Shown piece after piece: positions 1-63,094 of a stretch of DNA of 63,094 bases. Source of the DNA: Candidatus Rokuibacteriota bacterium (lineage in GTDB: Bacteria > Methylomirabilota > Methylomirabilia > Rokubacteriales > CSP1-6); assembly GCA_003221615.1 (NCBI GenBank), contig QHSQ01000136.1, forward strand, positions 1 through 63,094. Direction: 5' to 3'. A model generated the notes under the pieces. It was not told where the DNA came from, ran no database searches, and saw only the letters and a program-made list of their open reading frames with translations. Each line of letters begins with the position of its first letter. The first letter of the stretch is position 1. The position numbers and the translations under genes are program-made.

Positions 1-454
1 AGCGCGCCTTGCCGGCGCGCACGATGTCGTCGAGCGCCCGCAGGCTCTCGTCCATCGGCGTCGACGGATCGGGATGGTGGAGCTGGTAGAGGTCGACGTA
101 GTCGGTGCCGAGGCGGCGCAGCGAACCCTCGATCGCGTCGAGGATGTGCTTGCGCGAGAGCCCCTGGTCCCAGGGGCGGGCGCTCATCGCGCCGAAGCAT
201 TTCGTGGCGACGATGAAATCGTGGCGCCGTCCCTCGAGCCAGCGCCCGAGGATCTCCTCGGTGCGGCCGACGGTGCCGAGGTTGCCGCCGATGGGGTAGA
301 CGTCGGACGTGTCGAGGAAGGTGATGCCGCCGGCCGCGGCCCGATCGAGAATCGCGACGGAGGTCGGCTCGTCGCACTGCAGGCCGAAGGTCATGGTTCC
401 CAGACAGAGCTGCGAGACCCTCAGCCCCGTGCCGCCGAGACGAACGTGCCGCAT
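1..454 (-). CDS. Aldo/keto reductase, partial (C-terminus outside window)
   Basis: NAD(P)H-dependent reductase of carbonyl compounds, TIM-barrel aldo/keto reductase family. The visible N-terminal half begins [19 protein letters not shown] and carries the whole catalytic tetrad: Asp and Tyr in [12 protein letters not shown], Lys in FIVATKCFG and His in [12 protein letters not shown]. The ATG is preceded by AGGAGG at 465-470 (reverse strand), which fixes the start. The gene runs off the left edge after about 151 codons, so roughly half of a normal 310-330 aa protein is seen. It follows the TRAP transporter genes on the same strand by about 30 nt and may be co-transcribed; the substrate cannot be inferred. 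Confidence 0.9.
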
Positions 455-484
455 CGCGGCCTTACCTCCTCGCCGTCATGGTGT

Positions 485-2437
485 TCAGGGAAGCGCCGTC
501 GGCGATGACGCGATACTCCCGGCCGCGGCGCTCAGCGTACGCGCCCGCCGTTCCCACATCACCAGCGCGACCCCGAGGACGAGCCCGGACAGATCGGCGA
601 CCGTGGCCGGCAGCCACGCCAGCGGCGGCATCATCAAGAGCGCGGCCGCCAGCCACGCCCACCCGCGTCGCGGCCACGAGAGCGGCCTCACGAGGTAGCC
701 GGCGCAACCGATGCCGAGCAGCACGACGCCGATCGACGCCGTCGCGGTCGTGATCAGGATCTCTCCCAGCGTGCCGTGGCCGATCAGCGCGGGATGGAAC
801 GCGAAGATGAACGGGACGATGTACGCCACGATACCCAGTCGCATCCCGGCCCAGCCCGTCTTCCAGAAGTCGGCCTTGGCGATCGCCGCCGCCGCGTACG
901 TGGCCAGGCAATCGGGCGGCGTGATCAACGAGAGCATCCCGAAGTAGAACAGGAACAGGTGCGCGGCCAGCGGATCGATCCCGAGCTGTGTCAGGGCCGG
1001 ACCGATCAGCACCGCGAGCGTGACGTAGACGACCGTCGTCGGCAAGGACATGCCCAGGAGAATGGAGACCGCCGCGGTGAGGATCAGCAGGAGCACGACG
1101 TTGCCGCCGGCGACGCTCGTCAACAAGATCGGTAGCTTCGACGTCAGCCCCGAGAGCTGGAAGGCGCCGATCACGATCCCGGCGAGCGTCGTGATCGCGA
1201 TGAGGTCCAGCATCGTCCGCCCGGTGCCCTCGACCGCCTCGACGATGCCGCGCCAGCTCGGGCGCGTCGCCTTCTGCAGGCAGCCGACGAGCAACGTCGT
1301 GCCGACCGCGAGCATGCCGGCGCTGCCCGCCTCCCAGTTGCTGATCATCAAGGTGTAGAGCAGCACGCCGAGGGGGACCAGGAACACCCAGCCCACCCGC
1401 ATGACGTCGCGCAGCCGGGGCAGGTCGGCGCGCGGCAGGCCGGTGAGCCCGAGCTTGGCCGCCTCCAGATCGATCTGGACGAAGAGCGCCAGATAGTAGA
1501 GGACGGCGGGCAGCGCGGCGGCGAGCGCGACCTGGCCGTACGGGATCGCGAGATATTCCGCGATCAGGAAGGCCGCGGCGCCCATGACCGGCGGCATGAT
1601 CTGGCCGCCGTTCGACGACACCGCCTCGATCGCGGCGGCCAGATGCGGGGGATAGCCCGAGCGCTTCATCATCGGGATCGTGATCGCGCCGTCCACGACG
1701 ACGTTGGCCACCGCGCTGCCCGACACGGTGCCGTACAGGCTCGACGACACCACGGCCATCTTCGCGGCGCCGCCGCGGTAGCGGCCCATGACCGACATCG
1801 CGAAGCCCGTGAGGAACGCGTCGCCGCGCACGGCGGTGAGCGCCTGGCCGAAAAAGATGTACGCGACCACGATGCTGGCCGTGACGCCGAGCGGAATCCC
1901 GAGGATGCCGCTCGAGTCGAGATAGAGGTACACGGCGATCCGGCCCCAGCTCGAGCCCTTCGCGTACAGCGGCCCGGGCAGGAGCCAGCCGAACTTCGCG
2001 TAGAGGACACAGGCGAGCGCGATCCACATCAGCGCCCAGCCGGCGATCCGTCGCGTGGCCTCGAGCACCAGCACGAGCGCGATCGTCGCCGGCACCAGCC
2101 GATCCCACGCGAGGCTCGCGAGCGTGTACGAGAGCGACGGGTACAGGATCGCGATGTAGAGCCCGACCGCCAGGGCCGCCGCGGCGGCGATCCAGTCGTA
2201 CCAGGGCACAGAGTCGTGGGCGGCGGTCGGATGGGGCTTCACCACGATGAAGGCGCCGGCAAGCCCGAGCCCCATGAACAGGCCGAGATATTGCTCGTTG
2301 AACAGCGCGACCGGCAGGTGGTACTGCAGACCGAGCGCCCAGAACGCGCCGGCCACGGTGACCGCCACGAGCACCACGCCCTCGACGACGCGCGGGGCGC
2401 CGCCGAGGCTGCGGAACTTCGGGAGGACTTCGGTCAT
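485..2437 (-). CDS. TRAP transporter fused permease subunit (4TM/12TM)
   Basis: Integral membrane component of a tripartite ATP-independent periplasmic transporter, in which the small (DctQ-like) and large (DctM-like) subunits are fused. The 650 aa length and near-continuous hydrophobic segments fit that family. DctM-type signatures include GLTSKLPILLTSVAGGN and the later MSLPTTVVYVTLAVLIGP, followed by PPDCLATYAAAAIAKADFWK. It sits directly downstream of the TAXI-type binding protein, its expected partner, and probably imports a small organic acid using a cation gradient. Substrate unknown. The start at MTEVLPKFRSLGG leaves a 31-nt gap to the upstream gene. Confidence 0.92.
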   Translation of the reverse strand: MTEVLPKFRSLGGAPRVVEGVVLVAVTVAGAFWALGLQYHLPVALFNEQYLGLFMGLGLAGAFIVVKPHPTAAHDSVPWYDWIAAAAALAVGLYIAILYPSLSYTLASLAWDRLVPATIALVLVLEATRRIAGWALMWIALACVLYAKFGWLLPGPLYAKGSSWGRIAVYLYLDSSGILGIPLGVTASIVVAYIFFGQALTAVRGDAFLTGFAMSVMGRYRGGAAKMAVVSSSLYGTVSGSAVANVVVDGAITIPMMKRSGYPPHLAAAIEAVSSNGGQIMPPVMGAAAFLIAEYLAIPYGQVALAAALPAVLYYLALFVQIDLEAAKLGLTGLPRADLPRLRDVMRVGWVFLVPLGVLLYTLMISNWEAGSAGMLAVGTTLLVGCLQKATRPSWRGIVEAVEGTGRTMLDLIAITTLAGIVIGAFQLSGLTSKLPILLTSVAGGNVVLLLILTAAVSILLGMSLPTTVVYVTLAVLIGPALTQLGIDPLAAHLFLFYFGMLSLITPPDCLATYAAAAIAKADFWKTGWAGMRLGIVAYIVPFIFAFHPALIGHGTLGEILITTATASIGVVLLGIGCAGYLVRPLSWPRRGWAWLAAALLMMPPLAWLPATVADLSGLVLGVALVMWERRARTLSAAAGSIASSPTALP

Positions 2438-2468
2438 TGGCGACGGCGGCGCCCGCGGCCCGCGTCGG

Positions 2469-3506
2469 CTACGGGTTCACCGCGAGCAGCTTCTGCTGGA
2501 CCTGATCCATCCCCGGCTTCCAGACGTTGCGCTCCTTGTAGAAGCGGATCGCGCCCGGATGGTACGGGATCGACGCGTCGGCATCGACCGCGCGGTCCTG
2601 CGTCCACTCCTTGAACATCGGATGGATCGGCACGAGCTGCTCGCCGCCTTCCCACACGGCCTTCAGCGCCAGCTCGACGACCTGGTCGGGCACGGCCTTG
2701 CCCGCGAAGAAGTACGTGTCGTAGGCCACGACGCAGGTGTCCTCGACGATGCCCGTGATCGCGCCGGGCTTCACGACGCGCGGGTAGTAGCCGGGCACCG
2801 CCTTCTTCATGCGTGCCTCGCCCTCGCGCGAGCAATCGTCGGAGATGTGCCGCACCCCGACGGCGGCGTCGGCCTCCTTGACCTTCGCCGAATTCAACGC
2901 GTGCTGAGTGACGTCGGCGCGGTTTTGCAGGAGGGCATCGACGCCGTCGTTGACAGTGTTCACGGGCACCACCTTGACGTCGCTCCAGCCGAGCCCGGCG
3001 CTCGCGAGGTGACCGAACATGTTGTACCAGACCGCGAGATGCGCACGGTATTCACCGGTGAAGCGCTTGCCCTTGACGTCGTGGACGGTCTTGATCGGCG
3101 AGTCCTTCCGCACGAGGAGCCCGACCATCAGCGGCGCGCCGCGCATCACGAGCCGCACGTTGGGCGTGTGGGCGAACGGGTTGCGACCGCCGATCTGATG
3201 AGCGGAGCCGCGGTAGGCGAGCCAGAGGTCGACTCCGTTCTGGATGCCGAACTCCATCTCGCCCGTATTGATGAGCGGCAGCATCGTGCTGGTCCCGGCG
3301 TGCGGCTGGACGGCCATCTGATAGCCGGCCCCGCCGCTCACGACCTTGGCGATGCCGCTGGCCAGCGCGAAGTACACCGTGCCGGCGGGGTTGGTCCCGA
3401 TGGTGACCGACTTGGGCAGGGACTGGCCCTGCGCGACGGTCCTGACGGAGAGGGTTACGGCGACCAGGGCCACGACGAAAGCGAGCGCGAACATCGAGCG
3501 GCGCAT
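2469..3506 (-). CDS. TAXI family TRAP transporter solute-binding protein
   Basis: Periplasmic binding protein that delivers substrate to the fused TRAP permease encoded immediately downstream. The 345 aa product starts with a clear signal peptide (MRRSMFALAFVVALVAVTLS, probable cleavage after VAQG) and continues with the TAXI pattern: IGTNPAGTVYFALASGIAKV near the N-terminus, QPHAGTSTMLPLINTGEMEF, and a body reading VNDGVDALLQNRADVTQ. Family members bind carboxylates such as glutamate or other organic acids, but the ligand here cannot be read from sequence. It is the first gene of a minus-strand operon with the permease and possibly the aldo/keto reductase. Confidence 0.92.
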   Translation of the reverse strand: MRRSMFALAFVVALVAVTLSVRTVAQGQSLPKSVTIGTNPAGTVYFALASGIAKVVSGGAGYQMAVQPHAGTSTMLPLINTGEMEFGIQNGVDLWLAYRGSAHQIGGRNPFAHTPNVRLVMRGAPLMVGLLVRKDSPIKTVHDVKGKRFTGEYRAHLAVWYNMFGHLASAGLGWSDVKVVPVNTVNDGVDALLQNRADVTQHALNSAKVKEADAAVGVRHISDDCSREGEARMKKAVPGYYPRVVKPGAITGIVEDTCVVAYDTYFFAGKAVPDQVVELALKAVWEGGEQLVPIHPMFKEWTQDRAVDADASIPYHPGAIRFYKERNVWKPGMDQVQQKLLAVNP

Positions 3507-3588
3507 GGTCCTCCTCGACCGCGACGGGATGCGGCTTTATAGCACGACGGCGTCCGGCGGTCGAGGACGCCATCGCCCGCGAATCGCC

Positions 3589-3594
3589 TATACT
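3589..3594 (+). promoter_or_regulatory. Possible -10 element (TATACT)
   Basis: TATACT lies 11 nt upstream of the GTG start of the small membrane protein gene. A matching -35 box is not evident at 17 nt spacing, so this is only a candidate; if real, the transcript would be almost leaderless. Confidence 0.3.
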
Positions 3595-3604
3595 TTCGTC
3601 CCAG

Positions 3605-4000
3605 GTGAACGCCACCGTCCAGCCCAATCGATCGTTGATCACCGTGACGCACGTGATCTACGGCCTTCACGCCGTCAGCCTGATCACGGGCATCGTCACG
3701 GCCGCGAGCGTCGTGTTCGCGTTCCTCACGGGGTGGCCCTCGATCATCGCCGTCATCCTGAACTACGTGAAGCGGGGCGAGGCACGCGGCACGTGGCTCG
3801 AGTCGCACTTCCGCTGGCAGATCCGCACGTTCTGGTGGGGCCTTCTGTGGGTCGCGCTCTGCCTGGCCTTCGTGGTGGCCACGCTCGGTATCGGCTTGCT
3901 CATCGCCTGGCTCCCGCTCATGGTCGTCGGGCTCTGGTTCATCTACCGCATTGTGAGCGGATGGCTCAGGCTGGTCGATCGCCGTCCGATGTACGACTAG
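3605..4000 (+). CDS. Small DUF4870-like membrane protein
   Basis: A 131-aa inner-membrane protein of unknown function. It has three hydrophobic segments: residues about 14-40, 75-95 and 98-120. The hydrophilic block VKRGEARGTWLESHFRWQIR between the first two is characteristic of a DUF4870-type family. I start it at the GTG at 3605, because a TATACT sequence at 3589-3594 lies only about 11 nt upstream and no earlier start fits. This would give a very short or absent leader, with no Shine-Dalgarno site. It is divergent from the TRAP operon and lies 12 nt before the MmcQ/YjbR-like gene. Confidence 0.8.
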   Translation: MNATVQPNRSLITVTHVIYGLHAVSLITGIVTAASVVFAFLTGWPSIIAVILNYVKRGEARGTWLESHFRWQIRTFWWGLLWVALCLAFVVATLGIGLLIAWLPLMVVGLWFIYRIVSGWLRLVDRRPMYD

Positions 4001-4012
4001 AGTCTTCCGGGG

Positions 4013-4507
4013 ATGGCGGCGAATCCGCGATCGAAGCGTCGTGGCTCCGGCCGGACGCCGGTGGCGCGGCTGCGCGCGATCTGTCTGGCGCTGCCCGAAG
4101 CGACCGAGAAGATCGCGTGGGGCGAGCCGACGTGGCGAGTGAGGGGCAAGCTCTTCGCCCAGCTCGACGATCACCACCACGGCGCCGACCATCTCGCCGT
4201 GTGGCTGCCCGCGCCGCTCGGCGAGCAGGAAGCGATGATCTTCACGGACCCGGTGCGATTCTTTCGGCCCCCGTACGTGGGTCCGCGGGGCTGGGTCGGC
4301 GTCCGGATCGATCGCGCGCCCGACTGGACGCAGGTGGCGAACCTGGTCGAGCAAGCCTATCGGCAGGTGGCGCCGCCGAGCCTGTTGAGCGCGCTGCAGG
4401 CCGTCGCGGGGCTGGGGCCCCGCCGGCCGAGGCGCGCCTATAAATCAGTAATGCGCGCTGCAGGCCGTCGCGGGGCTGGGGCCCCGCCGGCCGAGGCGCG
4501 CCCATGA
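4013..4507 (+). CDS. MmcQ/YjbR family protein with repeat-extended C-terminus
   Basis: A 164-aa protein of the MmcQ/YjbR fold (also called CyaY-like). Residues about 17-125 show the family pattern: LRAICLALPEATEKIAWGEP, then TWRVRGKLFAQL, then MIFTDPVRFFRPPYVGPRGW and WVGVRIDRAPDWTQVANLVE. Family members are small, often annotated as DNA-binding, with no established enzymatic role. The normal domain ends near residue 126 (PPSLL). The last ~40 residues are encoded by two identical 50-nt repeat units (4389-4438 and 4453-4502), so the tail is probably a repeat-derived extension rather than functional protein. Confidence 0.8.
   Translation: MAANPRSKRRGSGRTPVARLRAICLALPEATEKIAWGEPTWRVRGKLFAQLDDHHHGADHLAVWLPAPLGEQEAMIFTDPVRFFRPPYVGPRGWVGVRIDRAPDWTQVANLVEQAYRQVAPPSLLSALQAVAGLGPRRPRRAYKSVMRAAGRRGAGAPPAEARP
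4389..4502. repeat. Repeat family A, two tandem 50-nt copies
   Basis: Copies at 4389-4438 and 4453-4502 are identical over 50 nt and separated by 14 nt (period 64). The core reads GGCCG-TC-GCGGGGC-TGGG-GCCCCGC-CGGCC, an imperfect 12-bp hairpin, so the unit is a REP-like palindrome. The first copy overlaps the end of the MmcQ/YjbR-like domain coding sequence. A third copy with two mismatches is at 41841-41890. The flanking TGTTGAGCGCGCT also recurs after the second copy (from about 4514). Confidence 0.85.
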
Positions 4508-4579
4508 ATCGTTGTTGAGCGCGCTCGGGCCGTTGGGCAAGACCGCGCCTTTGCGCACGACGAACAGGAGGACTCGCTC

Positions 4580-5380
4580 ATGCTGACCCCTGAGACGATC
4601 GAGGCCACCGCCCGCGCCGCCTTCGATACCTATCGAACGCGCACGCGCTATCGCCCGCTCGACGCCGCGCTCCGGAGCGCGCCGCTCGACGACGCCTATC
4701 GCATCCAGGACGCGCTGCACCGGGTGATGGCTGCCGCCGGGCGCGGCGAGATCGCCGGCTGGAAGATTGCGCTCACGTCGAAGGCGATGCAGCAGATGAC
4801 CGGAGTCGACCGGCCCGCCGCCGGCGCCATCTTCTCGAAGGTCGTCCACCCATCACCGGCGCGTGTCGATGTGACGGCCTATCACCACCTCGGGGTCGAG
4901 TTCGAGGTGGCAGTGCGACTCGGAGAAGGCTTGCCGGCGAGCAGCGGGCCCTGGACGCGCGCGTCGGTGGCCGGCAAGGTCGCCGCGTGCCTGCCGGCGT
5001 TCGAGCTGGTCGAGGACGGCGACGCCGACTACAAAACGCTCGACGCCTTCACCCTGATCGCGCAGAACACGTGGAACGGCGGTGTGGTGCTCGGACCCGC
5101 TGTCGCCCAGTGGCGTCGCGTCGACCTGGAGCACGCAGTGACGCGCTGCTGGGTCAACGATCAGCCCGCGGGCCAGGGCAAGACCGGCGACGCGATGGGC
5201 CACCCCCTCGAAGCCGTGGCGTGGCTGGCGAATCTCCTCAACAGTCGCGGCCGCCGGCTCGAGCCCGGCATGATCGTGATGACCGGCAGCAGCATCACGA
5301 CGAAGTTCCCGGTGCCGGGCGATCGCGTGCGGTTCGTCATCGACGGGCTCGGCGAGGTGGCGCTGGAGGCCGCGCGCTAG
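4580..5380 (+). CDS. 2-keto-4-pentenoate hydratase / fumarylacetoacetate hydrolase family protein
   Basis: Predicted cytosolic enzyme of meta-cleavage-type aromatic catabolism: hydration of 2-hydroxypenta-2,4-dienoate-like substrates, or decarboxylation of 4-oxalocrotonate by the sister family. The 266 aa product is the normal length. Family features include the N-terminal helix with TYRTRTRYRPLD, GWKIALTSKAMQQM, a metal-binding Glu-x-Glu in HHLGVEFEVAVRL, ALPAFELVEDGDADY-like spacing, and the C-terminal TGSSITTKFPVPGDRV motif. ACAGGAGGACTC precedes the ATG. It precedes an amidohydrolase and a MetE-like gene on the same strand, but the substrate is not deducible. Confidence 0.88.
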   Translation: MLTPETIEATARAAFDTYRTRTRYRPLDAALRSAPLDDAYRIQDALHRVMAAAGRGEIAGWKIALTSKAMQQMTGVDRPAAGAIFSKVVHPSPARVDVTAYHHLGVEFEVAVRLGEGLPASSGPWTRASVAGKVAACLPAFELVEDGDADYKTLDAFTLIAQNTWNGGVVLGPAVAQWRRVDLEHAVTRCWVNDQPAGQGKTGDAMGHPLEAVAWLANLLNSRGRRLEPGMIVMTGSSITTKFPVPGDRVRFVIDGLGEVALEAAR

Positions 5381-5411
5381 TGCTATTGTGGGACCGCTCA
5401 GGGAGGGCACG

Positions 5412-6659
5412 ATGGACCGCACGCTGATCGCCAACACCACGGTGCTCGACGGCAGTGGCGCCGCGCCGTTTTCGGCAGACGTGCTGGTCGAGGGCCAGCG
5501 CATCGTCGCGGTTCAGCGCGGCGGCGGCCTGCCGCGCGACGAGGCGCGGGTGATCGACGGCGCCGGCTCGACGTTGATGCCCGGCCTCATCGAGCCCCAC
5601 GGCCACGTCAGCTATCCCGACGCGCCGTCGAACTCGGCCTTCACGAGCCTGCCGCCCGAAGAGCACGTCCTGATCACGATGCGCAACGCCAAGACGATGC
5701 TCGACTGCGGCTACACGAGCGTGCTGTCGGGCGCCTCGGCCAAGCCGCGTCTCGACATCGTGATCCGCAACGAGATCAACGCCGGGCGCCTCCCGGGCCC
5801 GCGCTATCTCGCCAACGGGCCGGAGATCACCGTCACCGGCGGGCTCGGCGACGAGAACGAGCTGCATCTGCCCCACATCGAGACGCCGACGTTCGCGTGG
5901 GTCGCCGACGGGCCCGACGAAGTGCGAAAGATCTGTCGCCTCCTCGTCCGCGAGGGGACCGATCTCTTCAAGCTCAACGTCTCGGGCCACGCCGGTCCGC
6001 CGGACAGCCGGGCCGACCGTGCCGTGATGACCGACGCCGAGGTCGCAGCGGCGATGGAGATCGCACAGGCCTCGGGCGTGCGCGTGTGCGCCCACGCCCG
6101 CAGCGCGGACTCGGTCAAGATGTGTGTCCGGCACGGCCTCGGCATCATCTATCACGCCAACTTCGCCGACGAGGAAGCGCTGGACCTGCTCGAGGCCAAC
6201 CGCGACTGGTGCTTCGTCGTGCCGGCGCTCGGCCTCTCGTACCAGGCCTGCTACGCCGGCAGCGACTGGGGCTTCACACCCGAGGTGGTCCGCGCGCGCG
6301 GTCTCATGAAGCAGCTGGAGGTTTCCATCGATACGATGGGTCGGATGCGCAAGCGCGGTATCCGCGTCCTCCCCGGCGGCGACTACGGCTTCGCCTGGAA
6401 CCCGCACGGGACCTACGCGCGCGATCTCCTGCTGTTCGTCGACGTGCTCGGCTTCACGCCGATGGAGACGCTCGTCGCGGCGACCAGGATGGGCGGCGAG
6501 ATCATGGGCCGGCCGACCGAGCTCGGCCAGATCAAGCCCGGCTTCCTCGCCGATCTCTTGCTCGTCGACGGCGACCCGCTCACCGACATCAAGCGGTTAC
6601 AGGATCGGGACGCGCTGCTCGTGATCATGAAGGACGGTCGGCTACACAAGTCGCCGTGA
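5412..6659 (+). CDS. Amidohydrolase family protein
   Basis: Metal-dependent hydrolase of the imidazolonepropionase / Xaa-Pro dipeptidase-like branch of the amidohydrolase superfamily. The first metal motif is MPGLIEPHGHVSYPD (HxH). Further likely ligands are His in VCAHARSADS and in IIYHANFADEEAL, and Asp in VLPGGDYGFAWNPHG. The C-terminal strand returns to the urease-like barrel with LGQIKPGFLADLLLVDGDPL. I start it at ATG 5412, behind GGGAGGGCACG, rather than at the GTG 24 nt upstream, giving 415 aa. It starts 32 nt after the hydratase gene and ends 7 nt before the MetE-like gene, so the three are likely one operon. Confidence 0.9.
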   Translation: MDRTLIANTTVLDGSGAAPFSADVLVEGQRIVAVQRGGGLPRDEARVIDGAGSTLMPGLIEPHGHVSYPDAPSNSAFTSLPPEEHVLITMRNAKTMLDCGYTSVLSGASAKPRLDIVIRNEINAGRLPGPRYLANGPEITVTGGLGDENELHLPHIETPTFAWVADGPDEVRKICRLLVREGTDLFKLNVSGHAGPPDSRADRAVMTDAEVAAAMEIAQASGVRVCAHARSADSVKMCVRHGLGIIYHANFADEEALDLLEANRDWCFVVPALGLSYQACYAGSDWGFTPEVVRARGLMKQLEVSIDTMGRMRKRGIRVLPGGDYGFAWNPHGTYARDLLLFVDVLGFTPMETLVAATRMGGEIMGRPTELGQIKPGFLADLLLVDGDPLTDIKRLQDRDALLVIMKDGRLHKSP

Positions 6660-6666
6660 GCGCCTC

Positions 6667-7806
6667 GTGAGGCGGAGCACGGACCGGATCCTCACGACCC
6701 ACACCGGAAGCCTGCCGCGCCCCAGGGACCTGCTCGGCTTCTTGCGCGACCGGGAAGAGGGCCGGCCGATCGCCGAAGCCACCTTGCGAGAGCGCACGCG
6801 CTCGGCGGTGCTCGACGTCGTGAAGAAGCAGCGTGAGACCGGGCTGTCCGCCGTCAACGACGGCGAGCAGGGCCGCGCCGACTACACGATCTACGTCAAG
6901 GACCGGCTGACCGGGTTCGCGGGCGAGAGCTCGTCGTGGCCCAACCCCGATGCCGAGGAGTTCCCGGAGTGGACCGAGATGGCGCGACAGTTCGCGCCGC
7001 CGTTCCAGAAGCGGCCGGCGTGCGTCGGCCCAGTCGAGTGGAAGGACTGGCCCGCGGTGGAGCGCGACATCCAGAATCTCAAGGACGCCGCGGCGGCCGG
7101 TGGGGCGGAGGAAGTCTTCATGACCTCGCCGTCGCCCGGCCAGATCGGGCGGTTCCTCCAGAACCGGTACTACCCGAGCGACGAGAAGTACCTCTATACC
7201 CTGGCCGACGTGATGAAGCGTGAGTACCAGGCCATCGTCGACGCGGGATTCGTTCTCCAGCTCGATTGCCCCGATCTCGCCCTCGGCCGCCACACGCAGT
7301 TCTCGCACCTGAGCCTGCGCGAGTTCCGCGACATCGCCGCGATGCACGTCGAGGTCCTGAACTATGCCGTCGCCGACATCCCGCCCGAGCAGATGCGCAT
7401 CCACGTCTGCTGGGCCAGCACCGGCGGGCCGCATCACCGCGACCTGCCGCTCAGGGACATCGCCGACGTCGTGATCAAGGCGCGGCCCGCCGGCCTGGTC
7501 ATCGCCGGCGCGAATCCGCGTCACGAGCACGAGTGGAAGGTGTGGAAGGACGTCAAGCTGCCGGACGGCAAGGTGCTCGTTGCCGGCGTGATCGATTCCA
7601 CCACCAACTTCATCGAGCACCCCGAGCTGGTGGCCGAGCGAATCGAGCGCTACGCCGGGGTGGTCGGACGGGAGAACGTCATCGCCGGCGTCGACTGCGG
7701 ATTCGGCACCTTCGCCGGGCGGGTCCAGGTCGACACGAACATCGTCTGGCACAAGCTCCGCTCGCTCGTCGCGGGAGCGAGTCTCGCCTCACGGGCATTG
7801 TGGTGA
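6667..7806 (+). CDS. Cobalamin-independent methionine synthase (MetE C-terminal-like) family protein
   Basis: A 379-aa zinc-dependent thiol methyltransferase/alkyltransferase fold, corresponding to only the catalytic half of MetE. It opens with RILTTHTGSLPRPRDLLGFL, the HxGSxPR signature, and contains the zinc-ligand pattern: His246 and Cys248 in RIHVCWAST, and Cys344 in GVDCGFGTF. Free-standing proteins like this include archaeal-type methionine synthases and the epoxyalkane:coenzyme M transferase branch; many act in catabolism rather than methionine synthesis. The GTG start at 6667 lies 7 nt after the amidohydrolase stop. The catabolic neighbours argue against a simple role in methionine synthesis, but this is inference. 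Confidence 0.88.
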   Translation: MRRSTDRILTTHTGSLPRPRDLLGFLRDREEGRPIAEATLRERTRSAVLDVVKKQRETGLSAVNDGEQGRADYTIYVKDRLTGFAGESSSWPNPDAEEFPEWTEMARQFAPPFQKRPACVGPVEWKDWPAVERDIQNLKDAAAAGGAEEVFMTSPSPGQIGRFLQNRYYPSDEKYLYTLADVMKREYQAIVDAGFVLQLDCPDLALGRHTQFSHLSLREFRDIAAMHVEVLNYAVADIPPEQMRIHVCWASTGGPHHRDLPLRDIADVVIKARPAGLVIAGANPRHEHEWKVWKDVKLPDGKVLVAGVIDSTTNFIEHPELVAERIERYAGVVGRENVIAGVDCGFGTFAGRVQVDTNIVWHKLRSLVAGASLASRALW

Positions 7807-7809
7807 CCC

Positions 7810-9042
7810 TCAATCGGCCCGGGTGTTCGCGGCCGGCCCCGGCCCGAGCAGGATCAGCGCGGCACTGATCGCCTGAAGCGCCGCGCACGCGCCGAGCGCG
7901 GCCCCGTAGGTTCCGGCCCAGTCGCGCACCACGCCCACCAGCGAAGGGCCGAACGCGAACGTCAGCTGATTGATCCCGACCACGAGGCCGACGAGCCCGC
8001 TGAAGTGTTCACGCGGCCACTCGACGGCGAGAATCAGCCCTGGCAACGTCGTCAGGTTTCCGACGCCCAGGCCGAACAGCGCGCAGCCTGCATAGACGCC
8101 GACCGGCGACGGGTCGCGCGAGAGCAGGGCGAGGCCGGCGAGCTGAACGACCAGGGTCGCGCACGTGACCAGGCGCCGGTTCACCTTGTCGACCACGAAG
8201 CCCGTCGCCAGACGCCCGACCAGCGCGGCGGCCGTCGTCGCGCTGACGGCCCGCGCGGCGCCGCCCGTGCCGAGCGCCGGCGTCACGAGCGCGACCATGT
8301 GCGTGAGGACGCCGACCTGGGCCGCGAGACCGAGCGCGAACGGCGCCGACACGCTCCAGAAGCGCCAGGTGCGCAGCGCGTCCCTGCGCCAGCGCCGGTC
8401 GCCCGCGGGGAGAGGCCTGGCGGATGGCGGGCGAGGAGGGTCGCCGTCGGGCCCCAGCCCGAGCGTGTCGGGCCCGCTCCGCATGACCGCGGCGCCCATC
8501 ACGAGCAGCACGACGACGAGCACGAGCGCGGCGACCGCCAGCGCCCGCGCGAAGCCGAGCGCGCCGACCAGGTAGATCAGCGCGGGCGTGACGAGCACGC
8601 CGCCCAGGGTCGCCCCGTTGAACGCGAGACTCACGGCCAAACCGCGGCGTCGCTGGAACCACGGGGCGAGGATGATGTTGATGGCCGCGCCGCTCATCGC
8701 GCCCCAGCCCACCGACATGACCAGGAAGACCGGATAGAGCTGCCACGGGCGGCTGACGACGCCGAGCGTCGCGAGGCCGGCGGCCATCGCAACGGCGCCC
8801 GTCGCCACGACGATGCGCGATCCGAAGCGCTCGTACACCGAGGCGATCGCCGCGGTCAGGAGCGCGCCGGCGACGTAGTAGACCGTGACCGGCGCCGACA
8901 CCGCGGACGCGGACCACCCGTGCAGCTGCTGGAGCATCGCGACGTACACGGCGATACCGTAGAAGCCCAGACCGAAGCTCCAGAGCGCCATCACGAACGT
9001 GGCGCCCACGACGTTCCAGCCGTAGAAGTATCGCGTCCTCAT
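7810..9042 (-). CDS. MFS transporter
   Basis: Major facilitator superfamily membrane transporter, 410 aa with about 12 hydrophobic segments in two six-helix halves. The N-terminal YFYGWNVVGATFVMALWSFG and the loop after TM2 (ASVYERFGSRIVVATGA) follow the pattern of OxlT/monocarboxylate-type MFS proteins; the loop between halves is rich in Pro, Arg and Asp. The second half begins DALRTWRFWSVSAPFALG. Substrate unknown; small organic acids are plausible. It converges with the MetE-like gene with a 3-nt gap and diverges from the AdaA-like gene. Confidence 0.9.
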   Translation of the reverse strand: MRTRYFYGWNVVGATFVMALWSFGLGFYGIAVYVAMLQQLHGWSASAVSAPVTVYYVAGALLTAAIASVYERFGSRIVVATGAVAMAAGLATLGVVSRPWQLYPVFLVMSVGWGAMSGAAINIILAPWFQRRRGLAVSLAFNGATLGGVLVTPALIYLVGALGFARALAVAALVLVVVLLVMGAAVMRSGPDTLGLGPDGDPPRPPSARPLPAGDRRWRRDALRTWRFWSVSAPFALGLAAQVGVLTHMVALVTPALGTGGAARAVSATTAAALVGRLATGFVVDKVNRRLVTCATLVVQLAGLALLSRDPSPVGVYAGCALFGLGVGNLTTLPGLILAVEWPREHFSGLVGLVVGINQLTFAFGPSLVGVVRDWAGTYGAALGACAALQAISAALILLGPGPAANTRAD

Positions 9043-9130
9043 CCTCGGTCATGACGCTATCGGCTGCGCGCAAGGCTGTCTCGCCGTTTTCGGACGTGAT
9101 CGCCCGGAAGGGCTCGCAGCGTCACGGCGC

Positions 9131-9811
9131 ATGCTAGGCTGCGCGATCGTGAGGAACGGCGCCGCGCTCGACCCGAGGATCTGCGACCGCGCGCGCATCG
9201 CCCGCGACCCCCGCTTCGATGGCGCGTTCTACACGGGCGTGAAGACGACGCGGATCTACTGTCGGCCCACGTGCCCGGTCAAGCCCGCGAAGTCGACGAA
9301 CGTCGTGTTCTTCCCGACCGCGGCCGCGGCGGAGCGCGCGGGATTCCGGCCGTGCTTGCGGTGTCGGCCCGAGACGGCGCCCGGAACGCCGGCGTGGCGC
9401 GGGGCCGCGGCGACGGTGTCGCGGGCGCTCCGGTTGATCGAGCGCGGTTTCCTCGACGGCGAGGCGAGGGTGGGCGACCTCGCCGACACGCTCGGGATGA
9501 CGGCCCGGCATTTGCGCCGATTGTTCCTGCGCCACGCCGGCGCCTCGCCGACCGCGGTCGCCACGACCCGGCGCGTGCAGCGCGCGAAGGCCCTGGTCGA
9601 CGGCACGACGCTGTCGATGTCCACGATCGCTTTCGCCTCGGGGTTCGCCAGCATCCGACGCTTCAACGCGGCGTTTCGCGCGGTCTATCGCCGGTCGCCG
9701 ACGGCGGTCCGCCGCGCGCGCGCGCGGCGCGCCCACGCCGCCGTTGCCGAGCACCGAGCCCCGTGGCACTCTTCCGGCGGGAGGAACCGACCATGGCCAA
9801 GGGCACGCTGA
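9131..9811 (+). CDS. AdaA-like methylphosphotriester-DNA sensor with AraC-type HTH
   Basis: Predicted transcription activator of the adaptive response to DNA alkylation. Residues about 12-85 form an Ada metal-binding domain with four zinc cysteines C44, C48, C75 and C78 (IYCRPTCPVKPA and FRPCLRCRP). Their spacing is identical to that of E. coli Ada (4, 27 and 3 residues). The cysteine corresponding to C44 is the methyl acceptor. Residues about 95-190 form an AraC-type double helix-turn-helix (LADTLGMTARHLRRLFLRH and IAFASGFASIRRFNAAFR). The O6-methylguanine or AlkA domain often fused to it is absent, as in Bacillus AdaA. The Arg-rich C-terminus overlaps the next gene by 19 nt. Confidence 0.88.
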   Translation: MLGCAIVRNGAALDPRICDRARIARDPRFDGAFYTGVKTTRIYCRPTCPVKPAKSTNVVFFPTAAAAERAGFRPCLRCRPETAPGTPAWRGAAATVSRALRLIERGFLDGEARVGDLADTLGMTARHLRRLFLRHAGASPTAVATTRRVQRAKALVDGTTLSMSTIAFASGFASIRRFNAAFRAVYRRSPTAVRRARARRAHAAVAEHRAPWHSSGGRNRPWPRAR

Positions 9812-10422
9812 TCGCCGCGATGAGCATCGGGCAGGCCGCCGAGGACGAGTTCCAGGACTGGTACGACACAGAGCACTTGCCGGAGCGGCAGCGCGTGCCC
9901 GGCTTCCTCGTGTGCCACCGCTGGATCGGCGCCACCGATCGCAAGATCTCGGTCGCGACCTACGACCTCGACAACGTCAAGGTGCTGGCGAGCCCGGCCT
10001 ATCTGGCCATCGGCGGCGCGAACCTGTCGCCGTGGTCCAAGCGCGTCACCAGCAAGGTCGAGCGCCTGATGCGCTTCGAGGGAGACCAGATCCTGCCGGG
10101 CGACCAGCTGCCCCCGGCCAACGCGGGTGGCTTGCTCCTCAACGCCATGAACATCGCACCCGAGCACGAGGCCGAGTTCAACGAGTGGTACGACAAGGAG
10201 CACATCCCGGCGCTCGCCGCCGTCCCGGGCGTGCTCTGCGCCCGGCGCTTCCGCGGCACCGGCAACCGCAAGTACGTGGCGCTCTACCATCTCGCGACGC
10301 CCGAGGTTCAGGACTCGGCCGAGTGGAAGCAGGCGCGCCAGAGCGACTGGACCAGGCGGCTCCAGCCGCACTTCCGTGATCACCTGCGCCTGGTACTGCG
10401 GCGCTACGTCCGTGGCGCCTAG
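9793..10422 (+). CDS. Duplicated EthD/DUF4286-like alpha-beta barrel protein
   Basis: A 209-aa protein of unknown function made of two similar halves. Residues about 1-100 contain EFQDWYDTEHLPERQRVPGF and residues about 110-205 contain EFNEWYDKEHIPALAAVPGV. This is the tandem ferredoxin-like (dimeric alpha-beta barrel) pattern seen in EthD-type proteins, where the conserved Trp-Tyr-x-x-Glu-His lines a pocket. The ATG at 9793 follows GGCGGGAGGAACC, a better start than any in the upstream reading frame, which belongs to AdaA in another phase. It is followed 30 nt later by an Ldh-type dehydrogenase and is likely co-transcribed. Confidence 0.75.
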   Translation: MAKGTLIAAMSIGQAAEDEFQDWYDTEHLPERQRVPGFLVCHRWIGATDRKISVATYDLDNVKVLASPAYLAIGGANLSPWSKRVTSKVERLMRFEGDQILPGDQLPPANAGGLLLNAMNIAPEHEAEFNEWYDKEHIPALAAVPGVLCARRFRGTGNRKYVALYHLATPEVQDSAEWKQARQSDWTRRLQPHFRDHLRLVLRRYVRGA

Positions 10423-10452
10423 CGTGACGACGATTCAAGGGGAGAGCGAGCC

Positions 10453-11547
10453 ATGATTCTCGAGCGCTTCAAGGTTCCGGTGAAGGACCAGGTGTTCGTC
10501 TCCGAGGCGGCACTGCGTCGCACGGTGACGCAGATCTTCGAAAAGCTCGGCCTGACGCCCGAGGACGCGGCCGAAGGCGCGGACGTCCTCACGATGACCG
10601 ACCTGCGCGGCGTCGAGACGCACGGCGTCTCGAACATGCTGCGCGCCTACGTCCGCGACTACAAGGCCGGCAAGCTCGATCCCCGACCGGGCTGGCGGAT
10701 CGCCCGCGAGTCACCGGGCACGGCGGTGATCGACGCCGAGCGGCGTCTGGGCATCATGGTCGGCCCCAAGGCGATGCGGCTGGCGATCGAGAAAGCGCAG
10801 CGCGTGGGCGTCGGCGTGGTCACCGTGTTCAACAGCGGGCATTTCGGCGCGATCGGCCACTACGCCGTGCAGGCGGCCGAGCAGGGCATGGTCGGCGTCT
10901 GCTTCACCGGCGCCGGGCTCAGCGTGGTGCCGACCTTCGCCGCGAAGCCCCTGCTGGGCACGAACCCGATCGCACTCGCGGCCCCGGCGCGACACGAGGC
11001 GCCGATGCTCTTCGACGCCGCGACCTCGGCGATCGCCGGCAACAAGATCCGGCTGGCCATTCGCGTGGGCTCGCCGCTCCTGCCGGGCTGGGTCACCGAC
11101 AAAGAGGGCATCCCGATCATGGAGGAGAAGCCCGTCTTCGACCGCGACGAGTATCATCAGGCGCCGCTCGGCGGCACGCGCGAGCAGGGCTCGCACAAGG
11201 GCTACGGCTTCGCGCTGATGGCCGAGGTCCTGTCCACCGTGCTCTCGGGCGCTCTGCCCACGATGCTCTCGGCCGGCAGCGGATCGAAGAACCACTTCGC
11301 GGCCTACAACATCGAAGCGTTCACCGACCCCGAGCAGTTCAAGGACACGATGGACGGGATGCTCAAGACCCTGAGAATGGCCACGCCCGCTCCGGGTCAG
11401 GAGCGCGTCCTCTATCCCGGCCTGTCGGAGGCCGAGGAGATCCAGCACCGCCGCGCCCATGGCATCCCGCTCCACAAGGAAGTCATCCAGTGGTTCTCCG
11501 TCTGCACGGGCGAGATGGGGCTCGAGCCGCTGGTGACGATGCGCTGA
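10453..11547 (+). CDS. Ldh family (malate/L-lactate-type) NAD(P)-dependent oxidoreductase
   Basis: Predicted 2-hydroxyacid dehydrogenase of the type-2 malate/L-lactate dehydrogenase family (YlbC/AllD/ComC fold, unrelated to classical LDH). Typical blocks are DLRGVETHGVSNMLRAYVRD near residue 50, a catalytic-His region VVTVFNSGHFGAIGHYAV, substrate-pocket LLGTNPIALAAPA, and SHKGYGFALMAEVLSTVLSG. At 364 aa it has the normal length. AGGGGAGAGCGAGCC precedes the ATG. Substrate unknown; relatives reduce malate, ureidoglycolate, sulfolactate or diiodinated aromatic 2-keto acids. Confidence 0.9.
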   Translation: MILERFKVPVKDQVFVSEAALRRTVTQIFEKLGLTPEDAAEGADVLTMTDLRGVETHGVSNMLRAYVRDYKAGKLDPRPGWRIARESPGTAVIDAERRLGIMVGPKAMRLAIEKAQRVGVGVVTVFNSGHFGAIGHYAVQAAEQGMVGVCFTGAGLSVVPTFAAKPLLGTNPIALAAPARHEAPMLFDAATSAIAGNKIRLAIRVGSPLLPGWVTDKEGIPIMEEKPVFDRDEYHQAPLGGTREQGSHKGYGFALMAEVLSTVLSGALPTMLSAGSGSKNHFAAYNIEAFTDPEQFKDTMDGMLKTLRMATPAPGQERVLYPGLSEAEEIQHRRAHGIPLHKEVIQWFSVCTGEMGLEPLVTMR

Positions 11548-11568
11548 GCGCCGCGCGCGGCGCCGGCG

Positions 11569-13026
11569 TCACGCCGTCACGCCGCGCCGGCGGAGCAGCT
11601 CGGCGACCTCGGGCTGCCCGCAGTACTCGGCCCAGCCGAGCACCGTCGCCTGATACTTGTCGTCGCGGACGCCGGGATCGGCCCCGGCGTCGAGCAGCAT
11701 CCGCGCGAGCTCGGTCGCGCCGCGCTCGGCGGTGATGTGCAGCGCGGTGTGATTGCAGTCCCACAAGACGCGCTTGGCATTCAGGTCGGTGCCGTGCTCG
11801 ATGAGCCAGCGCACGCCGTCCGCGTCGCGCTTCGCGACCAGGAGATGGAGGGCGATCGTGTCCCGCCCGTCGGGTCCAATTCGCGCGGGATCGTCGGCGA
11901 CCATGCGGCCGGCGAGGTCGTAGCGCCGCAAGGTCAGCGCCCCCAGCAGATCCAACCGCGCCCCGGCCCGCTCGAGCATCGCCAGGATGCTCGGGTCGGC
12001 GTGCTCGACGGCGGCGATGGTGAGCGCGGTCGCGCCGGTCGCGTCGGTCGCCTCCGTGGGCGCGCCCAGCTCGAGCAGCAGGCGCACCATCGCCGGCCGG
12101 TTCACGGCCGCCGCGTGGTGCAGCACCGTGCGGTGATGGTCGTTGTGGCTCGAGCGCGCCGTCAGGAGCGCCGGGTCGCGGCGGACGAAGGCGCGGACGT
12201 CGTCGGCGCGGTCGAGCGCGATCGCCGACCAGATGTTCAGCCGGGCGCCGGCGCTCAAGAGGTATGCGGCGACGTCCTCGCGCACCTTACCCAGGCAGGT
12301 CGCCCAGCCCAGCACGCCGACCTGGTGGTCGTCGCCCTCGCCGTCCACGTCGGAGCCGGCCTCGACGAGCACGCGGACGATCGCCAGGTCGGCCCCCTCG
12401 GCGGCGAAGTGCAGGGCATAGGCGTTGTCGCCGAAGTCGCGGATCCGCACGTCGGCGCCGCGGTCCAGGAGCAGCTGCACGCACTCCGGTCGGTTCTTCC
12501 AGGCCGCCTTGTGGAGCGCGGTCTGCTTGTTGAACTCGACGCCGCGGGCGTCGAGCAGATCCGGGTGCTCGTCGAGCAGCCCGCGCAGCTCGTCGGCGCG
12601 CCCGTCGGCCGCGGCGGACTGGATCGCCGCGACGGCCTGCTTCACCTGGTCCGAGCGCTCGTCGCGCTCCTGATAATCGCGCATGAGCAGCTCGAGCTCG
12701 GTGTGCCCGAGGATCTTGGCGAGCTGGTGCAGCGAGCGGCCGTCGGCATCGCTCGAGCCAGGGTTGAAGCCGCGCTCGAGCGCCTGACGAACGACGGCCA
12801 CGTCGCCCTCGCGCGCGGCGGCGAACACGCGCGCGCGCTCGCGGTCGTCGACCGCGGCCTTGAGCCGCCGCCAGCTCGGCAAGCCGTACTCCCGGGCGAC
12901 GAGCAGCTGCGCGTCGCTCAGCCGAGCGGCGGCGTCGCGCGCGCGCAGGTCCTTGAGGCGCTGCTTGGCTTCGTTCCTGAGGTGCTCGAGGTTGGCGCGG
13001 GCGGGTAGCTCGTGTGACGAGCCCAT
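11569..13026 (-). CDS. Ankyrin repeat protein
   Basis: A 485-aa protein consisting of an N-terminal helical segment (ARANLEHLRNEAKQRLKDLR, then LVAREYGLPSWRRLKAAVDD, a motif repeatedly found before bacterial ankyrin arrays) and about eight to nine ankyrin-like repeats up to the C-terminus. Clear units contain NKQTALHKAAWKNRPECVQL, LDRGADVRIRDFGDNAYALH, RTVLHHAAAVNRPAMVRLLL and DCNHTALHITAERGATELAR. No signal peptide or membrane segment is seen, so it is probably a cytosolic protein-protein interaction scaffold. The partner is unknown. It is convergent with the Ldh-like gene. Confidence 0.92.
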   Translation of the reverse strand: MGSSHELPARANLEHLRNEAKQRLKDLRARDAAARLSDAQLLVAREYGLPSWRRLKAAVDDRERARVFAAAREGDVAVVRQALERGFNPGSSDADGRSLHQLAKILGHTELELLMRDYQERDERSDQVKQAVAAIQSAAADGRADELRGLLDEHPDLLDARGVEFNKQTALHKAAWKNRPECVQLLLDRGADVRIRDFGDNAYALHFAAEGADLAIVRVLVEAGSDVDGEGDDHQVGVLGWATCLGKVREDVAAYLLSAGARLNIWSAIALDRADDVRAFVRRDPALLTARSSHNDHHRTVLHHAAAVNRPAMVRLLLELGAPTEATDATGATALTIAAVEHADPSILAMLERAGARLDLLGALTLRRYDLAGRMVADDPARIGPDGRDTIALHLLVAKRDADGVRWLIEHGTDLNAKRVLWDCNHTALHITAERGATELARMLLDAGADPGVRDDKYQATVLGWAEYCGQPEVAELLRRRGVTA

Positions 13027-13344
13027 GACGAACCTTCCTTCCTTTCGCAGGGCGAGGCCCTTGCGTTGTGCCCGGCGTCCGCGAGCTGCGGGCAGGAAGT
13101 CAGGTTGTGTTGGCGTCTTCTAGCGAGAGTGGGCTGAGCCCTTCACGCGGACCGTCGGCCCCTCGATCGGGCCGGTCCAGAGCATAGCGCAAGATCCGGT
13201 GTCGCGCGAGCCCATCGCGCGGATGTATGGGTGTCAGCTCGCGCGCGCCACCATACATCGTAGCCCGCGCCGCCGGCGACGGGATGTATCGGGAATTGAC
13301 GGCGTCGCGCGCCGGGTGTGATCCTCGCGGCGAGGAGAGCCGCC
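13027..13344. other. Divergent intergenic region with three GATGTAT half-sites
   Basis: This 318-nt stretch lies between the minus-strand ankyrin gene and the plus-strand SnoaL-like gene. I see no coding region. It contains an inverted pair GATGTATGGGTG (13222-13233) and CACCATACATC (13249-13259) and a further direct copy GATGTAT at 13283-13289. Confidence 0.6.
13222..13289. promoter_or_regulatory. Candidate operator: inverted plus direct GATGTAT sites
   Basis: GATGTATGG at 13222-13230 is mirrored by CCATACATC at 13251-13259, with about 20 nt between them. A third copy, GGATGTATC, lies at 13282-13290. These AT-containing words stand out in a G+C-rich intergenic region upstream of both divergent genes, the pattern expected for a dimeric regulator. 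No binding factor can be named. Confidence 0.4.
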
Positions 13345-13716
13345 ATGACCACGAACGATCTCCACACGTTTTTCGAAGCCGGCTGGAACGCTCACGACGT
13401 CGATCGCCTGATGACCTTCATGGCCGACGATTGCGTCTTCGAGAGCGTCACGGGCCCGGAGGCTTGCGGCACGCGGCACGTCGGGCGCGAGCGCGTGCGC
13501 GCGGCGTTCGCCGGCGTCTTCGCCGCGTTCCCCGACGCGCGGTTCGGCGCCGCGCACCACTTCGTATCGGGCGATCGCGGCCTGTCGGAGTGGGTGTTCA
13601 CGGGTACGGCGCGCGACGGCCGCCGTGTCGAGGTCAATGGCTGCGACGTGTTCACGTTCCGCGCGGGCAAGATCGCGCTCAAGAGCTCGTTCTTCAAGAA
13701 CCGCGTCGCCGCGTGA
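13345..13716 (+). CDS. SnoaL-like / nuclear transport factor 2 family protein
   Basis: A 123-aa protein with the NTF2-like cone fold used by SnoaL-type cyclases and many small isomerase-like proteins. Pattern: LHTFFEAGWNAHDVDRLMTF, MADDCVFESVTGPEA, GRERVRAAFAGVFAAFPDAR, EWVFTGTARDGRRVEVNGCD, then VFTFRAGKIALKSSFFKNR. The ATG at 13345 follows GCGAGGAGAGCC and is preferred over an in-frame GTG nine codons upstream. It ends 7 nt before the next gene, a solute-binding protein. Function unknown; polyketide-cyclase-like or stress-related roles are both possible. Confidence 0.85.
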   Translation: MTTNDLHTFFEAGWNAHDVDRLMTFMADDCVFESVTGPEACGTRHVGRERVRAAFAGVFAAFPDARFGAAHHFVSGDRGLSEWVFTGTARDGRRVEVNGCDVFTFRAGKIALKSSFFKNRVAA

Positions 13717-13723
13717 CGAATCC

Positions 13724-14539
13724 ATGAGGGCACTCGCCTCCTGGGCGGTCGGCATGGCTTCGGGCGCGTTGTTCGTGCTAACGTGCAGCGCCATGGCTAC
13801 CGAGATCACCCCCGCGATTCGGTCCGAGCTGGCCCCGTCCGGAAAACTCCGCGTCGGGCTCAACCACGGCAACTTCCTGCTGGTCACGCCCGGCTCGTCG
13901 GCGACCGACCCGCACGGCGTCGCGCCCGACATCGCCCGCGAGCTCGGCAAGCGAGTCGGCGTCCCCATCGAGTTCATCAAGTTCGACAGCGCCGGCAAGC
14001 TGGGCGACGGCGCGAAGGCTGGTGCGTGGGACGTCGCGTTTCTCGGCAATGAGCCGCAGCGCGCGGCCGAGATCGCCTTCAGCGGCGCGTATCTCGAGAT
14101 CCCGTCGACCTATCTGGTCCCGGCGGGCTCGCCGATTCGCTCCGTGGCCGAGGTCGATCGCGAGGGCGTACGGATCGCCGTGGCCGAGCAGAGCGCGTAC
14201 GGCCTCTATCTGGCGCGAACGATCAAGCACGCGAAGCTGGTGACTACGCAAGGCCTCGACTCCTCGTTCGACGTGTTCGTCGCCCAGAAGCTCGAGGCGC
14301 TGGCGGGGCTCAAGCCGCGGCTCCTGACCGACGTCCAGAAACTCCCGGGTGCCCGGATCCTCGACGGGCAGTTCACGGCCGTCCAGCAGTCGATGGGCAC
14401 CCCGAAAAACCGCGAGGCTTCCGCGAGGTTCCTGCGCGCCTTCGTCGAGGAGGTCAAGGCCTCCGGCCTGGTGGCCGAGGCGATTTCCCGGAACGGCGCC
14501 CAGGGTGTCACCGTCGCTCCGCCCGCTCCGGCCCGGTAG
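13724..14539 (+). CDS. Amino-acid-type ABC transporter substrate-binding protein (SBP family 3)
   Basis: A 271-aa periplasmic protein with a signal peptide (MRALASWAVGMASGALFVLT, cleavage probably after SAMA). It has the bilobal family-3 pattern: LRVGLNHGNFLLV, VAPDIARELGKRVGVPIEFI, AGAWDVAFLGNEPQRAAEI and FSGAYLEIPSTYLVPAGS. Family members bind polar amino acids or related small molecules. No cognate permease or ATPase gene is nearby, so it may serve a transporter encoded elsewhere or act as a sensor-like orphan. It follows the SnoaL-like gene by 7 nt. Confidence 0.87.
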   Translation: MRALASWAVGMASGALFVLTCSAMATEITPAIRSELAPSGKLRVGLNHGNFLLVTPGSSATDPHGVAPDIARELGKRVGVPIEFIKFDSAGKLGDGAKAGAWDVAFLGNEPQRAAEIAFSGAYLEIPSTYLVPAGSPIRSVAEVDREGVRIAVAEQSAYGLYLARTIKHAKLVTTQGLDSSFDVFVAQKLEALAGLKPRLLTDVQKLPGARILDGQFTAVQQSMGTPKNREASARFLRAFVEEVKASGLVAEAISRNGAQGVTVAPPAPAR

Positions 14540-14591
14540 TACGCACCGTCTAGGCCGGGCAGGTGCAATCGGTTGGGGTATCATCAACCGG

Positions 14592-15800
14592 ATGTCCGCC
14601 CACGTTCTGACCGCCCTCGCGCTGAGCCTCACCCTTCTGCTGTGCGGCTGCCAGGGGCAGGGTGCAGTCGGCGCCGAGGAGCAGAAGAGCAAACCCGCGG
14701 GACCGCCCCCGCGTGAGGTGAAGATCGCGCCGGCCGCCGAGCGCACCGTCGCACGCACGGTCTCGGCGACGGGAACTCTGGCCGCTGACGATCAGGTCGT
14801 GCTCGGCACGAAGGTCGCCGGTCGTCTGGCCGAGATCACCGTCGACCTCGGCACGCGCGTGAAGCGCGGCCAAATGATCGGCAAGCTCGACCAGAGCGAC
14901 TTCAAGTTCAGGGTGGACCAGGCCGAGGCGGCGCTGCAGCAGGCGCGCGCGAGGCTCGGGCTTTCGCCGACCGGCAGCGACGAGAAGGTCGATCACGAGC
15001 AGACCGCGGTCGTCCGCCAGGCCCGCGCGATGATGGACGACGCGCGTCTCACCCGCGACCGCAGCATCCGCCTCGCGCAGCAGGAGCTTATCGCCCGCGC
15101 TCAGCTCGACACGGCGGAGGCGGCACTGCAGGTGGCCGAAGGCCGCTATCAGGACGCGCTGGAGGAGGTTCGCAACCGCCAGGCGGTGATCGCGCAGCGG
15201 CGCTCCGAGCTCGATCTGGCCCGGCAGCAGCTGACCGACACGGTCATCCTCTCGCCGCTGGACGGCGTGGTCAGCCTCAAGCAGGCCTCGGTCGGCGAGT
15301 ATCTGGGCGCGGGCGCGCCGATCGCGACGATGTTGCGCGTGCACCCGCTGCGGCTGCGCGTGCCGGTTCCCGAGCGCGAGGGTGCGGGCGTGAGGGTCGG
15401 GCACGCCGTCGCGTTGACCGTCGAGGGCGATCCCACCGTGTATCGCGGGCGTGTGGTCCGGCTGTCGCCGATCGTGCAGGAGCAGAATCGCACCTTGCTG
15501 GTCGAGGCCGAGGTGCCCAACGAGCGCGGCTTCCTGCGCCCTGGCTCCTTCGCGCGCGTCGACATCATGACCGAGGTGAGCCAGCCGGTGATCACGGTCC
15601 CGTCGAGCGCCATTATCGTGTTCGCCGGTGTCGAGAAGGTGCTGGTCGTTCGCCAGGGCAAGAGCGCCGAGGTTCGCGTGACGACCGGCCGCCGGCTCGG
15701 CGAGGACGTCGAGATCGTCGACGGGCTCAAGCGCGGCGACCCGGTGATCGCGCGTCCGGGGAACCTCGTCGGCGGCCAGCCCGTGACCGTGGTCCCGTAG
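14592..15800 (+). CDS. RND efflux periplasmic adaptor subunit (lipoprotein)
   Basis: Membrane fusion protein linking an RND pump to an outer-membrane channel. The 402 aa product begins with a lipoprotein signal ending LLLCGC, lipidated cysteine probably at the second Cys. It then shows the HlyD/AcrA order: barrel-sandwich half (LAADDQVVLGTKVAGRLAEI), an alpha-helical hairpin rich in Ala, Gln and Arg (residues about 115-215), the second lipoyl half (LDGVVSLKQASVGEYLGAGA), and beta-barrel and membrane-proximal domains. It is followed after 6 nt by the pump gene. No TolC-like channel gene lies in the window. Confidence 0.93.
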   Translation: MSAHVLTALALSLTLLLCGCQGQGAVGAEEQKSKPAGPPPREVKIAPAAERTVARTVSATGTLAADDQVVLGTKVAGRLAEITVDLGTRVKRGQMIGKLDQSDFKFRVDQAEAALQQARARLGLSPTGSDEKVDHEQTAVVRQARAMMDDARLTRDRSIRLAQQELIARAQLDTAEAALQVAEGRYQDALEEVRNRQAVIAQRRSELDLARQQLTDTVILSPLDGVVSLKQASVGEYLGAGAPIATMLRVHPLRLRVPVPEREGAGVRVGHAVALTVEGDPTVYRGRVVRLSPIVQEQNRTLLVEAEVPNERGFLRPGSFARVDIMTEVSQPVITVPSSAIIVFAGVEKVLVVRQGKSAEVRVTTGRRLGEDVEIVDGLKRGDPVIARPGNLVGGQPVTVVP

Positions 15801-15806
15801 CCCGCC

Positions 15807-19133
<3,327 letters not shown>

Positions 19134-19520
19134 GGTCGCGCCGTCGAGCCGAGCTCGAGCTCTCCTCCCATCTGACCGGGCGTGATGCCGCACGGCGCCT
19201 CCGTGGATCGAGGGGGCCGACGCGCGCTCTGGCGAGAGCGCCGCGACTTCACAGGACGATCCGGCTCCACGACGACGCCGATGATGCCCAGGCACACTCT
19301 GTGCTCGACATCGGGGCACGGCCGAACGTCGATGCCGCGTGCCGACCGTGGGCGTGGCGAGAGCTCAACGCGTCGAACGAGATAGCCGGGCCGGCGGAAT
19401 TCGACGGACAAGCCTGGTACCGCACCTCGTGATTTTGCCGGGGGTGCATACTGCCTCTAGAGCGCTGCCGATGACGACCCCGAACACGCCACGACTCTGT
19501 CGCGGCTGAGGAGTCACGAG
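19134..19520. other. Intergenic stretch with no recognised gene
   Basis: This 387-nt region follows the RND pump gene and precedes the flavoprotein gene. Short open frames on both strands do not resemble known proteins and lack convincing ribosome binding sites. I see no strong hairpin or promoter pair in it. It presumably carries the promoter of the flavoprotein gene near its right end. Confidence 0.5.
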
Positions 19521-20771
19521 ATGAAACGACAGCCGATCGTGATCGTGGGCGCTTCGCTGGCCGGAGGTACCGCGGCCGTCACCCTGCGCGACGAGGGATT
19601 CGACGGCGACATCGTGCTGATCGGCGCCGAGTCCGAGCTGCCCTACAACCGGCCGCCGCTGTCCAAGGGCTATCTGCGCGGTCAGGACCGATTCTCCGAT
19701 CAGCTCGTCAAGCCGGCCGCCTACTACACCGAGCAGCGCATCGAGCTCAGGCTCGGCGTGCGCGCGACCGCGATCGACCCCACGCAAAAGCTGGTCGAGC
19801 TCGAGGGCGGCGAGCGGGTCGCCTACGATCGGCTGCTGGTCACGACGGGCGGACGCAACCGGACCTTTTCGGCGCCAGGCGCGACCCTGCCCGGCGTGTT
19901 CCAGCTCCGGACGGTGCAGGATTGCGACCGCATCCGCGCGGCCGTCGCGCCGGGCCGGCGCGCGGTGGTGATCGGCTTCAGCTTCATCGGCTCCGAGGTC
20001 TCGGCGTCGCTGCGTCAGATGGGCGTCGAGGTGATGGCCATCGAGAGCTCCCGCGTGCCGCTGGCGCGCGTGCTCGGCGACGAGGTCGGGCGGGTGCTCG
20101 CCGAGATCCATCGCGAGAAGGGCGTCGAGCTCGTCAGCGAGGATTCCGTCGAGGCGCTCGAGGGCTCGGACCGCGTGGCGCGCGTGCGCACCAAGAAGGG
20201 GCGGGCGTTCGACTGCGACCTGGTCGTCGCCGGCATCGGCATCGTGCCCAATGTTGAGCTCCTGGCGGCAGCCGGTGCGCAGGTGGACAACGGCGTGCTC
20301 GTGGACGAGCGGTGCCGGACGACGCTGCCGGACGTGTTCGCGGCCGGCGACGTGACCAATCACTTGCATCCGATCTTCGGTCGTCTGCGCGTCGAGCACT
20401 GGAACAACGGCTATCAGCATGGGCGCGCCGCCGCCCGCTCGATGCTCGGCCGGCCGGAGCCCTACGATTACATCCACACGTTCTGGTCGGATCAGTACGA
20501 GCACGTGATCGAATACGTCGGCTTCGCCGCGAGCTGGGACCGCGTGGTCTTCCGGGGCCGGCTGGAGAGCCGCAAGTTCCTCGGCTTCTATCTCAAGGAC
20601 GGCGTCGTCCGTGCCGCCATGGGGCTCGATCGCGGCGGCGATCCGGAAGACCCCAAGGGCGACAGCGAGCTGAAGGCGGCGGTGGACATGGTCCGTCGCC
20701 GCGCGAAGATCGATCCGGCGAGGCTCGCGGACGAGAGCGTCGAGCTGCGGACCCTGGCGGCGGGCGCCTAG
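19521..20771 (+). CDS. FAD-dependent NAD(P)H:ferredoxin/rubredoxin reductase-type oxidoreductase
   Basis: A 416-aa class I pyridine-nucleotide oxidoreductase of the ferredoxin-reductase type serving oxygenases. The FAD-binding motif is IVIVGASLAGGTAAVTLRDE, followed by the signature LPYNRPPLSKGYL. A second Rossmann motif VVIGFSFIGSEVSASLRQMG binds NAD(P)H, and the FAD-ribityl motif is LPDVFAAGDVTN. A C-terminal reductase domain follows (HTFWSDQYEHVIEYVG). Such enzymes pass electrons to ferredoxins of Rieske oxygenases or P450s. A P450 gene is present at 58518 but far away, so pairing is speculative. The start follows GGCTGAGGAGTCACGAG. Confidence 0.92.
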   Translation: MKRQPIVIVGASLAGGTAAVTLRDEGFDGDIVLIGAESELPYNRPPLSKGYLRGQDRFSDQLVKPAAYYTEQRIELRLGVRATAIDPTQKLVELEGGERVAYDRLLVTTGGRNRTFSAPGATLPGVFQLRTVQDCDRIRAAVAPGRRAVVIGFSFIGSEVSASLRQMGVEVMAIESSRVPLARVLGDEVGRVLAEIHREKGVELVSEDSVEALEGSDRVARVRTKKGRAFDCDLVVAGIGIVPNVELLAAAGAQVDNGVLVDERCRTTLPDVFAAGDVTNHLHPIFGRLRVEHWNNGYQHGRAAARSMLGRPEPYDYIHTFWSDQYEHVIEYVGFAASWDRVVFRGRLESRKFLGFYLKDGVVRAAMGLDRGGDPEDPKGDSELKAAVDMVRRRAKIDPARLADESVELRTLAAGA

Positions 20772-20814
20772 CTCGCTCCGCGAGCGCCGCCTAGCGGGCT
20801 CGGCGAGCGGCGGG

Positions 20815-21624
20815 CTAGCTCGAGAAAAACTCCAGCAGCTTGCGGTTGACCTCGGCGGCGTTCTCGAACGCCGACCAGTGGCCGGCGGCTGAGATGCGGT
20901 GCACGTCGAGTGCGCCGACCGCCGCGCGCATCTCGCCGATCAGCAGATCGGCGGGCCGGAACGCCGAGTCGTCGCGTTCGCCCCACAGCACGCGGATCCG
21001 GCAGGTGAGCTGGGCGAGATCGCCGAGCAGCGTGCCGCCGCCGCTCACCTTGCGGCTGTCGAAGCGCGTACGCCGAACGCCGTCGGCCTGGATGTCGATC
21101 GCCTCCTCGGTGACGCTGGCCGGGTCGCTCAGCATGTTTACGAGCAGGTTGTGGCGGCAGATCTCGCGGAAGAGCCGCTCGTCGTTTCCGGCCTCCTTGT
21201 AGCTCCGGATCGGACGGTCGCCGAATCGTCGCGACGGAAAGCCGCCCGGCGAGACCAGGCAGAGGTGACTCACGCGCGTGCCCAGCCGCCGGGCGAGGCT
21301 CGTGGCGATGGCGCCGCCGAACGAGAATCCGGCCAGTCGCAGCGGTGCCTCGCCCGGGAACATCTCCACGAAGAGCCGGTGCACGAGGTCGAGATAGGCC
21401 GAGCCCGTCGTCTCGCGCGCCACCGTCGCCGAGTCGCCGTACGACGGATGGTCGAGCGCGTGCACCATGAAGCGCGCCGCGAGCGCCTCGATGTTCCGGG
21501 TCCAGTGGCGCCAGGAGCCCATGCCGCCGTGAAACAGGACGAGGTCCGGCCCGCTTCCGCTCCGTCGGACCGCCATGCGCGGCGCGTTTTCCGTCCCCTG
21601 AGGGCTCACTGGTCCTCGAATCAT
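20815..21624 (-). CDS. Alpha/beta hydrolase
   Basis: A soluble alpha/beta-hydrolase-fold enzyme of about 269 aa if started at MIRGPVSPQG; a shorter start at the ATG ending 21576 (MAVRRSGSGPDLVLFHGG) is equally plausible. Oxyanion-hole HGGMGSWRHW, nucleophile elbow GFSFGGAIATSLARR (Ser), acid in VLWGERDDS and catalytic His in ISAAGHWSAFENA make a complete triad. The pattern resembles meta-cleavage-product hydrolases and haloperoxidase-like esterases. It converges with the flavoprotein gene across a 43-nt gap containing small inverted repeats. Confidence 0.9.
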   Translation of the reverse strand: MIRGPVSPQGTENAPRMAVRRSGSGPDLVLFHGGMGSWRHWTRNIEALAARFMVHALDHPSYGDSATVARETTGSAYLDLVHRLFVEMFPGEAPLRLAGFSFGGAIATSLARRLGTRVSHLCLVSPGGFPSRRFGDRPIRSYKEAGNDERLFREICRHNLLVNMLSDPASVTEEAIDIQADGVRRTRFDSRKVSGGGTLLGDLAQLTCRIRVLWGERDDSAFRPADLLIGEMRAAVGALDVHRISAAGHWSAFENAAEVNRKLLEFFSS

Positions 21625-21743
21625 GGCACAGATCGCGCGGTCTGGACTTGCTACGGGAATATCACGATAATCGGGCGGCCTCGGCGGGCTCCTCGATGAC
21701 GCCGGGGCTTGATTCGAGCTGCGCACGCGGGAAAGGGGACCCC

Positions 21744-23771
21744 ATGCAGACTCGCACCTTACGCTCCAAGCTGACGATTGCCCTCGCGGTCGGGGCGCTC
21801 ACCTGTGCCGTCGCCGCCGCCGCGATCGCACAAAACGCCGGCAAGAGCCTGATCGGGAAACTGGAAGGGCCGGAGGTCGTGACGGACGCGGCGAAGTTTC
21901 CGAAAACGTTCAAGGAGGCGCCGCAGCTGGCGGCGCTGGTGAAGGCGGGCAAGCTGCCGCCCGTCGCCGAGCGCATCGGCCAGGATCCCCTGGTGATCAA
22001 GCCGCTGCACGAGGTCGGTAAGTATGGTGGCATGTGGCGCGCCGGTTTCACGGGCCCGGCCGATTTCTGGAACGGCTTCCGCTGCTGCTCGGGCCCCGAT
22101 CACCTGATGTTCTGGGATTACACGGGCGACAAGGTCGTGCCGAACCTCGCGAAGGGCCTCGAGATGCAGGACGGCGGCCGCGCGTGGCTGCTCCACTTGC
22201 GCCGCGGCATGAAATGGAGCGACGGCAAGCCCTTCACCGCCGACGACTTCGTGTTCTGGTTCGAGGATGTCTATCAGAACAAGGATCTCGTGCCGACACC
22301 CTCGGCGGCCATGGCCATCAACGGCAAGCCCGGCGTGGTCGAGAAGGTGGACACCAACACGGTGCGGTTCAAGTTCCCCGAGCCGTACACTATGTTCCCC
22401 GATGTGCTGGCGGGCTCCACCGACCTGGCTGGACAGATGCAGGGCTGGCGGGCCCTGGGCGGGTTCGCACCGGCCCACTACATGAAGCAGTTCCATCCGA
22501 AGTACGCGAGCCAGGCAGAGCTCGACAAGAAGGCGAAGGACGGCAAGTTCGATTCCTGGGTGCGCATGTTCCTGTTCAAGAACGACTGGGCGCTCAACCC
22601 GGAGCTGCCGGTGCTGTCGGCGTGGAAGACCGTCACGGCTATCAACACGCCGACGTGGACGCTCGAGCGCAATCCCTATAGCATCTTCGTCGACACCGCG
22701 GGCAACCAGCTGCCCTACATCGACAAGGTTGTCCTCACGCTGGCGGAGAACCTCGAGGTCATAAATCTAAGAGCGATCGCGGGCGAGTACGACTACGCCT
22801 CGCGGCACATGGACCTCGGCAAGCTGCCCGTGTTCCTCGAGAACCAGCAGAGGGGCAACTACAAGGTCTATCTCGATCCGGGGGACTACTGCGACCTGAT
22901 CATCAAGTTCAACCTGAACTACGACGCCGACGCGGAGATCGCCAAGTGGTTCAACACGGCCGACTTCCGGCGCGCGCTGTCGCTCGGCATCGACCGCGAC
23001 CAGATCAACGAGACGTTCTGGCTCGGCACCGGCAACCCCGGGTCCGTCGTGCCCGTCGACAACAACAAGTACAACCCCGGGACGCAGTACCGGAAGCTCT
23101 GGGCCACGCTCGATCCGAAGAAGGCCAACGAGATGCTCGACAAGCTGGGGCTCGCGAAGAAGGACGCGGAGGGCTACCGGCTGCGCAGCGATGGCAAGGG
23201 GCGTCTGCGCATCGAGATCATGACGCTCGGCGGGCAGTTCGTGCAGTACACGCAGATCGCCGAGATGATCCGCGAGCAGTGGAAGAAGATCGGCATCGAT
23301 TTACAAGTTCAGGAGGTCGAGCGAAGCCTCGCGCTCAAGCGCACGGCCGCCAACGAGCAGCAGCTCGCCGCGTGGAACAACGACGGCAGCGAGCATCTCT
23401 TCACCTTCCCGCTCCACGTGTTCCCGTTCGAGGTGGCCACCGTCGCCTCGTCGGGACCGCTCTACGCGAAGTGGTTCCACTCCAACGGCGCCCAGGGCAA
23501 GGAGCCAGAGCCGCGGATGAAGGAGCTGATGGAAAAATTCAAGAAGGCCTTCGGAGCGCCCGAGAAGGAGCGGATCCAGCTCGGCAAGGACATCTGGAGG
23601 ATCGCCGCCGAGGAGGTCTACATCATCGGCGTGGTGGGCCAGGGCCCGGCCTCCATGGGCGTGCGCGTGGTGAAGAATAACCTGGGCAACATCCCGACTC
23701 GCATGTACAACAGTCCGGACGGCAAGACGCCGGGCGTCTCGCGTCCGGCCACGTTCTACTGGAAGAACTGA
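21744..23771 (+). CDS. ABC transporter substrate-binding protein, family 5 (peptide/opine type)
   Basis: A 675-aa periplasmic binding protein, first gene of a complete Opp/Dpp operon. The signal peptide is MQTRTLRSKLTIALAVGALT, cleavage near AIAQ. Family-5 features include LVIKPLHEVGKYGGMWRAGF, LRRGMKWSDGKPFTADDFVF, TVRFKFPEP and NTADFRRALSLGIDRDQIN. It is longer than typical OppA/DppA (about 540 aa), as in the larger subgroup of this family common in environmental bacteria. Ligand unknown: peptides, opines or sugars. ATG chosen after GGGAAAGGGGACC. A 10-bp hairpin follows the gene. Confidence 0.92.
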   Translation: MQTRTLRSKLTIALAVGALTCAVAAAAIAQNAGKSLIGKLEGPEVVTDAAKFPKTFKEAPQLAALVKAGKLPPVAERIGQDPLVIKPLHEVGKYGGMWRAGFTGPADFWNGFRCCSGPDHLMFWDYTGDKVVPNLAKGLEMQDGGRAWLLHLRRGMKWSDGKPFTADDFVFWFEDVYQNKDLVPTPSAAMAINGKPGVVEKVDTNTVRFKFPEPYTMFPDVLAGSTDLAGQMQGWRALGGFAPAHYMKQFHPKYASQAELDKKAKDGKFDSWVRMFLFKNDWALNPELPVLSAWKTVTAINTPTWTLERNPYSIFVDTAGNQLPYIDKVVLTLAENLEVINLRAIAGEYDYASRHMDLGKLPVFLENQQRGNYKVYLDPGDYCDLIIKFNLNYDADAEIAKWFNTADFRRALSLGIDRDQINETFWLGTGNPGSVVPVDNNKYNPGTQYRKLWATLDPKKANEMLDKLGLAKKDAEGYRLRSDGKGRLRIEIMTLGGQFVQYTQIAEMIREQWKKIGIDLQVQEVERSLALKRTAANEQQLAAWNNDGSEHLFTFPLHVFPFEVATVASSGPLYAKWFHSNGAQGKEPEPRMKELMEKFKKAFGAPEKERIQLGKDIWRIAAEEVYIIGVVGQGPASMGVRVVKNNLGNIPTRMYNSPDGKTPGVSRPATFYWKN

Positions 23772-23778
23772 GCCCCGC

Positions 23779-23820
23779 GCGCGCCCGGTTCAACGCCACC
23801 CGGCGCTGAGCCGGGCGCGC
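23779..23820 (+). terminator. Hairpin between binding-protein and permease genes
   Basis: GCGCGCCCGG (23779-23788) pairs perfectly with CCGGGCGCGC (23811-23820) around a 22-nt loop, followed by CTTTCCC. It sits in the 56-nt gap between the binding protein and the first permease gene. Such partial terminators or mRNA-stabilising hairpins commonly raise binding-protein expression over permeases; that role is inferred. Confidence 0.5.
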
Positions 23821-23827
23821 CTTTCCC

Positions 23828-24817
23828 ATGCTGGCGTACATCGGCCGTCGCGCACTGCTCGCGGTCTTCACCGTGTGGGCAATCTCCATGCTCGCCTTCG
23901 TGATCATCCAGCTGCCCCCCGGCGACTACGTCTCGTCGTACATCGCGCAAATGGCGGCGATGGGCAGCGTCGTCAGCGACGAGGAGGCGCAGACTCTCCG
24001 GATCCAGTACGGCCTCGGTCAGCCGATCTACGTGCAGTACTGGAAGTGGATGAAGCAGATCGCCGAGGGCAACTTCGGCTTCTCGATGGAGTGGCGGCGC
24101 CCCGTCACCGAGGTGATCGGCGAGCGGCTGTGGCTGACGGTGGTGGTCGCCGTGTCCGCGCTGCTCCTCACGTGGGTGCTGGCGCTGCCGATCGGCATCT
24201 ATTCCGCGGTCCGCCAGTACTCGTTCGGTGATTATGCCGCCACCTTCATCGGCTTCCTCGGCCTCGCCGTGCCCAATTTCCTGCTCGCCCTGGTGCTCCT
24301 CTATCTCGGCTTCACGTTGTTCAACGCCCACATCGGCGGGCTCTTCTCGCCGGAGCTCCAGGACGCTCCGTGGAACCTCGCGCGAGTCTGGGACCTGCTC
24401 AAGCACCTGCCGATCCCCGCGCTGATCCTCGGTCTCGCGGGAACGGCCCAGCAGATCCGGATCATGCGCGCCAATCTGCTGGACGAGCTGCGCAAGCCCT
24501 ACGTGGTGACCGCGCGGTCCAAGGGCCTCACCGAGGCGCGGGTGATCTTGAAGTATCCAGTCAGGCTGGCGCTCAACCCGTTCGCGAGCACGATCGGCTA
24601 CACGCTGCCGTATATCGTCTCGGGCAGCATCATCGTCTCGCTCGTCCTCGGGCTGCCCACCGTCGGCCCGCTGTTGCTCAAGGCACTCATCTCCCAGGAC
24701 ATGTTCCTCGCCGGCACCATCGTGCTCCTGCTGGGGATCATGACGGTGATCGGCACCTTGATCTCGGACATCGTGCTCGTGTGGATCGATCCGCGCATCC
24801 GGCTCGAGGACACCTGA
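23828..24817 (+). CDS. ABC transporter permease (OppB/DppB type)
   Basis: Inner-membrane permease of the Opp/Dpp operon, 329 aa with six predicted transmembrane segments. It begins MLAYIGRRALLAVFTVWAIS, typical for DppB-type proteins. The cytoplasmic coupling (EAA) loop reads LRKPYVVTARSKGLTEARVI, which contacts the ATPase subunits. It overlaps the next permease gene by one nucleotide (TGATG), indicating translational coupling. Confidence 0.93.
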   Translation: MLAYIGRRALLAVFTVWAISMLAFVIIQLPPGDYVSSYIAQMAAMGSVVSDEEAQTLRIQYGLGQPIYVQYWKWMKQIAEGNFGFSMEWRRPVTEVIGERLWLTVVVAVSALLLTWVLALPIGIYSAVRQYSFGDYAATFIGFLGLAVPNFLLALVLLYLGFTLFNAHIGGLFSPELQDAPWNLARVWDLLKHLPIPALILGLAGTAQQIRIMRANLLDELRKPYVVTARSKGLTEARVILKYPVRLALNPFASTIGYTLPYIVSGSIIVSLVLGLPTVGPLLLKALISQDMFLAGTIVLLLGIMTVIGTLISDIVLVWIDPRIRLEDT

Positions 24818-25959
24818 TGGCCGTCGCCGCCGACGCGGGGCCGCTACCGAGCGCACCGACCGCGGACAAGCAGCGCATTTTCGTCGCCTCGCAGTGGCAG
24901 CTCATGTGGTGGCGGTTCCGCAAGCATCGCGTGGCCGTGGCCAGCCTCATCGTCGTCGGCGGCTTCTATCTGGCCGTGCTGGGCGCGGACTTCCTCGCGT
25001 ACGCCGATCCCAACGCGTCCGAGGCGCAGCGCTCCTTGATGCCGCCGCAGCCTGTGCACTGGTTCGACGACGGGCGGTTTCGCCCCCACGTCTACGGCCT
25101 CAAGGGCGCCCGTGACCCGAAGACGTTCAAGCGCGTCTATCAGGCCGATCCCAGCCAGAAGATCCCGGTCCGATTCTTTGCTCAGGGTTTCGAATATCGC
25201 TTCCTCGGTCTGATTCCGATGTCGCGCCACCTGATCGGTGTCGACTCGGGACGCGACGCCTCGACAACGATCTTTCTCCTGGGCACGGACGTGCAGGGGC
25301 GCGATTTGTGGTCGCGGCTGATGTTCGGCACGCGCATCTCGCTCACGATCGGCCTGCTTGGCGTCACGATGAGCCTCGTCCTCGGTGTGGTCCTGGGTGG
25401 GTTCTCGGGATTCTACGGCGGCGTCGCCGACACCGTGATCCAGCGGATCATCGAGATCCTCCGCTCGATCCCGACGATTCCGCTCTGGATGGGCCTGGCG
25501 GCGGCCTTGCCGCGCGACTGGACCATCTTGCAAGTCTACTTCGCCATCACCGTGATCATCTCGCTGCTGGGATGGACGGAGCTGGCGCGGGTGATCCGAG
25601 GCCGCTTTCTCGCCCTCCGGGAAGAAGACTTCGTGGTGTCCGCGCGGCTCGTCGGCTGTAGCCAGATGCGAACGATCTTCGTGCACATGGTGCCGTCGTT
25701 CATGAGCCACATCATCGCGGCGACGACATTGGCGCTGCCGGCGATGATCATCAGCGAGACCGCGCTGAGCTTCCTGGGCCTGGGCTTGCGGCCGCCCGCG
25801 ATCAGCTGGGGCGTGCTGTTGCAACAGGCCCAGAACGTCCAGACCGTGGCGATCTCGCCGTGGCTGATGCTCCCGGCGGTGCCCGTGATCGTCGTGGTCA
25901 TGGCCTTCAACTTCCTGGGCGATGGCCTGAGGGACGCTGCCGACCCTTATGGACGCTGA
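24817..25959 (+). CDS. ABC transporter permease (OppC/DppC type)
   Basis: Second permease of the peptide-type ABC system, 380 aa. After a cytoplasmic N-terminus comes the first TM (HRVAVASLIVVGGFYLAVLG). A long periplasmic insert of about 110 residues precedes LLGTDVQGRDLWSRLMFGTR, the DppC signature. The coupling loop is EEDFVVSARLVGCSQMRTIF and the protein ends DGLRDAADPYGR. The long insert is larger than in E. coli OppC and matches the large binding-protein subgroup in the same operon. The start overlaps the OppB stop. Confidence 0.92.
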   Translation: MAVAADAGPLPSAPTADKQRIFVASQWQLMWWRFRKHRVAVASLIVVGGFYLAVLGADFLAYADPNASEAQRSLMPPQPVHWFDDGRFRPHVYGLKGARDPKTFKRVYQADPSQKIPVRFFAQGFEYRFLGLIPMSRHLIGVDSGRDASTTIFLLGTDVQGRDLWSRLMFGTRISLTIGLLGVTMSLVLGVVLGGFSGFYGGVADTVIQRIIEILRSIPTIPLWMGLAAALPRDWTILQVYFAITVIISLLGWTELARVIRGRFLALREEDFVVSARLVGCSQMRTIFVHMVPSFMSHIIAATTLALPAMIISETALSFLGLGLRPPAISWGVLLQQAQNVQTVAISPWLMLPAVPVIVVVMAFNFLGDGLRDAADPYGR

Positions 25960-25975
25960 GCCGCTACTTCTCGGA

Positions 25976-26068
25976 GGGGTGCTTCGCCCCCCTTCCGACG
26001 GCCGGCGCGGCCCTGAAGGGCCGCGCTCGGCCTGCCTCCCCGCGGGAGTGCGCCGGCGAAGCCGGCGC
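25976..26068 (+). repeat. Three consecutive hairpins between permease and ATPase genes
   Basis: The 123-nt gap between oppC-like and oppD-like genes holds three stem-loops. GGGGTG-CTT-CGCCCC lies at about 25976-25990. A 9-10 bp perfect stem GCGCGGCCCT/AGGGCCGCGC lies at 26005-26026, and GCGCCGGC-GAA-GCCGGCGC at 26050-26068. None is followed by a T-run, so they look more like intra-operon processing or REP-type structures than simple terminators. Confidence 0.6.
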
Positions 26069-26082
26069 TCGAAGCGGACAAT

Positions 26083-27102
26083 ATGACGGTGGAAAACGAG
26101 CCACTCCTGTCCGTACGGAATCTGCATACATATTTCGCGCAAGATGAGGGCATGGTGAAGGCCGTGGACGGCGTGAGTCTCGAGATGAGCGCGGGGGCGA
26201 CGCTCGGGGTCGTCGGCGAGAGCGGGTGCGGCAAGAGCGTCACGGCGCGCTCCATCTTGCGTATCGTCGACCGTCCGGGTCGGATCGTCGCGGGGGAGAT
26301 CTGGTTCCGGCGCCCCACCGCGAACGGCGGGGCGGGGAGTCCCGCCGTCGACCTCGCGAAGCTCGAGCCCAACAGCAAGGAGATGCGGTCGATCCGCGGC
26401 GCCGAGATCGCGCTGATCTTCCAGGAGCCGATGTCCTCCTTCAGCCCGGTTCACAGCGTGGGCAATCAGATCATCGAGGCGATCGTGCTCCACGAGGAGA
26501 TCGACCGCCGCGGGGCGCGCGCGAAGGCGATCGAGATGCTGCGGCGGGTCGGCGTCTCGTCGCCTGATCAGCGCATCGATCAGCTGGCCAATCAGCTGAG
26601 TGGCGGCTTGCGGCAGCGCGCCATGATCGCGATGGCGCTGTCGTGCAGCCCGACGCTCTTGATCGCGGACGAGCCGACGACCGCTCTCGACGTGACCACG
26701 CAGACACAGATCCTCGAGCTGTTGCGCCAGCTCCAGCAGGAAGACGGGATGGCCATCATGCTGATCACGCACGACCTCGGCGTGATCGCCGAGATGGCGA
26801 CGGACGTGGCGGTCATGTACCTGGGCCGCGTCGTCGAACAGGCGCCGGTCGACGCGATCTTCCATGCGCCCAAGCACCCGTATACCCGGGCGCTCCTCCG
26901 CTCGATTCCGCGGATGCGCGCGCGGAGCCGCGAGCGACTCACGCCGATCGCGGGGTCCGTGCCGCATCCGTACGATCGCCCGGAGGGGTGCCCCTTCCAC
27001 CCGCGCTGCCCGGACTTCATGCCGGGGACCTGCGATCGGCAGACGCCGGAGCTCCGAGCGGTCGGCGACCGGCATACCGTGAGCTGCTTCCTCTACCCAT
27101 GA
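26083..27102 (+). CDS. ABC transporter ATP-binding protein (OppD/DppD type)
   Basis: Cytoplasmic ATPase of the Opp operon, 339 aa. Walker A is [13 protein letters not shown], the Q-loop is in [17 protein letters not shown], the ABC signature is [15 protein letters not shown], Walker B is [16 protein letters not shown] and the switch His is in [12 protein letters not shown]. The C-terminal oligopeptide-transporter cysteine domain is present ([15 protein letters not shown]), which in relatives can bind an iron-sulfur cluster. It overlaps the OppF-like gene by 4 nt (ATGA). Confidence 0.95.
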
Positions 27103-28115
27103 GCGCCGTCAAGACGCCGCTGCTGCGAGTGGCCGGGCTGCGGAAGCACTTTCCGATTCGCAAGGGCTTCCTGAAGCGGACGGTGGGTCACGTTCGGGCG
27201 GTCGATGGCGTCGACTTCCACATCGACGAAGGCGAGACCCTGGGGCTCGTCGGTGAGAGCGGCTGCGGCAAGACCACCACGGCGCGCTGCATCCTGCGCG
27301 CGATCGAGCCGACGGGCGGCGAGATCTTCATGCGGCTGGCCGGAGGCGCCGTGGTCGAGCTCGGCGGGTTGCGCGAATCGGAGCTGCGGGCCCTGCGGCG
27401 CGAGATCCAGATGATCTTCCAGGATCCGTTCACCTCGCTCAATCCGCGCATGACCCTACTCGACCTCGTGGGCGAGCCGCTCCTGGTCCACGGCATGAAG
27501 AGCCGCCGCGAGCGCGAGGAGCGCGTGGCGGACCTCTTGCGCCGGGTCGGACTCAGACCAGAGTACATGCGTCGCTTCCCGCACGCGTTCAGCGGAGGCG
27601 AGCGGCAGCGCATCGGCATCGCGCGGGCGCTGGCGCTCCAGCCTCGCCTGGTCGTCGCCGACGAGCCGGTCTCGGCCCTGGACGTGTCGGTGCAGGCGCA
27701 GATCCTGAATCTCCTGTTCGACCTTCAAGATCAGTTCCGGTTGACGTATCTGTTCGTGGCGCACGACTTGAGCGTGGTCCGCTATATCAGCAATCGGGTC
27801 GCCGTGATGTACGTTGGTCGGATCGTCGAGCTCGCGGAGACCGAGGAGCTCTTCACGTCGCCCAAGCACCCGTACACGGCGGCGCTACTCTCCGCGGTGC
27901 CCGAGCCTGATCCGCGCATACGCTCGAAGCGCATCGTGCTGCAGGGCGAGGTCGCCAATCCCGCCTCGCCGCCGTCCGGCTGCTACTTCCACCCGCGCTG
28001 CCCGCACGCGATCGAGGTGTGCCGGACGCAGACGCCCGCGTTCCAGGAAATCTCGCCGGGTCACCTCGTCGGCTGCCACCGCGCTCACGAGCTGCGGCTG
28101 GCGGGGGTAGAGTGA
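27099..28115 (+). CDS. ABC transporter ATP-binding protein (OppF/DppF type)
   Basis: Second ATPase of the heterodimeric Opp pair, 338 aa. Motifs: [20 protein letters not shown] typical of OppF, Walker [15 protein letters not shown]-loop [15 protein letters not shown], signature [15 protein letters not shown], Walker [17 protein letters not shown], and switch His in [13 protein letters not shown]. The C-terminal cysteine block ([20 protein letters not shown]) is complete. It starts inside the stop of the OppD-like gene and ends 4 nt before an aminotransferase gene, probably co-transcribed. Confidence 0.95.
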
Positions 28116-28119
28116 GGCC

Positions 28120-29292
28120 ATGATCGTCTCGCGCGCCGTCACCGAGAATCTGACGAAGTCGTCGTGGATCCGCCGCATGTTCGAGGAGGGCGCTCGACTG
28201 AAGCAGGAGCGCGGCGCCGACAAGGTCTTCGACTTCACCCTGGGCAACCCGGAGATCGAGCCGCCGCCGGCCGTGCTGGCCGCGGCGCGGCGCGTGCTCG
28301 AGAGCACCGCGCCACACCTGCACGCCTACATGCCCAACGCGGGCCACGTGAAGGTGCGCGAGGCGGTGGCGGGACGGCTGCGGGCCTCGACCGGCCTGCC
28401 GTACACGGCCGGCCACGTTTTGATGACCGTGGGCGCCGGCGCCGCGCTCAACACCGTGCTGAAGGCCTTGCTCGATCCCGGCGACGAGGTGCTGACGGTC
28501 GCGCCGTTCTTCGCCGAGTACACGTTCTACGCCGAGAACCACGGCGGCAAGCTGGTGGTCGTCCCGCCGAAGGCCGATCTCACGCCCGATATCGCGAAGC
28601 TCGAAGCCGCGATCACCTCGCGAACGCGCGCGATTCTCGTGAACTCGCCCAATAATCCGAGCGGCGCCATCTATCCACGGTCGACATTCGTCGAGATCGA
28701 GGCGATGCTGGCGCGCGTCGCGCGGCCGATCGTGCTCGTCAGCGACGAGCCGTATCGCGCGCTGGTGTTCGACGACGTCGTGCCGCCCGAAGTGCCGCCG
28801 CTGGTCACCCGCTCGATCGTCGCGACGTCCTGGTCGAAGTCGCTGGCCATTCCCGGCGAGCGCATCGGCTACCTGGCGTTCTCGCCGCGCCTGCCGGAGG
28901 CCGCCGAGCTCTTCGAGGCGTGCACGTTCACGAGCCGGGTGCTCGGCTTCGTGAACGCGCCGGCGCTCTGGCAGTGGGTGGTGGCCGAGGTCGGCGACCT
29001 GGTGATCGACGTGGGGCCGTACCGCGAGAAGCGCGACCTGATGTACGAGGGCCTCACGCGCATCGGCTACCAGTGCGTGAAGCCCCAGGGCGCCTTCTAT
29101 GTGTTCCCGAAGACCCCGATCGACGACGACGTAGCCTTCATCCGCCTGCTGGCCGAAGAAGGTGTGCTCACCGTGCCGGGCTCAGGCTTCGGCATGCCCG
29201 GCCACATCCGCATCTCACTGACCGTCGACCGCGACACGGTAGTGCGCGCCCTCCCGGGCTTCGAACGCGCCTTCAAGAAAGCCCGCGGCTAA
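28120..29292 (+). CDS. Pyridoxal-phosphate-dependent aminotransferase (class I/II)
   Basis: Cytosolic PLP enzyme of 390 aa transferring amino groups between an amino acid and a 2-oxo acid. Fold-type I landmarks: GAGAALNTVLKALLDPGDEV for cofactor phosphate contact, ILVNSPNNPSGAIYPRST with the Asn contacting PLP, LVSDEPYRALVF with the Asp/Tyr pair, and Schiff-base Lys in VATSWSKSLAIPGERIGY. The C-terminal Arg for carboxylate binding is in MPGHIRISLTVD. Position just after the peptide transporter suggests use of imported amino acids. The specific substrate is not determinable. Confidence 0.92.
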   Translation: MIVSRAVTENLTKSSWIRRMFEEGARLKQERGADKVFDFTLGNPEIEPPPAVLAAARRVLESTAPHLHAYMPNAGHVKVREAVAGRLRASTGLPYTAGHVLMTVGAGAALNTVLKALLDPGDEVLTVAPFFAEYTFYAENHGGKLVVVPPKADLTPDIAKLEAAITSRTRAILVNSPNNPSGAIYPRSTFVEIEAMLARVARPIVLVSDEPYRALVFDDVVPPEVPPLVTRSIVATSWSKSLAIPGERIGYLAFSPRLPEAAELFEACTFTSRVLGFVNAPALWQWVVAEVGDLVIDVGPYREKRDLMYEGLTRIGYQCVKPQGAFYVFPKTPIDDDVAFIRLLAEEGVLTVPGSGFGMPGHIRISLTVDRDTVVRALPGFERAFKKARG

Positions 29293-29312
29293 GCGGCGCG
29301 CCGCGGCGGGGA

Positions 29313-29451
29313 GCGCGCCAGGGGGCGAGCCTGGAGTGCCTCCCGCGACCTGTGTAGGCACGGTTACTTGAACGACAAGCTCGTAGGTTCAACTCGCGTG
29401 GCGTACCCGCGCAGGTCGCGGGAGGCACCCCAGGCTCGCCCGCTGGCGCGC
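29313..29451. repeat. Large inverted repeat (40-nt arms) in a convergent gap
   Basis: Left arm 29313-29352 and right arm 29412-29451 are reverse complements over 40 nt with two mismatches; the innermost part is TGCCTCCCGCGACCTG / CAGGTCGCGGGAGGCA. Weaker similarity continues outward (CCGCGGCGG on both sides). The 59-nt centre has its own short TTGAA/TTCAA pairing. The element lies between the convergent aminotransferase and ArsC-like genes. It could be a two-way terminator or a non-autonomous palindromic insertion. Confidence 0.75.
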
Positions 29452-29470
29452 GGGCACGGCCGCCGCGGGA

Positions 29471-29817
29471 TTATCCGAGGAGCCGCTTGTAAGTAGCCTC
29501 GTCGAAGCCGACGATCAGCCTGCGTCCCTTCCGGAGCGTCGGCGCCCGCAGATTGCCGGTGGGGCCCAGAGGGAGACCGAGGAGCTCGGCGCGCGGCGGC
29601 TGCTCCCGCTTGAGGTCGAGGTGCACGATCTTCTTGCCCTTGGCGATGTAGAGCTCGTCCACGTCCTTCAGGGCGCCGCGGGCGGCTCGCCCTTGATCGT
29701 GGCTTTCTTGGCATCGGTCTGTGCGGCGATCTCGACCTTGTGCTTCGCAAGGAACCCTTGCGTCTTGGCGCAGGTCGTTCAGCCCTGGCGGTGGTAGCTC
29801 CAGTCGACGGTGCTCAT
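29471..29817 (-). CDS. ArsC/Spx-like thioredoxin-fold selenoprotein, with a frameshift
   Basis: Reads MSTVDWSYHRQG-U-TTCAKT, where the TGA at 29779-29781 occupies the first cysteine of the CxxC of ArsC-like (YffB/Spx-type) proteins, giving U13-x-x-C16. After DAKKATIKGE the frame must change near 29670-29690 to continue as LKDVDELYIAKGKKIVHLDL and GPTGNLRAPTLRKGRRLIVG to the TAA at 29471. One missing G in the run encoding GEAARGALKD would restore a 115-aa protein. This is either an assembly or base-calling error or a recent inactivating mutation. A SECIS-like hairpin sits at 29746-29762. Family members are glutaredoxin-like reductases; arsenate as substrate is not established. Confidence 0.78.
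29746..29762 (-). promoter_or_regulatory. Candidate bacterial SECIS element (ArsC-like gene)
   Basis: In the mRNA, CGCAAGG-GUU-CCUUGCG forms a perfect 7-bp stem with loop GUU. The loop starts 23 nt after the UGA, and a G is the first loop base. This matches the known bacterial SECIS rule of a small apical loop with an early G about 16-37 nt downstream of the UGA. Confidence 0.7.
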
Positions 29818-29845
29818 GGCGGTCTCCCGTGTTCGAGACGCGCGA

Positions 29846-31837
29846 TCACTTGAGCGCGACCGAGGCGCGCAGGTCCTTCAAGAGTCGGTCGAGATCGTCC
29901 GGTGTCACCGGACGCTCGGCGGCGAGCGCCTCGACGCGACCGTGGAGCGTGCGGCGGACATACGCGCGATAGGGCGCCGGCAGGCTCATCAGCAATGCGA
30001 TGAACGCGTCCTGAAGCGCAGGCGGCCAGCGGCGCTCGTACTCACGGCGCGCCGCCCCGAAATCGAACACGGCCCCCGTGGCCGCGCGTGGCGGTGCGGC
30101 CTCGAGCTGAGTAGCACGTCGCGACGTCGTTGCCGATTCGTCGACCCGATCGCCGTCGAGGACAACGCCATAGGCCTCGCGCGCGCGCTCGCGCGAGACG
30201 AGGCCGGACAATACGTCGGCGAGCACGTGGGACGGCGGGCGCGTGAAGCGATCGCCGTGACCACCGCCGCCCGGCGTCCGGACGCTGAGCACATCGCCGG
30301 GCTCGAGCGCGAGCACGTCGATCTTCGGCAGTGGCTTCTCGGCGGCGGTGTCCGGGTTCAGCATCACGCTGCCGGTCGCGCCGGCGGTGCCGCCGGCCAC
30401 GCCCCAGGGCGCGAAGCGCAGGCGCTCCATCCCGCGCGCGGTCACCAGGCCCTCGGGCTGGAACACCTGGAAGTCCAGGCGCACGCCGAAGCCGCCGCGG
30501 AACCGGCCGGGGCCGCCGGAATCCGGGATCAGATGGAACCGTCGGACGACGATCGGCACCTCGGCCTCGAGCGTCTCGGCCGGCGTCGTCTTGAGAAATC
30601 CCAGCGAGGCGTCGCAGCCGTCGACGCCGTCGCGCGCCGGCCGGCCGCCGCCGCCGCCGATCATCGGCTCGATCACGGTGACGTGACGGCGCCCGGCCTC
30701 CGGATCCGGCAGCGAGAGCGCCACCATGCAGCCCTGACCGCCGCTGGCCGCCGGAATATCCTCGGGCACCGCCCGGGCGAGCGCGCCGAGCACCGCGTCG
30801 TAGATTCGGAGCACGGTCGCATAGCGCACGCCGCACGCCGCCGGGAACTTCGGATTCACGACCGAGCCTTCGGGCAGGGTCATGCGCACGCGGCGCAGCA
30901 CGCCCGCGTTGAGCGGGATCGTCCGGTCGCGCGTCGCGAAGTAGTTGACGAGCGCGACGGACATGAACGGGTGAACCTTCCCGGCCGTGGGCACGTTGAG
31001 CGCCGAGCTCACCTGGATGTCGCTGCCGGTGAAGTCCAGGTGGATCTCGCCGTCGGCGATCGTCAGCGCCACCTTCAGCCGGATCGGGATCTTCGACACC
31101 ACGTCGTCCTCGATGTAGTCCGAGAACTCGTAGCGTCCGGCCGGCATCTGGCGAATGAGCGCTTCGACCTTGCGCGTCGCGTAGTCGATCAGGTCGTCCA
31201 TCGCCTTGTCGACCGTGTCGGGGCCGAAGCGGCGGATCAGCTCGTGCATCCGGCGCTCGCCGGTGGTGAGCCCGGCGACCAAGGCCTGCAGATCGCCCCA
31301 GTTCTGCTCGGGGATGCGACAGTTGGCGAGGATCACGTCGAGCAGGTCGCGATTGACCTCGCCGCGCTTGAAGAGCTTCTTGGGCGGTAGCCGCAGGCCT
31401 TCCTGGAAGATCTCCGACGCGCGCGGCGTGATCGATGCCGGCACCATCCCACCGACATCCGAGCTGTGCAGGAAGCCCGCGCCGTAGGCGACCAGGCGGT
31501 CTTCCCAGAAGATCGGCTTGACCAGATGAATGTCGGGCAGGTGCGTGGCCGCCGCCGCGGAGCCGTACGGGTCGTTGGTGATCACGACGTCGCCGGGCTC
31601 GAGCGGGCCGACCGCCTCGATGGTCTCCGCGTAGCTGATGCCGCCGAAGCTCGCCACGCCGAGCTCGACCGGGTAGGCAAAGAATTCGCCGGACGGATTG
31701 AGCAAGCCGCAGGTGAAGTCGGCCGTCTCCTTCACGAAGGTGGTGTACGCCGTGCGCTCCACGACGTAGGCCATCTCCTCGACGGCGCCCTGCAGGTAGT
31801 TCCGCAGAATCTCCACGGTCAGCGCGTCCAGACGCAT
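29846..31837 (-). CDS. Hydantoinase B/oxoprolinase family protein
   Basis: The B subunit of an ATP-dependent N-methylhydantoinase / acetone carboxylase / 5-oxoprolinase-type enzyme, 663 aa. Signatures: LTVEILRNYLQGAVEEMAYV at the N-terminus, VVITNDPYGSAAAATHLPDI, FLHSSDVGGMVPAS, and a Gly-rich stretch near the C-terminus, RTPGGGGHGDRFTRPP. Start MRLDALTVEIL overlaps the stop of the A-subunit gene by one nucleotide (TGATG), so the two are translationally coupled. The C-terminal ~110 residues after the Gly-rich region are an extra tail. The precise substrate (hydantoin, oxoproline, ketone) cannot be told. Confidence 0.93.
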   Translation of the reverse strand: MRLDALTVEILRNYLQGAVEEMAYVVERTAYTTFVKETADFTCGLLNPSGEFFAYPVELGVASFGGISYAETIEAVGPLEPGDVVITNDPYGSAAAATHLPDIHLVKPIFWEDRLVAYGAGFLHSSDVGGMVPASITPRASEIFQEGLRLPPKKLFKRGEVNRDLLDVILANCRIPEQNWGDLQALVAGLTTGERRMHELIRRFGPDTVDKAMDDLIDYATRKVEALIRQMPAGRYEFSDYIEDDVVSKIPIRLKVALTIADGEIHLDFTGSDIQVSSALNVPTAGKVHPFMSVALVNYFATRDRTIPLNAGVLRRVRMTLPEGSVVNPKFPAACGVRYATVLRIYDAVLGALARAVPEDIPAASGGQGCMVALSLPDPEAGRRHVTVIEPMIGGGGGRPARDGVDGCDASLGFLKTTPAETLEAEVPIVVRRFHLIPDSGGPGRFRGGFGVRLDFQVFQPEGLVTARGMERLRFAPWGVAGGTAGATGSVMLNPDTAAEKPLPKIDVLALEPGDVLSVRTPGGGGHGDRFTRPPSHVLADVLSGLVSRERAREAYGVVLDGDRVDESATTSRRATQLEAAPPRAATGAVFDFGAARREYERRWPPALQDAFIALLMSLPAPYRAYVRRTLHGRVEALAAERPVTPDDLDRLLKDLRASVALK

Positions 31838-33894
31838 CAGCCTTCCCTCCGGAGGAGCAAGTTCCCGAATCGATCGACCTCGCCGACGTGAGCGCCAGGC
31901 ACGAGCACGGTCGTGTCGGGCTGCTCGACGATCGCCGGCCCCTCCAGCCGGGCCCCGCGTCCGAGCGCCGCGCGGTCGAAGACGCGCGCCTCGGTCGGGC
32001 GGCCGTCCAGCCAGATCCGCCGCGTCGTGCGTGCCGCGGGCGTGGTCGACCCGGCGTGTAGCTCCGCGAGCGGCACGCGTGGGCGCTCGGCGCGGAGCTG
32101 CATGCGGAGGTTCACGATCTCCGCGGGCGCCTCGCGATCGGCGTGGCCGAAGGCGCGCTCGTGAGCCTGATGGAAGGCGGTGAGCAGGGAGGCGCCGCCG
32201 CCGGGCGCCAGCCAGTCGAGCTCGACGGGCACGTCGATCTCGTACGACTGGCCGACGTAGCGCATGTCGGCGGCGTGGCGAAACGCAGCGGGCCCTGCGC
32301 CGGCGCCGAAGCGCTGGAGCCAGTCGGCCAGCTCGGCGCGGAGCACGTCGTATTGCCGGCGCAGGGCGGCGGCCTCGACGAGCGCCGGCTCCACGCGCGT
32401 GTGCACCGTGCGGACCGCGTCGTTGACGATGTCGGCACTGAGCGCGCCCAGGGCGCAGAGCGTCCCCGGCGAGCGCGGGACGAACACCGTGGGGATGCCG
32501 ACCTCGCGGGCGACGAGCGCGCCGACCACGGGCCCGGCGCCGCCGAAGGCGACCAGCGCGAAATCTCGCGGATCGACGGCGGCACGCGAGAGGATCTTGG
32601 TGAACTCCGCGTACATGTTCGAGACGGCCACGCGCACCACGCTCTCGGCCGCCTCGTCGGGCGTCATGCCGAGCCGTCCCGCGAAGCGCGCGATCGCGGC
32701 CTCGGCGAGCGATCGGTCCAGGCGCATCCGGCCGCCGAGGAAGCGATCGGGATCGAGGAAGCCGGAGACGAGGAACGCGTCGGTGAGCGTGGCGTCCTTG
32801 CCGCCGCGACCGTAACAGGCCGGGCCGGGCTCGGCGCCGGTGCTCTGCGGGCCGACCTTCGGCAGACCGACGTCGTCCACCCACGCGACGGAGCCGCCGC
32901 CGGCGCCGATCGCGCTCACGCCGACCACCGGCATCATGACCGGCACGCCGCCGATATGCTCGCTCGTGCTCACGCGCGGACGCCCGTTCTCGACGACCGC
33001 CATGTCAGCGCTGGTGCCCCCGACGTCGAGCGTGATCACGTTCGGTAGGCCTGCGCGGCCCGCGACGTACGCGGCGCCGATGACCCCGGACGCAGGCCCG
33101 GAGAGGAGCGTCGCCGCGGTCTGGCTGCGCGCGGCCGCGACCGGCATGATGCCGCCGTTCGACTTCGTGACGAGCGGCGTGGCCGGGGCTCCGCGCGAGG
33201 TGAGGGCCTGCTCGAAGCCCTCGAGGTAGCGCCGCACCTTCGGCTGCACGTAGGCGTCGAGCACCGCCAGGGCCGTCCGCTCGTACTCGCGGGCCTGCGG
33301 CCAGACGTCGGACGACGCGGTCACCGGCAAGTCGGGGACAGCCGATTCGGCGATCGCCCGCGCCTGCCGCTCGTGCGCGGGATCGCGATACGAATGTAGC
33401 AGCGAGATCACCAGGCCCTCGATGCCCTGGCCGGCTCGGGCGAGCTGCCGCGTGGCCTCGCGCACGCCGGCCTCGTCGAGCGGCGTGTCGACGCGGCCGT
33501 CGGCCCGCAGGCGCTCACGGACCTCGGCGACCCGCGCGCGCGGGATCAGCGGCAGCGGACGCGAGCCGTGAAGATCGAACGGGTTCGTCAGCCGCAACCG
33601 CTGAAGCTCGAGGACGTCGCGAAATCCCTCGGTGACGAGAAGGCCCAGACGCGCGCCCGTCCGCTGGATGAGCGTGTTCACCGCGATCGTCGTGCCGTGG
33701 ACGACGGTGCCGATCTCGCGCGGGTCGACGGCGTGCTCGTCGGCCAGGCGCGCGAGCCCGACGCGGACGGCCTCGGCAAACTCGTGCGGGGTCGACGCGA
33801 CTTTCAAACCGAGCAGCTCGCCCCTCTGCGTGTCGAAGAGGGCGAAGTCGGTGAAGGTCCCGCCGATATCGATCCCGAGCCAGTGCCGCGCCAT
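31837..33894 (-). CDS. Hydantoinase A/oxoprolinase family protein
   Basis: ATP-binding A subunit partnering the B subunit downstream, 685 aa. It has an actin-like (ASKHA) fold. The phosphate-1 motif is GIDIGGTFTDFALFD at the N-terminus, phosphate-2 is VITLDVGGTSADMAVVENG, and the adenosine-region motif is DFALVAFGGAGPVVGALVAR. Hydantoinase A N-terminal and central domains are both intact. It likely couples ATP hydrolysis to ring opening or carboxylation carried out with the B subunit. It ends where the B gene starts and begins 46 nt after the stop of the sigma-factor fusion gene. Confidence 0.93.
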   Translation of the reverse strand: MARHWLGIDIGGTFTDFALFDTQRGELLGLKVASTPHEFAEAVRVGLARLADEHAVDPREIGTVVHGTTIAVNTLIQRTGARLGLLVTEGFRDVLELQRLRLTNPFDLHGSRPLPLIPRARVAEVRERLRADGRVDTPLDEAGVREATRQLARAGQGIEGLVISLLHSYRDPAHERQARAIAESAVPDLPVTASSDVWPQAREYERTALAVLDAYVQPKVRRYLEGFEQALTSRGAPATPLVTKSNGGIMPVAAARSQTAATLLSGPASGVIGAAYVAGRAGLPNVITLDVGGTSADMAVVENGRPRVSTSEHIGGVPVMMPVVGVSAIGAGGGSVAWVDDVGLPKVGPQSTGAEPGPACYGRGGKDATLTDAFLVSGFLDPDRFLGGRMRLDRSLAEAAIARFAGRLGMTPDEAAESVVRVAVSNMYAEFTKILSRAAVDPRDFALVAFGGAGPVVGALVAREVGIPTVFVPRSPGTLCALGALSADIVNDAVRTVHTRVEPALVEAAALRRQYDVLRAELADWLQRFGAGAGPAAFRHAADMRYVGQSYEIDVPVELDWLAPGGGASLLTAFHQAHERAFGHADREAPAEIVNLRMQLRAERPRVPLAELHAGSTTPAARTTRRIWLDGRPTEARVFDRAALGRGARLEGPAIVEQPDTTVLVPGAHVGEVDRFGNLLLRREG

Positions 33895-33940
33895 CGATGC
33901 CGCGATTGTGCCGTCTCGGCGGCATCAGGGCAAGATGTGA

Positions 33941-35563
33941 CTAGGGCACGCCCGCGCTCGCCAGCACCGCCTCGAGCCCGCCGGTGAAATAGAACGCCTT
34001 CGCGGGGACGCTGTCGTGGACGCCGTCGAGGATCTCGCGGCAGACCCGGAGCGACACGGCGAGGCCGACGGTGACGCCGGGGCGCTTCGTGTACGGCTCG
34101 GCCACGTAGAACGGCTGCGCGAAGAAGCGCAGGAGCTTTCCGGCGCGCTCGAGCGTCAGCGCGTCCGCTGCCGGCTCGCCGGCCGCCGGCGGGTCGCCTC
34201 CGGGAGCCAGCAGCGCGGCGAGCGCCTCGCGAATTCTCGCCGCCAGCTCCACGTGCGCGCGGTCGACGTTCTCGGCCTCGAGCAGCCGGGAGCGAGAGGT
34301 GAGGGGATCGACGGTCGGGTAGATGCCCTGCCCGCCGAGCGCGGCCGAGAGCCGGATGACCGCGTCGACACCCGCGAGACCGGCCAGCCGCTCCGGAGTC
34401 CAGGCACCTTCCTCCGAGCGAAAATAGAACGTCTGGACCGGGCCCATCGTGCCCTCGCTGAACCCGTCCTGCCTCAAGGTGTCCGCGATCGACACCGGCG
34501 TCCACGGCGCCAGGGTGAACAGCGACACGCCGGCGGATCCGCCGCTGAGCCGGCGCACCAGCTCTTCCATGACGACCGTCGTGCCCGCGCGAAGCTCGCC
34601 GGCGATGGCCACGGTGCCGCCGCGCACGAGCGGGCACATGACGTCGATCACCTTGATCCCGGTCTCGAGTAGCTCGGCCGGAGCTCCGGATGGCGCCGGC
34701 GGTCCGGTGAGCAGCCGGACGCTTCGGTCGAACAGCTCCTGGCTCACCGGCGTCTGCACCTGACGGCCGGCGCTCATCACCGTCATGCCCGGCTCGAGCG
34801 TGTCGGCGGGTGAGGTGGCCACGCAGCGGACGACGCCGTCGGGCAGCCGCTGCACGACCTGCAGGGTCACCGCGCGCTGCCGCGCGTCGTCGCTCACGAC
34901 GATCTCCGTGAGGAAGTCGGGCAGGGAGAGCGGGTCGAAGCGGGCCTCGACAAGGCCCTCGCGCGCTCGGACGATGCGTCCGATGCGGGCCGCGAAATCA
35001 TCGGGCAGCTGATGCGTCTCGAGCGTGTCCTTCACCATGGTCAAGATCCTCCGCTTGAGCTGCGCGCGCGCCGCGTGCAGCCGGTTGTTCACGGTCGTGA
35101 CCGGCACCCCCAGGAACGTCGCGATGTCCTGGTGGGAGCAGTCGTGCACGTAGTAGAGCGTGACGACTTCGCGGAGGGGTCTCGCCAGGTCGCCGATCGC
35201 GGCCAGCACGGCACGCGCTTGCTGGCGCCGCTCGACCCGGCGGTCCGGCGCCGGCTCGTCGGCGGCCACGGTGTCGGCCGAGCTCAGCGGCAACGCTTCG
35301 AGATGCTTGCGTCGCAGCACCCGGTGAGCTCGGTGCCTCACGATCCCACGGAGCCAGCCGGCGAACGCGGCCGGGTCGGTCAGGCTCGGCAGGGCGTACC
35401 AGGCCGCGACGAACGCTTCCTGGACGACGTCTTCGGCCTGGCCGAGGTCGCGAACGAACGAGAGCGCGTAGCCGAAGGCCATGTGCTGGAAGCGGCTGAT
35501 GATCTCGGCGAAGGCGTCGAGATCGCCTCCGGCTGCGGCCCGAACCGTTCGTTCCAGGTCCAT
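33941..35563 (-). CDS. ECF sigma factor fused to a degenerate F1-ATPase beta-subunit domain
   Basis: A 540-aa fusion. Residues about 10-85 are sigma region 2 (LGQAEDVVQEAFVAAWYALP, then FAGWLRGIVRHRAHRVLRRK) and about 115-172 are region 4 (LREVVTLYYVHDCSHQDIAT, VPVTTVNNRLHAARAQLKRR). After a linker, residues about 230-534 follow F1-ATPase beta in order. They comprise an N-terminal barrel (LQVVQRLPDGVVRCVATSPA), LLETGIKVIDVMCPLVRGG (298-316), GGQGIYPTVDPLTSRSRLL (410-428) and a C-terminal domain (FAQPFYVAEPYTKRPGVTVG 481-500; VPAKAFYFTGGLEAVL 519-534). The P-loop expected as GGAGVGKT is ELRAGTTV (323-330), with no Lys. The GERTREG and DELSEED regions are absent. So ATP hydrolysis is unlikely; ligand sensing or protein interaction is inferred. 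A repeat separates it from the upstream peroxiredoxin gene. No anti-sigma gene is adjacent. Confidence 0.92.
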   Translation of the reverse strand: MDLERTVRAAAGGDLDAFAEIISRFQHMAFGYALSFVRDLGQAEDVVQEAFVAAWYALPSLTDPAAFAGWLRGIVRHRAHRVLRRKHLEALPLSSADTVAADEPAPDRRVERRQQARAVLAAIGDLARPLREVVTLYYVHDCSHQDIATFLGVPVTTVNNRLHAARAQLKRRILTMVKDTLETHQLPDDFAARIGRIVRAREGLVEARFDPLSLPDFLTEIVVSDDARQRAVTLQVVQRLPDGVVRCVATSPADTLEPGMTVMSAGRQVQTPVSQELFDRSVRLLTGPPAPSGAPAELLETGIKVIDVMCPLVRGGTVAIAGELRAGTTVVMEELVRRLSGGSAGVSLFTLAPWTPVSIADTLRQDGFSEGTMGPVQTFYFRSEEGAWTPERLAGLAGVDAVIRLSAALGGQGIYPTVDPLTSRSRLLEAENVDRAHVELAARIREALAALLAPGGDPPAAGEPAADALTLERAGKLLRFFAQPFYVAEPYTKRPGVTVGLAVSLRVCREILDGVHDSVPAKAFYFTGGLEAVLASAGVP

Positions 35564-35636
35564 CGCCCCTCCTCACCAGTAGGTGCCAGGATCGGCCCGT
35601 CGGCTTTACAGCGGCGATGCCCCGCGAACGGTGTTT

Positions 35637-35706
35637 CAGGCGGCAGAGAAAAGGTCCAGCTGCGAGGGCCCAACGAAGCAGCAGATGGGCCTTTCTCGGC
35701 CGCCTG
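35637..35706. repeat. Repeat family B, short copy; hairpin at end of peroxiredoxin gene
   Basis: CAGGCGGC (35637-35644) pairs with GCCGCCTG (35699-35706). Inside it, GAGAAAAGG-CCAGCTGC is roughly mirrored by GCAGATGGGCCTTTCTC. The element abuts the peroxiredoxin stop codon (35707-35709). Its inner words CCAACGAAGCAG and AGATGGGCC recur in inverse orientation in the larger element at 49213-49335. It may terminate peroxiredoxin transcription. Confidence 0.65.
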
Positions 35707-36141
35707 CTAGAGCGTCTTGACGACCTCGGCCGGCCAGGCGCGAGCGTCGACTCGCTCGTGCCACTCCTTGATCTTGCCCTCACGGTCGATGACGACACCG
35801 ACGCGCTGAGCGCCCTTCGCCGGATCGACGTTGGCGCCGTAGGCGGTGCCGATCGTCCGGTCGGTGTCGCAGATCAGCGGGAAGTTGAAGTGAAACTTCT
35901 CGGCGAACTTCTTGTTGTCGGCGGGCGTGTCGAACGACACCCCCAGGATCACGGCGCCCTTCCGGTCGTAGTCAGCCTTCAGGTCGCGGAACCCGCAACC
36001 CTCGGCGGTTCAGCCAGGTGTGTCGGCCTTGGGGAAGAACCAGAGCACGATCGACTTACCCTTGAAGTCGGAGAGCTTCACGGTGTTGCCGTTGTGGTCG
36101 CGCCCGACGAAGTCCGGCGCCTTGTCTCCGGGATTCAGCAT
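35707..36141 (-). CDS. Peroxiredoxin (BCP/AhpC-TSA family) selenoprotein
   Basis: A thiol/selenol peroxidase reducing H2O2 and organic peroxides, 144 aa. The protein reads MLNPGDKAPDFVGRDHNGNT, then WFFPKADTPG-U-TAEGCGFR, with the TGA at 36010-36012 encoding residue 44. In relatives this is the peroxidatic Cys of PKADTPGCTAEGC; a nearby Cys49 could be the resolving residue. The frame continues open to the TAG at 35707 (ILGVSFDTPADNKKFAEKFH, VGVVIDREGKIKEWHERVDA), so the codon is read through rather than mutated. AGGAGGGACTCG precedes the ATG. A SECIS-like stem lies at 35982-36000. Sec insertion genes must lie outside the window. Confidence 0.9.
35982..36000 (-). promoter_or_regulatory. Candidate bacterial SECIS element (peroxiredoxin)
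   Basis: In the mRNA, GGUUGCGG-GUU-CCGCGACC forms an 8-bp stem (one G-U pair) with loop GUU. The loop starts 17 nt after the UGA, and its first base is G, as required in bacterial SECIS hairpins. The loop and closing G-C pairs are identical to those of the ArsC-like gene. Confidence 0.72.
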
Positions 36142-36192
36142 CGAGTCCCTCCTTTGATGTTAGGTTACCGCGATGCCCACGCCGACGCGCGA

Positions 36193-37131
36193 TCAACGCG
36201 CGCGCACGATCTCGGCCGCGAACGCCTCGAGCGCGTCCCAATCGTACGGCCCCTCGCGCAGCGCGATGCTGAGCCGGGTGCAGCCGAGCGCTCGGAACTG
36301 GTCGACCATCTCGCGCGCGTCCTTCACGGAGCCTTTGAGATAGCCGGTGCGCTCGGCGCGCGCGGGGCTGCCGCCGAAATGGCTGCGCCACAGCTCGTCA
36401 GCGCGGGCGATGCCCTTCGCGTCGGCCCCGAGGTAGAAGCCGAGGTTGACGGCGCGCATGATCGTCTTGGGATCGCGCCCTTCGGTCTCGCACCAGCGGT
36501 CGAGCACCTGGCCCTTGTGCTTCCAGTCGTCCGGGCCGATGTAGGCGCCGTTCCAGCCGTCGGCGTACTTCGCCGCCGCGCGGAGCGTGCGCTTCTCGCC
36601 GCGCCCGCCGATCCAGATCGGAATGCGGGGCTGGAGCGGCTTGGGATAGTTGGGGGCATTGGACACCTGGAAGTGCTTGCCCTGGAAATTGGCGCGCTTC
36701 TGCTCGGGGTCGAGGAGCAATCTCAGGATCTGCGCGTACTCTTCCAGCATGTCCTCGCGCGGCCCGATCGATGGGAACGCGTAGCCGAAGGCCTTGGCCT
36801 CGATGTCGTGCCAGCCGGCGCCGAGCCCGCAATCGACGCGCCCGTTCGACAGGTGGTCAATCGTGGTGAGCGATTTGGCCAGGAGCCCGGGGTTACGGTA
36901 CGCGACGCAGTAGACGCCGCTGCCGAGGCGGACGTGCGTCGTGTCCATCGCGGCCGCCGTCAAGGTCGCGATCGCCTCGTAGCAGTCCATGTCGCCGCCG
37001 CGTGGCGGCGACTCTTGGAAATGATCGGAGACGGAGAACCAGTCGAACCCTTTCGCGTCGGCGAACTTCCACAGCTTGCGCATCTCGGCGAGCGGCCCGC
37101 CCATGGCGCCGATATGGATCCCGAATTTCAT
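36193..37131 (-). CDS. LLM class F420-dependent oxidoreductase
   Basis: A 312-aa luciferase-like TIM-barrel oxidoreductase, probably using F420 (or FMN). It starts MKFGIHIGAMGGPLAEMRKL and shows DWFSVSDHFQESPPRGGD, then LGSGVYCVAYRNPGLLAKSL, LSNGRVDCGLGAGWHDIEAK, and PRIPIWIGGRGEKRTLRAAA. The family oxidises or reduces varied secondary alcohols and imines, so the substrate is unassigned. The ATG lies one nucleotide after the stop of the TIM-barrel isomerase gene, indicating tight co-transcription on the minus strand downstream of the Fbp-type ABC operon. Confidence 0.93.
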   Translation of the reverse strand: MKFGIHIGAMGGPLAEMRKLWKFADAKGFDWFSVSDHFQESPPRGGDMDCYEAIATLTAAAMDTTHVRLGSGVYCVAYRNPGLLAKSLTTIDHLSNGRVDCGLGAGWHDIEAKAFGYAFPSIGPREDMLEEYAQILRLLLDPEQKRANFQGKHFQVSNAPNYPKPLQPRIPIWIGGRGEKRTLRAAAKYADGWNGAYIGPDDWKHKGQVLDRWCETEGRDPKTIMRAVNLGFYLGADAKGIARADELWRSHFGGSPARAERTGYLKGSVKDAREMVDQFRALGCTRLSIALREGPYDWDALEAFAAEIVRAR

Positions 37132-37132
37132 G

Positions 37133-37951
37133 TCACGCTCCTGTCAGGGCTGAGAGCGCGCGGAACGCGCGTTTGGCGCGCTCGGGCGCGGGAAGATCGG
37201 CGGTGGCCCAGCACGGTGCCTCGATCGCCAGCGGGGCGCCGGCGGGAAGGGCCGCGACCAGCTCCGCGAGCGGCAGAACGCCTTCGCCCGGGAGAAGCCG
37301 TCCGGTCCGAGCCTCGCGGATCAGCGCCGGGGTGTCGGTCGGACCCGGCATGTCGGCGGAGGCGTCGCAGATTTGCGCGTAGCGGAGCAGCGCCGGATCG
37401 ACCTGCTGCACGTGGGCGGGCACGCCACCCGAGCGGCTAAAGTGCAAAGCGTCGATCAGGATCGACGCGTTGGAGCGTTGCGCCTTCGCCAGGATGCTCG
37501 CGGCGTGGGCGAGTGTTCTCACGCCTGTGTAGATCGCGAACTCCAGGCACACATGCAGGTTGTACCGGGCTGCGCGATCGCAGAGCTCACAGAACCGCTC
37601 GATCGTCCGCGACTCGTCGGGCTCCGCGCTCATCACGAGCACGTTCTTCGCGCCGAGGCGCGCCGAGACCTCGAGGAAGCCTTCGGGGATGCCCGCGGGG
37701 TGCTCGGGCTCGAAGCGCAAAAACTCGGTGTCGAGCACGGACACCCCGGTGTCGGTCAGGCGCTGGAGGGTCTCCCGAAGCAACGGCCCCTCGTGGAGCG
37801 CGTCGTAGGGCGGAAGGCCCACGCTCGGCGTGGCCGTGAGCCTGATGCCGATGGTCCGGAACCCGGCGGCGGCCGCCACGGTCACCAGCTCGGGTGGGGT
37901 CGTGTCGAGGACGGTCAGATGCGCCAGGGAGAGCGGTCGGCTCGGTCTCAT
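37133..37951 (-). CDS. Sugar phosphate isomerase/epimerase (xylose isomerase-like TIM barrel)
   Basis: A 272-aa AP-endonuclease-2-type TIM barrel. Features include LAHLTVLDTTPPELVTVAAA, FRTIGIRLTATPS, SVLDTEFLRFEPEHPAG, LHVCLEFAIYTGVRTLAHAA with a metal-ligand Glu, and ASILIDALHFSRSGGVPAHV with Asp and His ligands. LAIEAPCWA near the end supplies the last Glu. Typical for sugar or inositol-derivative epimerases. I prefer the ATG ending at 37951 over a GTG two codons earlier; neither has a clear Shine-Dalgarno site. It lies 31 nt after the ABC ATPase gene and just before the LLM gene. Confidence 0.88.
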   Translation of the reverse strand: MRPSRPLSLAHLTVLDTTPPELVTVAAAAGFRTIGIRLTATPSVGLPPYDALHEGPLLRETLQRLTDTGVSVLDTEFLRFEPEHPAGIPEGFLEVSARLGAKNVLVMSAEPDESRTIERFCELCDRAARYNLHVCLEFAIYTGVRTLAHAASILAKAQRSNASILIDALHFSRSGGVPAHVQQVDPALLRYAQICDASADMPGPTDTPALIREARTGRLLPGEGVLPLAELVAALPAGAPLAIEAPCWATADLPAPERAKRAFRALSALTGA

Positions 37952-37982
37952 GGACACGGAAGATAGTACCGCGGCGGCCGGC

Positions 37983-39074
37983 TCACTCCTCGAGCAGGAC
38001 GCAATGCCGCGGGTCAGCGCTGACGAACACCTCGTCGCCCTCGGCCATCGGATCCGATGTGGCCAGGCGCACGATGAGTGTCCGGCCGTCCCAGTCGACG
38101 TGGTACTGGGTGAAGTCGCCTTGGAACACTCGCTGGCGGATCCGGGCCGGCCAGGCGTTCAGCGATGTGGCCGGGCGAGCGCGGTCGAGCCGCAGCCGGA
38201 CGGTACGAACGGCCATCAGAGCCTCGCCGCCGCTCGGCTGGCCGGACGCGGTGCCGTGGACGAGCGCGCCACCGGATGTCTGGATGACCACGAGCCCATT
38301 GTGCTCGAGATCCGGACGGCGCCGGCCCCGGATCAGATTCGCCGAGCCGACGAAATCGGCGACGAAGGTGTTCCGCGGCCGGTCGTAGATCTCGCCCGGC
38401 GTGCCGACTTGCTCGATCACGCCGTCGCGCATCACGACGATCCGGTCGGAGATCGCGAGCGCTTCTTCCAGATCGTGGGTGACGTAGACGGACGTGATGT
38501 CGAGCCGGCGCTGGAGCTCCTTCAGCTCCACGCGCATCTCGGCGCGCAGCTTCGCGTCGAGGTTCGACAGGGGCTCGTCGAAGAGGAGCACCGACGGCGA
38601 GAACACGAACGCGCGGGCGAGCGCGACGCGCTGCTGCTGGCCTCCGGACAGCTTCGACGCGCCCCGGGCGCCGAGCTCGCCGAGCTGGACCAGCTCGAGG
38701 GCTTCGCGCACGCGCGACGCCACCTCCGCCTCCGGACGCTTGCGCACGCGGAGGCCGTAGGCCACGTTGTCGAAGACGCTCATGTGCGGCCAGATCGCGT
38801 AGGACTGGAAGACCATCGAGAGCCCGCGACGCTCCGCCGGGATGTTCACCGAGAGCGAGGACGAGAATACCGGGGCACCGCCGATCCCGATCTCGCCGGA
38901 CGTGGGCTTCTCGAGCCCGGCGATCGCCCGCAAGGTGGTCGTCTTGCCGCACCCGGACGGGCCGAGCAGGGTGAGGTGCTCGCCGGCGCCCACGGTGAAC
39001 GTCACGCCCCGCACCGCGATCACGCTGCCGTAGCGAACGACCAGGTCCCGCACCTCGATCGACGCGCGGGCCAT
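37983..39074 (-). CDS. ABC transporter ATP-binding protein (FbpC/PotA type)
   Basis: ATPase of a three-gene importer, 363 aa. Motifs: Walker [20 protein letters not shown]-loop [20 protein letters not shown], signature [17 protein letters not shown], Walker [21 protein letters not shown] and switch His [17 protein letters not shown]-terminal TOBE-like regulatory domain follows (residues about 240-363). The ATG at 39074 lies 2 nt before the end of the permease gene, so the order is binding protein, fused permease, ATPase. Iron(III), 2-aminoethylphosphonate or polyamine-like substrates are possible. Confidence 0.93.
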
Positions 39075-39076
39075 CC

Positions 39077-40750
39077 TCACTCTCCTGCGTGCTGGACCGC
39101 GCGGCGCGCGACCGCGAACAGGAGCACCAGCGCCGCGACCACCGCCAGGGTCTGCAACAGCGCCATCGCCGCGGTGAGCTCGGTGCTGGCCGAGAACCAC
39201 GACTCGACGATGGCCGGCGTGATGACCTTGGCCTTGGGGCCCATCAGCAAGATGGAGGCGCCCAGCTCGCGCACGCTGGCGATGAACAGGAGCAGCCACG
39301 CCGCGATCAGTCCGGGCTTGAGGAGCGGCATCGTGACCGTGCGCAGCCGATAGCCCCACGTCGCGCCGCACATCTGGGCGGATTCCTCGAGCGAGCGATC
39401 GATCTGGAGGATCACGCCCGAGATCGTCCGGAGGCCCAGCGGTAGGAACACCGTGAGGTACGCGATCAGCAGGAGCCAGAGCGTGCCGTAAATCGGGATC
39501 GGGAAGATCAGCCAGGCCCAGAGCATCCCGAAAGCGAAGACGAGACGGGGCACCGCCTGGGGGAACATCAACAGATACTCGATGGCGCCGGCGCCGGGCA
39601 GCCGTGAGCGATAGATGAGCCACGAGAGAAAGCCCATTAACAGCACGCCGATGCTCGCGGTGGCGAGGCCGAGGAGCAGGCTGTTGCCGAGCGCCGAGCC
39701 CACGGCATCGAGGGACAGCGCGGTCCTGTAGTTGGCCAGGGTGAAATTGGCGGCGCGCGGGAACGCGGTCGTGAGGTGCTGGAAGGACGCGTAGGTGATC
39801 GTCAGCACGGGCAGGATCACGGCGACGATGAGATACGCCACGCACACGCCCAGGAACGGCCAGCGCAGCCGGCCGACGTCCATGACACGCGGCCGGAACG
39901 CCTTGCCGGTGATCGTGACGTAGGTGCCGGAGCTCACGATGCGCCGGTAGATCCACACCATCGTGAACATGACCGCGAAGAGCGAGACGCCCATGGCCGC
40001 CGCGGTCGGGAAGCGCGGGGGATACTGCGACACGAGCTGGTACATGGCGGTGGTCACGACGTAGAAGCGATTGGGGAGTCCCAGCACCAAAGCGGCGGAG
40101 AACGAGCCGAGCATCTCGGCGAAGACGAACACGGCCGCACCGAGCACCCCGGGGAGCACGAGCGGCAAGGTGATACGCAGCATCGTGCGGACGCGGCCGG
40201 CGCCGAGGACCTGTGAGGCTTCCTCCATCGCCGGGTCCATCGACTTCATCACGGCGCCGATCATCACGAAGGCCACGGCGCCCTCGAACAGCGCCATCAC
40301 CCACGCGATGCCCCAGGGCGTGTTGATGTCGACCACGTGTCCGTCGCCCCCGAGCGCCCGCCAGACCTGATTGATGAACCCGCTGCTCGGCGAGGCGATG
40401 AGCGCCCACGCCAGGGCACCCATGAGCGGCGTCACGTAGTACGGCATCGCCATGAGCTGCTCGAACGCGGCGCGGCCGGGCACGTTGGTCCGCGAGAGGA
40501 TCCATCCCATCGTGAACCCGACGATCACCGCGAGCACCGTCGCCAGCGCCGCGACGAGCAAGGTGTTGCCGAAGATGTGCGCGTAGCGGCCGAGGCCCAG
40601 GAAGTTGTCGAGCCCGTACGCCTCCGGCGGGCGGGCCTGCGGATCGCCGACGCTCAGCGAGGCCTGGACGAGATAGGCGATCGGATAGAGGACGAGCACG
40701 GCGGCGACGCCGCCGACGAGCACGCTGACGAGGCGCGGGGATAGGCTCAC
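39077..40750 (-). CDS. ABC transporter permease, fused two-domain (FbpB type)
   Basis: A 557-aa permease with two homologous halves of about six TM segments each, as in FbpB/AfuB. The first coupling loop is [20 protein letters not shown] (residues about 175-195) and the second [21 protein letters not shown] chose the GTG at 40750, giving a GTGA overlap with the binding-protein stop; an ATG at 40771 is an alternative that would lengthen the N-terminus by seven residues. It forms the membrane channel for the adjacent ATPase and binding protein. Confidence 0.9.
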
Positions 40751-41916
40751 AAGCCCATGATCGAGTTCCATTCCTTCACGAACACGGGATGGCTCGTCAC
40801 GTAGTCGTTCCAGTCCGTCGGGAAGAGCAGCTTGAAGTCCGCCAGCCGCTTGCCCGTCGGCATCGGCCCGGCGTCGGGGCGCAGTGATCCGTAGAGGAGG
40901 ATCTTCTGATTCTGGTAGACGAGCTGGCCGCGCCTGGAGAGCGCCCAGTCCACGAAGAGCTTGGCCGCTTCTGGATGCGGCGCCTTGTTGACGACGCCGA
41001 TGTAGATCGCGATCGCCGGCATGCCTTCGGGCGGCGCCACGAACTCGATCTCCGCGCCCTTCTCCTGGTAGAGCGTGTAGCCCGCATATTCGGCGAGCGC
41101 GCAGATCCGGTCCTCGCCCTTGGCGAGCCGGTCGAAGAGCTGCGCGCGCGCGTCGAAACCCTTCGGCCGCTGTTTGGCGAACTCCTGCCAGAAGTCGTTG
41201 CCGTACATCTTGCGGAGGATGTACCACTGGGCGTGCTGCATGCCCGAGGTGGCGAGCTTGGCGCTGATCCCGTCCTTGAAAGCCGGGTTGTTGATGTCCT
41301 TCCAGGTCTTCGGCGCCTGCTCCGGCTTCACCTTGGCGCGGTTGTAGGAGATCCCGGAGAATCCGACTCCCGGCACGCCGAAGTACCCGGCCGGAGTCGA
41401 CTGATACTCGGGCTTGTACGCGGCGTACTCGGGCGACATGTACTGCTCCCAGCCGCCCTTCTTCTGGAAGTCGATCGCCGGCGAGATGTCCGAGAGCTGA
41501 AGCACGTCGACGCCGAAGCGCCCGGCCGACCGCTCCGCGGTGATCTTCGCGTAGAGGGCGCCGGTCTGCAGCCGCACATAGCTGGTCTTGATCTTCGGGA
41601 AGTCCTTGCGGAAGGCCTCGAGCAGGATGGCGATGCCCTGCTCGCTGTCGTGGCCGTAGTAGACGACTTCGCCTTCCTGCTCGGCCTTGGCGACGTCGGC
41701 CGAGGTCTGGATGTCGTGCACCTTGGTGACGTTGCGCGCCGGGCTCTGGGCGGAGGCGAAGGGCACGTCGGCCAGGAGCGGCGCGGCGGCGACGAGCGCT
41801 CCGGTCTTCAGAAATCCGCGCCGGGTGACGGCGGTGTCGTGCGCGCCGCAGGCCGTCGCGGGGCTGGGGCCCCGCCGGCCGAGGTGCGCCTCGAGATCAT
41901 GTGCAGGCTCGATCAT
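40747..41916 (-). CDS. ABC transporter substrate-binding protein (family 1, Fbp-type) with Tat signal
   Basis: A 389-aa periplasmic binding protein for the adjacent permease and ATPase. A twin-arginine signal [20 protein letters not shown] starts only at about residue 31. The ~30 residues before it include [13 protein letters not shown], encoded by a family-A repeat (41841-41890). The true start may instead be a downstream codon, such as a GTG just before the Tat motif (VTRRGFLK). The mature part reads [40 protein letters not shown] and [20 protein letters not shown], typical of iron(III)- or phosphonate-type family-1 binding proteins. Confidence 0.88.
41841..41890. repeat. Repeat family A, third copy
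   Basis: The 50-nt unit matches the tandem copies at 4389-4438 and 4453-4502 except at two positions. It lies within the annotated 5' end of the binding-protein gene, between the upstream ATG and the Tat signal, and encodes [11 protein letters not shown] on the minus strand. Confidence 0.85.
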
Positions 41917-42061
41917 GCAGGATCTCCTTTTATGAGAGTGACGCCGCCCGTAGCATAAGCTACCGCTCGATTTCGAGCTACAGTCCGGACGCGGGCGTCT
42001 CCTGTTATCCTGTCCACGTCACGGGCGACGGGCTCGCAACACACAGACAGGAGAGCACGGC

Positions 42062-42646
42062 ATGTCCAACAAAGGGTTCTCCCATCTCGGTCTCTCGACA
42101 CTGGACCTGGACAAGACTCGCGACTTCTACGAGAACGTCCTCGGGTTCAAGCCGGTTCGGTGCGACATCATCAAGGTCAAGGAGGGCGGGCAGATCCGCC
42201 ACATCTTCTTCGACACCGGACGCGATCAGCTCATCGCCTTCATGGAAGCGCGCGGTGTTCCGGGCGTGCCGGCGCACTACGACGCCGGCATCACGCGCGG
42301 GCTCGGCGTGCCGAGCGCGTTCTATCACTTCGCGTTCGAGGCCGGCTCGGAGGCCGGGCTCGAGGACAAGCGCCGCGAGCTCCGCGCGAAGGGCGTCGAG
42401 GTGACGGACGTGGTCGACCACGACTGGGCGAAGTCGATCTACTTCAAGGACCCCAACGGGCTCCAGCTGGAGTTCTGCTGCTTCACCCGCAACCTGAACG
42501 CGAACGACGCGCGGATGCAGGACCGCTTCGAGATGTCCGTGCGCCGTCTGGGCCTGGAGGATCCGGAGGCGCTCGGGGCCGCGAAGAGTGCGCCGGCCGA
42601 GGCCAATCTGAATCTCGATCTGCTGGTGAAGACTCCCGGAGCCTAG
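42062..42646 (+). CDS. VOC family (glyoxalase/dioxygenase-like) protein
   Basis: A 194-aa vicinal-oxygen-chelate-fold protein with two beta-alpha-beta-beta-beta modules. Module one: FSHLGLSTLDLDKTRDFYEN, with His8 a probable metal ligand. Module two: AFYHFAFEAGSEAGLEDKRR and the terminal IYFKDPNGLQLEFCCF, with His and Glu ligands. A tail of about 40 residues follows. Known relatives are glyoxalases, fosfomycin-resistance enzymes and extradiol dioxygenases; none can be assigned. AGGAGAGCACGGC precedes the ATG. It is convergent with the serine hydrolase gene across a strong hairpin. Confidence 0.88.
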   Translation: MSNKGFSHLGLSTLDLDKTRDFYENVLGFKPVRCDIIKVKEGGQIRHIFFDTGRDQLIAFMEARGVPGVPAHYDAGITRGLGVPSAFYHFAFEAGSEAGLEDKRRELRAKGVEVTDVVDHDWAKSIYFKDPNGLQLEFCCFTRNLNANDARMQDRFEMSVRRLGLEDPEALGAAKSAPAEANLNLDLLVKTPGA

Positions 42647-42660
42647 TCGCGGGAGGAATC

Positions 42661-42698
42661 GCGGGCGCTCCGCGTCGAGCTCGGCGCGGAGCGCCCGC
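42661..42698. terminator. Bidirectional hairpin terminator
   Basis: GCGGGCGCTCCGCG (42661-42674) pairs perfectly over 14 bp with CGCGGAGCGCCCGC (42685-42698), loop 10 nt. It fills the gap between the convergent VOC and serine hydrolase genes. There is no U-tract on either side, so termination may be Rho-assisted. Confidence 0.6.
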
Positions 42699-42704
42699 GC
42701 TCGA

Positions 42705-43997
42705 TCACACCGCCTTCAGGCTCTCGTACACGCTCCGCTCGAACTGCCCGTAGAGCTTCACGGCCCGCGTGTCGGCGAAGGGAAGGATCTGCGTCATGAT
42801 CAGCCCGGTGACGCGCTTGGCCCCATCGAGCCAGTAGTACGTGTTGAAGATCCCGCCCCAGCTCACAGTGCCGGCGCTGCGGCCGTTCGGCCCGGGCTCC
42901 ATGTTCAGCATGTAGCCGAGCCCCCAGCGGATCGGGGCGCCCGGGAAGAAATCGACGTCGTTCGAGCGCGCCGGGGTCGTCGTCTTCATGATGCCGGCCG
43001 GGATGTCGCCCGTGTGGTTCTTGCCCATCAACGCCACCGTCTCCGGCTTCAGGATCCGGCTCCCGTTGTGGCTTCCGCCGTGCAGCAGGGCCTGCAAGAA
43101 GGTGAGATAGTCCCGGCCCGTCGAGTAGAGTGGGCCGCCGCCGGACCAGAACTCCGGGGTGAACGGCGTCTCGAGCGGCTGCGGCGCCAGCGTACCGTCG
43201 GCCTGCCGTTGGTGCACGCGAGCCTGACGGGCCCGCTGCTCATCCGAGGTGACGTAGCCGCTGTCCTTCATGCCGAGCGGCGCGAAGATCTTGTCGCGGA
43301 AGTACGCGTCGAGCGTCTGACCGCTGGCCGACTCGACGAGACGCCCGACCCAGTCGATGTTGACGCCGTATTCCCACTTGTCGCCGGGCTCGAAGACCAG
43401 CGGCATGCGGATCGACGCGACCTTGCCGGTCGCCGTCGAGGGCATCCCCGACGCCTTCACGTAGCGCACCATGTTCGCGTCCCAGATCTCGTAGCTGAAC
43501 CCGGCCGTGTGGGTCAGCAGATGTCGCAACGTGATCGGCCGCTTCGCGGGACGAAGCTTCGGGGTGCCGGCGGCGTCGAATCCTTCCAGGACCTGGGGCG
43601 AGCCCAGCGCCGGATCGATGTTCGGCACCGGCTCTTCGAGCTTGAGCTTGCCCTGCTCGACGAGCTGCATGGCCGCCACGGACGTGATCGCCTTGGTCAT
43701 CGAGGCGATGCGGAAGACCGAGTCGAGCGTCATGTCCGGGCCCTTGGCGAGCTCGCGGACGCCGAAGGCGCCCTCGTAGAAGAGGCCCTTGTCGGTCGCC
43801 GCCATCGCCACCACGCCGGGCACCTCCCTCGTGTCGACCGCGTGCTTCAGCGCCGCGTCGATTCGCGCGCGCGACGCCGATGGCGTCTGGGCGTGGGCTC
43901 GGCGGGTCGTCGCGCCGCCGATACCGACCGCGGTGGCGGCGGTGATCGCGGCGGCGCCCTTGAGCAGGTCGCGGCGGCTGGGCGATGAAGCGGTCAT
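42705..43997 (-). CDS. Serine hydrolase (beta-lactamase/esterase family) with Tat signal
   Basis: A 430-aa exported hydrolase. The twin-arginine signal is SPSRRDLLKGAAAITAATAV, cleavage near AHAQ. The class C beta-lactamase fold motif SxxK is in VFRIASMTKAITSVAAMQLV, the Tyr-x-Asn-like element is in KWEYGVNIDWVGRLVESASG, and a late motif reads AGTVSWGGIFNTYYWLD. It resembles EstB/LpqH-like esterases and peptidases rather than true beta-lactamases. It is one of three consecutive minus-strand genes with an SDR and a binding protein. Confidence 0.9.
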   Translation of the reverse strand: MTASSPSRRDLLKGAAAITAATAVGIGGATTRRAHAQTPSASRARIDAALKHAVDTREVPGVVAMAATDKGLFYEGAFGVRELAKGPDMTLDSVFRIASMTKAITSVAAMQLVEQGKLKLEEPVPNIDPALGSPQVLEGFDAAGTPKLRPAKRPITLRHLLTHTAGFSYEIWDANMVRYVKASGMPSTATGKVASIRMPLVFEPGDKWEYGVNIDWVGRLVESASGQTLDAYFRDKIFAPLGMKDSGYVTSDEQRARQARVHQRQADGTLAPQPLETPFTPEFWSGGGPLYSTGRDYLTFLQALLHGGSHNGSRILKPETVALMGKNHTGDIPAGIMKTTTPARSNDVDFFPGAPIRWGLGYMLNMEPGPNGRSAGTVSWGGIFNTYYWLDGAKRVTGLIMTQILPFADTRAVKLYGQFERSVYESLKAV

Positions 43998-44045
43998 GGT
44001 CTGATCCTCCGGTTCGAGCGGCTCACAGCATCAGCTCACACCAAC

Positions 44046-44837
44046 TCACAGGACCGAACGCACGAGACCTCCGTCGACGAGGATCGTCGTCCCGGTGATG
44101 TAACTGGACTTGCCCGAGGCGAGGAACGCCACCAGGTTGGCCAGCTCCTTCGGCTCGCCGATGCGTCCCACCGCGGTTTCCGCCGCGCGCTGGGCCAGCG
44201 CCTCGTCGACCGAGATGCCGAGCTCCTTGGCGCGGTTCGTCACGTTGGACAGCATGCGCTCGCTCAGGATCGAGCCCGGGCACACGTTGTTCACGAGAAC
44301 GCCGTCGCGCCCGACTTCATCGGCGAGGCTCTTCGCGAACGCCACCACGCCCATGCGCGTGGCGCCGGAGAGCGCGAGATTCGGAATCGGCTGGTAGACG
44401 GTGCTGGCCAGGATGTTGATGATGCGCCCGGCGCCTTGCCGTTTCAGGTGGGGCAGTGCCTCGCGCGACATCCGCGCGAAGAACAGGAGCGACCGTTGCA
44501 CGGCCGTCGCCCACTGCTCTTCGGTGGCCGTCTGAGCACGCGCCAGGGGAGGGCCGCCGGAGTTGTTGATCATGATGTCGAGGCGCCCGAAGCGGTCGAC
44601 GGTTTTCGCGACCAGGTCACGGATGGTCTCGTGACGATCCAGGTCCCCGGCGACGACGAGCACGTCACGACCGGTCGTGTCGCGAATCTCCTTCGCCGCC
44701 TTGTCGAGATCCGCCTGCGACCGGCTGCACAGGGCGACCTTGACGCCTTCCTGCGCCAGCACCTCGGCGCAGGCCCGCCCCAGTCCCTTCGATGCGCCTC
44801 CGACGATCGCGACTTTGTCCTTCAGCTCGAGGTCCAT
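44046..44837 (-). CDS. SDR family oxidoreductase lacking the Tyr-x-x-x-Lys motif
   Basis: A 263-aa Rossmann-fold short-chain dehydrogenase-like protein. The nucleotide motif GGASKGLGRACAEVL (residues 13-27), acidic GDLDRHETI and MINNSGGPPLARA are present. At the active site Ser145 is kept, but the expected Tyr and Lys are Ser157 and Arg161 (NLALSGATRMGVV). A divergent SDR branch with this replacement is known and catalysis there is unclear. The C-terminus SYITGTTILVDGGLVRSVL is normal. It lies between the serine hydrolase and binding-protein genes on the same strand. Confidence 0.9.
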   Translation of the reverse strand: MDLELKDKVAIVGGASKGLGRACAEVLAQEGVKVALCSRSQADLDKAAKEIRDTTGRDVLVVAGDLDRHETIRDLVAKTVDRFGRLDIMINNSGGPPLARAQTATEEQWATAVQRSLLFFARMSREALPHLKRQGAGRIINILASTVYQPIPNLALSGATRMGVVAFAKSLADEVGRDGVLVNNVCPGSILSERMLSNVTNRAKELGISVDEALAQRAAETAVGRIGEPKELANLVAFLASGKSSYITGTTILVDGGLVRSVL

Positions 44838-44873
44838 GGCGGTGTTATCGGCGCAAACTCGCGGGTTGTCAAA

Positions 44874-46094
44874 TCACTCGATGTTCTTCGCCGGCGGGTA
44901 CTCGCGCGAATAGACCGGCGCGGCCAGGAACGTCGCCGGGTCGTACTTCCAGAACTGGCTCACGTCCCGATAGGTGTCGATCACGGCGTTCATCAGCCGG
45001 CCCTCGCGCCGCTCGACCTTGCGGATGTAGACGTTGACGATGGGATTGCCGTAGGCGTCGAGCCGGATCGGCCCCTGCGGCGTGTCGGGCAGCTGCACGG
45101 CGCGTAGCGCCTTGATGAAGGCGGACTTGTCCTCGACCTTCCCGTTGACGCCCTTCATGCCGGCCTCGATGAACAGCACGCCGAGGTAGCCGCCGATCGT
45201 GCAGTAGCCGGGATCGTCCTTGTACTCCGCCCGCATGGCCTGGACCCACTTGCGGTTCGTCGGCGTGTCGATGGCCGCGCTGTAAGTTCCCGCGGTGATC
45301 ACGCCGAGCGCTTCGTCGCCCATCGACTTGAGGCTCGATTCCTCCGTGGTCGTCACCATGCCGAGCACGGGCAGCTTCATCCCGAACTCCGCGTACTGCT
45401 TGAGGAAGCGCTGGCCGTTGGTGGGTCCGAAGCCCGCGTAGATGGCGTCGACGCTGGTCTTGAGCTGGGCGATGTAGGGTCCGTAGTCGGGCGTGACGAT
45501 CGGCGGCCAGAGCTTCTGCACGATCTTGCCGCCGTTCTCCTCGAAGGTCCGCTGGAAGCCGGCGGTGTGCTCGTGACCGTAGGCGAAGTCGTCGGAAATC
45601 GTGGCGACGCGCTTGTAGCCGAGCTTCTTGGCCGCGTACTCGCCGAGCGGATGCGTGACCTGGGAGCCGCTCATCGTGGCGCGCACGAACCACGGATTGG
45701 TCTTCCGCTGCGTGATGTCGTCGGCGGCGGCCGGAGAGATGACCATCGGCGTTTCGGTCTGGCGAACGTAGTCGCTGATCGCGTAGGCCTCGAAGGCCGC
45801 GACCGGCCCGGTCAGCACGTGGACCCGGTTGCGCTCGACCAGCTCGAGCGTCTTGGCGCGCGTCTGCGCCGGCTGGCCGGCCGAGTCGCCGAAGAACACC
45901 TCGACCTTGCGGCCGGCCAGCGAGCCGCCGCGCTCCTTCAGCGCGAACTGGAGCCCTTCTTCCATCTGGCGCCCGCACGAGGCGATCGGCCCGGAGCGAA
46001 TCGTCAAGACGCCGACCCGCACGGGCTCCTGCGCGGATACCGGCGCGGCGGCGAAGAGACAGAGCGACACGAGGACGAGGATCCGGCGGGCCAT
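44874..46094 (-). CDS. ABC transporter substrate-binding protein (branched-chain amino acid type)
   Basis: A 406-aa periplasmic type I binding protein (Peripla_BP_6, LivJ-like). The signal peptide is MARRILVLVSLCLFAAAPVS, cleavage near AQE. Pattern: VRVGVLTIRSGPIASCGRQM, FFGDSAGQPAQTRAKTLELV, DFAYGHEHTAGFQRTFEENG and DAIYAGFGPTNGQRFLKQYA. No LivHMGF-type permease or ATPase genes are adjacent, so it relies on transporter genes elsewhere. The ligand may be branched amino acids, amides, urea or aromatic acids. The start follows GGCGAAAGGAGCTTCTTC. Confidence 0.92.
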   Translation of the reverse strand: MARRILVLVSLCLFAAAPVSAQEPVRVGVLTIRSGPIASCGRQMEEGLQFALKERGGSLAGRKVEVFFGDSAGQPAQTRAKTLELVERNRVHVLTGPVAAFEAYAISDYVRQTETPMVISPAAADDITQRKTNPWFVRATMSGSQVTHPLGEYAAKKLGYKRVATISDDFAYGHEHTAGFQRTFEENGGKIVQKLWPPIVTPDYGPYIAQLKTSVDAIYAGFGPTNGQRFLKQYAEFGMKLPVLGMVTTTEESSLKSMGDEALGVITAGTYSAAIDTPTNRKWVQAMRAEYKDDPGYCTIGGYLGVLFIEAGMKGVNGKVEDKSAFIKALRAVQLPDTPQGPIRLDAYGNPIVNVYIRKVERREGRLMNAVIDTYRDVSQFWKYDPATFLAAPVYSREYPPAKNIE

Positions 46095-46204
46095 GAAGAA
46101 GCTCCTTTCGCCGCGCGATTGTGGAGAGGCCGGCGGGCAATGTCAACGGATCTTCGGCCCTCCGCCCGATTTTGTGCCATCCTTCCCGGCGAAAGGAGCT
46201 CACT

Positions 46205-46753
46205 ATGCCGCGAGTCAATCCGGTCACCGGCAAGTCCGATGTCCCCGCGGAGCATCACGCCGTCGTCGATTCGGTCGTGAGTGTCTTCGGAGGCGTGCGC
46301 GGACCGTTCAGCATGCTGCTCCATAGTCCCAGGCTCGCCGAGCGGGTGCTGGGGCTCGTCACGTTCTTCCGTGACGAGAGCGTCACCGAGCCGAATCTCA
46401 GATCGGTCGCCATTCTGGCCGCCGTGCGCGAGCGCGAGGCGGCGTACGTCTGGTCGGCGCAGGTCGGCGCCGCGCGGCGCAACGGAGTCAGCGAGGACAT
46501 CATCGATCTGCTGCGCGCGAAGGCCGATCCCGGCAAGCTCCCCCCCGAGGAGCGTGAGATCGTGACCTACGTGCGTCAGCTCATGCGGACGAACCGGATC
46601 GACCAGGCGGCGTTCGATGCCCTCAAGAAACGCCACAACGTGCAGTGGCTCGTCGAGCTCACGACGGCCGTGAACTACTTCGCGCTGCTGTCGGGCGTCG
46701 TCAACGCGTTCGAGGTCGCGGCGCCGGCGGACGGCGACAAGCTGACTGTTTAA
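46205..46753 (+). CDS. Carboxymuconolactone decarboxylase family protein
   Basis: A 182-aa all-helical CMD/AhpD-like protein. The family core reads PFSMLLHSPRLAERVLGLVT, LRSVAILAAVREREAAYVWS, GAARRNGVSEDIIDLLRAKA and HNVQWLVELTTAVNYFALLS. The Cys-x-x-Cys of AhpD peroxidases is missing, so it is not a classical alkylhydroperoxidase; a lyase or binding role is possible. GAAAGGAGCTCACT precedes the ATG at 46205. It is divergent from the binding-protein gene, and two hairpins follow its stop. Confidence 0.88.
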   Translation: MPRVNPVTGKSDVPAEHHAVVDSVVSVFGGVRGPFSMLLHSPRLAERVLGLVTFFRDESVTEPNLRSVAILAAVREREAAYVWSAQVGAARRNGVSEDIIDLLRAKADPGKLPPEEREIVTYVRQLMRTNRIDQAAFDALKKRHNVQWLVELTTAVNYFALLSGVVNAFEVAAPADGDKLTV

Positions 46754-46778
46754 CTGGGGGCCCCGACATGGCCCCCAG
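46754..46778 (+). terminator. Hairpin after CMD gene (first)
   Basis: CTGGGGGCC (46754-46762) and GGCCCCCAG (46770-46778) form a perfect 9-bp stem beginning at the nucleotide after the CMD stop codon. No U-tract follows. Confidence 0.5.
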
Positions 46779-46795
46779 ACCCCTAACGCTCGGCA

Positions 46796-46816
46796 CGCCC
46801 CGGGAAACCCGGGGCG
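46796..46816 (+). terminator. Hairpin after CMD gene (second)
   Basis: CGCCCCGGG-AAA-CCCGGGGCG is a perfect 9-bp stem with an AAA loop. With the previous hairpin it separates the CMD gene from the shortened LLM gene; either a tandem terminator or a leader structure of the next gene. Confidence 0.5.
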
Positions 46817-46848
46817 CGCCTCTATCGCGCTAGTAGGAGGCAGCGGTC

Positions 46849-47517
46849 ATGGATTTGGACCCCTTCGTGACGCTCGCCGCGGCCGCGGCGGCGACGACGC
46901 GGCTGCGGGTCGGCACGGGCGTATGCCTGGTCGTGCAGCGCGATCCGATCCAGACCGCCAAGCTGGTCGCCAGCCTCGACCAGGTCTCGAGCGGGCGCTT
47001 CCTCTTCGGCATCGGAGCGGGCTGGAACGCCGAGGAGATGCTCGATCACGGCACCGATTTCAAGGCGCGCTTCACGGTGATGCGCGAGCGCGTCGAGGCG
47101 ATGCGGGCGATCTGGACGAAGTCGAAGCCCGAGTACAGCGGCGAGTTCGTCAAATTCCCGCCGATGATGACCTGGCCCAAGCCGGTGCAGAAGCCTCATC
47201 CGCCGGTGATCGTGGGCGGCGCCTTTCCGTACGGCGCGCGGCGGGCGATCGCGTACGGCGACGGATGGATGCCACACGCGCGCCGGCCGGAGTACGGCGA
47301 CGTGATCAAGCTCCTGCCGGATTTCCAGAAGCTCGTCGCCGAGTCGGGGCGCGATCCAGCGACCCTGCCGATCACGGTGTTCGGCGTGCCGGAAGACAAG
47401 GATCTCATCAAGCGCTATGGCGACGCCGGTGTCGCGCGACTGGTCTTCAACCTGAATCCGGCGAAGGCCGATGAGGTGCTGCCGGCGCTCGATCGTTTCG
47501 CCGGGTTGATGCGCTAG
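46849..47517 (+). CDS. LLM class oxidoreductase, N-terminally truncated
   Basis: A 222-aa luciferase-like protein that starts inside the family domain: MDLDPFVTLAAAAAATTRLR corresponds to about residue 65-70 of normal ~290-aa members. It continues normally (GTGVCLVVQRDPIQTAKLVA, GRFLFGIGAGWNAEEMLDHG, HPPVIVGGAFPYGARRAIAY). The first beta strand and part of the cofactor pocket are missing, and no remnant is visible upstream, where two hairpins lie. A good ribosome site (TAGGAGGCAGCGGTC) precedes the ATG, so the short form may still be translated. It is followed by the AtuA gene after 5 nt. Confidence 0.85.
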   Translation: MDLDPFVTLAAAAAATTRLRVGTGVCLVVQRDPIQTAKLVASLDQVSSGRFLFGIGAGWNAEEMLDHGTDFKARFTVMRERVEAMRAIWTKSKPEYSGEFVKFPPMMTWPKPVQKPHPPVIVGGAFPYGARRAIAYGDGWMPHARRPEYGDVIKLLPDFQKLVAESGRDPATLPITVFGVPEDKDLIKRYGDAGVARLVFNLNPAKADEVLPALDRFAGLMR

Positions 47518-47522
47518 ACCCG

Positions 47523-48893
47523 ATGTCCGAGCGGATGAGCATTCTCTCGCCGACGGGCCACCTTGGCTTCACGCCCATCGAGCGAGGCAGTTTCGAGATC
47601 GGCCTGACCCGCCGGCTCGATGCCATCGTCGCCGACTCGGGGAGCTGCGACATCGGCCCCCAGCCGCTCGGAGCCGACGAGCACTGCAGTCCCGAGGAGT
47701 GGCAGCGCCACGATCTCGAGCTGATGCTGCTGGCCGCGCGCCGGCTCGGCGTGCCGATGATCGTGGGCTCGGCGTCCGACGCGGGCACCGATCGCGGCGT
47801 GCATCAGTACGCGGAGATCATCCGCGAGCTGGCGCGCCGGCACGGGCTCGCGCCCTTCACCCTGGCCTCGATTTTCTCCGAGGTGAGCCGCGACGAGGTC
47901 TCGCGCCGGATGCGGGGCGGCGTCCGCGTCGAGGGCCTCGACGGCCGGCGCGATCTCACGCCCGAGGTTCTGGCGCGCACGGACCGACTGGTTGCGGTGA
48001 TGGGCGTGGAGCCGATCATCCAGGCGCTGGACCAGGGGGCCGACGTGGTCGTCGCCGGACGCTCCGGCGATTCGTGTCTGTTCGCAGCCCCGGCCATCCG
48101 AGCGGGCTTCCCCGAGGCGGCCTCGTACTATCTGGGCAAAGTGCTGGAGTGCGCGTCGTTCGCGGCCGAGCCGTTCATGGGCAAGGAGAGCATCATCGGC
48201 ACCGTGACCGCGGACGCCGTCTCGGTCACCGCGATGCATCCCGGGCAGCGCTGCACGGTGGCCTCCGTCGCGAGCCACGCGATGTACGAGCGGGCGAGCC
48301 CGTTCTTCGAGCACGTCGCCGGCGGCGTGCTGGACATGACGCACTGTCGCTACGAGCAGATCGATGAGCGCACCACTCGAGTCAGCGGGTTCGAGTTCCG
48401 GCGCGATTCCGTCTATCGGATCAAGCTGGAAGGCGCGGGGAGGGTCGGCGAGCGCGCGGTGTCCATCGCCGGGATCCGCGACCCGTACACGATCCGCCAC
48501 ATTGACGACGTCATCGGCTGGGCGCGCTCGAAGGTGCAGGAGCGCTGGGGCGAGCCGGGTGGGCGCTACCAGCTCTACTACCACGTGTACGGCCGCGACG
48601 GCGTCATGGGCCCGTCCGAGCCTCGCCGGGATACTCCCGCGCACGAGCTGTGCCTGGTGGTCGAGGCGGTGGCTCCGCGCTGGGAGGACGCCGAGGTCAT
48701 CTGCGCCCTCGGCACGCGCAATCTCTTCTACGCGCGGCTACCCGAGGTGAGGGGAACGGCCGGCACCGCCGCCCTGATGATGGACGAAGTCCTGCGCGGC
48801 AAGCCCGGCTACGAGTGGACCGTGAACCACGTCCTGCCGCTGGCCGACCCGCTCGAGCTCACCACCGTGAAGCTCGAGGTGGTGGCCCGATGA
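47523..48893 (+). CDS. AtuA family (DUF1446) acyclic terpene utilisation-like protein
   Basis: A 456-aa cytosolic protein of the AtuA/DUF1446 family, named from the acyclic terpene pathway of Pseudomonas, biochemical role still uncertain. Pattern: ADSGSCDIGPQPLGADEHC, VPMIVGSASDAGTDRGVHQY, ALDQGADVVVAGRSGDSCLF and TVTADAVSVTAMHPGQRCTV. The C-terminal half reads YQLYYHVYGRDGVMGPSEP and ending NHVLPLADPLELTTVKLEVV. It overlaps the DUF4387 gene by 4 nt, a recurrent pairing implying a two-component complex. The position downstream of LLM and CMD genes suggests a catabolic operon. Confidence 0.9.
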   Translation: MSERMSILSPTGHLGFTPIERGSFEIGLTRRLDAIVADSGSCDIGPQPLGADEHCSPEEWQRHDLELMLLAARRLGVPMIVGSASDAGTDRGVHQYAEIIRELARRHGLAPFTLASIFSEVSRDEVSRRMRGGVRVEGLDGRRDLTPEVLARTDRLVAVMGVEPIIQALDQGADVVVAGRSGDSCLFAAPAIRAGFPEAASYYLGKVLECASFAAEPFMGKESIIGTVTADAVSVTAMHPGQRCTVASVASHAMYERASPFFEHVAGGVLDMTHCRYEQIDERTTRVSGFEFRRDSVYRIKLEGAGRVGERAVSIAGIRDPYTIRHIDDVIGWARSKVQERWGEPGGRYQLYYHVYGRDGVMGPSEPRRDTPAHELCLVVEAVAPRWEDAEVICALGTRNLFYARLPEVRGTAGTAALMMDEVLRGKPGYEWTVNHVLPLADPLELTTVKLEVVAR

Positions 48894-49210
48894 CGACGAG
48901 GCCGCTGGTCGAGCTGGCGAAGACCATCCGGAGCAAGAACGCGGGGGTCGACCAGATCACCTTCGACATCGTCTTCAGGGATCGCGAGACGTACGAGCTC
49001 GTGAAGCGGAGCCGAGCGCTCAGCCCCGAGGTCGTCACGCGCCTCTACGGCGTGCCACGCGAGCGGATCACGGCGTTCGTCGAGTTCGATCCGGCGTTCG
49101 CGATCAAGTTCACGATCCGGCGCGAGCGGCCGAGCGGCAGCCCGGGCGAGCGCGACGTCTTCGGCGCCCAGCAGTATGCACCGCTCTTCGACCTTCCCAT
49201 CCCTGTCTAG
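48890..49210 (+). CDS. DUF4387 domain protein
   Basis: A 106-aa protein. The single domain starts LVELAKTIRSKNAGVDQITF and continues FDIVFRDRETYELVKRSRAL, YGVPRERITAFVEFDPAFAI and ends FGAQQYAPLFDLPIPV. Function unknown. In many genomes it is encoded immediately after, or fused to, an AtuA-like protein, as here (ATGA overlap), so it is probably its small partner subunit. Repeat family B begins just after the stop codon. Confidence 0.88.
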   Translation: MTTRPLVELAKTIRSKNAGVDQITFDIVFRDRETYELVKRSRALSPEVVTRLYGVPRERITAFVEFDPAFAIKFTIRRERPSGSPGERDVFGAQQYAPLFDLPIPV

Positions 49211-49212
49211 TC

Positions 49213-49335
49213 GGGCCGCTGAAAAGGGCCCATCTGCTTCGTTGGCGCCCTCGGCGGTACGCTCACCGTACTCGAAGTACGGCTCGCATACCGCCTTCGG
49301 GCGCCGCCTCGCATCTGGACCCTTTTGAGCGGCCC
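49213..49335. repeat. Repeat family B, long palindromic element
   Basis: A 123-nt near-palindrome. The outer arms GGGCCGCTGAAAAGGGCCCA and the reverse complement of TGGACCCTTTTGAGCGGCCC agree at 18 of 20 positions. Inner paired blocks are GGCGCCC/GGGCGCC, GGCGGTA/TACCGCC and CCGTACT/AGTACGG. It would form one long cruciform or RNA hairpin. A shorter relative is at 35637-35706. It sits directly behind the AtuA/DUF4387 operon and may also end its transcription. Confidence 0.75.
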
Positions 49336-49520
49336 GGAGGCAGGGCCGAGCGCTTGTAGCCGGCCAATGCTTCGTATATCGTAGCGGCCATTCTCGAGGC
49401 TGGGTCGGTCCCGCCGCGCGCGTGACCGACGTTCCAAGACCCGTCCTGGACCGATTCGACTGGGGTGACAGTGCTCGAATCGCGCTCGGCGCGGTGGCCT
49501 TCGAATTCTTCCCGTGTATC

Positions 49521-49549
49521 CCCGGGGCGCCCGGGACGGGCGCCCCGGG
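49521..49549 (+). promoter_or_regulatory. 13-bp perfect hairpin in the leader of the binding-protein gene
   Basis: CCCGGGGCGCCCG-GGA-CGGGCGCCCCGGG has a 13-bp perfect stem with a 3-nt loop, ending 26 nt before the ATG and about 10 nt before the GAGGAG ribosome site. It could protect the 5' end, act as attenuator, or be a terminator of upstream transcription. Confidence 0.5.
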
Positions 49550-49575
49550 TCCGCTCAGCGAAAGAGGAGAAATCC

Positions 49576-51177
49576 ATGGCACGGCCAATCAGGCTCTGCT
49601 TGTTCGTGTTCGTCGTACTCGTCTCGGTGCTCGGGGTTGTTGGGCTCGTCGCGCCCCCGGCCGCGGAGGCGCAGAAGAAGATCCTCAACATCGCCGCCAA
49701 GGAGCCCGATACGCTCGACCCGCACTCGAGCACGCTCGGACAGAGTCAGGCCATCTCCCGCTTCATGTTCCGCGGGCTCACGCGCTTCGCCATCAAGGAC
49801 GGCAAGGTCACCACCGCAGAGGTCGAGCCGGACCTGGCCGAGAGCTGGACGCTCTCGCCGGAAGGCACGATCTGGACGCTCAAGCTCAGGAAGGGCGTGC
49901 AGTTCCACAAGGGCTACGGCGAGCTGACGGCCGAGGACGTCAAGTTCAGCTTCGAGCGCCAGATCAACAAAGCACCGGGTACCCGCTACGGCGTCAACCT
50001 CGACGTGATCAAGTCGATCGAGGTCGTCAATCCGTACACGCTGCAGATCGCGCTCAAGTCGTTCGATCCGATCTTTCTGCTGCGCATGGTCGGCTACCAG
50101 AACGGCTACATCATCTCGAAGAAGGCGGCCGAGAAACTGGGTGACCAGTTCAAGTGGAGCCCGGTCGGTACCGGGCCGTTCTACTTCGAGCGCCACTCGC
50201 CGCGCGACAAGATCGTCCTGAAAGCCTTCGACAAGTTCTACGGCGGCCGGCCGCAGATCGACGAGGTGCACTGGTACGACGTGCCCGAGGACGCGACCAA
50301 GCTGATCGGTCTCGAGAAGGGGACGTTCGACCTGCTCTACCCGGAGGCGGTCACCGCCGACTTCGCCGACCAGGTGAAGAAGATGGGCGCGGTCATCGAT
50401 CGCCGCGGGCCCGGCGGGCAAGAACGCTTTTACATCAACATGACCAAACCGCCCTTCGACGACATCCGCGTCCGGAAGGCGTTCATGCACGCGATCGATC
50501 GCAAGGCCATCAAGGAGACCATGTATCCCGGCGGGCTCGCGCGGGTGGCGACGAGCTGCGTGCCGCCCGGCTACTTCGGCCACATCCCGATGGAGTTCCC
50601 GGAGCACAACCCGGAGCTCGCCAAGAAGCTCCTGGCCGAGGCCGGCCATCCGAACGGCTTCACGATCAAGAACTACTTCATCAGCAAGTCGTTCTTCTAT
50701 CCGAAGGTGCTCACCCTGGCCCAGGAGCAGCTCCGGAAGGTCGGCATCATCGTCGAGCTCCAGGTCGTCGACCACGCGACCTTCCACGAGAACATCCGAA
50801 AGAACCTCGACCCCTTCGTGCTCTACGGCGGTACCCGCATCACCGACGCCGACCCGTGGCTCTCGCTGTTCTTCGACTCGAAGGAGATCCCGGACCCGGC
50901 GACCGGCAACAACGGCACCAACTTCGCCCATTACCGTGGCATCGACGACCTCTTGACCGCGGGACGGGTCGAGCGCGACGTGAAGAAGCGCGCGACGATC
51001 TATCACGAGGCGCAGAAGCGCATCCAGAAGGACCTGGTCTGTCTACCGATCAGCGATGTGCCCGGGCAGTGGGCGCGTAACCCCAAGCGCGTGAGCACGC
51101 CGTTCGATCCCGAGTACGGCGAGTTCTCGCTGCACTACAGCTACAACTATCCCGAGCTGCTCAAGGTACTCAAGTGA
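49576..51177 (+). CDS. ABC transporter substrate-binding protein, family 5
   Basis: A 533-aa periplasmic peptide/nickel-type binding protein. The signal peptide is MARPIRLCLFVFVVLVSVLG, cleavage near AEAQ. Pattern: ILNIAAKEPDTLDPHSSTLG, VEPDLAESWTLSPEGTIWTL, KLRKGVQFHKGYGELTAEDV, VGTGPFYFERHSPRDKIVLK and VRKAFMHAIDRKAIKETMYP. It is normal length for DppA/OppA. AAAGAGGAGAAATCC precedes the ATG. First gene of a cluster with two permeases but no ATPases. Confidence 0.93.
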   Translation: MARPIRLCLFVFVVLVSVLGVVGLVAPPAAEAQKKILNIAAKEPDTLDPHSSTLGQSQAISRFMFRGLTRFAIKDGKVTTAEVEPDLAESWTLSPEGTIWTLKLRKGVQFHKGYGELTAEDVKFSFERQINKAPGTRYGVNLDVIKSIEVVNPYTLQIALKSFDPIFLLRMVGYQNGYIISKKAAEKLGDQFKWSPVGTGPFYFERHSPRDKIVLKAFDKFYGGRPQIDEVHWYDVPEDATKLIGLEKGTFDLLYPEAVTADFADQVKKMGAVIDRRGPGGQERFYINMTKPPFDDIRVRKAFMHAIDRKAIKETMYPGGLARVATSCVPPGYFGHIPMEFPEHNPELAKKLLAEAGHPNGFTIKNYFISKSFFYPKVLTLAQEQLRKVGIIVELQVVDHATFHENIRKNLDPFVLYGGTRITDADPWLSLFFDSKEIPDPATGNNGTNFAHYRGIDDLLTAGRVERDVKKRATIYHEAQKRIQKDLVCLPISDVPGQWARNPKRVSTPFDPEYGEFSLHYSYNYPELLKVLK

Positions 51178-51198
51178 GTCGGCGGGGCCGGTAGCGGC

Positions 51199-52203
51199 AT
51201 GCTCCAGTACATCGCGCGCCGCTTCCTGATCGCGATTCCCATGCTGCTGGGAGCGATGAGCATCGTCTTCTTCGCGATGCGGGTCCTGCCCGGCGACCCG
51301 TGCGTCGCGATGATGGGCGACCAGGCCACGACCGAGGCGCTCGCCGGCTGCACCAAGAATCTCGGCCTCAATCGGCCGCTCGCGGTTCAATACGTGGACT
51401 ACCTCTGGCGCTCGCTCCGCTTCGACTTCGGCAACTCGTTCCGTCAGGGCTACCCGGTCAGCGACTACATCGCGCGCATGTTCCCCCACACGTTCATCCT
51501 GGTCATGGCGAGCGCGGTCGTGGCGGCGCTCGTCGGGATCCCGCTCGGGATCGTCTCGGCGCTCAAGCGCCGCAATCCGCTCGTCGACTATCCGCTGCGG
51601 ATCCTCGCGCTGCTGGGGCTGTCCATGCCGGTCTTCTGGCTCGGGATCCTGCTGCTCATCGTGTTCTCGCTCCGCCTGGATCTCTTTCCGCTGATCGGCG
51701 GCGGCGATCTGGACGGCGTCCTCGCCATGCTCGGCTCCGGCGAAGTCTTCACCCAACCGTGGGACTTCCTCGCGGGCGTGGCAGACGTACTCCATCATCT
51801 GACGCTCCCGGCGCTCGCGCTCGGCTTCACCCTGGCGGCCACCGTGAGCCGCCTGTCGCGCTCGGCCATGCTCGAGGTGATCAGCCAGGACTACATCCGT
51901 ACCGCGCGCGCCAAGGGCCAGCGCGAGCGGTTGGTCGTCTACAAGCACGCGCTCCGCAACATGATGGTTCCGCTGCTCACGATCATCGGCATCTTCGTCG
52001 CGATTGCGCTCACCGGCACCGTGCTCACCGAGACGGTGTTCACGCGGCCCGGGCTCGGCAAGATGCTGGTGGACGCCATCGGCGCCCGCGACTATCCGCT
52101 GGCCCAGGGCGCCATCACCGTCTTCACGATGACGATCATCCTGGTCAACCTCGTGGTCGACATGCTCTACGCGGTCGTCGACCCGCGGATCAGCTACCGG
52201 TAG
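51199..52203 (+). CDS. ABC transporter permease (DppB type)
   Basis: A 334-aa six-TM permease beginning MLQYIARRFLIAIPMLLGAM. Family features: MRVLPGDPCVAMMGDQATTE, LGLNRPLAVQYVDYLWRSLR, FDFGNSFRQGYPVSDYIARM and coupling loop SQDYIRTARAKGQRERLVVY. The end reads VDMLYAVVDPRISYR. It partners the following permease and the preceding binding protein. Confidence 0.94.
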   Translation: MLQYIARRFLIAIPMLLGAMSIVFFAMRVLPGDPCVAMMGDQATTEALAGCTKNLGLNRPLAVQYVDYLWRSLRFDFGNSFRQGYPVSDYIARMFPHTFILVMASAVVAALVGIPLGIVSALKRRNPLVDYPLRILALLGLSMPVFWLGILLLIVFSLRLDLFPLIGGGDLDGVLAMLGSGEVFTQPWDFLAGVADVLHHLTLPALALGFTLAATVSRLSRSAMLEVISQDYIRTARAKGQRERLVVYKHALRNMMVPLLTIIGIFVAIALTGTVLTETVFTRPGLGKMLVDAIGARDYPLAQGAITVFTMTIILVNLVVDMLYAVVDPRISYR

Positions 52204-52217
52204 GCGAGAGGATCGAG

Positions 52218-53120
52218 GTGGCCCTCGTTCGCCGAGCCGAGCCGGCCGACCTGGTCATCACGGGGGCCGGCGAGGAGTCGCGCGGCGCGCTGCGCGGCTG
52301 GCTCCGTCGCTGGCTGCCCATCTCGATCGGGCTCGCGATGGCGGCGGTCATGATCGTCGCCGCCGCCGCGGCGCCGCTCATCGCGCCGCTGAGCCCGTCG
52401 GCGCAGTTCTCCGACTCGGTGCTCAAGGGGCCGGGCGTGATCGAGCGCCATCTGCTCGGGACCGACGAGTTCGGGCGGGACATCCTGAGCCGGATCATCT
52501 GGGGCGCGCGCGTCTCGCTCCAGGTGGGCCTCGCCTCGGTGGTGTTCGCCTTCGTCCTCGGCGTGCCGCTCGGCATCGTCGCCGGCGTGCGCGGGGGCCG
52601 CGTGGAAACCCTGATCATGCGCTGCGCCGACATGCTGATGGCGTTCCCCACGCTGCTGCTCGCGTTGATCATCGTGACCGCGCTGGGCGGCTCGCTGGTG
52701 AACGAGATCCTCGCGATCGGGGTGGCGCTGACGCCGAACTTCCTCCGGCTGGCCCGGAGCCTGGCCCTGACGATCCGGGAGCAAGACTACATCCTGGCCG
52801 CGCGCGCGCTTGGCAGCGGGCAGCTGCGCCTGATGGCCCGCCACGTGTTCCCGAACACCGTCTACGCGCTCGTGGTCGTGGCCTCCCTCTACATCGCCAC
52901 CGCCATCCGCACGGAGGCCGGTCTGTCGTTCCTCGGGCTCGGCATTCCGCCGCCCACGCCGAGCTGGGGCAACATCCTCAGCGAGGGCCGGCAGTACATC
53001 AAGTGCTGCCCGTGGATCACGACGTTCTCGGGGCTCGCGATCATGGTGGCCGTGCTCGCGTTCAATCTGGTCGGCGATGCCCTGCGCGACCTGCTCGACC
53101 CGCGCCTCAAGGGCGAATAG
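52218..53120 (+). CDS. ABC transporter permease (DppC type)
   Basis: A 300-aa permease. I start it at GTG 52218 (VALVRRAEPADLVITG), 14 nt after the previous stop, behind GGCGAGAGGATCGAG. The frame upstream is a shadow of the DppB gene. Features: LLGTDEFGRDILSRIIWGAR, the DppC hallmark, coupling loop EQDYILAARALGSGQLRLMA, and C-terminal LVGDALRDLLDPRLKGE. A CC dipeptide (YIKCCPWITTF) near the end is typical of one subgroup. No ATPase gene follows. Confidence 0.92.
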   Translation: MALVRRAEPADLVITGAGEESRGALRGWLRRWLPISIGLAMAAVMIVAAAAAPLIAPLSPSAQFSDSVLKGPGVIERHLLGTDEFGRDILSRIIWGARVSLQVGLASVVFAFVLGVPLGIVAGVRGGRVETLIMRCADMLMAFPTLLLALIIVTALGGSLVNEILAIGVALTPNFLRLARSLALTIREQDYILAARALGSGQLRLMARHVFPNTVYALVVVASLYIATAIRTEAGLSFLGLGIPPPTPSWGNILSEGRQYIKCCPWITTFSGLAIMVAVLAFNLVGDALRDLLDPRLKGE

Positions 53121-53135
53121 CGCCTCGCCGCGCCG

Positions 53136-53933
53136 TCAGGGCCGCGCGCGGCGCTCGAGCCGCTGCTGCTCCTCCGGCGTCCACAGCACGGCCTTCTCCT
53201 GCGCCGCGCGCGCACACCAGCTGCGCTCGAAGTCGCACGCCTGTCGGAACGCCTGCTTGGCGGCTTCGAGCCGGCCGGCCCGAAGCGCGACCGCGCCGAC
53301 CGCGTAGCGCCGGGCGCCGCATGGGCCCGGCTCGGAGGCGACCGGGCAGAGCTCCGCGTCGAGCACGCGCGCGGCCCGCTCCTCCCACGCCGTCGGCGGC
53401 GACGACGGCGCGCGCTCGGCCGACTCGAGCAGGCGAGTCGCGATCTGCTGACAGGCCAGGTCGTTCCCCAGACGGCAGGGCCGCAGATGCGTGTCGTCAC
53501 CCAGGAGCCAGATCATGCCGAGGGTGAGCGCCGCGGCCAGGCCGGCGATCGGCACGATGTCGATCGGTCCGAAGCGCGACCTGCGCGGCGCCCGCCGCAC
53601 GAGCAAGAAGACGGCGGCCAGCACGGCGGCGGCGATGGCGAAGCCGAGCAACTGGAAATACCGCACCAGACCTTCATCCGTGCTCGCCGGCCCGGACGTG
53701 AACCAGCCCGTCACGATGATCCAGCCGGTCATGAGCAGGGTCGCCGCGATGCCGATCCGCGCGACGAGGCCGGCGGCGCGCGAGCGGCCGCACATGCCGA
53801 TCCCGATGGTGACGAGCATGACACCGACCGCGAGGAACGGGGGCTCGCGCGCGAACGCGGAGGCGCCGCGCGCGATGTAGGCCACCGCGCCCGCGCCCAC
53901 CAGAGCCAGGATCGCGCCGGCGATGATGTGCAT
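53136..53933 (-). CDS. Hypothetical membrane protein with cysteine-containing C-terminal domain
   Basis: A 265-aa protein I do not recognise. The first ~145 residues hold four hydrophobic segments (about 2-22, 33-50, 60-80, 93-112) plus one near 125-145. A soluble C-terminal domain of about 115 residues has six cysteines, in LRPCRLGNDLACQQIATRLL, DAELCPVASEPGPCGARRYA and FRQACDFERSWCARAAQEKA. The pattern of paired Cys around short helices resembles Sel1/TPR-like repeats of the kind CxxG-x7-C. It is convergent with the second Opp cluster and divergent from a WD40 lipoprotein gene. Confidence 0.7.
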   Translation of the reverse strand: MHIIAGAILALVGAGAVAYIARGASAFAREPPFLAVGVMLVTIGIGMCGRSRAAGLVARIGIAATLLMTGWIIVTGWFTSGPASTDEGLVRYFQLLGFAIAAAVLAAVFLLVRRAPRRSRFGPIDIVPIAGLAAALTLGMIWLLGDDTHLRPCRLGNDLACQQIATRLLESAERAPSSPPTAWEERAARVLDAELCPVASEPGPCGARRYAVGAVALRAGRLEAAKQAFRQACDFERSWCARAAQEKAVLWTPEEQQRLERRARP

Positions 53934-53963
53934 TCGCGTGATTATCGCTTACAGTGGATCGAC

Positions 53964-54998
53964 ATGCGCCATAGCGGCGCGATGACTCGTGCCGTCACCG
54001 TCGCGCTGTTGCTCGCCGGCTGCGCCGAGAGCCCACCACCCGTCACCGCCGAGAAAGTTCTCGATGTGCCCGGCATCCAGCCCGTCGTGAATGCGGTGGC
54101 CCTGAGCGCGGATGGAAGTGTCGTGGCCGTGGGGGACATGGACGGCGAGCTCGTCATGCGCGAGCTTCCGTCCGGCGCCGAGCGCTGGAGGGGGCGCGTC
54201 GCCGCCCGTCGCGTGGACGGGCTCGTCTTCTCGGCCGACGGCTCGCTGCTGGCCTCGACCGCCCAGGAGGGGCGCACGGTCGAGCTGTGGCAGGTGTTGG
54301 CCGGACGTCAGGCCGCCGTGCTCGAGATCCGCGACAGCCGAGCGGCCGCGTTCCATCCGACCGAGCCGACCCTGGTGCTCGGCGGGTTAGGGGCGCTCTA
54401 CGTGGTCGATGCGCAGCGCGGCGAGATCGTACGCACGCTCCCGAATGCCCACGGCGGGGAAAACGTCTACGCCGCCGCGTTTTCCTCGGACGGACAGGTC
54501 CTGGCGACGGCGTCGGATCAGGGCTCCATCAAGGTGTGGACCTGGCCGGCGCTCACCCTGCGCACCTCGGTGTCGATGTCGAAGTCGCTCGAGCAGATGG
54601 CGCCGGTCTCGCTCGTGCTCCAGGGGACGCGCGCGGCGGCGAACGGCTTGCTGGGCAGGGTGCACATCGTGGATCTCGCCAAGGAGCGCGAGGAGCGAAC
54701 CTTCGACAACACGCCCGAGGCGCCGGGCCACGGCATGCACGCCGAGATGCGCCGGTCCCTGGCGTTCAGCCAGGACGGCGACTGGCTCTTCGCGCCCGAC
54801 ATGCACGATCGCGGCGTGCGCATCCTGAATCTCTCGAGCGGCAAGACCTATCCGGTCTTCCGCGGCGACGCGCCGTTCTACAAGGCGATGTCGATCTCGG
54901 TCCCGGCCAGCCTGGTGGCGCTGCTTCGTCCCGGCGACGGCCAGGGCCGCGGGCCGTACGGGCTCGAGGTGTGGCGGCTGGCCTATCGGACCAGATAG
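53964..54998 (+). CDS. WD40-like repeat lipoprotein
   Basis: A 344-aa protein with a lipoprotein signal (MTRAVTVALLLAGCAES, lipobox LAGC). An internal ATG at 53982 may be the true start, since it places the signal directly at the N-terminus. The rest is a beta-propeller of about six to seven WD40-like blades, for example VNAVALSADGSVVAVGDMDG, VDGLVFSADGSLLASTAQEG, VYAAAFSSDGQVLATASDQG followed by SIKVWTWP, and RSLAFSQDGDWLFAPDMHDR. Probably a periplasmic or outer-membrane-anchored scaffold of unknown partner. It is divergent from the hypothetical membrane gene. Confidence 0.85.
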   Translation: MRHSGAMTRAVTVALLLAGCAESPPPVTAEKVLDVPGIQPVVNAVALSADGSVVAVGDMDGELVMRELPSGAERWRGRVAARRVDGLVFSADGSLLASTAQEGRTVELWQVLAGRQAAVLEIRDSRAAAFHPTEPTLVLGGLGALYVVDAQRGEIVRTLPNAHGGENVYAAAFSSDGQVLATASDQGSIKVWTWPALTLRTSVSMSKSLEQMAPVSLVLQGTRAAANGLLGRVHIVDLAKEREERTFDNTPEAPGHGMHAEMRRSLAFSQDGDWLFAPDMHDRGVRILNLSSGKTYPVFRGDAPFYKAMSISVPASLVALLRPGDGQGRGPYGLEVWRLAYRTR

Positions 54999-55005
54999 TG
55001 GCGGG

Positions 55006-55704
55006 TCACGCCGTCACGAGCCGCTCGTGGAGCCCGCTGATGATCTCGGCGATGCCGGCGCGCGCCCAAACGTCGAAGAACGGCGACTCGAGCAACGTGG
55101 CGATCTCGCGGCCGCCGCGGGCCTTCGACTGATCCTCGGTCTCCCCCGGCCGCGCTTTGCGAAGGGCGCCGAGCACGCGGTCCTTGTGGTAGATGGCCGG
55201 ATACTCGATGTAACGGTGGAGCTCGACGAAGTCGCGGGTGAAGAAGACCGCGACCGGCACGGTCGCGAACTTCTGGCCGTTCTTCTCGTTGGCGTACTCG
55301 CGCACGAGGTCGGCATTGGCGTGTGAGCCGGGCTCGGGCAGCCCCTGCCGCAGCATCGTCTCGGCGTCGCGGTTGAAGATGCGTAGCTCGAGGCCGCCCG
55401 CCTCCGCGAGGCGCGCCAGGTACGGCACGTCGCGCCGGCAATCCGACGACCAGTCTTCTGCGATCACCAGGACCTTCGCGGGCCCGCCGGGCTGAGCGGC
55501 CAGCCACTTGATGGCCGCAGTCTGCTCGTCGCTGAGGCGCGCCCTGACATGGCGCTCGCGGAGATACGCGCTCCAGTCGACGCGCGGGTTCGCCACGCTG
55601 AAGCGCCGGACGTCGAACCCCTCGCGGCGGAGGTTCTCCGGCGTGCCGACGAACTTCAGGTAGTCGTCGAAGGTCATGCCGCTGGCGAAGCGTTCGGGCG
55701 TCAT
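55006..55704 (-). CDS. Thioredoxin family protein
   Basis: A 232-aa cytosolic protein with a thioredoxin-like domain at residues about 60-180, in the group of small proteins with an EDW(C/S)xDC-type active site. Here the site reads VLVIAEDWSSDCRRDVPYLA, so the first cysteine is Ser and only one Cys remains. The cis-Pro region is TVPVAVFFTRDFVELHRYIE. The N-terminal ~60 residues (FASGMTFDDYLKFVGTPENL) are a conserved extension of this subgroup. A single-Cys site suggests a monothiol redox or peroxide-scavenging role; unproven. It converges with the WD40 gene. Confidence 0.85.
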   Translation of the reverse strand: MTPERFASGMTFDDYLKFVGTPENLRREGFDVRRFSVANPRVDWSAYLRERHVRARLSDEQTAAIKWLAAQPGGPAKVLVIAEDWSSDCRRDVPYLARLAEAGGLELRIFNRDAETMLRQGLPEPGSHANADLVREYANEKNGQKFATVPVAVFFTRDFVELHRYIEYPAIYHKDRVLGALRKARPGETEDQSKARGGREIATLLESPFFDVWARAGIAEIISGLHERLVTA

Positions 55705-55749
55705 GGGACACCAACCTTTCGCGCCGAGATTCGGGACGTAGTGTAGCGA

Positions 55750-56745
55750 CTAGAGCTTCAAGAGCGACTCGAGATTGCGCCAGAGGATCTGCTCCTTCTC
55801 CTCCGGCGTGATGGTCTTCAGCCCTTGCACCCAGGTGACCGGCGAGGGATGCCACGGCACGAAGGGCCAGTCGCTGCCGAGCACCACGCGGTCGACGCCG
55901 ACTTCGTCGATCAGGAAGCGGAGCGCCTTCTCACTGCCGACGACGGTGTCGTAGTAGAGGCGGCGCTGGTACGAGCTCGGCGGCTCGGGGATGCTGCGTC
56001 GCTCGGCCGGCATGCCCTGCCAGCCGCGATCCAGGCGCCCCATCGCGTAGCAGGCGGGCCCACCGCCGTGGGCGATGCAGACCTTGAGCGTCGGACAGGC
56101 CTCGAGGACGCCGAAGATCAGGATCGCGACGACGATCGCGTCGTCGAGGATGACGCCGAGGCTGTTGAAGAGCCCGTACTTGGTCGTGCGCTGCATCAGG
56201 AAGTTGTGCTGCGGCTGCGGATGGAAGAACAGCACGGCGCCCAGCGACTCGGCCGCCTTGAACAGCGGCCGGAACTTCGGCTCGTCCCAGTTCTCGCCGT
56301 TGACCATCGTGTCGAGCTCGGCGCCCTTCAGGCCGAGCACGGTCACGGCGCGCTCCAGCTCGTCGATCGCCGCCTCGACGTCCTGGACGGGCAGGGTGGC
56401 GAGGCCCGCGAAGCGCTGAGGCCACTGCCGGACCATCCCGGCGATCTCGTCGTTCACCTCGCGCGCCAGCGCGCGACCCTGCGCCGAGTCGAGGTGATAG
56501 CCGAAGAACGGGGTGTGGATGGAGACGACCTGGACGTCCACACCCTGGGAGTCCATGTCCTTCAGCCGCTCTTCCGGGGTGAAGCGCACCTTGGGCGACG
56601 TGAAGCTGATGCGCCGTCCGCCTCCCAGCATGGAGCCGATCCCGTCGCCCGGCTCATGACGAAAGCCGTGCCATTCGCGGCCGGCTTCCGCCGCCTGCCA
56701 GAGGGATCTCGGCACGAGGTGGGCGTGGATGTCGATGGTCTTCAT
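55750..56745 (-). CDS. Amidohydrolase family protein (ACMSD-like)
   Basis: A 331-aa metal-dependent hydrolase/decarboxylase of the amidohydrolase-2 group that includes 2-amino-3-carboxymuconate semialdehyde decarboxylase and gamma-resorcylate decarboxylase. Metal ligands: HxH in MKTIDIHAHLVPRSLW, His in AVLFFHPQPQHNFLM, His in LKVCIAHGGGPACYAMGRLD, and Asp in DRVVLGSDWPFVPWHPSP. Probable zinc-dependent non-oxidative decarboxylation of an aromatic or dienoic acid. It is upstream of the thioredoxin-like gene on the same strand and follows the zinc-ribbon gene by 16 nt. Confidence 0.92.
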   Translation of the reverse strand: MKTIDIHAHLVPRSLWQAAEAGREWHGFRHEPGDGIGSMLGGGRRISFTSPKVRFTPEERLKDMDSQGVDVQVVSIHTPFFGYHLDSAQGRALAREVNDEIAGMVRQWPQRFAGLATLPVQDVEAAIDELERAVTVLGLKGAELDTMVNGENWDEPKFRPLFKAAESLGAVLFFHPQPQHNFLMQRTTKYGLFNSLGVILDDAIVVAILIFGVLEACPTLKVCIAHGGGPACYAMGRLDRGWQGMPAERRSIPEPPSSYQRRLYYDTVVGSEKALRFLIDEVGVDRVVLGSDWPFVPWHPSPVTWVQGLKTITPEEKEQILWRNLESLLKL

Positions 56746-56761
56746 GCGCGTTCTCCGCCGA

Positions 56762-57178
56762 CTACTTCTTGAAGAGGTTGTCGAAGCCGCGACGGATGTC
56801 GCCGGGGCGCGTCGAGTCGGGCGAGGCGTCGCGCTCGACCGTCACACGGAGCGAGAACGCGGCGCAATCGTTTCGCGCGTTCTTGTCGGCGATCCGCTCG
56901 GCGATCGGCTCGGTGCACTCGAAGCGACGGCTCGGCTCGAAGTGGGTGCACTGGCGGCAGGCGCGGAGCGCCGCCCGGCAGTTGGGACACTGCTCGAGCG
57001 ACGCGGTGGCGATCGGCAGGACCGCGCCGCACGCCCCGCACCGCGAGACCGTGCGCTTGGCGAGCATGTCGCCGCCTCGTGGGGCGTCGGCCGCCGGCCG
57101 CGGTGGTGGGGGGGACGGTCTGCGAGGCTCCGCACTCGAGCTCCGGTAACCCTGCTGGCGATACTTTCGGTCGCTCAT
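56762..57178 (-). CDS. Small zinc-ribbon protein
   Basis: A 138-aa protein of unknown function. An N-terminal Pro/Arg/Ser-rich tail (residues 1-40) precedes two Cys-pair modules: SRCGACGAVLP with EQCPNCRAALR, forming a CxxC-x(n)-CxxC zinc ribbon (residues about 46-68). A further CRQCTHFEP continues into a conserved segment with Cys in FECTEPI and NDCAAFS. The C-terminal region (GDIRRGFDNLFKK) is basic. Possibly a nucleic-acid or protein-binding accessory factor. It is divergent from the next hypothetical gene. Confidence 0.75.
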   Translation of the reverse strand: MSDRKYRQQGYRSSSAEPRRPSPPPPRPAADAPRGGDMLAKRTVSRCGACGAVLPIATASLEQCPNCRAALRACRQCTHFEPSRRFECTEPIAERIADKNARNDCAAFSLRVTVERDASPDSTRPGDIRRGFDNLFKK

Positions 57179-57268
57179 GGGCGATAAGATCGCAGGATCG
57201 TGAGCGTCAGGTCAAGGGCGCGCGCGCGGCTTGACCGCGCCGTGACAGGGGACTACGTTGTCGGCGCC

Positions 57269-57952
57269 ATGAGGGCCGCGCTCGCGCTCCTGGCGCTCGT
57301 TCTCGCGTCCGTCGCCGGCGCGGACGCCATGACGCTCCTCGACTACATCACGTTCGACGGCATCGACTACATTCGTTTTGCGGACGAGCCGGGGCGCCCG
57401 CTCACGCGCGGCGACCTCGGCCCCGAGTTCGCCGTCATCGAATGCTCCTTCGGCGAGGACACCCGCAGCTGTCCGTACGGCGTCGACGCCGCCGCGGCCT
57501 TCCTGCCGTCCAACACGCGCGTATACGCCGTCCGCGGTTACCCGACCAATTTCCGCCTCGCGGCGGTCTGGAAGGACCGCATCTTTCTCTATCAGGCCTG
57601 GCGCAATCCGCGCGCGAAGGTGGGCGCCGATCTCTACGACATCGTCGGCAGGGTGCGGGCGATCGACGTCCAGCGCGGCGAGCCGCCGCTGGTGGCCGCG
57701 ACCAGGCCGGCGGCGGTCACGTCGTCGCTCGACGTCGGCGCGCTCGTCGAGATGATCGCCACCGGCGCCGTGCGCGCGCCGAAGGTGCACGCCGTGGCCG
57801 AGCCGCGCTACTGGCTCACGCTCTGGCTCACCGACGGCACCACGCTCGGCCGGATCTACTTTCCCGAGACCGGCGAGCTGATGGGCGGCGTGAGCGTGCC
57901 GGCGGAGTTCGCCCGAGTCCTGGAGCGCTATCTGGGACCACGGGCCGATTGA
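57269..57952 (+). CDS. Hypothetical secreted protein
   Basis: A 227-aa protein with signal peptide MRAALALLALVLASVAGADA and no recognised domain. Two cysteines (ECSFGEDTRSCPYGVDAAAA) may form a disulfide. The sequence has alternating beta-like segments: FDGIDYIRFADEPGRPLTRG, VWKDRIFLYQAWRNPRAKVG and RYWLTLWLTDGTTLGRIYFP. I prefer the ATG at 57269, because it places the signal peptide first; the frame is open 23 codons further upstream. It is probably periplasmic or extracellular. It precedes another small unannotated gene by 82 nt. Confidence 0.7.
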   Translation: MRAALALLALVLASVAGADAMTLLDYITFDGIDYIRFADEPGRPLTRGDLGPEFAVIECSFGEDTRSCPYGVDAAAAFLPSNTRVYAVRGYPTNFRLAAVWKDRIFLYQAWRNPRAKVGADLYDIVGRVRAIDVQRGEPPLVAATRPAAVTSSLDVGALVEMIATGAVRAPKVHAVAEPRYWLTLWLTDGTTLGRIYFPETGELMGGVSVPAEFARVLERYLGPRAD

Positions 57953-58034
57953 ATCTCGAAAAGCTACTCGCGCGATCACGCGCGATGAGAGACAATCGCG
58001 CACCATCCCGCTCGAAGACAGGAGGCGCGGCCAG

Positions 58035-58493
58035 ATGGGGGCGTACGATCAACGGGGCATCGGCAAGGTGCGCGTGCTGCTCGCCTTACTGGTGCTCGCG
58101 GCGCTGGCCGCCGGCTACTTCTGGTCCGCGTCGCGGTGGAGCTATTCGTCCGGCGAGCGCGCCGGCTGGGTCCAGAAATTTTCCCGCAAGGGCTGGATCT
58201 GCAAGACCTGGGAAGGCGAGATGGCGATGGTGTCCATGCCCGGCTCGGCGACCGAGAAGTTCGCCTTCACGGTGTGGGACGAGAGCGCGGTGGAGCAGAT
58301 CAACAAGCTGATGGGCCGCCGCGTGAACCTCCACTACGAGCAGCGCGTCGGCCTTCCGACGAGCTGCTTCGGCGAGACTCGCTATTACGTCACGCAGGTG
58401 ACGCTCGTGGAAGAGATTCCGCTCGCGCCGGGAGTCGTCGTGCCGACGCCGGTGCCCGCGCCCGCGGCGCCGTCCGCGACTCCGCCGAAGTGA
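58035..58493 (+). CDS. Hypothetical single-TM protein
   Basis: A 152-aa protein with one N-terminal transmembrane segment (VRVLLALLVLAALAAGYFWS, residues about 12-31) and a small periplasmic domain: WSYSSGERAGWVQKFSRKGW, ICKTWEGEMAMVSMP, and VNLHYEQRVGLPTSCFGETR. A Pro/Ala-rich tail ends the protein. Homologues in databases are often mislabelled as 6-phosphogluconate dehydrogenase, but nothing of that enzyme is visible. Two Cys (in GWICKTW and TSCFGE) may form a disulfide. It is followed 24 nt later by the P450 gene. Confidence 0.75.
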   Translation: MGAYDQRGIGKVRVLLALLVLAALAAGYFWSASRWSYSSGERAGWVQKFSRKGWICKTWEGEMAMVSMPGSATEKFAFTVWDESAVEQINKLMGRRVNLHYEQRVGLPTSCFGETRYYVTQVTLVEEIPLAPGVVVPTPVPAPAAPSATPPK

Positions 58494-58517
58494 GACGATA
58501 GAGGCGGCGAGGCCGAC

Positions 58518-59705
58518 GTGCAGAGCTTCAATCCGATGGACCCCGAGTTCCTGGCGGATCCGTATCCGACCTACCACCGGCTTCGCGCCGAAGACCCCGT
58601 CCATCAGAGTCCGCTCGGCTTCTGGGTGCTCACCCGCTACGACGACGTATCGGCGGTGTTGCGCGATCCGCGCTTCATCAAGGAGCCGCTCGCCGCGCTC
58701 GTCGCCGCCCGCTTCGGCGCCGAGGTGCCCCGCGGGGTGGGGCTCTCGATGCTCGATCGCGACCCGCCGGACCACACGCGGCTGCGGGGCCTCGTCAGCA
58801 AGGCGTTCACCCCGCGCGTCGTCGAGGGGCTTCGGCCGCGCATCCAGCAGATCGTCGACGAGCTCATCACGCGAGCCCAGGCCGCGGGCTCGATGGACGT
58901 GATCGAGGAGTTCGCCTACCCGATCCCGGTCAACGTCATCTGCGAGATGCTGGGCGTGCCCCTCGCGGACCATGAGCGCTTCAAGGGGTGGAGCCTCGAC
59001 ATCGCCCGTGGGCTCGACTCGATCTGGCTGCCTCCGGATTCCGAGGTGCCGCGGCGCAGCGCGGCCTCGCGCCACGCCATCAACGACTACTTCCGCGGCC
59101 TCATCGCCCAGCGCCGCGCGTCGCCGCGCGGCGACCTCCTGTCGGCGCTCATCGCCGCCGAGGAGGCGGGCGACAAGCTGAACGAGGAGGAGCTGCTGGC
59201 TACGTGCATCCTGCTGCTCATCGCCGGTCACGAGACCACCGTGAACCTGATCGGCAACGGCGTCCTGGCGCTCCTGCGTAATCCGGGGGAGCTCGAGCGC
59301 CTGCGCGCGACGCCCGGGCTGATCACGAACGCGGTCGAGGAGCTCTTGCGGTACGACGGGCCGGTGCAGCGCACGGCCCGCGTGGCGAGTGCCCCGGCCA
59401 CGATCGGCGGCCGGACGATCGCCAAGGGCGAGATGGTGATGCCCTTCATCGGCGCCGCGGACCGCGACCCCTCGCAGTTCCCGGATCCCGACCGCCTGGA
59501 CCTCACGCGGGCCGACAACCGGCACATCGCCTTCGGCTGGGGGATCCACTTCTGCCTCGGCGCGCCGCTCGCGCGGGTGGAAGGGCAGATCGCCATCGAC
59601 GCGCTCGTGCGCCGGCTGCCGCGACTCGAGCTGATGACGGACGCGCCGGAGTATCGCCAGAGCCTCACGCTTCGCGGTCTGAAGACGTTGCCGGTCAAGT
59701 TCTGA
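58518..59705 (+). CDS. Cytochrome P450
   Basis: A 395-aa soluble bacterial P450. The heme signature FGWGIHFCLGAPLAR carries the axial Cys346, the oxygen-activating I-helix reads LIAGHETTVNLIGNG, and the ExxR-like segment NAVEELLRYDGPVQRTARVA and meander are intact. The N-terminus FNPMDPEFLADPYPTYHRLR matches CYP107/CYP109-type enzymes. The likely reaction is hydroxylation or C-C cleavage of a hydrophobic substrate. It needs a ferredoxin and reductase; neither is adjacent, though a reductase-type flavoprotein lies at 19521. GTG start behind GAGGCGGCGAGGCCGAC. Confidence 0.94.
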   Translation: MQSFNPMDPEFLADPYPTYHRLRAEDPVHQSPLGFWVLTRYDDVSAVLRDPRFIKEPLAALVAARFGAEVPRGVGLSMLDRDPPDHTRLRGLVSKAFTPRVVEGLRPRIQQIVDELITRAQAAGSMDVIEEFAYPIPVNVICEMLGVPLADHERFKGWSLDIARGLDSIWLPPDSEVPRRSAASRHAINDYFRGLIAQRRASPRGDLLSALIAAEEAGDKLNEEELLATCILLLIAGHETTVNLIGNGVLALLRNPGELERLRATPGLITNAVEELLRYDGPVQRTARVASAPATIGGRTIAKGEMVMPFIGAADRDPSQFPDPDRLDLTRADNRHIAFGWGIHFCLGAPLARVEGQIAIDALVRRLPRLELMTDAPEYRQSLTLRGLKTLPVKF

Positions 59706-59761
59706 CGCGACGCTTGACCCCACGATCGCCCACGTTGTATTGAGAGAGACGCGCTTCAACC

Positions 59762-60826
59762 ATGGACCGAGTCCGCCTCGCGATCGTCGGCTGCGGCAAC
59801 ATCTCTCAGCTCAACGCGCCCGGATACCTGCAGCACCCGCGGTGCGACGTGGTGGCCCTGTGCGACACGATGCCCGAGCGGGCGACGCGGCGTGCCCGCG
59901 AATGGTCGATCACGCCCCGGATCTACTCGGACTTCAAGCAGGTCCTGGACGACGGCTCGATCGACGCTGTCGAGCTCCTCACGCCGACCTGGATGCACGC
60001 CGACCAGATCGTGGCGGCGCTCGCGGCCGGCAAGCACGTGTCGGCGCAGAAGCCGCTGGCGATCTCGGTCGCCGAGGCCGATCGCATCGCCACCGCGCTG
60101 GCGCGCGCGCGGACGACGTTCCGGGTGACCGAGAACTTCCTCTACTACCCGCCGATTCTGAAAGCCAAGGAGCTGCTCGACTCGGGCGCCATCGGCGAGC
60201 CGTCGCTGGTGCGGATCCACACGACGCGGGCCGTGAAGATCACGGAACAGGCGATGGAGCTCGATCCCGACGCGATGGTGTGGCGTCGCGATCCGGGTCT
60301 GAACCCCGGCGGCCCGCTCTACGACGACGGCGTGCACAAGTACGCGACGGCCGTGCTCTGGATCGGCGAGATCGGCGACATCTCCGCGATCGTCACGCGC
60401 TCCAGCGATTTCCTCGACGAGACGCCGGCGGCGGCGATGTGGCGCTTCAAGGGACGCGAGTGCCTGGGCATCATCGACTACACCGCGGCGCCCGAGATGA
60501 CCATCCGCGCCCGCTACTATCGCGCCGACGAGTTCTTCGAGATTCACGGCACGCGCGGGATCATCTGGGTGACACGCGGCACGGGCGAGATGCTCGACAT
60601 GCCCCCGGTGATGCTGATCCGCGGCACGGAGACCGTCAGCTACCCGGTGCCGGCCGACTGGCGTCTGGGCTTCGACGGCGCGGCCGTGGATTTCATCGAT
60701 AGTCTTCTGGCCGGACGCCAGCCCGCGCAGGACATCCGCACCGCGAAGCACATCCTTCAGGTGCCTTTGGCCATCTACGAGGCCTCGCGCATCGGGCGCC
60801 CGGTCGCTCCCGACTCGATCAAGTAG
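59762..60826 (+). CDS. Gfo/Idh/MocA family oxidoreductase
   Basis: A 354-aa NAD(P)-dependent dehydrogenase with an N-terminal Rossmann fold (RLAIVGCGNISQLNAPGYLQ) and C-terminal alpha/beta domain. Pattern: VELLTPTWMHADQIVAALAA, GKHVSAQKPLAISVAEADRI (the EKP-like Lys-Pro motif is QKP here), ENFLYYPPILKAKELLDSGA and GGPLYDDGVHKYATAVLWIG with the DxxxH catalytic element. It likely oxidises a sugar or sugar-acid. The exact substrate is unknown. It follows the P450 gene by 56 nt. Confidence 0.9.
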   Translation: MDRVRLAIVGCGNISQLNAPGYLQHPRCDVVALCDTMPERATRRAREWSITPRIYSDFKQVLDDGSIDAVELLTPTWMHADQIVAALAAGKHVSAQKPLAISVAEADRIATALARARTTFRVTENFLYYPPILKAKELLDSGAIGEPSLVRIHTTRAVKITEQAMELDPDAMVWRRDPGLNPGGPLYDDGVHKYATAVLWIGEIGDISAIVTRSSDFLDETPAAAMWRFKGRECLGIIDYTAAPEMTIRARYYRADEFFEIHGTRGIIWVTRGTGEMLDMPPVMLIRGTETVSYPVPADWRLGFDGAAVDFIDSLLAGRQPAQDIRTAKHILQVPLAIYEASRIGRPVAPDSIK

Positions 60827-60854
60827 ACCGCTTCGGAGGAGCGTCGGCGCGGCG

Positions 60855-60883
60855 TTGACAGGCGTGACGGCATCATCGATTAT
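60855..60883 (+). promoter_or_regulatory. Sigma-70-type promoter before the CoxM-like operon
   Basis: A perfect -35 TTGACA (60855-60860) is followed after 17 nt by GATTAT (60878-60883), a 4/6 match to the -10 consensus. It lies 58 nt upstream of the CoxM-like start codon. Confidence 0.55.
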
Positions 60884-60940
60884 GCATGCCTGAGCATCAT
60901 CAAACATTACGGATCCTTACGAAAGGCGAGACCAGAGCAC

Positions 60941-61801
60941 ATGCGTTACGAGGCGCCAGAATCGGTAGAAGGAGCGGTCGCCCTGCTGTCGGCGGCCACG
61001 GGGGAGGCACGAGTGCTGGCCGGTGGCACCGACCTCCTCGTTCAGATGCGGGCGGACGTCGTCGATCCCGACCTGATCGTCGACATCAAGAAAATCGCGG
61101 AGACTCGCGCCGTCACGGAAGAGAAGGGCGGCTGGCGGATCGGCGCCGCGGTGACCGGAGCCGAGCTCAAGGAGCACGCGAAGCTCAAGAAGGCCTGGCC
61201 GGGCGTCGTCGAGGCCGCGAACCTGATCGGGTCGACTCAGGTCCAGGGTCGCGCGACCCTCGGGGGCAACCTCTGCAACGGCTCGCCGGCCGCCGACAGC
61301 GTGCCCGCGCTCATCGCCGCGGGGGCGGTCGCGACCCTGGCCGGACCGCAGGGCCGCCGCGATCTGCCGGTCGAGGACGTCATGCTCGGCCCGCGCAAGC
61401 TCGCCCTCAAGAAGGGGGAGATCGTCGTCTCCTTTCTCTTGCCGCCCCGTCCCCCGAGATCGGCCGATGCCTACCTGCGCTTCATCCCGCGGACGGAAAT
61501 GGACATCGCCGTGGTGGGTGCGGGAGTAAGCTTGACGCTCGACGCCGCCGGCACGATTTCCGCCGCCCGGGTCTCCCTGGGCGCGGTGGCGGCGCGGGTG
61601 CTGCTGGTTCAAGAGGCGGCGCAGGCCATCGTCGGTAGCCGCCTCGACCTCGCCGCGCAGCAGCGGCTCGAGGCGGCCGCCCGGGCGGCGTGCCGCCCGA
61701 TCGATGACAAGCGGGGAACGATCGAATTTCGCACCGACGTGGCCGCCGTGCTGGCGCGCCGGACGGCCCTGATCGCGCTGGACCGAGCGAGGACGAGCTG
61801 A
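60941..61801 (+). CDS. FAD-binding subunit of a molybdenum hydroxylase (CoxM/xanthine dehydrogenase type)
   Basis: A 286-aa FAD subunit. FAD motifs: VLAGGTDLLVQMRADVVDPD near residue 26 and ATLGGNLCNGSPAADSVPAL near residue 107. The C-terminal domain is CO-dehydrogenase flavoprotein type. Electrons pass from FAD to an acceptor after substrate oxidation at the Mo centre. It overlaps the iron-sulfur subunit gene by one nucleotide (TGATG). Start ATG at 60941 follows GAAAGGCGAGACCAGAGCAC. First gene of a three-subunit operon. Confidence 0.93.
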   Translation: MRYEAPESVEGAVALLSAATGEARVLAGGTDLLVQMRADVVDPDLIVDIKKIAETRAVTEEKGGWRIGAAVTGAELKEHAKLKKAWPGVVEAANLIGSTQVQGRATLGGNLCNGSPAADSVPALIAAGAVATLAGPQGRRDLPVEDVMLGPRKLALKKGEIVVSFLLPPRPPRSADAYLRFIPRTEMDIAVVGAGVSLTLDAAGTISAARVSLGAVAARVLLVQEAAQAIVGSRLDLAAQQRLEAAARAACRPIDDKRGTIEFRTDVAAVLARRTALIALDRARTS

Positions 61802-62277
61802 TGGCCAAACACCACATCGAAGCAGTCGTGAACGGCGACGCGGTCGAGTTCCTGTGCGAGACCGAGGAGACACTGCTGGACGTGCTGCGCGACACCTTGA
61901 ACCTCACCGGCAGCAAGGAAGGCTGCGCCTCCGGCGACTGCGGCGCCTGCAGCGTCACGCTCGACGGCCGCCTGGTCTGTTCCTGCCTCGTGCTGGGCTG
62001 CGAGGTCGGCGGCCGGCGCATCGAGACGATCGAGGGCATGGCCAAGGGCGAGGCGCTGCATCCGCTGCAGCAACGATTCCTCGAGCATGCGGCGCTTCAG
62101 TGCGGCATCTGCACGCCGGGCTTCCTGGTCGCCAGCAAAGCCCTCCTCGAGCGCACGCCGAACCCGTCGGAGCACGAGATCCGATTCTGGCTGGCCGGCA
62201 ACCTCTGCCGGTGCACGGGGTACGACAAAATCGTGAGCGCGGTGCAGGACGCGGCCGCGACGCTGAGAAAGGGATAA
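61801..62277 (+). CDS. (2Fe-2S) iron-sulfur subunit of a molybdenum hydroxylase (CoxS type)
   Basis: A 158-aa electron-transfer subunit. The plant-type [2Fe-2S] cluster motif is GCASGDCGACSVTLDG with a fourth Cys in VCSCLVLGC. The C-terminal helical cluster domain carries CGICTPGFLVASKAL and GNLCRCTGYDKIVSAVQDAA. Both clusters are complete. It is encoded between the FAD and Mo subunits with overlapping or closely spaced ends, so stoichiometric expression is likely. Confidence 0.95.
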   Translation: MAKHHIEAVVNGDAVEFLCETEETLLDVLRDTLNLTGSKEGCASGDCGACSVTLDGRLVCSCLVLGCEVGGRRIETIEGMAKGEALHPLQQRFLEHAALQCGICTPGFLVASKALLERTPNPSEHEIRFWLAGNLCRCTGYDKIVSAVQDAAATLRKG

Positions 62278-62279
62278 TC

Positions 62280-63094
62280 ATGGCCGAGACGCTGACGAAC
62301 GGGCACACGCAGAGCTACGTCGGGACCCGCACGATCCGCCCGGACGGCGTCGACAAGGTGACCGGGCGCGCCCGCTTCGGCGCCGACTTCAGCCTGCCCG
62401 GCCAGCTCATCGGCCGCGTGCTGCGCAGCCCGCATCCGCACGCGCGCATCGTCTCGATCGACACCGCGAAGGCCGAGGCGCTGCCCGGCGTGAAGGCCGT
62501 GATCACCCGAGACGATTTCGCCGACCAACCCTCGGAGTTCATCCCGGCCGGCGAGATGATGATGAACTACAAGGACGTCGTCCGGAACGTCATGGCCCGC
62601 GAGAAGGCGCTCTACGAGGGTCACGCGGTGGCCGCCGTCGCCGCCACGAGCGCCGCGATCGCCCGACGCGCTCTGAAACTGATCGACGTGAAGTACGAAG
62701 TCCTGCCTCACGTGATCGACGTCGTCGAGGCCATGAAGCCGGGCGCGCCGCTGCTGCACGACGATCTCTTCACCGTTGGGGTCGAGCCCAAGCCCGACAA
62801 GCCCTCGAACGTCGCCAAGCGGATCGAGATCGCGCTGGGCGACATCGGGGCCGGCTTCAAGAAGGCCGACGTCGTCGTCGAGCGCGAGTTCAAGACCGCG
62901 CCGGTGCACCAGGGCTACATCGAGCCGCACGCGGCGCTCGCGAGCGTGTCCGAGGACGGGTCGACCGAGCTCTGGTGCTGCACGCAGGGCCACTTCATCG
63001 TGCGCGCGCACTGCGCGAGGCTCCTGGGCCTGGACATCGGGAAGATCCGCGTCACCGCCTCCGAGATCGGCGGCGGCTTCGGCGGCAAGACCGT
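62280..63094 (+). CDS. Molybdopterin-binding subunit of xanthine dehydrogenase-type hydroxylase, partial
   Basis: Catalytic Mo subunit (CoxL/XdhA type), cut by the right edge after about 271 codons of the usual ~770. It starts at ATG 62280, two nt after the CoxS stop: MAETLTNGHTQSYVGTRTIR, then VDKVTGRARFGADFSLPGQL, VLRSPHPHARIVSIDTAKAE, YEGHAVAAVAATSAAIARRA and ELWCCTQGHFIVRAHCARLL. The visible end, VTASEIGGGFGGKT, is the strand before the Mo-cofactor contact region. The motif distinguishing true CO dehydrogenase is beyond the window, so the substrate (purine, nicotinate, aromatic or CO) is undetermined. Confidence 0.93.
   Translation, partial: MAETLTNGHTQSYVGTRTIRPDGVDKVTGRARFGADFSLPGQLIGRVLRSPHPHARIVSIDTAKAEALPGVKAVITRDDFADQPSEFIPAGEMMMNYKDVVRNVMAREKALYEGHAVAAVAATSAAIARRALKLIDVKYEVLPHVIDVVEAMKPGAPLLHDDLFTVGVEPKPDKPSNVAKRIEIALGDIGAGFKKADVVVEREFKTAPVHQGYIEPHAALASVSEDGSTELWCCTQGHFIVRAHCARLLGLDIGKIRVTASEIGGGFGGKT

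What the first reader, a model, noticed from the sequence alone, without database searches (positions are those of the whole stretch)
33941..35563. ECF sigma factor fused to a dead F1-ATPase beta-like domain
The 540-aa protein has complete sigma regions 2 and 4 followed by blocks collinear with F1-ATPase beta: LLETGIKVIDVMCPLVRGG, GGQGIYPTVDPLTSRSRLL, FAQPFYVAEPYTKRPGVTVG and VPAKAFYFTGGLEAVL. The same order is known in the rotary enzyme (ETGIKVIDLMCPFAKGG, LGIYPAVDPLDSTSR, SQPFFVAEVFTGSPG, LPEQAFYMVGSIEEA). The P-loop Lys, the GERTREG glutamate region and DELSEED are gone. I know of no described sigma factor carrying a rotary ATPase subunit fold. It could sense nucleotide, or alpha subunits or free F1 assembly state, and tie transcription to cellular energy. 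Homology is seen directly; function is inference.
Basis: partly seen in the sequence, partly recalled or inferred. Interest (0 to 1): 0.95.

Follow-up and report, generated by a model that had tools for sequence, protein, structure and literature searches.

The report
Sigma factor fused to ATP-synthase relic
Some soil bacteria carry a gene-switching protein (a sigma factor) whose tail is a cut-down copy of the catalytic beta subunit of ATP synthase that has lost its key catalytic residues but keeps the residues of its adenine pocket, and it is predicted to sense an adenine-containing molecule in the cell and so control when genes, including its own, are switched on.

Summary

The Walker lysine is absent in 312 of 312 relatives, the roughly 90 residues holding the catalytic Glu/Arg and Walker B are missing, and the gamma-contact loops are eroded. 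The adenine pocket is nearly invariant.

This is a predicted self-recognised promoter; no wider regulon was found.

Best reading: a self-gated sigma factor in which a dead F1-beta fold serves as a fused sensor for an adenine-containing ligand, in a positive feedback loop. Sensing and gating are inferred. My nine text searches found no such sigma factor described.

The parts
33941..35563 (-). ECF sigma / pseudo-F1-beta fusion gene, 540 aa, ATG start, stop at 33941-33943
   Evidence: ORF; profiles; relatives
35603..35607 (-). AAAGC, predicted -35 element of the conserved upstream promoter-like site
   Evidence: AAAG[CG]-N15-GG[CT]AC[CT] upstream of 14 of 14 family genes with upstream DNA
35582..35587 (-). 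GGCACC, predicted -10 element, 18 nt before the ATG
35306..35500 (-). sigma region 2 (residues 22-86)
   Evidence: PF04542 49.5 bits
35057..35215 (-). sigma region 4 (residues 117-169)
   Evidence: PF08281 51.7 bits
34709..34981 (-). F1-beta N-terminal beta-barrel homologue (residues 195-285)
   Evidence: alignments; PF02874 below cut-off; strands in the model
34448..34672 (-). remnant of the F1-beta nucleotide-binding domain (residues 298-372)
   Evidence: PF00006
34577..34600 (-). former P-loop GELRAGTT (residues 322-329); Walker Lys replaced by Thr at residue 328, first and last glycine kept
   Evidence: Lys in 0 of 312
34457..34516 (-). short loop (residues 350-369) standing where canonical beta has the catalytic Glu/Arg, Walker B Asp and Arg260 (about 90 residues missing)
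   Evidence: 19-29 residues between F349 and S369 in 311 members against 110 in own beta
33944..34447 (-). last core strands and C-terminal helical domain of F1-beta (residues 373-540)
   Evidence: atpD 370-537
34319..34321 (-). Tyr415, counterpart of beta Tyr345 (one face of the adenine pocket)
   Evidence: Y 280 + W 30 of 312; role of this Tyr in F1: PMC6597759 and PMC5608556 passages
34109..34111 (-). Phe485, counterpart of beta Phe418 (lines the adenine pocket)
   Evidence: F 298 of 304; PMC5608556 passages
34091..34093 (-). Tyr491, counterpart of beta Phe424 (opposite face of the adenine pocket)
   Evidence: Y 227 + W 62 + F 7 of 303; PMC6597759 and PMC5608556 passages

Best explanation
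This gene encodes an ECF sigma factor joined to a catalytically stripped F1-ATPase beta fold, which likely acts as a built-in sensor for an adenine-containing ligand that would open or close the sigma factor's access to RNA polymerase. Shown here: the fusion, its wide conservation, loss of the Walker lysine and of the segment with the catalytic Glu/Arg and Walker B, near-invariance of the adenine pocket, and a conserved bipartite element upstream of the gene. Inferred: ligand binding (an adenine nucleotide, nucleoside or other adenine-bearing molecule; the acidic residue in the old P-loop of most members speaks against tight ATP phosphate binding). Inferred: movement of the C-terminal domain on binding, as canonical beta opens and closes, would free or mask sigma 2/4 in cis, replacing an anti-sigma factor. 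Inferred: the released sigma factor would recognise AAAGS-N15-GGYACY before its own gene, giving a positive feedback loop gated by the ligand. Targets beyond itself were not found.
Against: No binding or activity data exist. The pocket residues also pack the fold, so their retention may be structural; the permutation treats columns as independent, and the pocket columns were chosen by me knowing the alignment. An acidic residue follows the first glycine of the former P-loop in 258 of 312 (E 238, D 20), which is unfavourable for ATP. Several copies are broken (L076, L080, L081), so the gene is dispensable in some genomes. The model says nothing about sigma-beta docking, and over barrel plus core its rmsd to F1-beta is 11 A, so the barrel placement is unknown. 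The promoter motif differs from the usual ECF AAC/CGT signature described in PMC3426412. It is not enriched genome-wide: 82 sites against 255 for the reversed control in 12 genomes, so no regulon beyond self was found.
Confidence: 0.45

Rival explanations
1. The beta-derived domain is a protein-docking module that binds F1 alpha, free F1 parts or another protein, so that the sigma factor would report on ATP synthase assembly.
For: The predicted fold is kept, and canonical beta normally works inside a ring of alpha and beta. The genome encodes separate canonical alpha and beta (L001 and L002), so partners exist.
Against: The gamma catch-loop segment is eroded (beta residue kept in at most 0.44 of members at the six beta-invariant aligned positions P313-D319), and the DELSEED stretch is shortened. 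What is kept best is the ligand pocket. Alpha-facing residues were not tested.
Confidence: 0.2
2. The domain is a ligand-free lid or scaffold: an inert, degraded beta fold that only stabilises or inhibits the sigma domains, with regulation coming from transcription or proteolysis.
For: The Walker Lys and the catalytic segment are lost in all aligned members; pocket aromatics could be kept for packing. Three copies have broken frames (L076, L080, L081), so the gene is dispensable in some genomes.
Against: Pocket columns are kept more than other beta-invariant columns, and the domain is under purifying selection in the pairs tested.
Confidence: 0.3
3. The fusion is an assembly or binning artefact joining a sigma gene to an atpD fragment.
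For: The window's genome is a draft with 596 contigs and 8.55% contamination.
Against: 279 of 303 listed clusters carry both halves; two phyla hold it; the domain differs from the genome's own beta by a deletion and substitutions shared by the family.
Confidence: 0.01

Closest known systems
ECF41 sigma factors (fused SnoaL-like C-terminal domain; passages of PMC3426412 and passages and tables of PMC8999054)
   Same: ECF sigma 2 + sigma 4 followed by a large C-terminal extension; a highly conserved promoter motif with a single detectable target.
   Different: The extension is SnoaL-like, not F1-beta; the target promoters tested in the passages I read are PydfG and PRSP_0606, and the usual ECF promoter signature given there (AAC, CGT) differs from the element here.
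ECF42 and other ECF groups with C-terminal extensions (PMC8999054 Table 2)
   Same: Extension thought to regulate the sigma factor in cis or through a partner.
   Different: ECF42 extensions are TPR-rich. 'ATP synthase' does not occur in the text of that review.
F1-ATPase beta subunit (AtpD)
   Same: Barrel, nucleotide-binding core, C-terminal helical domain, adenine pocket; sister clade in the tree.
   Different: No Walker Lys, no catalytic Glu/Arg, no Walker B, no DELSEED, eroded catch loop; fused behind a sigma factor; scores 158.9 against a 462.85-bit cut-off.
G1-ATPase beta of the Mycoplasma mobile gliding machinery (PMC11864180, passages; 9io5)
   Same: An F1-beta copy taken over for a job other than ATP synthesis, in a longer chain (784 aa).
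   Different: It keeps the GGAGVGKT P-loop and a DELSEED-like loop (DALSEDD) and works in motility, not in transcription.

Membership tests
ECF (group 4) sigma-70 factors | sigma region 2 and region 4 present, no region 1.2 or 3 | tested here: met
   PF04542 and PF08281 above cut-off; no region 1.2 or 3 family among the nine listed at E<=1
ECF (group 4) sigma-70 factors | directs RNA polymerase to a bipartite promoter | not testable with these tools
   only a conserved upstream element was found; no binding or transcription data
F1-ATPase beta subunits | whole-protein score over the atpD equivalog cut-off | tested here: not met
   158.9 against 462.85 bits
F1-ATPase beta subunits | Walker A Lys | tested here: not met
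   Lys in 0 of 312
F1-ATPase beta subunits | catalytic Glu/Arg (GERTREG) and Walker B Asp | tested here: not met
   segment of 19-29 residues instead of 110
F1-ATPase beta subunits | DELSEED loop and gamma catch loop | tested here: not met
F1-ATPase beta subunits | beta fold | tested here: met
F1-ATPase beta subunits | groups with beta rather than alpha or other family members | tested here: met
   support 100; 53 fused, 8 beta, 3 alpha, 2 other, 2 Rho-like sequences
ECF41 sigma factors | SnoaL-like C-terminal domain | tested here: not met
   no SnoaL family among the nine listed at E<=1; the extension matches F1-beta
ECF sigma factors with a fused regulatory extension | the extension controls sigma activity | not tested
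   needs truncation experiments

The most novel reading that the evidence does not exclude
A dead F1-ATPase beta subunit has become a one-piece energy or adenylate sensor for transcription: the retained adenine pocket binds an adenine-bearing signal, the old open/close movement of beta gates the attached sigma factor, and the sigma factor drives its own promoter, making a ligand-gated switch built from a rotary motor part.
Probability: 0.4. Interest if true: 0.93.

Novelty: new variant of a known kind. Interest (0 to 1): 0.86.

Why it matters
ECF sigma factors with fused regulatory extensions are known, but none of those I could find (and the nine text searches) uses a rotary ATPase subunit. 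If the pocket binds an adenine ligand, this would be a direct link in one polypeptide from adenylate status to promoter choice. It would also show how the F1-beta open/close movement can be reused once catalysis is lost. The conserved upstream element makes it testable at once with a reporter.

Tried and rejected
Assembly artefact: rejected.

Conserved gene neighbourhood: ORFs within 6 kb in 13 loci were compared all-against-all. Apart from syntenic pairs, what recurs is luciferase-like (PF00296) genes, ABC-type ATPases, and one ORF pair 90% identical in L077 and L081 (4.3 kb away in one, next to the gene in the other), which I did not follow. The genome has 135 PF00296 matches in 7.24 Mb, so finding one in about 4 of 9 lineages is not surprising (my estimate, roughly p 0.1). 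No anti-sigma gene was recognised by reading the starts of neighbouring ORFs of 150 aa or more; shorter ORFs were not looked at and no profile search of neighbours was run.

Wider regulon: with a 14-17 nt spacer, 15 sites against 55 for the reversed-pattern control in the own genome; with the exact 15-nt spacer, 82 against 255 in 12 genomes; a relaxed motif with an ATG downstream gave 65 against 88 in 11 genomes. Reading the ORFs downstream of the exact sites gave the family's own genes, one 68-aa ORF in L074 and no convincing other set. The site was not found, up to one mismatch, in the 10,473 bases read around the alpha-subunit gene (L199).

Plasmids: 428 records match part of the protein and none covers 80% of it. 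All 15 listed rows cover mainly the beta part; 5 are annotated atpD and 10 carry no annotation.

Sigma paralogues in the own genome: the best by score has 32% identity over the sigma part, so the origin of the sigma half was not resolved; no sister ECF group was sought.

Literature: nine text searches (listings seen) showed no description of a sigma factor carrying an F1 subunit. The primary ECF re-classification paper (10.1093/nar/gkaa1229) is not held, so its group list was seen only through the tables of PMC8999054.

Full report
The observation. The ORF at 33941-35563 (minus) is 540 aa and has sigma-70 regions 2 and 4 (residues 22-86 and 117-169) followed by an F1-ATPase beta-derived part. 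The beta part scores E=1.8e-46 against the atpD model and E=6.5e-41 against PDB F1 beta chains. Three collinear stretches align: the N-terminal barrel (about 195-297), the P-loop region (about 290-350) and the last core strands with the C-terminal helical domain (369-537).

Family. A search with the window protein gave 1074 proteins at E<=1e-3, one with an Alphaproteobacterial member 930, one with a divergent Rokubacterial member 738; 120 were listed each time. Together 303 distinct clusters were listed. 279 of them span sigma 2, sigma 4, the P-loop segment, the following strands and the C-terminal domain; 24 lack or only partly cover one of these. The unlisted hits were not examined and may include ordinary sigma factors or beta subunits. 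Named sources are Candidatus Rokuibacteriota, Methylomirabilota, Reyranella, a Rhodospirillales record (URHD0017), Bradyrhizobium, Xanthobacteraceae and Vineibacter. In whole genomes the gene is patchy: 10 of 95 in the window's phylum, 6 of 33 genera, where the matches in G058 (L076), G051 (L080) and G091 (L081) have broken frames and that in G044 is cut by a contig end; 3 of 76 in the order of the URHD0017 genome, one of them only a sigma half at a contig end; 1 of 397 in the order of the Bradyrhizobium MAG, where only three candidates per genome were scored. No plasmid record covers 80% of it.

What was lost. In an alignment of 313 members, Lys at the Walker position occurs in 0 of 312; Thr is the most frequent residue, 219. 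The two P-loop glycines stay (304 and 310 of 312) and the Mg-binding Thr position is Thr in 173 of 312. A divergent clade still has GGERVGTT, close to canonical GGAGVGKT, also without the Lys. Between F349 and S369, 311 members have 19-29 residues where the genome's own beta has 110. That stretch of canonical beta carries the catalytic Glu and Arg, the Walker B strand and Arg260 (roles recalled, partly seen in PMC5608556 passages). The stretch where DELSEED would be is 9-24 against 27 residues, and the catch-loop positions are mostly changed.

What was kept. Counterparts of the adenine pocket are nearly invariant: Tyr345 = Y415 (Y 280, W 30 of 312), Pro346 = P416 (310 of 312), Phe418 = F485 (298 of 304), Ala421 = A488 (296 of 304), Phe424 = Y491 (Y 227, W 62, F 7 of 303), Thr425 = T492 (289 of 303), and the Val after the P-loop = V330 (309 of 312). 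Tyr345 and Phe424 sandwich a ligand, and Phe418, Pro346 and that Val line the pocket, in a docking study on F1 (PMC5608556); the Tyr and Phe pair forms the adenine pocket in solved F1 structures (PMC6597759); passages read. Ala421 and Thr425 as pocket residues are recalled. Across residues 373-540 four pocket columns (415, 485, 488, 492) keep the beta residue in 97% on average, against 32% for all aligned columns and 39% for the 67 columns invariant in the 8 beta references (p 0.0005 and 0.002). Column 491 was left out there because Phe has become Tyr or Trp; counted as a loss, the five columns average 77% against 34%, p 0.007. The columns were chosen knowing the alignment, so these p values are optimistic. 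Against ATP as ligand, the residue after the first P-loop glycine is acidic in 258 of 312.

The upstream element. Comparing 250 nt upstream of 10 family genes showed a shared element. Written as AAAG[CG]-N15-GG[CT]AC[CT], it is present before 12 of 12 distinct family genes with upstream DNA in 580,694 strand-bases of loci, with one other site (before a 68-aa ORF in L074) once two loci held twice are counted once; L082 starts inside its gene and could not be tested. Two further genes, in G097 contig C797 and G127 contig C89, also have it; they are seen only as sigma halves at contig ends, and the G097 beta half from residue 142 on lies on another contig (L011). That makes 14 of 14. Four (L076, L080, C797, C89) were not among the 10 used to define it; C797 was found through the motif itself, so the unbiased held-out count is 3 of 3. 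The element ends 18-25 nt before the start codon in 12 of 14 and 45 nt before it in L077 and L081. The own genome has three other exact sites in about 14.5 million strand-positions, so chance cannot explain this. I read it as the promoter recognised by the sigma factor itself, which is inferred. An inverted repeat of the type CACY-N4/5-RGTG follows in several members and is unexplained. Genome-wide there is no excess over the reversed-pattern control, so only the gene itself is a supported target.

Context. Neighbours mostly differ between lineages. In the window the gene lies 46 nt before a hydantoinase-A-like gene on the same strand (name from reading the sequence), a neighbour otherwise seen only in the syntenic L080. 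This argues for regulation in cis by the fused domain.

Mechanism and comparison. ECF41 factors show that a fused C-terminal domain can regulate an ECF sigma factor and that such a factor can have a single promoter target (PMC3426412, passages). PMC8999054 lists ECF groups with extensions, none described with an ATP synthase domain in its text. I therefore file this as a new variant of ECF sigma factors with fused regulators, not as an F1 beta subunit, whose defining features are not met. That it senses an adenine-bearing ligand is the most likely reading but untested; a ligand-free lid or a docking module for F1 parts remain open.

Noticed in passing
L080:9883-10692 (G051 contig C131; same locus as L010): A close relative keeps the promoter-like element and the first sigma codons, but most of the sigma half is missing and the frame is broken, leaving only a beta-domain remnant; an amidohydrolase/ABC-type cluster lies upstream.
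   Followed up: partly
L081:8313-10499 (G091 contig C65): The match stops at query residue 425 and the frame continues into unrelated sequence, so this copy looks frameshifted or misassembled.
   Followed up: no
L076:5983-7642 (G058 contig C46): The ORF from the ATG after the promoter-like site stops at 107 aa, while the main match (query 58-537) lies in another frame, so this copy is frameshifted or has a sequencing error.
   Followed up: partly
L074:8031-8056 (= L007:7092): A second exact promoter-like site, 18 nt before the ATG of a 68-aa ORF with a signal-peptide-like start, 864 bp before the fusion gene's own site.
   Followed up: partly
G052, contigs C157 and C39 (L074, L079): One genome carries two fusion genes from two divergent clades.
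   Followed up: no
window 35574-35585 and counterparts in L075, L078, L079: An inverted repeat CACY-N4/5-RGTG overlaps the predicted -10 element and start region in several members.
   Followed up: no
whole genome G000: 135 luciferase-like (PF00296) matches in 7.24 Mb; two lie in the window (36409-37113 and 46855-47382).
   Followed up: no
L012:3701-3976: A contig binned as Chloroflexi has a fragment 82% identical within residues 416-512; real transfer or mis-binning.
   Followed up: no
L077 and L081, upstream of the fusion gene: An ORF pair 90% identical lies 4.3 kb upstream in L077 and next to the gene in L081, both on the opposite strand.
   Followed up: no
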